Shown here in pieces: positions 1-9,580 of a DNA stretch of 9,580 nt. The stretch is from contig PKUI01000168.1 of assembly GCA_002869605.1 (NCBI GenBank), forward strand, positions 1 through 9,580. The letters run 5' to 3'. Every line of letters starts with the position of its first letter. The first letter of the stretch is position 1. The notes beneath the pieces were generated by a model. It worked only from the letters and a program-made list of their open reading frames with translations, had not been told where the DNA came from and ran no database searches. Source of the stretch: Desulfuromonas sp. (GTDB lineage: Bacteria; Desulfobacterota; Desulfuromonadia; Desulfuromonadales; SZUA-401). A program made the translations under genes and the position numbers.

Positions 1-459
1 CGGGGCGCGCTTGCGAGCCGGTTTCTTGGGGGTCTCCTCGGCCGGTGTGTCGCTTACCGCGGGAGTCTCTGAGGTCGTGGCCTCATCGGCCTTTTTGCGC
101 GGGGCGCGCTTGCGAGCCGGCTTCTTGGGCGTCTCCTCGGCCGGTGTTTCGTTTGCCGCGGGAGTCTCTGCGGTCGTGGCCTCATCGGCTTTTTTGCGCG
201 GAGCGGGCTTGCGGGCCGGCTTCTTGGGCGTCTCCTCGGCCGGTGTTTCGCTTGCCGCGGGAGTCTCTGAGGTCGTGGCCTCATCGGCCTTTTTACGCGG
301 GGTGCGCTTGCGAGCCGGCTTCTTGGGCTTCTCCTCGGCCGGTGTTTCGTCTGCTGCGGGAGTCTCTGTGGTCGTGGCCTCGTCGGCCTTTTTGCGCGGG
401 GTGCGCTTGCGAGCCGGCTTCTTGGGAGCCTCCTCGGCCGGTGTTTCGCTTGCCGCGGT
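1..459 (-). repeat. 99-bp tandem repeat array encoding a 33-residue H1-like tail in RNase E
   Basis: Copies begin at 1, 100, 199 and 298, with a partial copy from 397 that decays near 455-460. The period is exactly 99 bp, so the reading frame of rne is preserved. Each unit has a basic half (PKKPARKRAPRKKA, with R/P and A/T variants) and an acidic/Thr half (DEATTSETPA...ETPAEE). The copies differ at scattered bases, so the array is not a very recent amplification. It reaches the left edge and probably continues. The basic half resembles Lys/Ala/Pro-rich histone H1-like or AT-hook-like tails, a composition resemblance only. All three frames of the opposite strand are long and open here purely because of this composition. 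Confidence 0.93.
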
Positions 460-2355
460 GTCTTCTGCTGGGACAACGTCGTCGCTGGCTATGGAGTCTT
501 CCTCGCGGGTCGTGGTCGATGACTTCTTGCGTCCACCACGACTACCCCGCCTGCGGCTCGGGCGTTTTGCCTGTGTTGTGTCGTCAGCACTCTCGCTGCC
601 TGTCGTTGCGGCTTCGGGCTCGTCGGCGGCAGGAGACGATTCACCTTCGGTTGTGGGTGGAGTTTCCACGTTGGCTGCGGCCTCGCCTTCGGCCGGCTTC
701 TTCTTGCGGCGACGGCGGCGACGTTTTTTCTTGGCCGGGGCCTCTTCGTCGCCACTGTTGGCGCTGGCTTCGTCCCCGAGGTTGTCTTCAGTTTCGGGTC
801 GACTCAGCACCAGTTGCTCGTCCTCGGCGGCACGCAGCGGCACCTCGGCGAGAGCGACCTTGACCGCATCGTTCTTCTCGCGCTTGATGACCTCGAGTTC
901 ACCCGCCTCGGCAGCCAGTTCCGGGTTGGAATGGAGCTGGATTTCGGTCTTGTAGCGGCGCTCGAGTTCGACCAGTTCATCGCGTTTCTGGTTGAGCAGG
1001 TAGCTGGCGACCTCAAGCGGTACGGTGCCGACGATGCGGGCACTCTTGCCTTTGGCAACGGCGGCGTGGATACGGCGCAAAAAGGCAAGGGCGAGTGACT
1101 CGGGAGACTTGATGCGGCCGCTCCCCTTGCAGTGTTCGCAGGTCAGGTAGGAGGCCTCGGCCAGCGCCGGTTTGATGCGCTGACGGCTCATTTCGAGCAG
1201 GCCGAACTGACTGATGCGCCCCACGCTGATGCGGGCCTTGTCGAGCTTGAGGGCGTCCTTGAGGCGGCGTTCGACGTCGCGGTTGTGACTGTGCTTGGCC
1301 ATGTCGATAAAATCGATAACCACCAGCCCGCCGAGGTCGCGCAGGCGCAGCTGGCGGGCCACCTCGTCGGCGGCCTCGAGGTTGCTCTTGTAGGCGGTGG
1401 CCTCGATCCCTGTTTCTCCCGACATCTTGCCCGAGTTGACGTCGATGGCGACCAGCGCCTCGGTCTTGTCAATGACGATCGAACCGCCCGAGGGGAGCGA
1501 AACCTTGTTCTTATAGATGGTTTCGATCTGCTCTTCGATCTGGTAGCGGGCGAAGATCGGGCGGCGCTCCTGGTGGAGCTTGACCAGCTTGAGGTGGTCG
1601 GGCATCAACTGGCGGAAGAATTCGCGGGTTTCTTCGTAGATCCGCGAATCGTCGACCAGTACCTCGTCCATTTCAGTCGAGAAGTAGTCGCGAATGGTGC
1701 GCATTACCAGGTTCGATTCGCGGTAGACCAGCGCCGGAGCGCGGTTTTTTTCGGCCTGGGAGAGGATCGAGCGGTAGAGGCGTAGCAGGTAGTCGAGGTC
1801 GAGGCGCAGCTCCTCGGCGCTGGCACCGAGGCTGGCGGTGCGCACGATGTACCCGATATCTTCCGGGACCACCAGCGTCTTGAGCGCCTCCTTGAGCTGC
1901 TTACGCTCGTCGCCGGTGTCGATCTTGCGTGACATGCCGCGGGTGTCGGAGCCGGGCATCAGCACCATGAAGCGTCCCGGGAAGGAGAGGAAGGTGGTCA
2001 GAGCCGCCCCCTTGGTGCCACGCTCTTCCTTGACGATCTGTACCAGCAGTTCCTGGCCACGCGAAAGGAGTTCCTGAATACGTGGACGGCCCTTGCTTTC
2101 GTCGTCTTTTTTCTTCGGGTAGAGGCCGGTGTGGATCTCGCTCAGCTGCAGGAAACCGAGCCGTTCGGCGCCGTAATCGACAAAGGCGGCCTGCAGTCCC
2201 TGTTCAACACGGACCACGGTCGCCTTGTAGATGTTGCCTTTGGTCTGTTCGTGACCGGCAATTTCGATGTCAAGCTCGGAAAGGATACCGTCTTCGACGA
2301 TCGCCACCCGGTTCTCTTCGGGATGGGTGGCATTGATCAGCATTTTCTTGGCCAT
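1..2355 (-). CDS. rne: Ribonuclease E/G family endoribonuclease, 3' end outside window
   Basis: Single-strand-specific endoribonuclease of mRNA decay and rRNA/tRNA processing. 785 codons are visible and the frame is still open at base 1. Starting at ATG 2355 the N-terminus (MAKKMLINAT) matches the RNase E family. An S1 RNA-binding domain lies at about residues 38-125. The DNase I-like catalytic part has metal-binding Asp305 (in AIDVNSGK) and Asp348 (in VIDFIDM), and the Zn-link is Cys406/Cys409 (CEHC). These equal E. coli D303, D346, C404 and C407 with a constant offset of two, so the catalytic half looks intact. From about residue 520 the protein is low-complexity: a basic block at 542-553 (KKKRRRRRRKKK), an acidic/Ser stretch, then 33-residue repeats to the edge. 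In E. coli the tail scaffolds the degradosome and binds RNA; this tail shows no recognisable similarity and may do the same job by inference. RNase G is excluded by the long tail. The ribosome site is weak (AGG eight bases before ATG). Confidence 0.95.
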   Translation of the reverse strand, partial: MAKKMLINATHPEENRVAIVEDGILSELDIEIAGHEQTKGNIYKATVVRVEQGLQAAFVDYGAERLGFLQLSEIHTGLYPKKKDDESKGRPRIQELLSRGQELLVQIVKEERGTKGAALTTFLSFPGRFMVLMPGSDTRGMSRKIDTGDERKQLKEALKTLVVPEDIGYIVRTASLGASAEELRLDLDYLLRLYRSILSQAEKNRAPALVYRESNLVMRTIRDYFSTEMDEVLVDDSRIYEETREFFRQLMPDHLKLVKLHQERRPIFARYQIEEQIETIYKNKVSLPSGGSIVIDKTEALVAIDVNSGKMSGETGIEATAYKSNLEAADEVARQLRLRDLGGLVVIDFIDMAKHSHNRDVERRLKDALKLDKARISVGRISQFGLLEMSRQRIKPALAEASYLTCEHCKGSGRIKSPESLALAFLRRIHAAVAKGKSARIVGTVPLEVASYLLNQKRDELVELERRYKTEIQLHSNPELAAEAGELEVIKREKNDAVKVALAEVPLRAAEDEQLVLSRPETEDNLGDEASANSGDEEAPAKKKRRRRRRKKKPAEGEAAANVETPPTTEGESSPAADEPEAATTGSESADDTTQAKRPSRRRGSRGGRKKSSTTTREEDSIASDDVVPAEDTAASETPAEEAPKKPARKRTPRKKADEATTTETPAADETPAEEKPKKPARKRTPRKKADEATTSETPAASETPAEETPKKPARKPAPRKKADEATTAETPAANETPAEETPKKPARKRAPRKKADEATTSETPAVSDTPAEETPKKPARKRAP

Positions 2356-2595
2356 GGTAAAAACCTATAGCTGCGCTCGAACCCACGGTTTGCGGGGAGC
2401 GCTGCGGAAAAGGGGAGGGCAGCCTGCCATTGCTGCCGGCCGGCGACGCACCGTGCCTCGCGTCGTGAAGACGGGCAACCGTGCGTAGCGAACCTGGGTT
2501 TTTTTATCGACACGGGCGACCATCGCCCGGCGGCTTACATCTTTGACCGAGGGGAGCCGCGCCGTATTGCTATCGCGGGCTCTAACCGTCTCGGT
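2356..2595 (-). promoter_or_regulatory. Long structured 5' leader of rne
   Basis: If transcription starts from the candidate promoter at 2602-2610, rne carries an untranslated leader of about 240 nt. It holds at least two clean stem-loops: a perfect 7-bp stem with a three-base loop at 2513-2529 (CGGGCGA/TCGCCCG) and a 6-bp stem with an eight-base loop at 2418-2437 (GGCAGC/GCTGCC), next to a self-complementary decamer at 2435-2444. E. coli rne is known to autoregulate through a long structured 5' UTR that RNase E itself binds; the same role here is inference. No convincing gene lies in this stretch: the minus-strand frame open across it has no ribosome site and no family resemblance. Confidence 0.5.
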
Positions 2596-2601
2596 GGCGC
2601 A

Positions 2602-2610
2602 ACTATAACA
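2602..2610 (-). promoter_or_regulatory. Candidate extended -10 promoter for rne
   Basis: Read on the minus strand this is TGTTATAGT: an extended -10 TG plus TATAGT (five of six to TATAAT). The -35 at 17-18 bp (around 2625-2631) is poor, as is common for extended -10 promoters. The start site would fall near 2595. It is the best minus-strand promoter seen between the rne ATG and the divergent gene. Confidence 0.45.
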
Positions 2611-2653
2611 GAGGTTTTTGCCTTTTGATAGGGAAAAGAACCGTTTTTTCAGG

Positions 2654-2684
2654 CAACTTTGACATTTCGGGTGGCCGAAAGTTG
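2654..2684. repeat. Inverted repeat between the divergent promoters
   Basis: CAACTTT (2654-2660) and AAAGTTG (2678-2684) are exact reverse complements. They enclose a second exact repeat, TTTCGG (2665-2670) / CCGAAA (2675-2680), with a four-base loop. The element lies between the candidate rne promoter and the promoter at 2699, so it could be a shared operator. A transcriptional terminator is unlikely because no T-run follows on either strand. Confidence 0.5.
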
Positions 2685-2698
2685 TGGTCTTTGGGTGA

Positions 2699-2727
2699 TT
2701 GACAGCAACCGCGGGGTGGGCTAATTT
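2699..2727 (+). promoter_or_regulatory. Sigma70-type promoter of the Cys-rich hypothetical gene
   Basis: A perfect -35 TTGACA (2699-2704), a 17-bp spacer and a -10 TAATTT (2722-2727). Transcription would start near 2734, leaving a leader of about 40 nt before the ATG at 2774. The -10 is only a partial match, but the -35 and spacing are ideal. Confidence 0.65.
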
Positions 2728-2773
2728 GCGGGGTATTAGTGCTGCGACAGTGGCATATTCAGGAGGACACGCC

Positions 2774-3484
2774 ATGGGCTCCGACCCGATCGTGATCGAA
2801 TATCGTTATAGGCTCCCCAGCCAGGAACAGGAAACCTTGACCTTGACGCTTGATCCGGTCAGCCTGACCCCTCTTGATCCGTTGCCCAATCCGTTACCTA
2901 ACTGGACGCTGCTCTCCTTCGAACAGTGCGAGAACTGTCCCCTCTCTTCCTCGGAGATGCCGGTCTGCCCGCTGGCGGCTCGCCTGGCGGTGCTGACGCC
3001 GCTGTGCAACAAGCTGATCTCCTTCGACATGGTCGACGTCGAAGTGGTAACCCGCGAACGGACCGTTTCGGCGAATGTCAGTGCAGAGCAGGGGATCTGC
3101 TCCCTGATGGGGTTGGTAAGCGCCGTCAGTGGTTGCCCGCATACCGCGTTCTTCCGCCCCATGGCCCGCTTTCATCTGCCGTTCGCGACTCCGGAGGAGA
3201 CGCTGTTCCGCTCCACCGGCTCCTACCTGCTGGTCGAGTACCTGCGCCAGCGCCAGGGGGAAACTCCCCACTACGACCTGTCCGGCCTGCAGGCGATCTA
3301 CGATCGTGTGAGCGAGGTCAATCGCAGTGTCGCGGAACGTCTGCGCGCGGCGTCGCGCACCGACTCGGCCCTTAACGCCATCGTGCAGCTCGATTATTAC
3401 GCCCAGGGGCTGTCATTTTCGCTGGAGAGGAGCCTCGATCATCTCTCCGAGATGCTGGCGCCGTTTTGGGCACAGTCCCACTAG
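2774..3484 (+). CDS. Conserved hypothetical protein with N-terminal Cys cluster
   Basis: A 236-residue soluble protein of unknown function. The start is fixed by AGGAGG at 2761-2766, seven bases before ATG 2774; the frame stays open upstream to 2699, but that part lies in the promoter. Six cysteines are visible: C52 and C55 (CENC), C65 (VCPL), C78, C109 and C121 (GCPH). The Cys-Pro pairs at C55, C65 and C121 suggest a metal or Fe-S site, but no known motif is matched. The middle (FFRPMARFHLPFA, then TPEET) and the helical C-terminus have no signal peptide or membrane segment. I recall similar Cys-containing proteins as a conserved hypothetical family in Geobacter-like bacteria; this is memory, not a search. 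It is divergent from rne, has its own promoter, and ends in TAG 64 bp before the ABC-F gene, with no terminator visible between them. Confidence 0.88.
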   Translation: MGSDPIVIEYRYRLPSQEQETLTLTLDPVSLTPLDPLPNPLPNWTLLSFEQCENCPLSSSEMPVCPLAARLAVLTPLCNKLISFDMVDVEVVTRERTVSANVSAEQGICSLMGLVSAVSGCPHTAFFRPMARFHLPFATPEETLFRSTGSYLLVEYLRQRQGETPHYDLSGLQAIYDRVSEVNRSVAERLRAASRTDSALNAIVQLDYYAQGLSFSLERSLDHLSEMLAPFWAQSH

Positions 3485-3532
3485 GCGTGGCGTTTCTATT
3501 TCAAGCGCAATCTTCCTTCCATAGCCCCCCTG

Positions 3533-3541
3533 TGTTATAAC
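3533..3541 (+). promoter_or_regulatory. Extended -10 promoter giving a leaderless or near-leaderless ABC-F mRNA
   Basis: TGTTATAAC: a TG extension one base before TATAAC (five of six to consensus). The -35 (around 3513-3518, TTCCTT) is weak. The -10 ends seven bases before ATG 3549, so the normal start point falls on or next to the A of the ATG. Consistently, there is no Shine-Dalgarno sequence; the bases before ATG are CAGCCCCC. Confidence 0.6.
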
Positions 3542-4349
3542 AGCCCCCATGTTGCAACTACGTGGAATTATCAAGGAATACGCGGGTAAGCGGATTCTCA
3601 ACCAACTCGACTGGCACCTGCGCCCCGGTGAACGGGTCGGCCTGTGTGGTGAAAACGGTGCAGGCAAGACGACCCTGCTGAAACTGCTCGGCGGCCGTAT
3701 CGAAATCGACGGTGGCGAACTGCAGTGCGCCAAGGGGACAACTGTCTGTTACCTGCCTCAGGATGGCCTGGTGCATGAAGGACAGAGCCTGGTCGAGGAG
3801 GTCCGCTCCGGGCTCGCCGAGCTGTTGGCGGCGGAGCAGGAGCTGCGCCGGCTCGAGGAGTCGATCTCCCGCACGCACGACGAACAGGAGCTGGCCCGCT
3901 ACGCCGAACTGCAGGAGCGCTTCGAGCAGCAGGGTGGCTACGCCCTCGATGCCGAGGTTGGCAAGGTGCTCGGCGGTCTCGGCTTCGTGCAGGCTGAGTT
4001 CGACAAGCCGTGCGAACAGTTCTCGGGTGGCTGGCAGATGCGCATCGCGCTGGCCAAGCTGCTGCTGCAGCGCCCCAACCTGCTGCTGCTAGACGAACCG
4101 ACCAACCATCTCGATCTGCCGGCCCGCGACTGGCTGGAGTCGTACCTTTCCAGTTATCCCGGCACCGTGGTGCTTGTCTCCCATGACCGTTTTTTTCTCG
4201 ACCAGGTGGTGACGCGCATCGTCGAGGTCTGGCACGGCCAGCTCACAGAGTATGCCTGCGACTATTCCCGCTACCTGGTACAGCGCGACGAACGGGTCAA
4301 GGCGCTGCGCGAAGCCAAGCGTCGTCAGGACGAAGAAGTGGAACGGATG

Positions 4350-4352
4350 TAG
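4350..4352 (+). other. In-frame amber codon in the ABC-F linker
   Basis: The local reading is VERM-TAG-AFINKFRYNANKA. The frame is identical before and after: bases 3549 to 5471 divide evenly into codons and all family motifs align in that one frame. The N-terminal product would be 267 residues, containing ATPase domain 1 and the first linker helix. TAG also ends the upstream gene at 3484, so it serves as an ordinary stop in this genome. Confidence 0.95.
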
Positions 4353-4385
4353 GCGTTCATCAACAAGTTCCGCTACAACGCCAAC

Positions 4386-4400
4386 AAGGCGTCGCTGGTG
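4386..4400 (+). promoter_or_regulatory. Possible reinitiation site for the ABC-F C-terminal half
   Basis: AAGG (4386-4389) lies eight bases before GTG 4398, the first plausible in-frame start after the amber codon, 45 bases downstream of it. Starting there would give a 357-residue protein ending at 5471, holding the end of the linker, all of ATPase domain 2 and the coiled-coil tail. The ribosome site is weak, and nothing shows that it is used. Confidence 0.25.
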
Positions 4401-4923
4401 CAGAGCCGTATCAAGCAGCTGGAGAAGATTGAGCGGATTGATTTGCCGCCGGAACGCAAACGGATCCGCTTCAGCTTTCCCGCTCCGCCCAAGGGGGGAC
4501 GCAGCGCGGTGGAGCTCAAGGGGGTAGAGCATGGCTACGGCGAGTTGCGGGTGCTTAACGGAGTCGATGTCACGATCGAGAAAGGGGATCGGGTTGCCCT
4601 GGTCGGTCCTAACGGTGCCGGAAAGTCGACCCTGATGCGCATGCTTTCGGGGGTGGAAAAGCCCCTGGTGGGGGAACGTGTCGAAGGGCACAACCTCGAG
4701 CAAGCCTACTTTGCCCAGGATCAGGCGCAGGTACTTGACGGCTCCCTGAGCGTGCTGCAGCAGATCAGCGACGAGGCGCCGGTGGCGATGGTCCCCAAGT
4801 TGCGTAATATCCTCGGCAGCTTCCTGTTCTCCGGAGATGACGTCGAGAAAAAGGTCAAGGTGCTCTCTGGTGGCGAGCGCAACCGCCTGGCGTTGGCCAT
4901 TCTGTTGCTGCGCCCGGCCAACC

Positions 4924-4960
<37 letters not shown>

Positions 4961-5481
4961 GCTCTCCAAGGAGGTGCTTCTCGATGCCCTGCAGGGCTAT
5001 GCCGGGACGCTGGTGTTTGTCTCGCACGACCGTTACTTCGTCGATGCGTTGGCAACCCGCATCATCGAGGTCGGGCAGGGACGGGTGACCTCCTACCACG
5101 GTAATTATGAGGACTACCTGCGCGCCAAGGAGCGTGAAGGGGAGTTAGGGATCAGCAGCCAGCGCGTCGAACAGCGCGCCGATGTCCCGGTTGCCGTAGA
5201 GAATGATCGGGAGGCAGAGCTCAGTTACGCCGAGCGCAAGGCGCAGCGTCGTCAGCAGCAGCGTCTGGAGAAGGCGCTGGCCGAAAGCGAGGCGCAGATC
5301 GAGAAGCTGGAAGCGGAAAAGATAGAACTCGAGGAGCGCATGGCCGACCCGCAGCTCTACCAGGACCAGGATGCCTGGCATCAGGCGACCGCCCGCTACG
5401 AGGAACTCAAGGAGGTGCTCGCCGCAGCGTATGCGCGCTGGGAAGAGCTGGGTCTTGAGCAGGTGAGTTAAGGGAGGGGAG

Positions 5482-6786
5482 ATGGAGCATCAACATCCGT
5501 ACGTGATCACGGTTGCCAGCGAGAAGGGTGGCGTTGGCAAGACCACCATCGCTACCAACCTGGCGGTTTTTATCAGGGCCTTACGCGAAGATCTGCCGGT
5601 GACCATCGCCTCGTTCGACAACCATTTCAGCGTCGACAGCATGTTCGCCATCGGTCGTCACTACGGACAGTCAGTCGCCGGCATGTTCGGCAAGGTGCCG
5701 GCCTCCGAATTGGTGCAGTTCGGCGAGTACGGTGTCCAGTTCATGGCTTCCGAGCGGGCCCTGCATCCCCCCGACAATGACTACGGGCACCTGCGCAAGG
5801 CTCTCTCGACCAGCGGACTCTCGGGGGTGCTGGTGCTCGATACCCGGCCGATCCTCGATTACTTCACCCTCAACGCGCTGCTCGCCTCCGACCTGGTGAT
5901 TGCTCCGATCAAGGACCGTCCGTCACTGGTCAACATCGCCTCGATCCGCCAGACAATGATCGACATCGGTGCCGATCCCGACCGGCTTTGGCTGGTGCCG
6001 AGCCTGATCGACAAGCGGCTCAAGCTGCGCGGCGACATGGGGGTGCGTGAGTTTCTGGTCAGCCAGGCGCAGGAGCGCGACTACCAGTTGGTCGACACCT
6101 GGATCGCCAAGAGTCCCAAGGTGGAAGGTCTGACCACCAATTTTTCGAGCAAGGTCTACCCGATCCTGACTCACGCGCGCTACACCTCGGTGCATTACCA
6201 GTTCCGTAGCCTGGCGGCTTTCGCGCTTGAACGGTACGAAAATTGTCATACCCCGTTGGTTCAGGAGTGGGCCCTGGAGCAGGCGCGGGACGAGGAGATG
6301 CCGCGCGTGCGACTCAAGCGCCTGGTCGACGAGTGCCCGGTTTGCGGCGAGCGGGTCGACGGCAGTGAGGGGCATTTTTACCAGGATCTGCGCAGCCGTC
6401 GCATCGGCTTTCTGCATACCCTCTGTCTAGGTGACCTTACCGCTGGAACCGACATGGGGACATTTCTCCCTCCCTGCGGGCTGATGGTGATCGAGCGTAG
6501 CTCCAACAGCGAAACGGATATAGCCGACATGGTCCAGTTGCACCTGTTTGACGGCAACGGGGACGATATCGGCAGCGAAACCGCCCATGCCGGGGAGGAA
6601 ACGCCGTGGCCACAGTTCTTCAAGGGGGCAAGCGGACGCGAGCCGGGCGAGCTCTACCGTGACTACCTGATGATTACCTTCCAGGAGGGTCCGCCGGGAC
6701 AATATCTCGACCGCGACGGGTTCGCCGAGTTCGGCCGTCTGCGTCGTCGTGCCTTGCGCAGCATCCGTGAGCGGGAAGGGTACTGA
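5482..6786 (+). CDS. ParA/MinD-family ATPase with C-terminal Cys/His cluster
   Basis: A 434-residue cytoplasmic P-loop ATPase of the SIMIBI ParA/MinD/CobQ group. AAGGGAGG at 5470-5477 sets the start at ATG 5482. A deviant Walker A, EKGGVGKTT, lies at residues 14-22 with both the signature Lys15 and Lys20. The second acidic motif is VLVLDTRP with D120, followed by TLNALLASDLVIAPI, as in ParA proteins. The ATPase core covers about 1-255. The remaining 180 residues are unusual for a ParA: a basic linker, then C285-x2-C288, H298, H312 and C315, which could bind zinc, and an Asp/Glu-rich end with aromatics. I do not recognise this C-terminal domain. No parB, plasmid or chemotaxis/flagellar genes are adjacent, so a role in DNA partition is not supported. 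It is the middle gene of an operon: 10 bp after the ABC-F gene and 17 bp before the methyltransferase. It may position a protein or complex in the cell, by analogy with orphan ParAs. Confidence 0.85.
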   Translation: MEHQHPYVITVASEKGGVGKTTIATNLAVFIRALREDLPVTIASFDNHFSVDSMFAIGRHYGQSVAGMFGKVPASELVQFGEYGVQFMASERALHPPDNDYGHLRKALSTSGLSGVLVLDTRPILDYFTLNALLASDLVIAPIKDRPSLVNIASIRQTMIDIGADPDRLWLVPSLIDKRLKLRGDMGVREFLVSQAQERDYQLVDTWIAKSPKVEGLTTNFSSKVYPILTHARYTSVHYQFRSLAAFALERYENCHTPLVQEWALEQARDEEMPRVRLKRLVDECPVCGERVDGSEGHFYQDLRSRRIGFLHTLCLGDLTAGTDMGTFLPPCGLMVIERSSNSETDIADMVQLHLFDGNGDDIGSETAHAGEETPWPQFFKGASGREPGELYRDYLMITFQEGPPGQYLDRDGFAEFGRLRRRALRSIREREGY

Positions 6787-6803
6787 GGGCAAAGGAGGTG
6801 GCA

Positions 6804-7799
6804 ATGGCTCCGGAAGCGTTCCGTGATTTACTGCGACTGGTCCATGGTTTCGAAGCGGCCAAGATCTTCCTGGTGGCCGTGGATCATGACTTTTTTACGC
6901 CCCTGGAACAGGGATGCCGTGCCGATGAGCTCGCACATCTGCGCGGTCTCGATGCACGCGCCGTCGTGCTGTGCCTGAACGCCCTGACCGCGCTGGGCGT
7001 GCTTGAAAAGTCCGGCGAGGTCTTTCGTAACGGCACGGCCGCGTCACGCTGGCTGGTCGCGGGCGAGGGGTACCGCGGACATATCTTTAAACACATCCAT
7101 CATGGCTGGGATGCGTGGCATAACCTCGACCAGGTGGTCCGGGATGGGCACCCCGCAGAGGTTGTCGAGGATCTGGCGCTGGGTGGAGATGCGCAGCGGA
7201 CCCGGGATTTTATCCGTGGCATGGACGATGTCACCCGTGAACTGGCTCCCGAGGTGGTTGCATCGCTCGACCTGGACGGGGTGAGGGTGTTGCTCGATGT
7301 CGGCGGTGGCCCGGGGCGCTATGCCCAAACCTTTCTCGAGCAGCACCCAGAGCTAGAGCAGGTACGCCTGTTCGATCTTCCCGGGGCGCTGGAAGTCGCA
7401 GGCGCCAATCTCGCCGGGTTCTCCGCGCGCGACAAGGTGGTGCTGCAGCCCGGCGATCTTCATTACGACGAGTTTGCGCCGGGGGTCGACCTAGCCTGGA
7501 TTTCACAGGTGCTGCATGCTCTCGACGAGAGGGCATGTCGTGCCCTTTTGGCCAAGGTCAAGCGTTGCCTCAATCCCGGTGGAAGGGTGCTGATTCACGA
7601 GTTTCTACTCGCCGACGATTGTGCTGGACCTCCCCAGGCGGCCCTGTTTGCCGTGCACATGCTGGTGATGACCGCGGGGGGGCGGGCCTACGGCGGCGCA
7701 GAAATTTCAGCTTGGCTAGCGGATCTCGGGTTTGAGGAGATCACGGTTACGGTTGCCGGTCCGGAGACCGCCATCGTCTCGGCCCGACTTCCGGCGTGA
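6804..7799 (+). CDS. SAM-dependent O-methyltransferase-like protein (Methyltransf_2 type)
   Basis: 331 residues. An N-terminal winged-helix dimerisation-type domain (about 1-95, with DARAVVLCLNALTALGVLEK) is followed by a class I SAM-binding fold. Motif I is LLDVGGGPGRYA with D165 and G167-G171; the acidic RLFDLP follows at the end of strand 2; WISQVLHALDE holds H238, where the family has its catalytic base in LHDW; then NPGGRVLIHEFLL with H265/E266. This layout fits the acetylserotonin/caffeate O-methyltransferase superfamily, also used in carotenoid, bacteriochlorophyll and antibiotic pathways. The substrate cannot be told, and the Asp normally after the catalytic His is Ala here. AAAGGAGGT at 6791-6799 precedes ATG 6804 by four to five bases; GTG 6798 in the same frame lies inside that ribosome site and is rejected. 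It is last in the operon with the ABC-F and ParA-like genes. Confidence 0.85.
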   Translation: MAPEAFRDLLRLVHGFEAAKIFLVAVDHDFFTPLEQGCRADELAHLRGLDARAVVLCLNALTALGVLEKSGEVFRNGTAASRWLVAGEGYRGHIFKHIHHGWDAWHNLDQVVRDGHPAEVVEDLALGGDAQRTRDFIRGMDDVTRELAPEVVASLDLDGVRVLLDVGGGPGRYAQTFLEQHPELEQVRLFDLPGALEVAGANLAGFSARDKVVLQPGDLHYDEFAPGVDLAWISQVLHALDERACRALLAKVKRCLNPGGRVLIHEFLLADDCAGPPQAALFAVHMLVMTAGGRAYGGAEISAWLADLGFEEITVTVAGPETAIVSARLPA

Positions 7800-7828
7800 A
7801 TGCGGTTGGCATCGCTCAAATATTGAAC

Positions 7829-7857
7829 TTGACTTCTTGTTTGGACTACTTTACAAG
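7829..7857 (+). promoter_or_regulatory. Promoter of the DUF4388-like/7TM gene pair
   Basis: TTGACT (7829-7834), a 17-bp spacer and TACAAG (7852-7857), in a noticeably AT-rich stretch of an otherwise GC-rich window. Transcription would start near 7864, leaving about 46 nt of leader. The -10 is moderate (four of six). Confidence 0.6.
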
Positions 7858-7872
7858 TGTGTAGTTTAACTA
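7845..7872. repeat. Palindromes over the -10 and start site, candidate operator
   Basis: TAGTTTAACTA (7862-7872) is a perfect 5-1-5 palindrome on the expected transcription start. ACTT-TAC-AAGT (7848-7858) is another, centred on the -10, and ACTAC (7845-7849) pairs with GTAGT (7861-7865). A regulator bound here would block RNA polymerase. The cognate regulator is unknown, and short AT-rich palindromes can arise by chance. Confidence 0.4.
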
Positions 7873-7910
7873 AGTTTTTCTGGTGATTATAAGGTTTTGA
7901 CGGGGTGCAC

Positions 7911-8855
7911 ATGATTCTTCTTCCGCGAGGAAATCCAGTCAAGGAGAAGATTGATCCGAGTAAGGTCAATCTTGCCGAGGCACTTAAAAAGCTCAAGACG
8001 GGCGGTTTTACAGGCTATTTGCGCTTCGATACCGGAGAAGGTACCGGCATCGTCATCTTTCAGGAGGGACGCCTGATCAGTGCACTGTTCGAGGGACAGG
8101 AGCGCCTAGTCGCGTACGATGCGTTGGCAAAGGTTTTCTCGGCGTCGCTGACAACCCAGTCAACCCTCGACATTTACCGGCTGTCCGCGGATCTTTCCTT
8201 GAGCACGCATGCCCTGCTGCACGGCGATGTCCTGTACAAGGGGCAGGAGCTCAAGCTGCTCGACATCAGGTCGCTGCTCGGCAAACTCAAGGAAGATGCC
8301 ATCAACGGTTGCCTGCGCATCTACACCGATGATCGTATTGCACTGATTTTCTACCGGGAAGGGAACGCGGTCGGATTTTTCCACGACGGTTCGACCGATA
8401 TCGAGACCACTGCCGACACCTCTATGTCGGTGGCCAAGCTTCCCGGAGCCAAGATAGACGTTCTTACCACCAAGGCGAGTGAAAACCAGAACCTTGCCGA
8501 CCTGATGGAGACCGCGGATATCGGCGAGTTGTGGCAGCGCTCCCAGGGGGAGGTTTCGCGCCAGCGCCAGCAGCAGCAGGACGATACGGCACGCGCAAAG
8601 CAGGCCGAGGCCGGTGTGCAGAAGGAGAAGGTCCTCGATACGCTGCGTGCGACCGCGGAAAAGCATGTCGGAAAGATCGGCAGTTCGCTGGTCGAAAAGG
8701 AGTTCGCCAAGGTTTCCGGCTCCGGAGTGTTGAGTGAGGGCAGCCTGGAACTGTTTTTCGCGGCGCTGGGCAAGGCCTCCAAGCTGGTGGCGGGGCCGAG
8801 CAAAGTCAACGCCATGGAAAAAGAGATGCTGCAACAGCTCAAGTCGCTGCTTTAA
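7911..8855 (+). CDS. Protein with two DUF4388/PATAN-like segments
   Basis: 314 residues, soluble, with no signal peptide. The first DUF4388-like segment (about 20-65) reads LKTGGFTGYLRFD, then GIVIFQEGRLISALFEG: an aliphatic strand, a polar turn and a Gly-Arg-Leu-Ile strand, typical of this family. A second copy (about 118-165) has AINGCLRIYTDD and LIFYREGNAVGFFHDGS. A charged, Gln-rich helical linker (about 208-245, with QRQQQQDD) leads to a C-terminal helical domain ending MLQQLKSLL. DUF4388/PATAN proteins are generally tied to two-component, gliding or GTPase signalling; the role here is inferred from the family, not seen. The start is uncertain: ATG 7911 follows GGGG (7902-7905) by five bases, while GTG 7905, two codons earlier, follows AAGG (7891-7894) by ten. 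It has its own promoter and is 29 bp from the membrane protein gene, so the two are probably co-transcribed. Confidence 0.75.
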   Translation: MILLPRGNPVKEKIDPSKVNLAEALKKLKTGGFTGYLRFDTGEGTGIVIFQEGRLISALFEGQERLVAYDALAKVFSASLTTQSTLDIYRLSADLSLSTHALLHGDVLYKGQELKLLDIRSLLGKLKEDAINGCLRIYTDDRIALIFYREGNAVGFFHDGSTDIETTADTSMSVAKLPGAKIDVLTTKASENQNLADLMETADIGELWQRSQGEVSRQRQQQQDDTARAKQAEAGVQKEKVLDTLRATAEKHVGKIGSSLVEKEFAKVSGSGVLSEGSLELFFAALGKASKLVAGPSKVNAMEKEMLQQLKSLL

Positions 8856-8884
8856 TGTGATTGTTTCGTTAAGGAGGAGGGCAG

Positions 8885-9580
8885 ATGGTCGAGTTTAACC
8901 TTGATATGGTCCAGGCGCTGTTCTGGGTTATCGCCGGTGTGGTGTCTTTTTATTTCAGCCTCGGCAATGCACGGGTCTGGACCAGTATCGCGGTCGGTTT
9001 TTTCCTGGTGCTGGTGGGAGAGGTTATCCCACAGACGCTCCCTTTTCTGCCTGGTGCCGGTAACCCGTACGTCGACGCGATGGCGCATATCATCGGCACC
9101 ATCGCCATCATGGTCATGACCCACGGGTTCCAGGAGTACTATGTCTTCTCCAAGACCCTCGAGCTCGAGGGGCGCAAGAGCACTGTCTACATCGGCACCC
9201 TGATCGTGGTGGTCGGTTCGGTGGTGTTCTTGCTGGTCAACCCGGCCCCCGAGTATGATACCCTGCGCCTGATCCAGGTGGTGGGCAACACCAACTGGGT
9301 CTTTTTGGCACTGATCAATATCGACATGATCCGCAAGATCTACATCAACGTGAAGGATACCCCGATTGGCAAGGGGTTCCTCGGCTTCATGGCGGTCTTC
9401 GTGTTTATCTTCCTGTGGAAGGGATCGAACCTGTACATCCAGGTCTATGACCTCGACTTCCTCGCCAAGCTCTACCCCTTCCGTTACAACTTCTCGCTGC
9501 TGGTGAGTAACGTCGGTAACTTCCTGGCCAGTATCACGGTCGGTATCACCTTCCTGTTTTTGGCCAAGCAGCTGCGTTAA
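8885..9580 (+). CDS. Seven-helix integral membrane protein of unknown function
   Basis: 231 residues, complete: TAA is the last codon of the window. AGGAGG at 8872-8877 lies seven bases before ATG 8885. Seven hydrophobic segments are visible: about 8-27, 31-52, 65-83, 101-119, 132-149, 164-180 and 203-227. There is no cleavable signal peptide. Short polar loops hold ELEGRKS (93-99) and RKIYINVKD (150-158). Residues of interest near or in membranes are E46, H68, H80 and E84; paired His could bind haem or a metal, but that is speculation. The fold recalls the membrane-sensor part of 7TM signalling proteins, yet no kinase, cyclase or other output domain follows. Its partner is most plausibly the DUF4388-like protein encoded just upstream. 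I do not recognise the family. Confidence 0.85.
   Translation: MVEFNLDMVQALFWVIAGVVSFYFSLGNARVWTSIAVGFFLVLVGEVIPQTLPFLPGAGNPYVDAMAHIIGTIAIMVMTHGFQEYYVFSKTLELEGRKSTVYIGTLIVVVGSVVFLLVNPAPEYDTLRLIQVVGNTNWVFLALINIDMIRKIYINVKDTPIGKGFLGFMAVFVFIFLWKGSNLYIQVYDLDFLAKLYPFRYNFSLLVSNVGNFLASITVGITFLFLAKQLR

Follow-up and report, generated by a model that had tools for sequence, protein, structure and literature searches.

A gene for an ABC-F protein in the window, the whole stretch of 9,580 nucleotides of Desulfuromonas DNA analysed here, is interrupted by an amber codon between its two ATPase domains, and the question raised by this locus is whether the TAG marks a recent nonsense mutation, a sequencing error, a functional split of the gene or a codon that is read through, the four options given in a preliminary description of this DNA. 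The TAG (4350-4352, plus strand; codon 268) was the sole internal stop between the ATG at 3549 and the TAA at 5469-5471, and the frame had 640 codons, counting the TAG, without a frameshift. According to frame, domain and motif evidence, the first piece (3549-4349, plus strand; 267 aa) contained the first ATPase domain and the first half of the linker, and the remaining frame (4353-5471, plus strand; 372 aa and the TAA) contained the other half of the linker, followed by the second ATPase domain and, at the C-terminus, PF16326. The eight ATPase motifs sought, four per domain, were all present, since both domains had the Walker A, signature, Walker B and H-switch motifs. The interdomain linker PF12848 (4221-4472, plus strand) was cut in mid-domain: of its 85 positions, the first piece covered 1-43 with its residues 225-267, and the second piece covered 45-85 with its residues 1-40. 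A single in-frame amber codon within the linker, two ATPase domains retaining their catalytic motifs and an unshifted frame, all proposed earlier, were thus borne out. The window gene showed the two ATPase domains of an ABC-F protein with the PF12848 linker between them, whereas both domains in a single open frame were found in the database protein P0001 and not in the window, where codon 268 intervenes. No Shine-Dalgarno-like sequence was seen upstream of the ABC-F ATG (3529-3548; 1.2 kcal/mol).

P0001 is an intact near-twin of 640 aa, encoded in a contig of 9,326 bases, and compared at the protein level it was identical to the window frame in 638 of the 640 residues. The two differences were Glu instead of the TAG at 268 and Gly instead of Cys at 67 (codon TGT, 3747-3749, plus strand), and both would need a coding-strand G-to-T change in the window if the residues of P0001 are ancestral. 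The column of residue 268 was occupied by Glu in 114, Gln in 2, Asp in 1 and Ala in 1 of 118 homologues (the 120 listed out of 7,999 over the threshold, minus the half-length P0002 and P0003), and the YheS chain 9vvi_W has Gln at this position, as counted by hand on the alignment. Comparison of the codon in relatives, a check of the kind that had been suggested for this site, gave GAG in 24, GAA in 7 and CAG in 1 of 32 distinct loci (35 before the removal of duplicates, drawn from at most the best 30 order-wide orthologue loci). Glu, encoded by GAG or GAA in 31 of these loci, and not Gln as had been assumed, is thus the usual residue of this group where the TAG stands. The view that the gene was otherwise perfect and the TAG its only lesion has also to be given up, because the Cys67 of the window was Gly in all 118 listed homologues, the near-twin included. 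An ABC-F orthologue was found in 124 of the 136 genomes of the order at a threshold of E 1e-170 (12 had no match at that level), and none of the 124 had an internal stop; five of these matches were partial, yet all of them covered residue 268. The stop of the window therefore lies beyond the chance pattern of the order.

By sequence, the best match among solved chains was YheS (9vvi_W), which shares with the gene the two ATPase domains, the PF12848 linker and a C-terminal extension; it differs in that the window copy is interrupted and P0001 scores below the cut-off of the YheS model PRK10636 of NCBIfam (425.2 bits against 917). Among the NCBIfam models listed, P0001 reached the cut-off of just one, NF000355, a broad model for ribosomal protection-like proteins (446.5 bits against 380); the other 14 were missed, among them each of the resistance ABC-F models (OptrA, Msr, Vga, Sal, Lsa, CplR, CarA and the producer type). 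We read the gene, from its sequence, as a YheS-like housekeeping-type ABC-F rather than as a proven YheS. Its neighbours were an RNase E/G gene (rng), a DUF6901 gene and genes for a ParA-like ATPase, a methyltransferase, a DUF4388 protein and a membrane protein. The ParA-like neighbour matched three Desulfuromonas or Desulfuromonadales metagenome-assembled genomes (MAGs), all three with an intact ABC-F gene directly upstream, and sister proteins of the ParA were found at identities of 93, 88, 87 and 82%. The RNase E/G gene (1-480, minus strand) has, as judged by eye, a C-terminal near-repeat tail rich in Lys, Pro, Ala and Thr, which runs out of the window.

In our judgement there is an even chance that the window gene, which encodes a conserved translation factor of the YheS-like ABC-F type in a bacterium of Desulfuromonadales type, is a recent, isolated nonsense allele, and a base-call error is nearly as probable. 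According to the codons of the relatives, a G-to-T-type change would have made TAG out of a Glu codon where the first linker helix ends, and translation would halt there, probably leaving a product of 267 aa that has a single ATPase domain and half of the linker. Such a fragment is unable to provide the clamp that two ATPase domains form in ABC-F proteins. The loss may be tolerated through two or three further ABC-F paralogues, which were found in three relatives and are presumed for the window; the 10 ABC-F matches of these relatives (3, 3 and 4) thus argue for a nonsense allele. The intact near-twin and the uninterrupted orthologues point in the same direction, and so does Cys67, because a second change in an invariant column is expected once selection is off. 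From the near-twin and the orthologues, recent nonsense mutation and sequencing error are the two of the four options that stood, and suppression and the split did not. In the same way, the earlier alternative of a very recent event or continued use was upheld in its first half, since a very recent event fits an otherwise sound gene (as an error does too), and continued use found no support.

A sister contig of 17,449 bases also favoured a nonsense allele, because its copy of the gene was broken independently. It comes from a sister species and encodes the ABC-F protein in two pieces, P0121 (241 aa) and P0003 (374 aa), with identities of 88% and 85%. As in the window there are two pieces, and the sister break fell within the first linker half, but the first piece ended at residue 241 and the second was called from Met267, in contrast to the TAG at codon 268 of the window. 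The sister stop would then lie at about codon 242, approximately 26 codons upstream of the window TAG, as far as can be told from a sister known from its proteins alone.

Comparisons between these copies gave a weak hint of recent relaxed constraint on the ABC-F gene. P0001 and the sister had 85 differences, four of them in columns at least 95% conserved, a share reached by 17 of 438 control pairs, and the mean column entropy of the differences was as low in only 8 of these mutually non-independent pairs; such an unusual frequency of changes at conserved and low-entropy columns agrees with a nonsense allele. The ABC-F/ParA distance ratio between window and sister (1.27) was the largest among 153 pairs, whose median was 0.46, and argues likewise, although a slow ParA in the clade may account for part of it, since long-term acceleration of the window ABC-F was not seen when rng (median 1.49 against 1.63 in 66 other pairs) or the membrane protein (median 1.18 against 1.29 in 120 other pairs) served as the yardstick. 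At 200 invariant columns the window ABC-F had an unusual residue five times, against a mean of 0.32 and a maximum of 4 in 118 controls; four of the five were common to P0001 and are therefore older than the stop.

An error of base calling or assembly in this metagenome-type contig, with an ordinary, intact gene in the organism itself, is a serious possibility that we place somewhat below an even chance. The intact near-twin argues for such an error, both private differences lie in columns that almost never vary, and both are of the G-to-T type, the change given by oxidised guanine according to PMC5994075. This shared type weakens the case for a nonsense allele, because it suits damage or a base-call error. 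However, the type of the stop mutation says little, because G-to-T is anyway the most frequent class among the single-step changes that would give a stop in the ABC-F gene (78 of 225). Moreover, rng and the membrane protein and ParA genes, the three other window genes compared, had no excess of G-to-T: their unusual residues numbered 4, 1 and 1, and one of the six fitted this change. This speaks mildly against G-to-T errors spread across the contig and favours a nonsense allele, and the sister contig, broken at a different codon, also stands against an error.

One of the 10 ABC-F matches in the three relatives, a more distant paralogue (38% identity) at 1501-3351 of L008, on the minus strand, was interrupted once, by a TAA at position 476 of the match. 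It belongs to the Desulfuromonas MAG of L001, and an error in the window fits with it; such breaks therefore also arise elsewhere in metagenome-assembled ABC-F genes. The window gene resembles ordinary nonsense alleles and the broken gene calls of metagenome assemblies in that one copy carries a single lesion, the relatives are intact and the break point is not shared, and no difference from them was found. Such an early stop in a single copy of a conserved gene with an intact near-twin looks like an ordinary fresh mutation or sequencing error and not a special mechanism, and the finding is of small import.

It is improbable, in our estimate, that the ABC-F gene of a small Desulfuromonadales clade is under recent relaxed selection, with the linker cut independently in two populations, either through loss of the factor or with halves that still pair. 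If the sister break is real, the clade would serve as a natural experiment on whether this ABC-F factor can be dispensed with or is able to function as two halves.

A functional split, in which two half-proteins act as a pair and the second is made by restart at GTG 4398 or later, is very unlikely. The sister contig is likewise in two pieces, with a second one called from Met267, but the break points differ (codon 268 against about 242) and Met267 sits directly before the window TAG, so that the start of the sister would be unusable in the window; no shared split design therefore emerges from the two copies. The GTG proposed in the preliminary description as the restart (4398-4400, plus strand) had an anti-Shine-Dalgarno pairing of -3.5 kcal/mol, near the background mean of -2.7 (SD 2.8), and the five neighbouring genes tested gave -5.2 to -12.1 kcal/mol. 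The split thus received little support, as no Shine-Dalgarno signal rose clearly over background and the Met267 start cannot serve both copies. Another GTG, at 4509, is preceded by a G-rich stretch with a pairing of -10.7 kcal/mol, which would favour a split, but a start there would drop the second half of the linker. P0001, moreover, is whole.

Amber suppression or pyrrolysine insertion would have the TAG read through and the whole 640-aa protein made. In its favour, the frame and every motif downstream of the TAG are kept, and pyrrolysine use by some marine Deltaproteobacteria is reported in PMC8318568. However, the neighbouring DUF6901 gene normally terminates at a TAG (3482-3484, plus strand), as domain match and frame indicate: the Pfam domain was matched to position 219 of 222 before this TAG, and reading through it would add 34 residues and overlap with the ABC-F start. 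TAG also terminates 9 of 41 long open reading frames in three relatives. A PylS match over the cut-off was obtained in none of the 136 genomes of the order, against one of 14 control genomes; at E 1e-3 there were matches in 115 of the 136 and in 13 of the 14 controls, which are probably cross-hits to other synthetases, and only the cut-off count was used. The tRNA and Rfam scans within the 9.6-kb window gave no match, nor did a search of viral contigs for an exact 30-base pattern. At codon 268 P0001 has a sense codon, and an in-frame stop conserved among relatives, as looked for in a suppressed amber codon, was found in none of the 124 orthologues. With TAG as an ordinary terminator in this DNA and its relatives and PylS missing over the cut-off from the 136 genomes of the order, readthrough is left without support and is very unlikely, the least probable of the explanations.

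Two further residues of the ABC-F protein, Cys at 237 (4257-4259) and Asp at 347 (4587-4589), both common to P0001, depart from Gly and Glu columns that are otherwise invariant (117 of 117 homologues).
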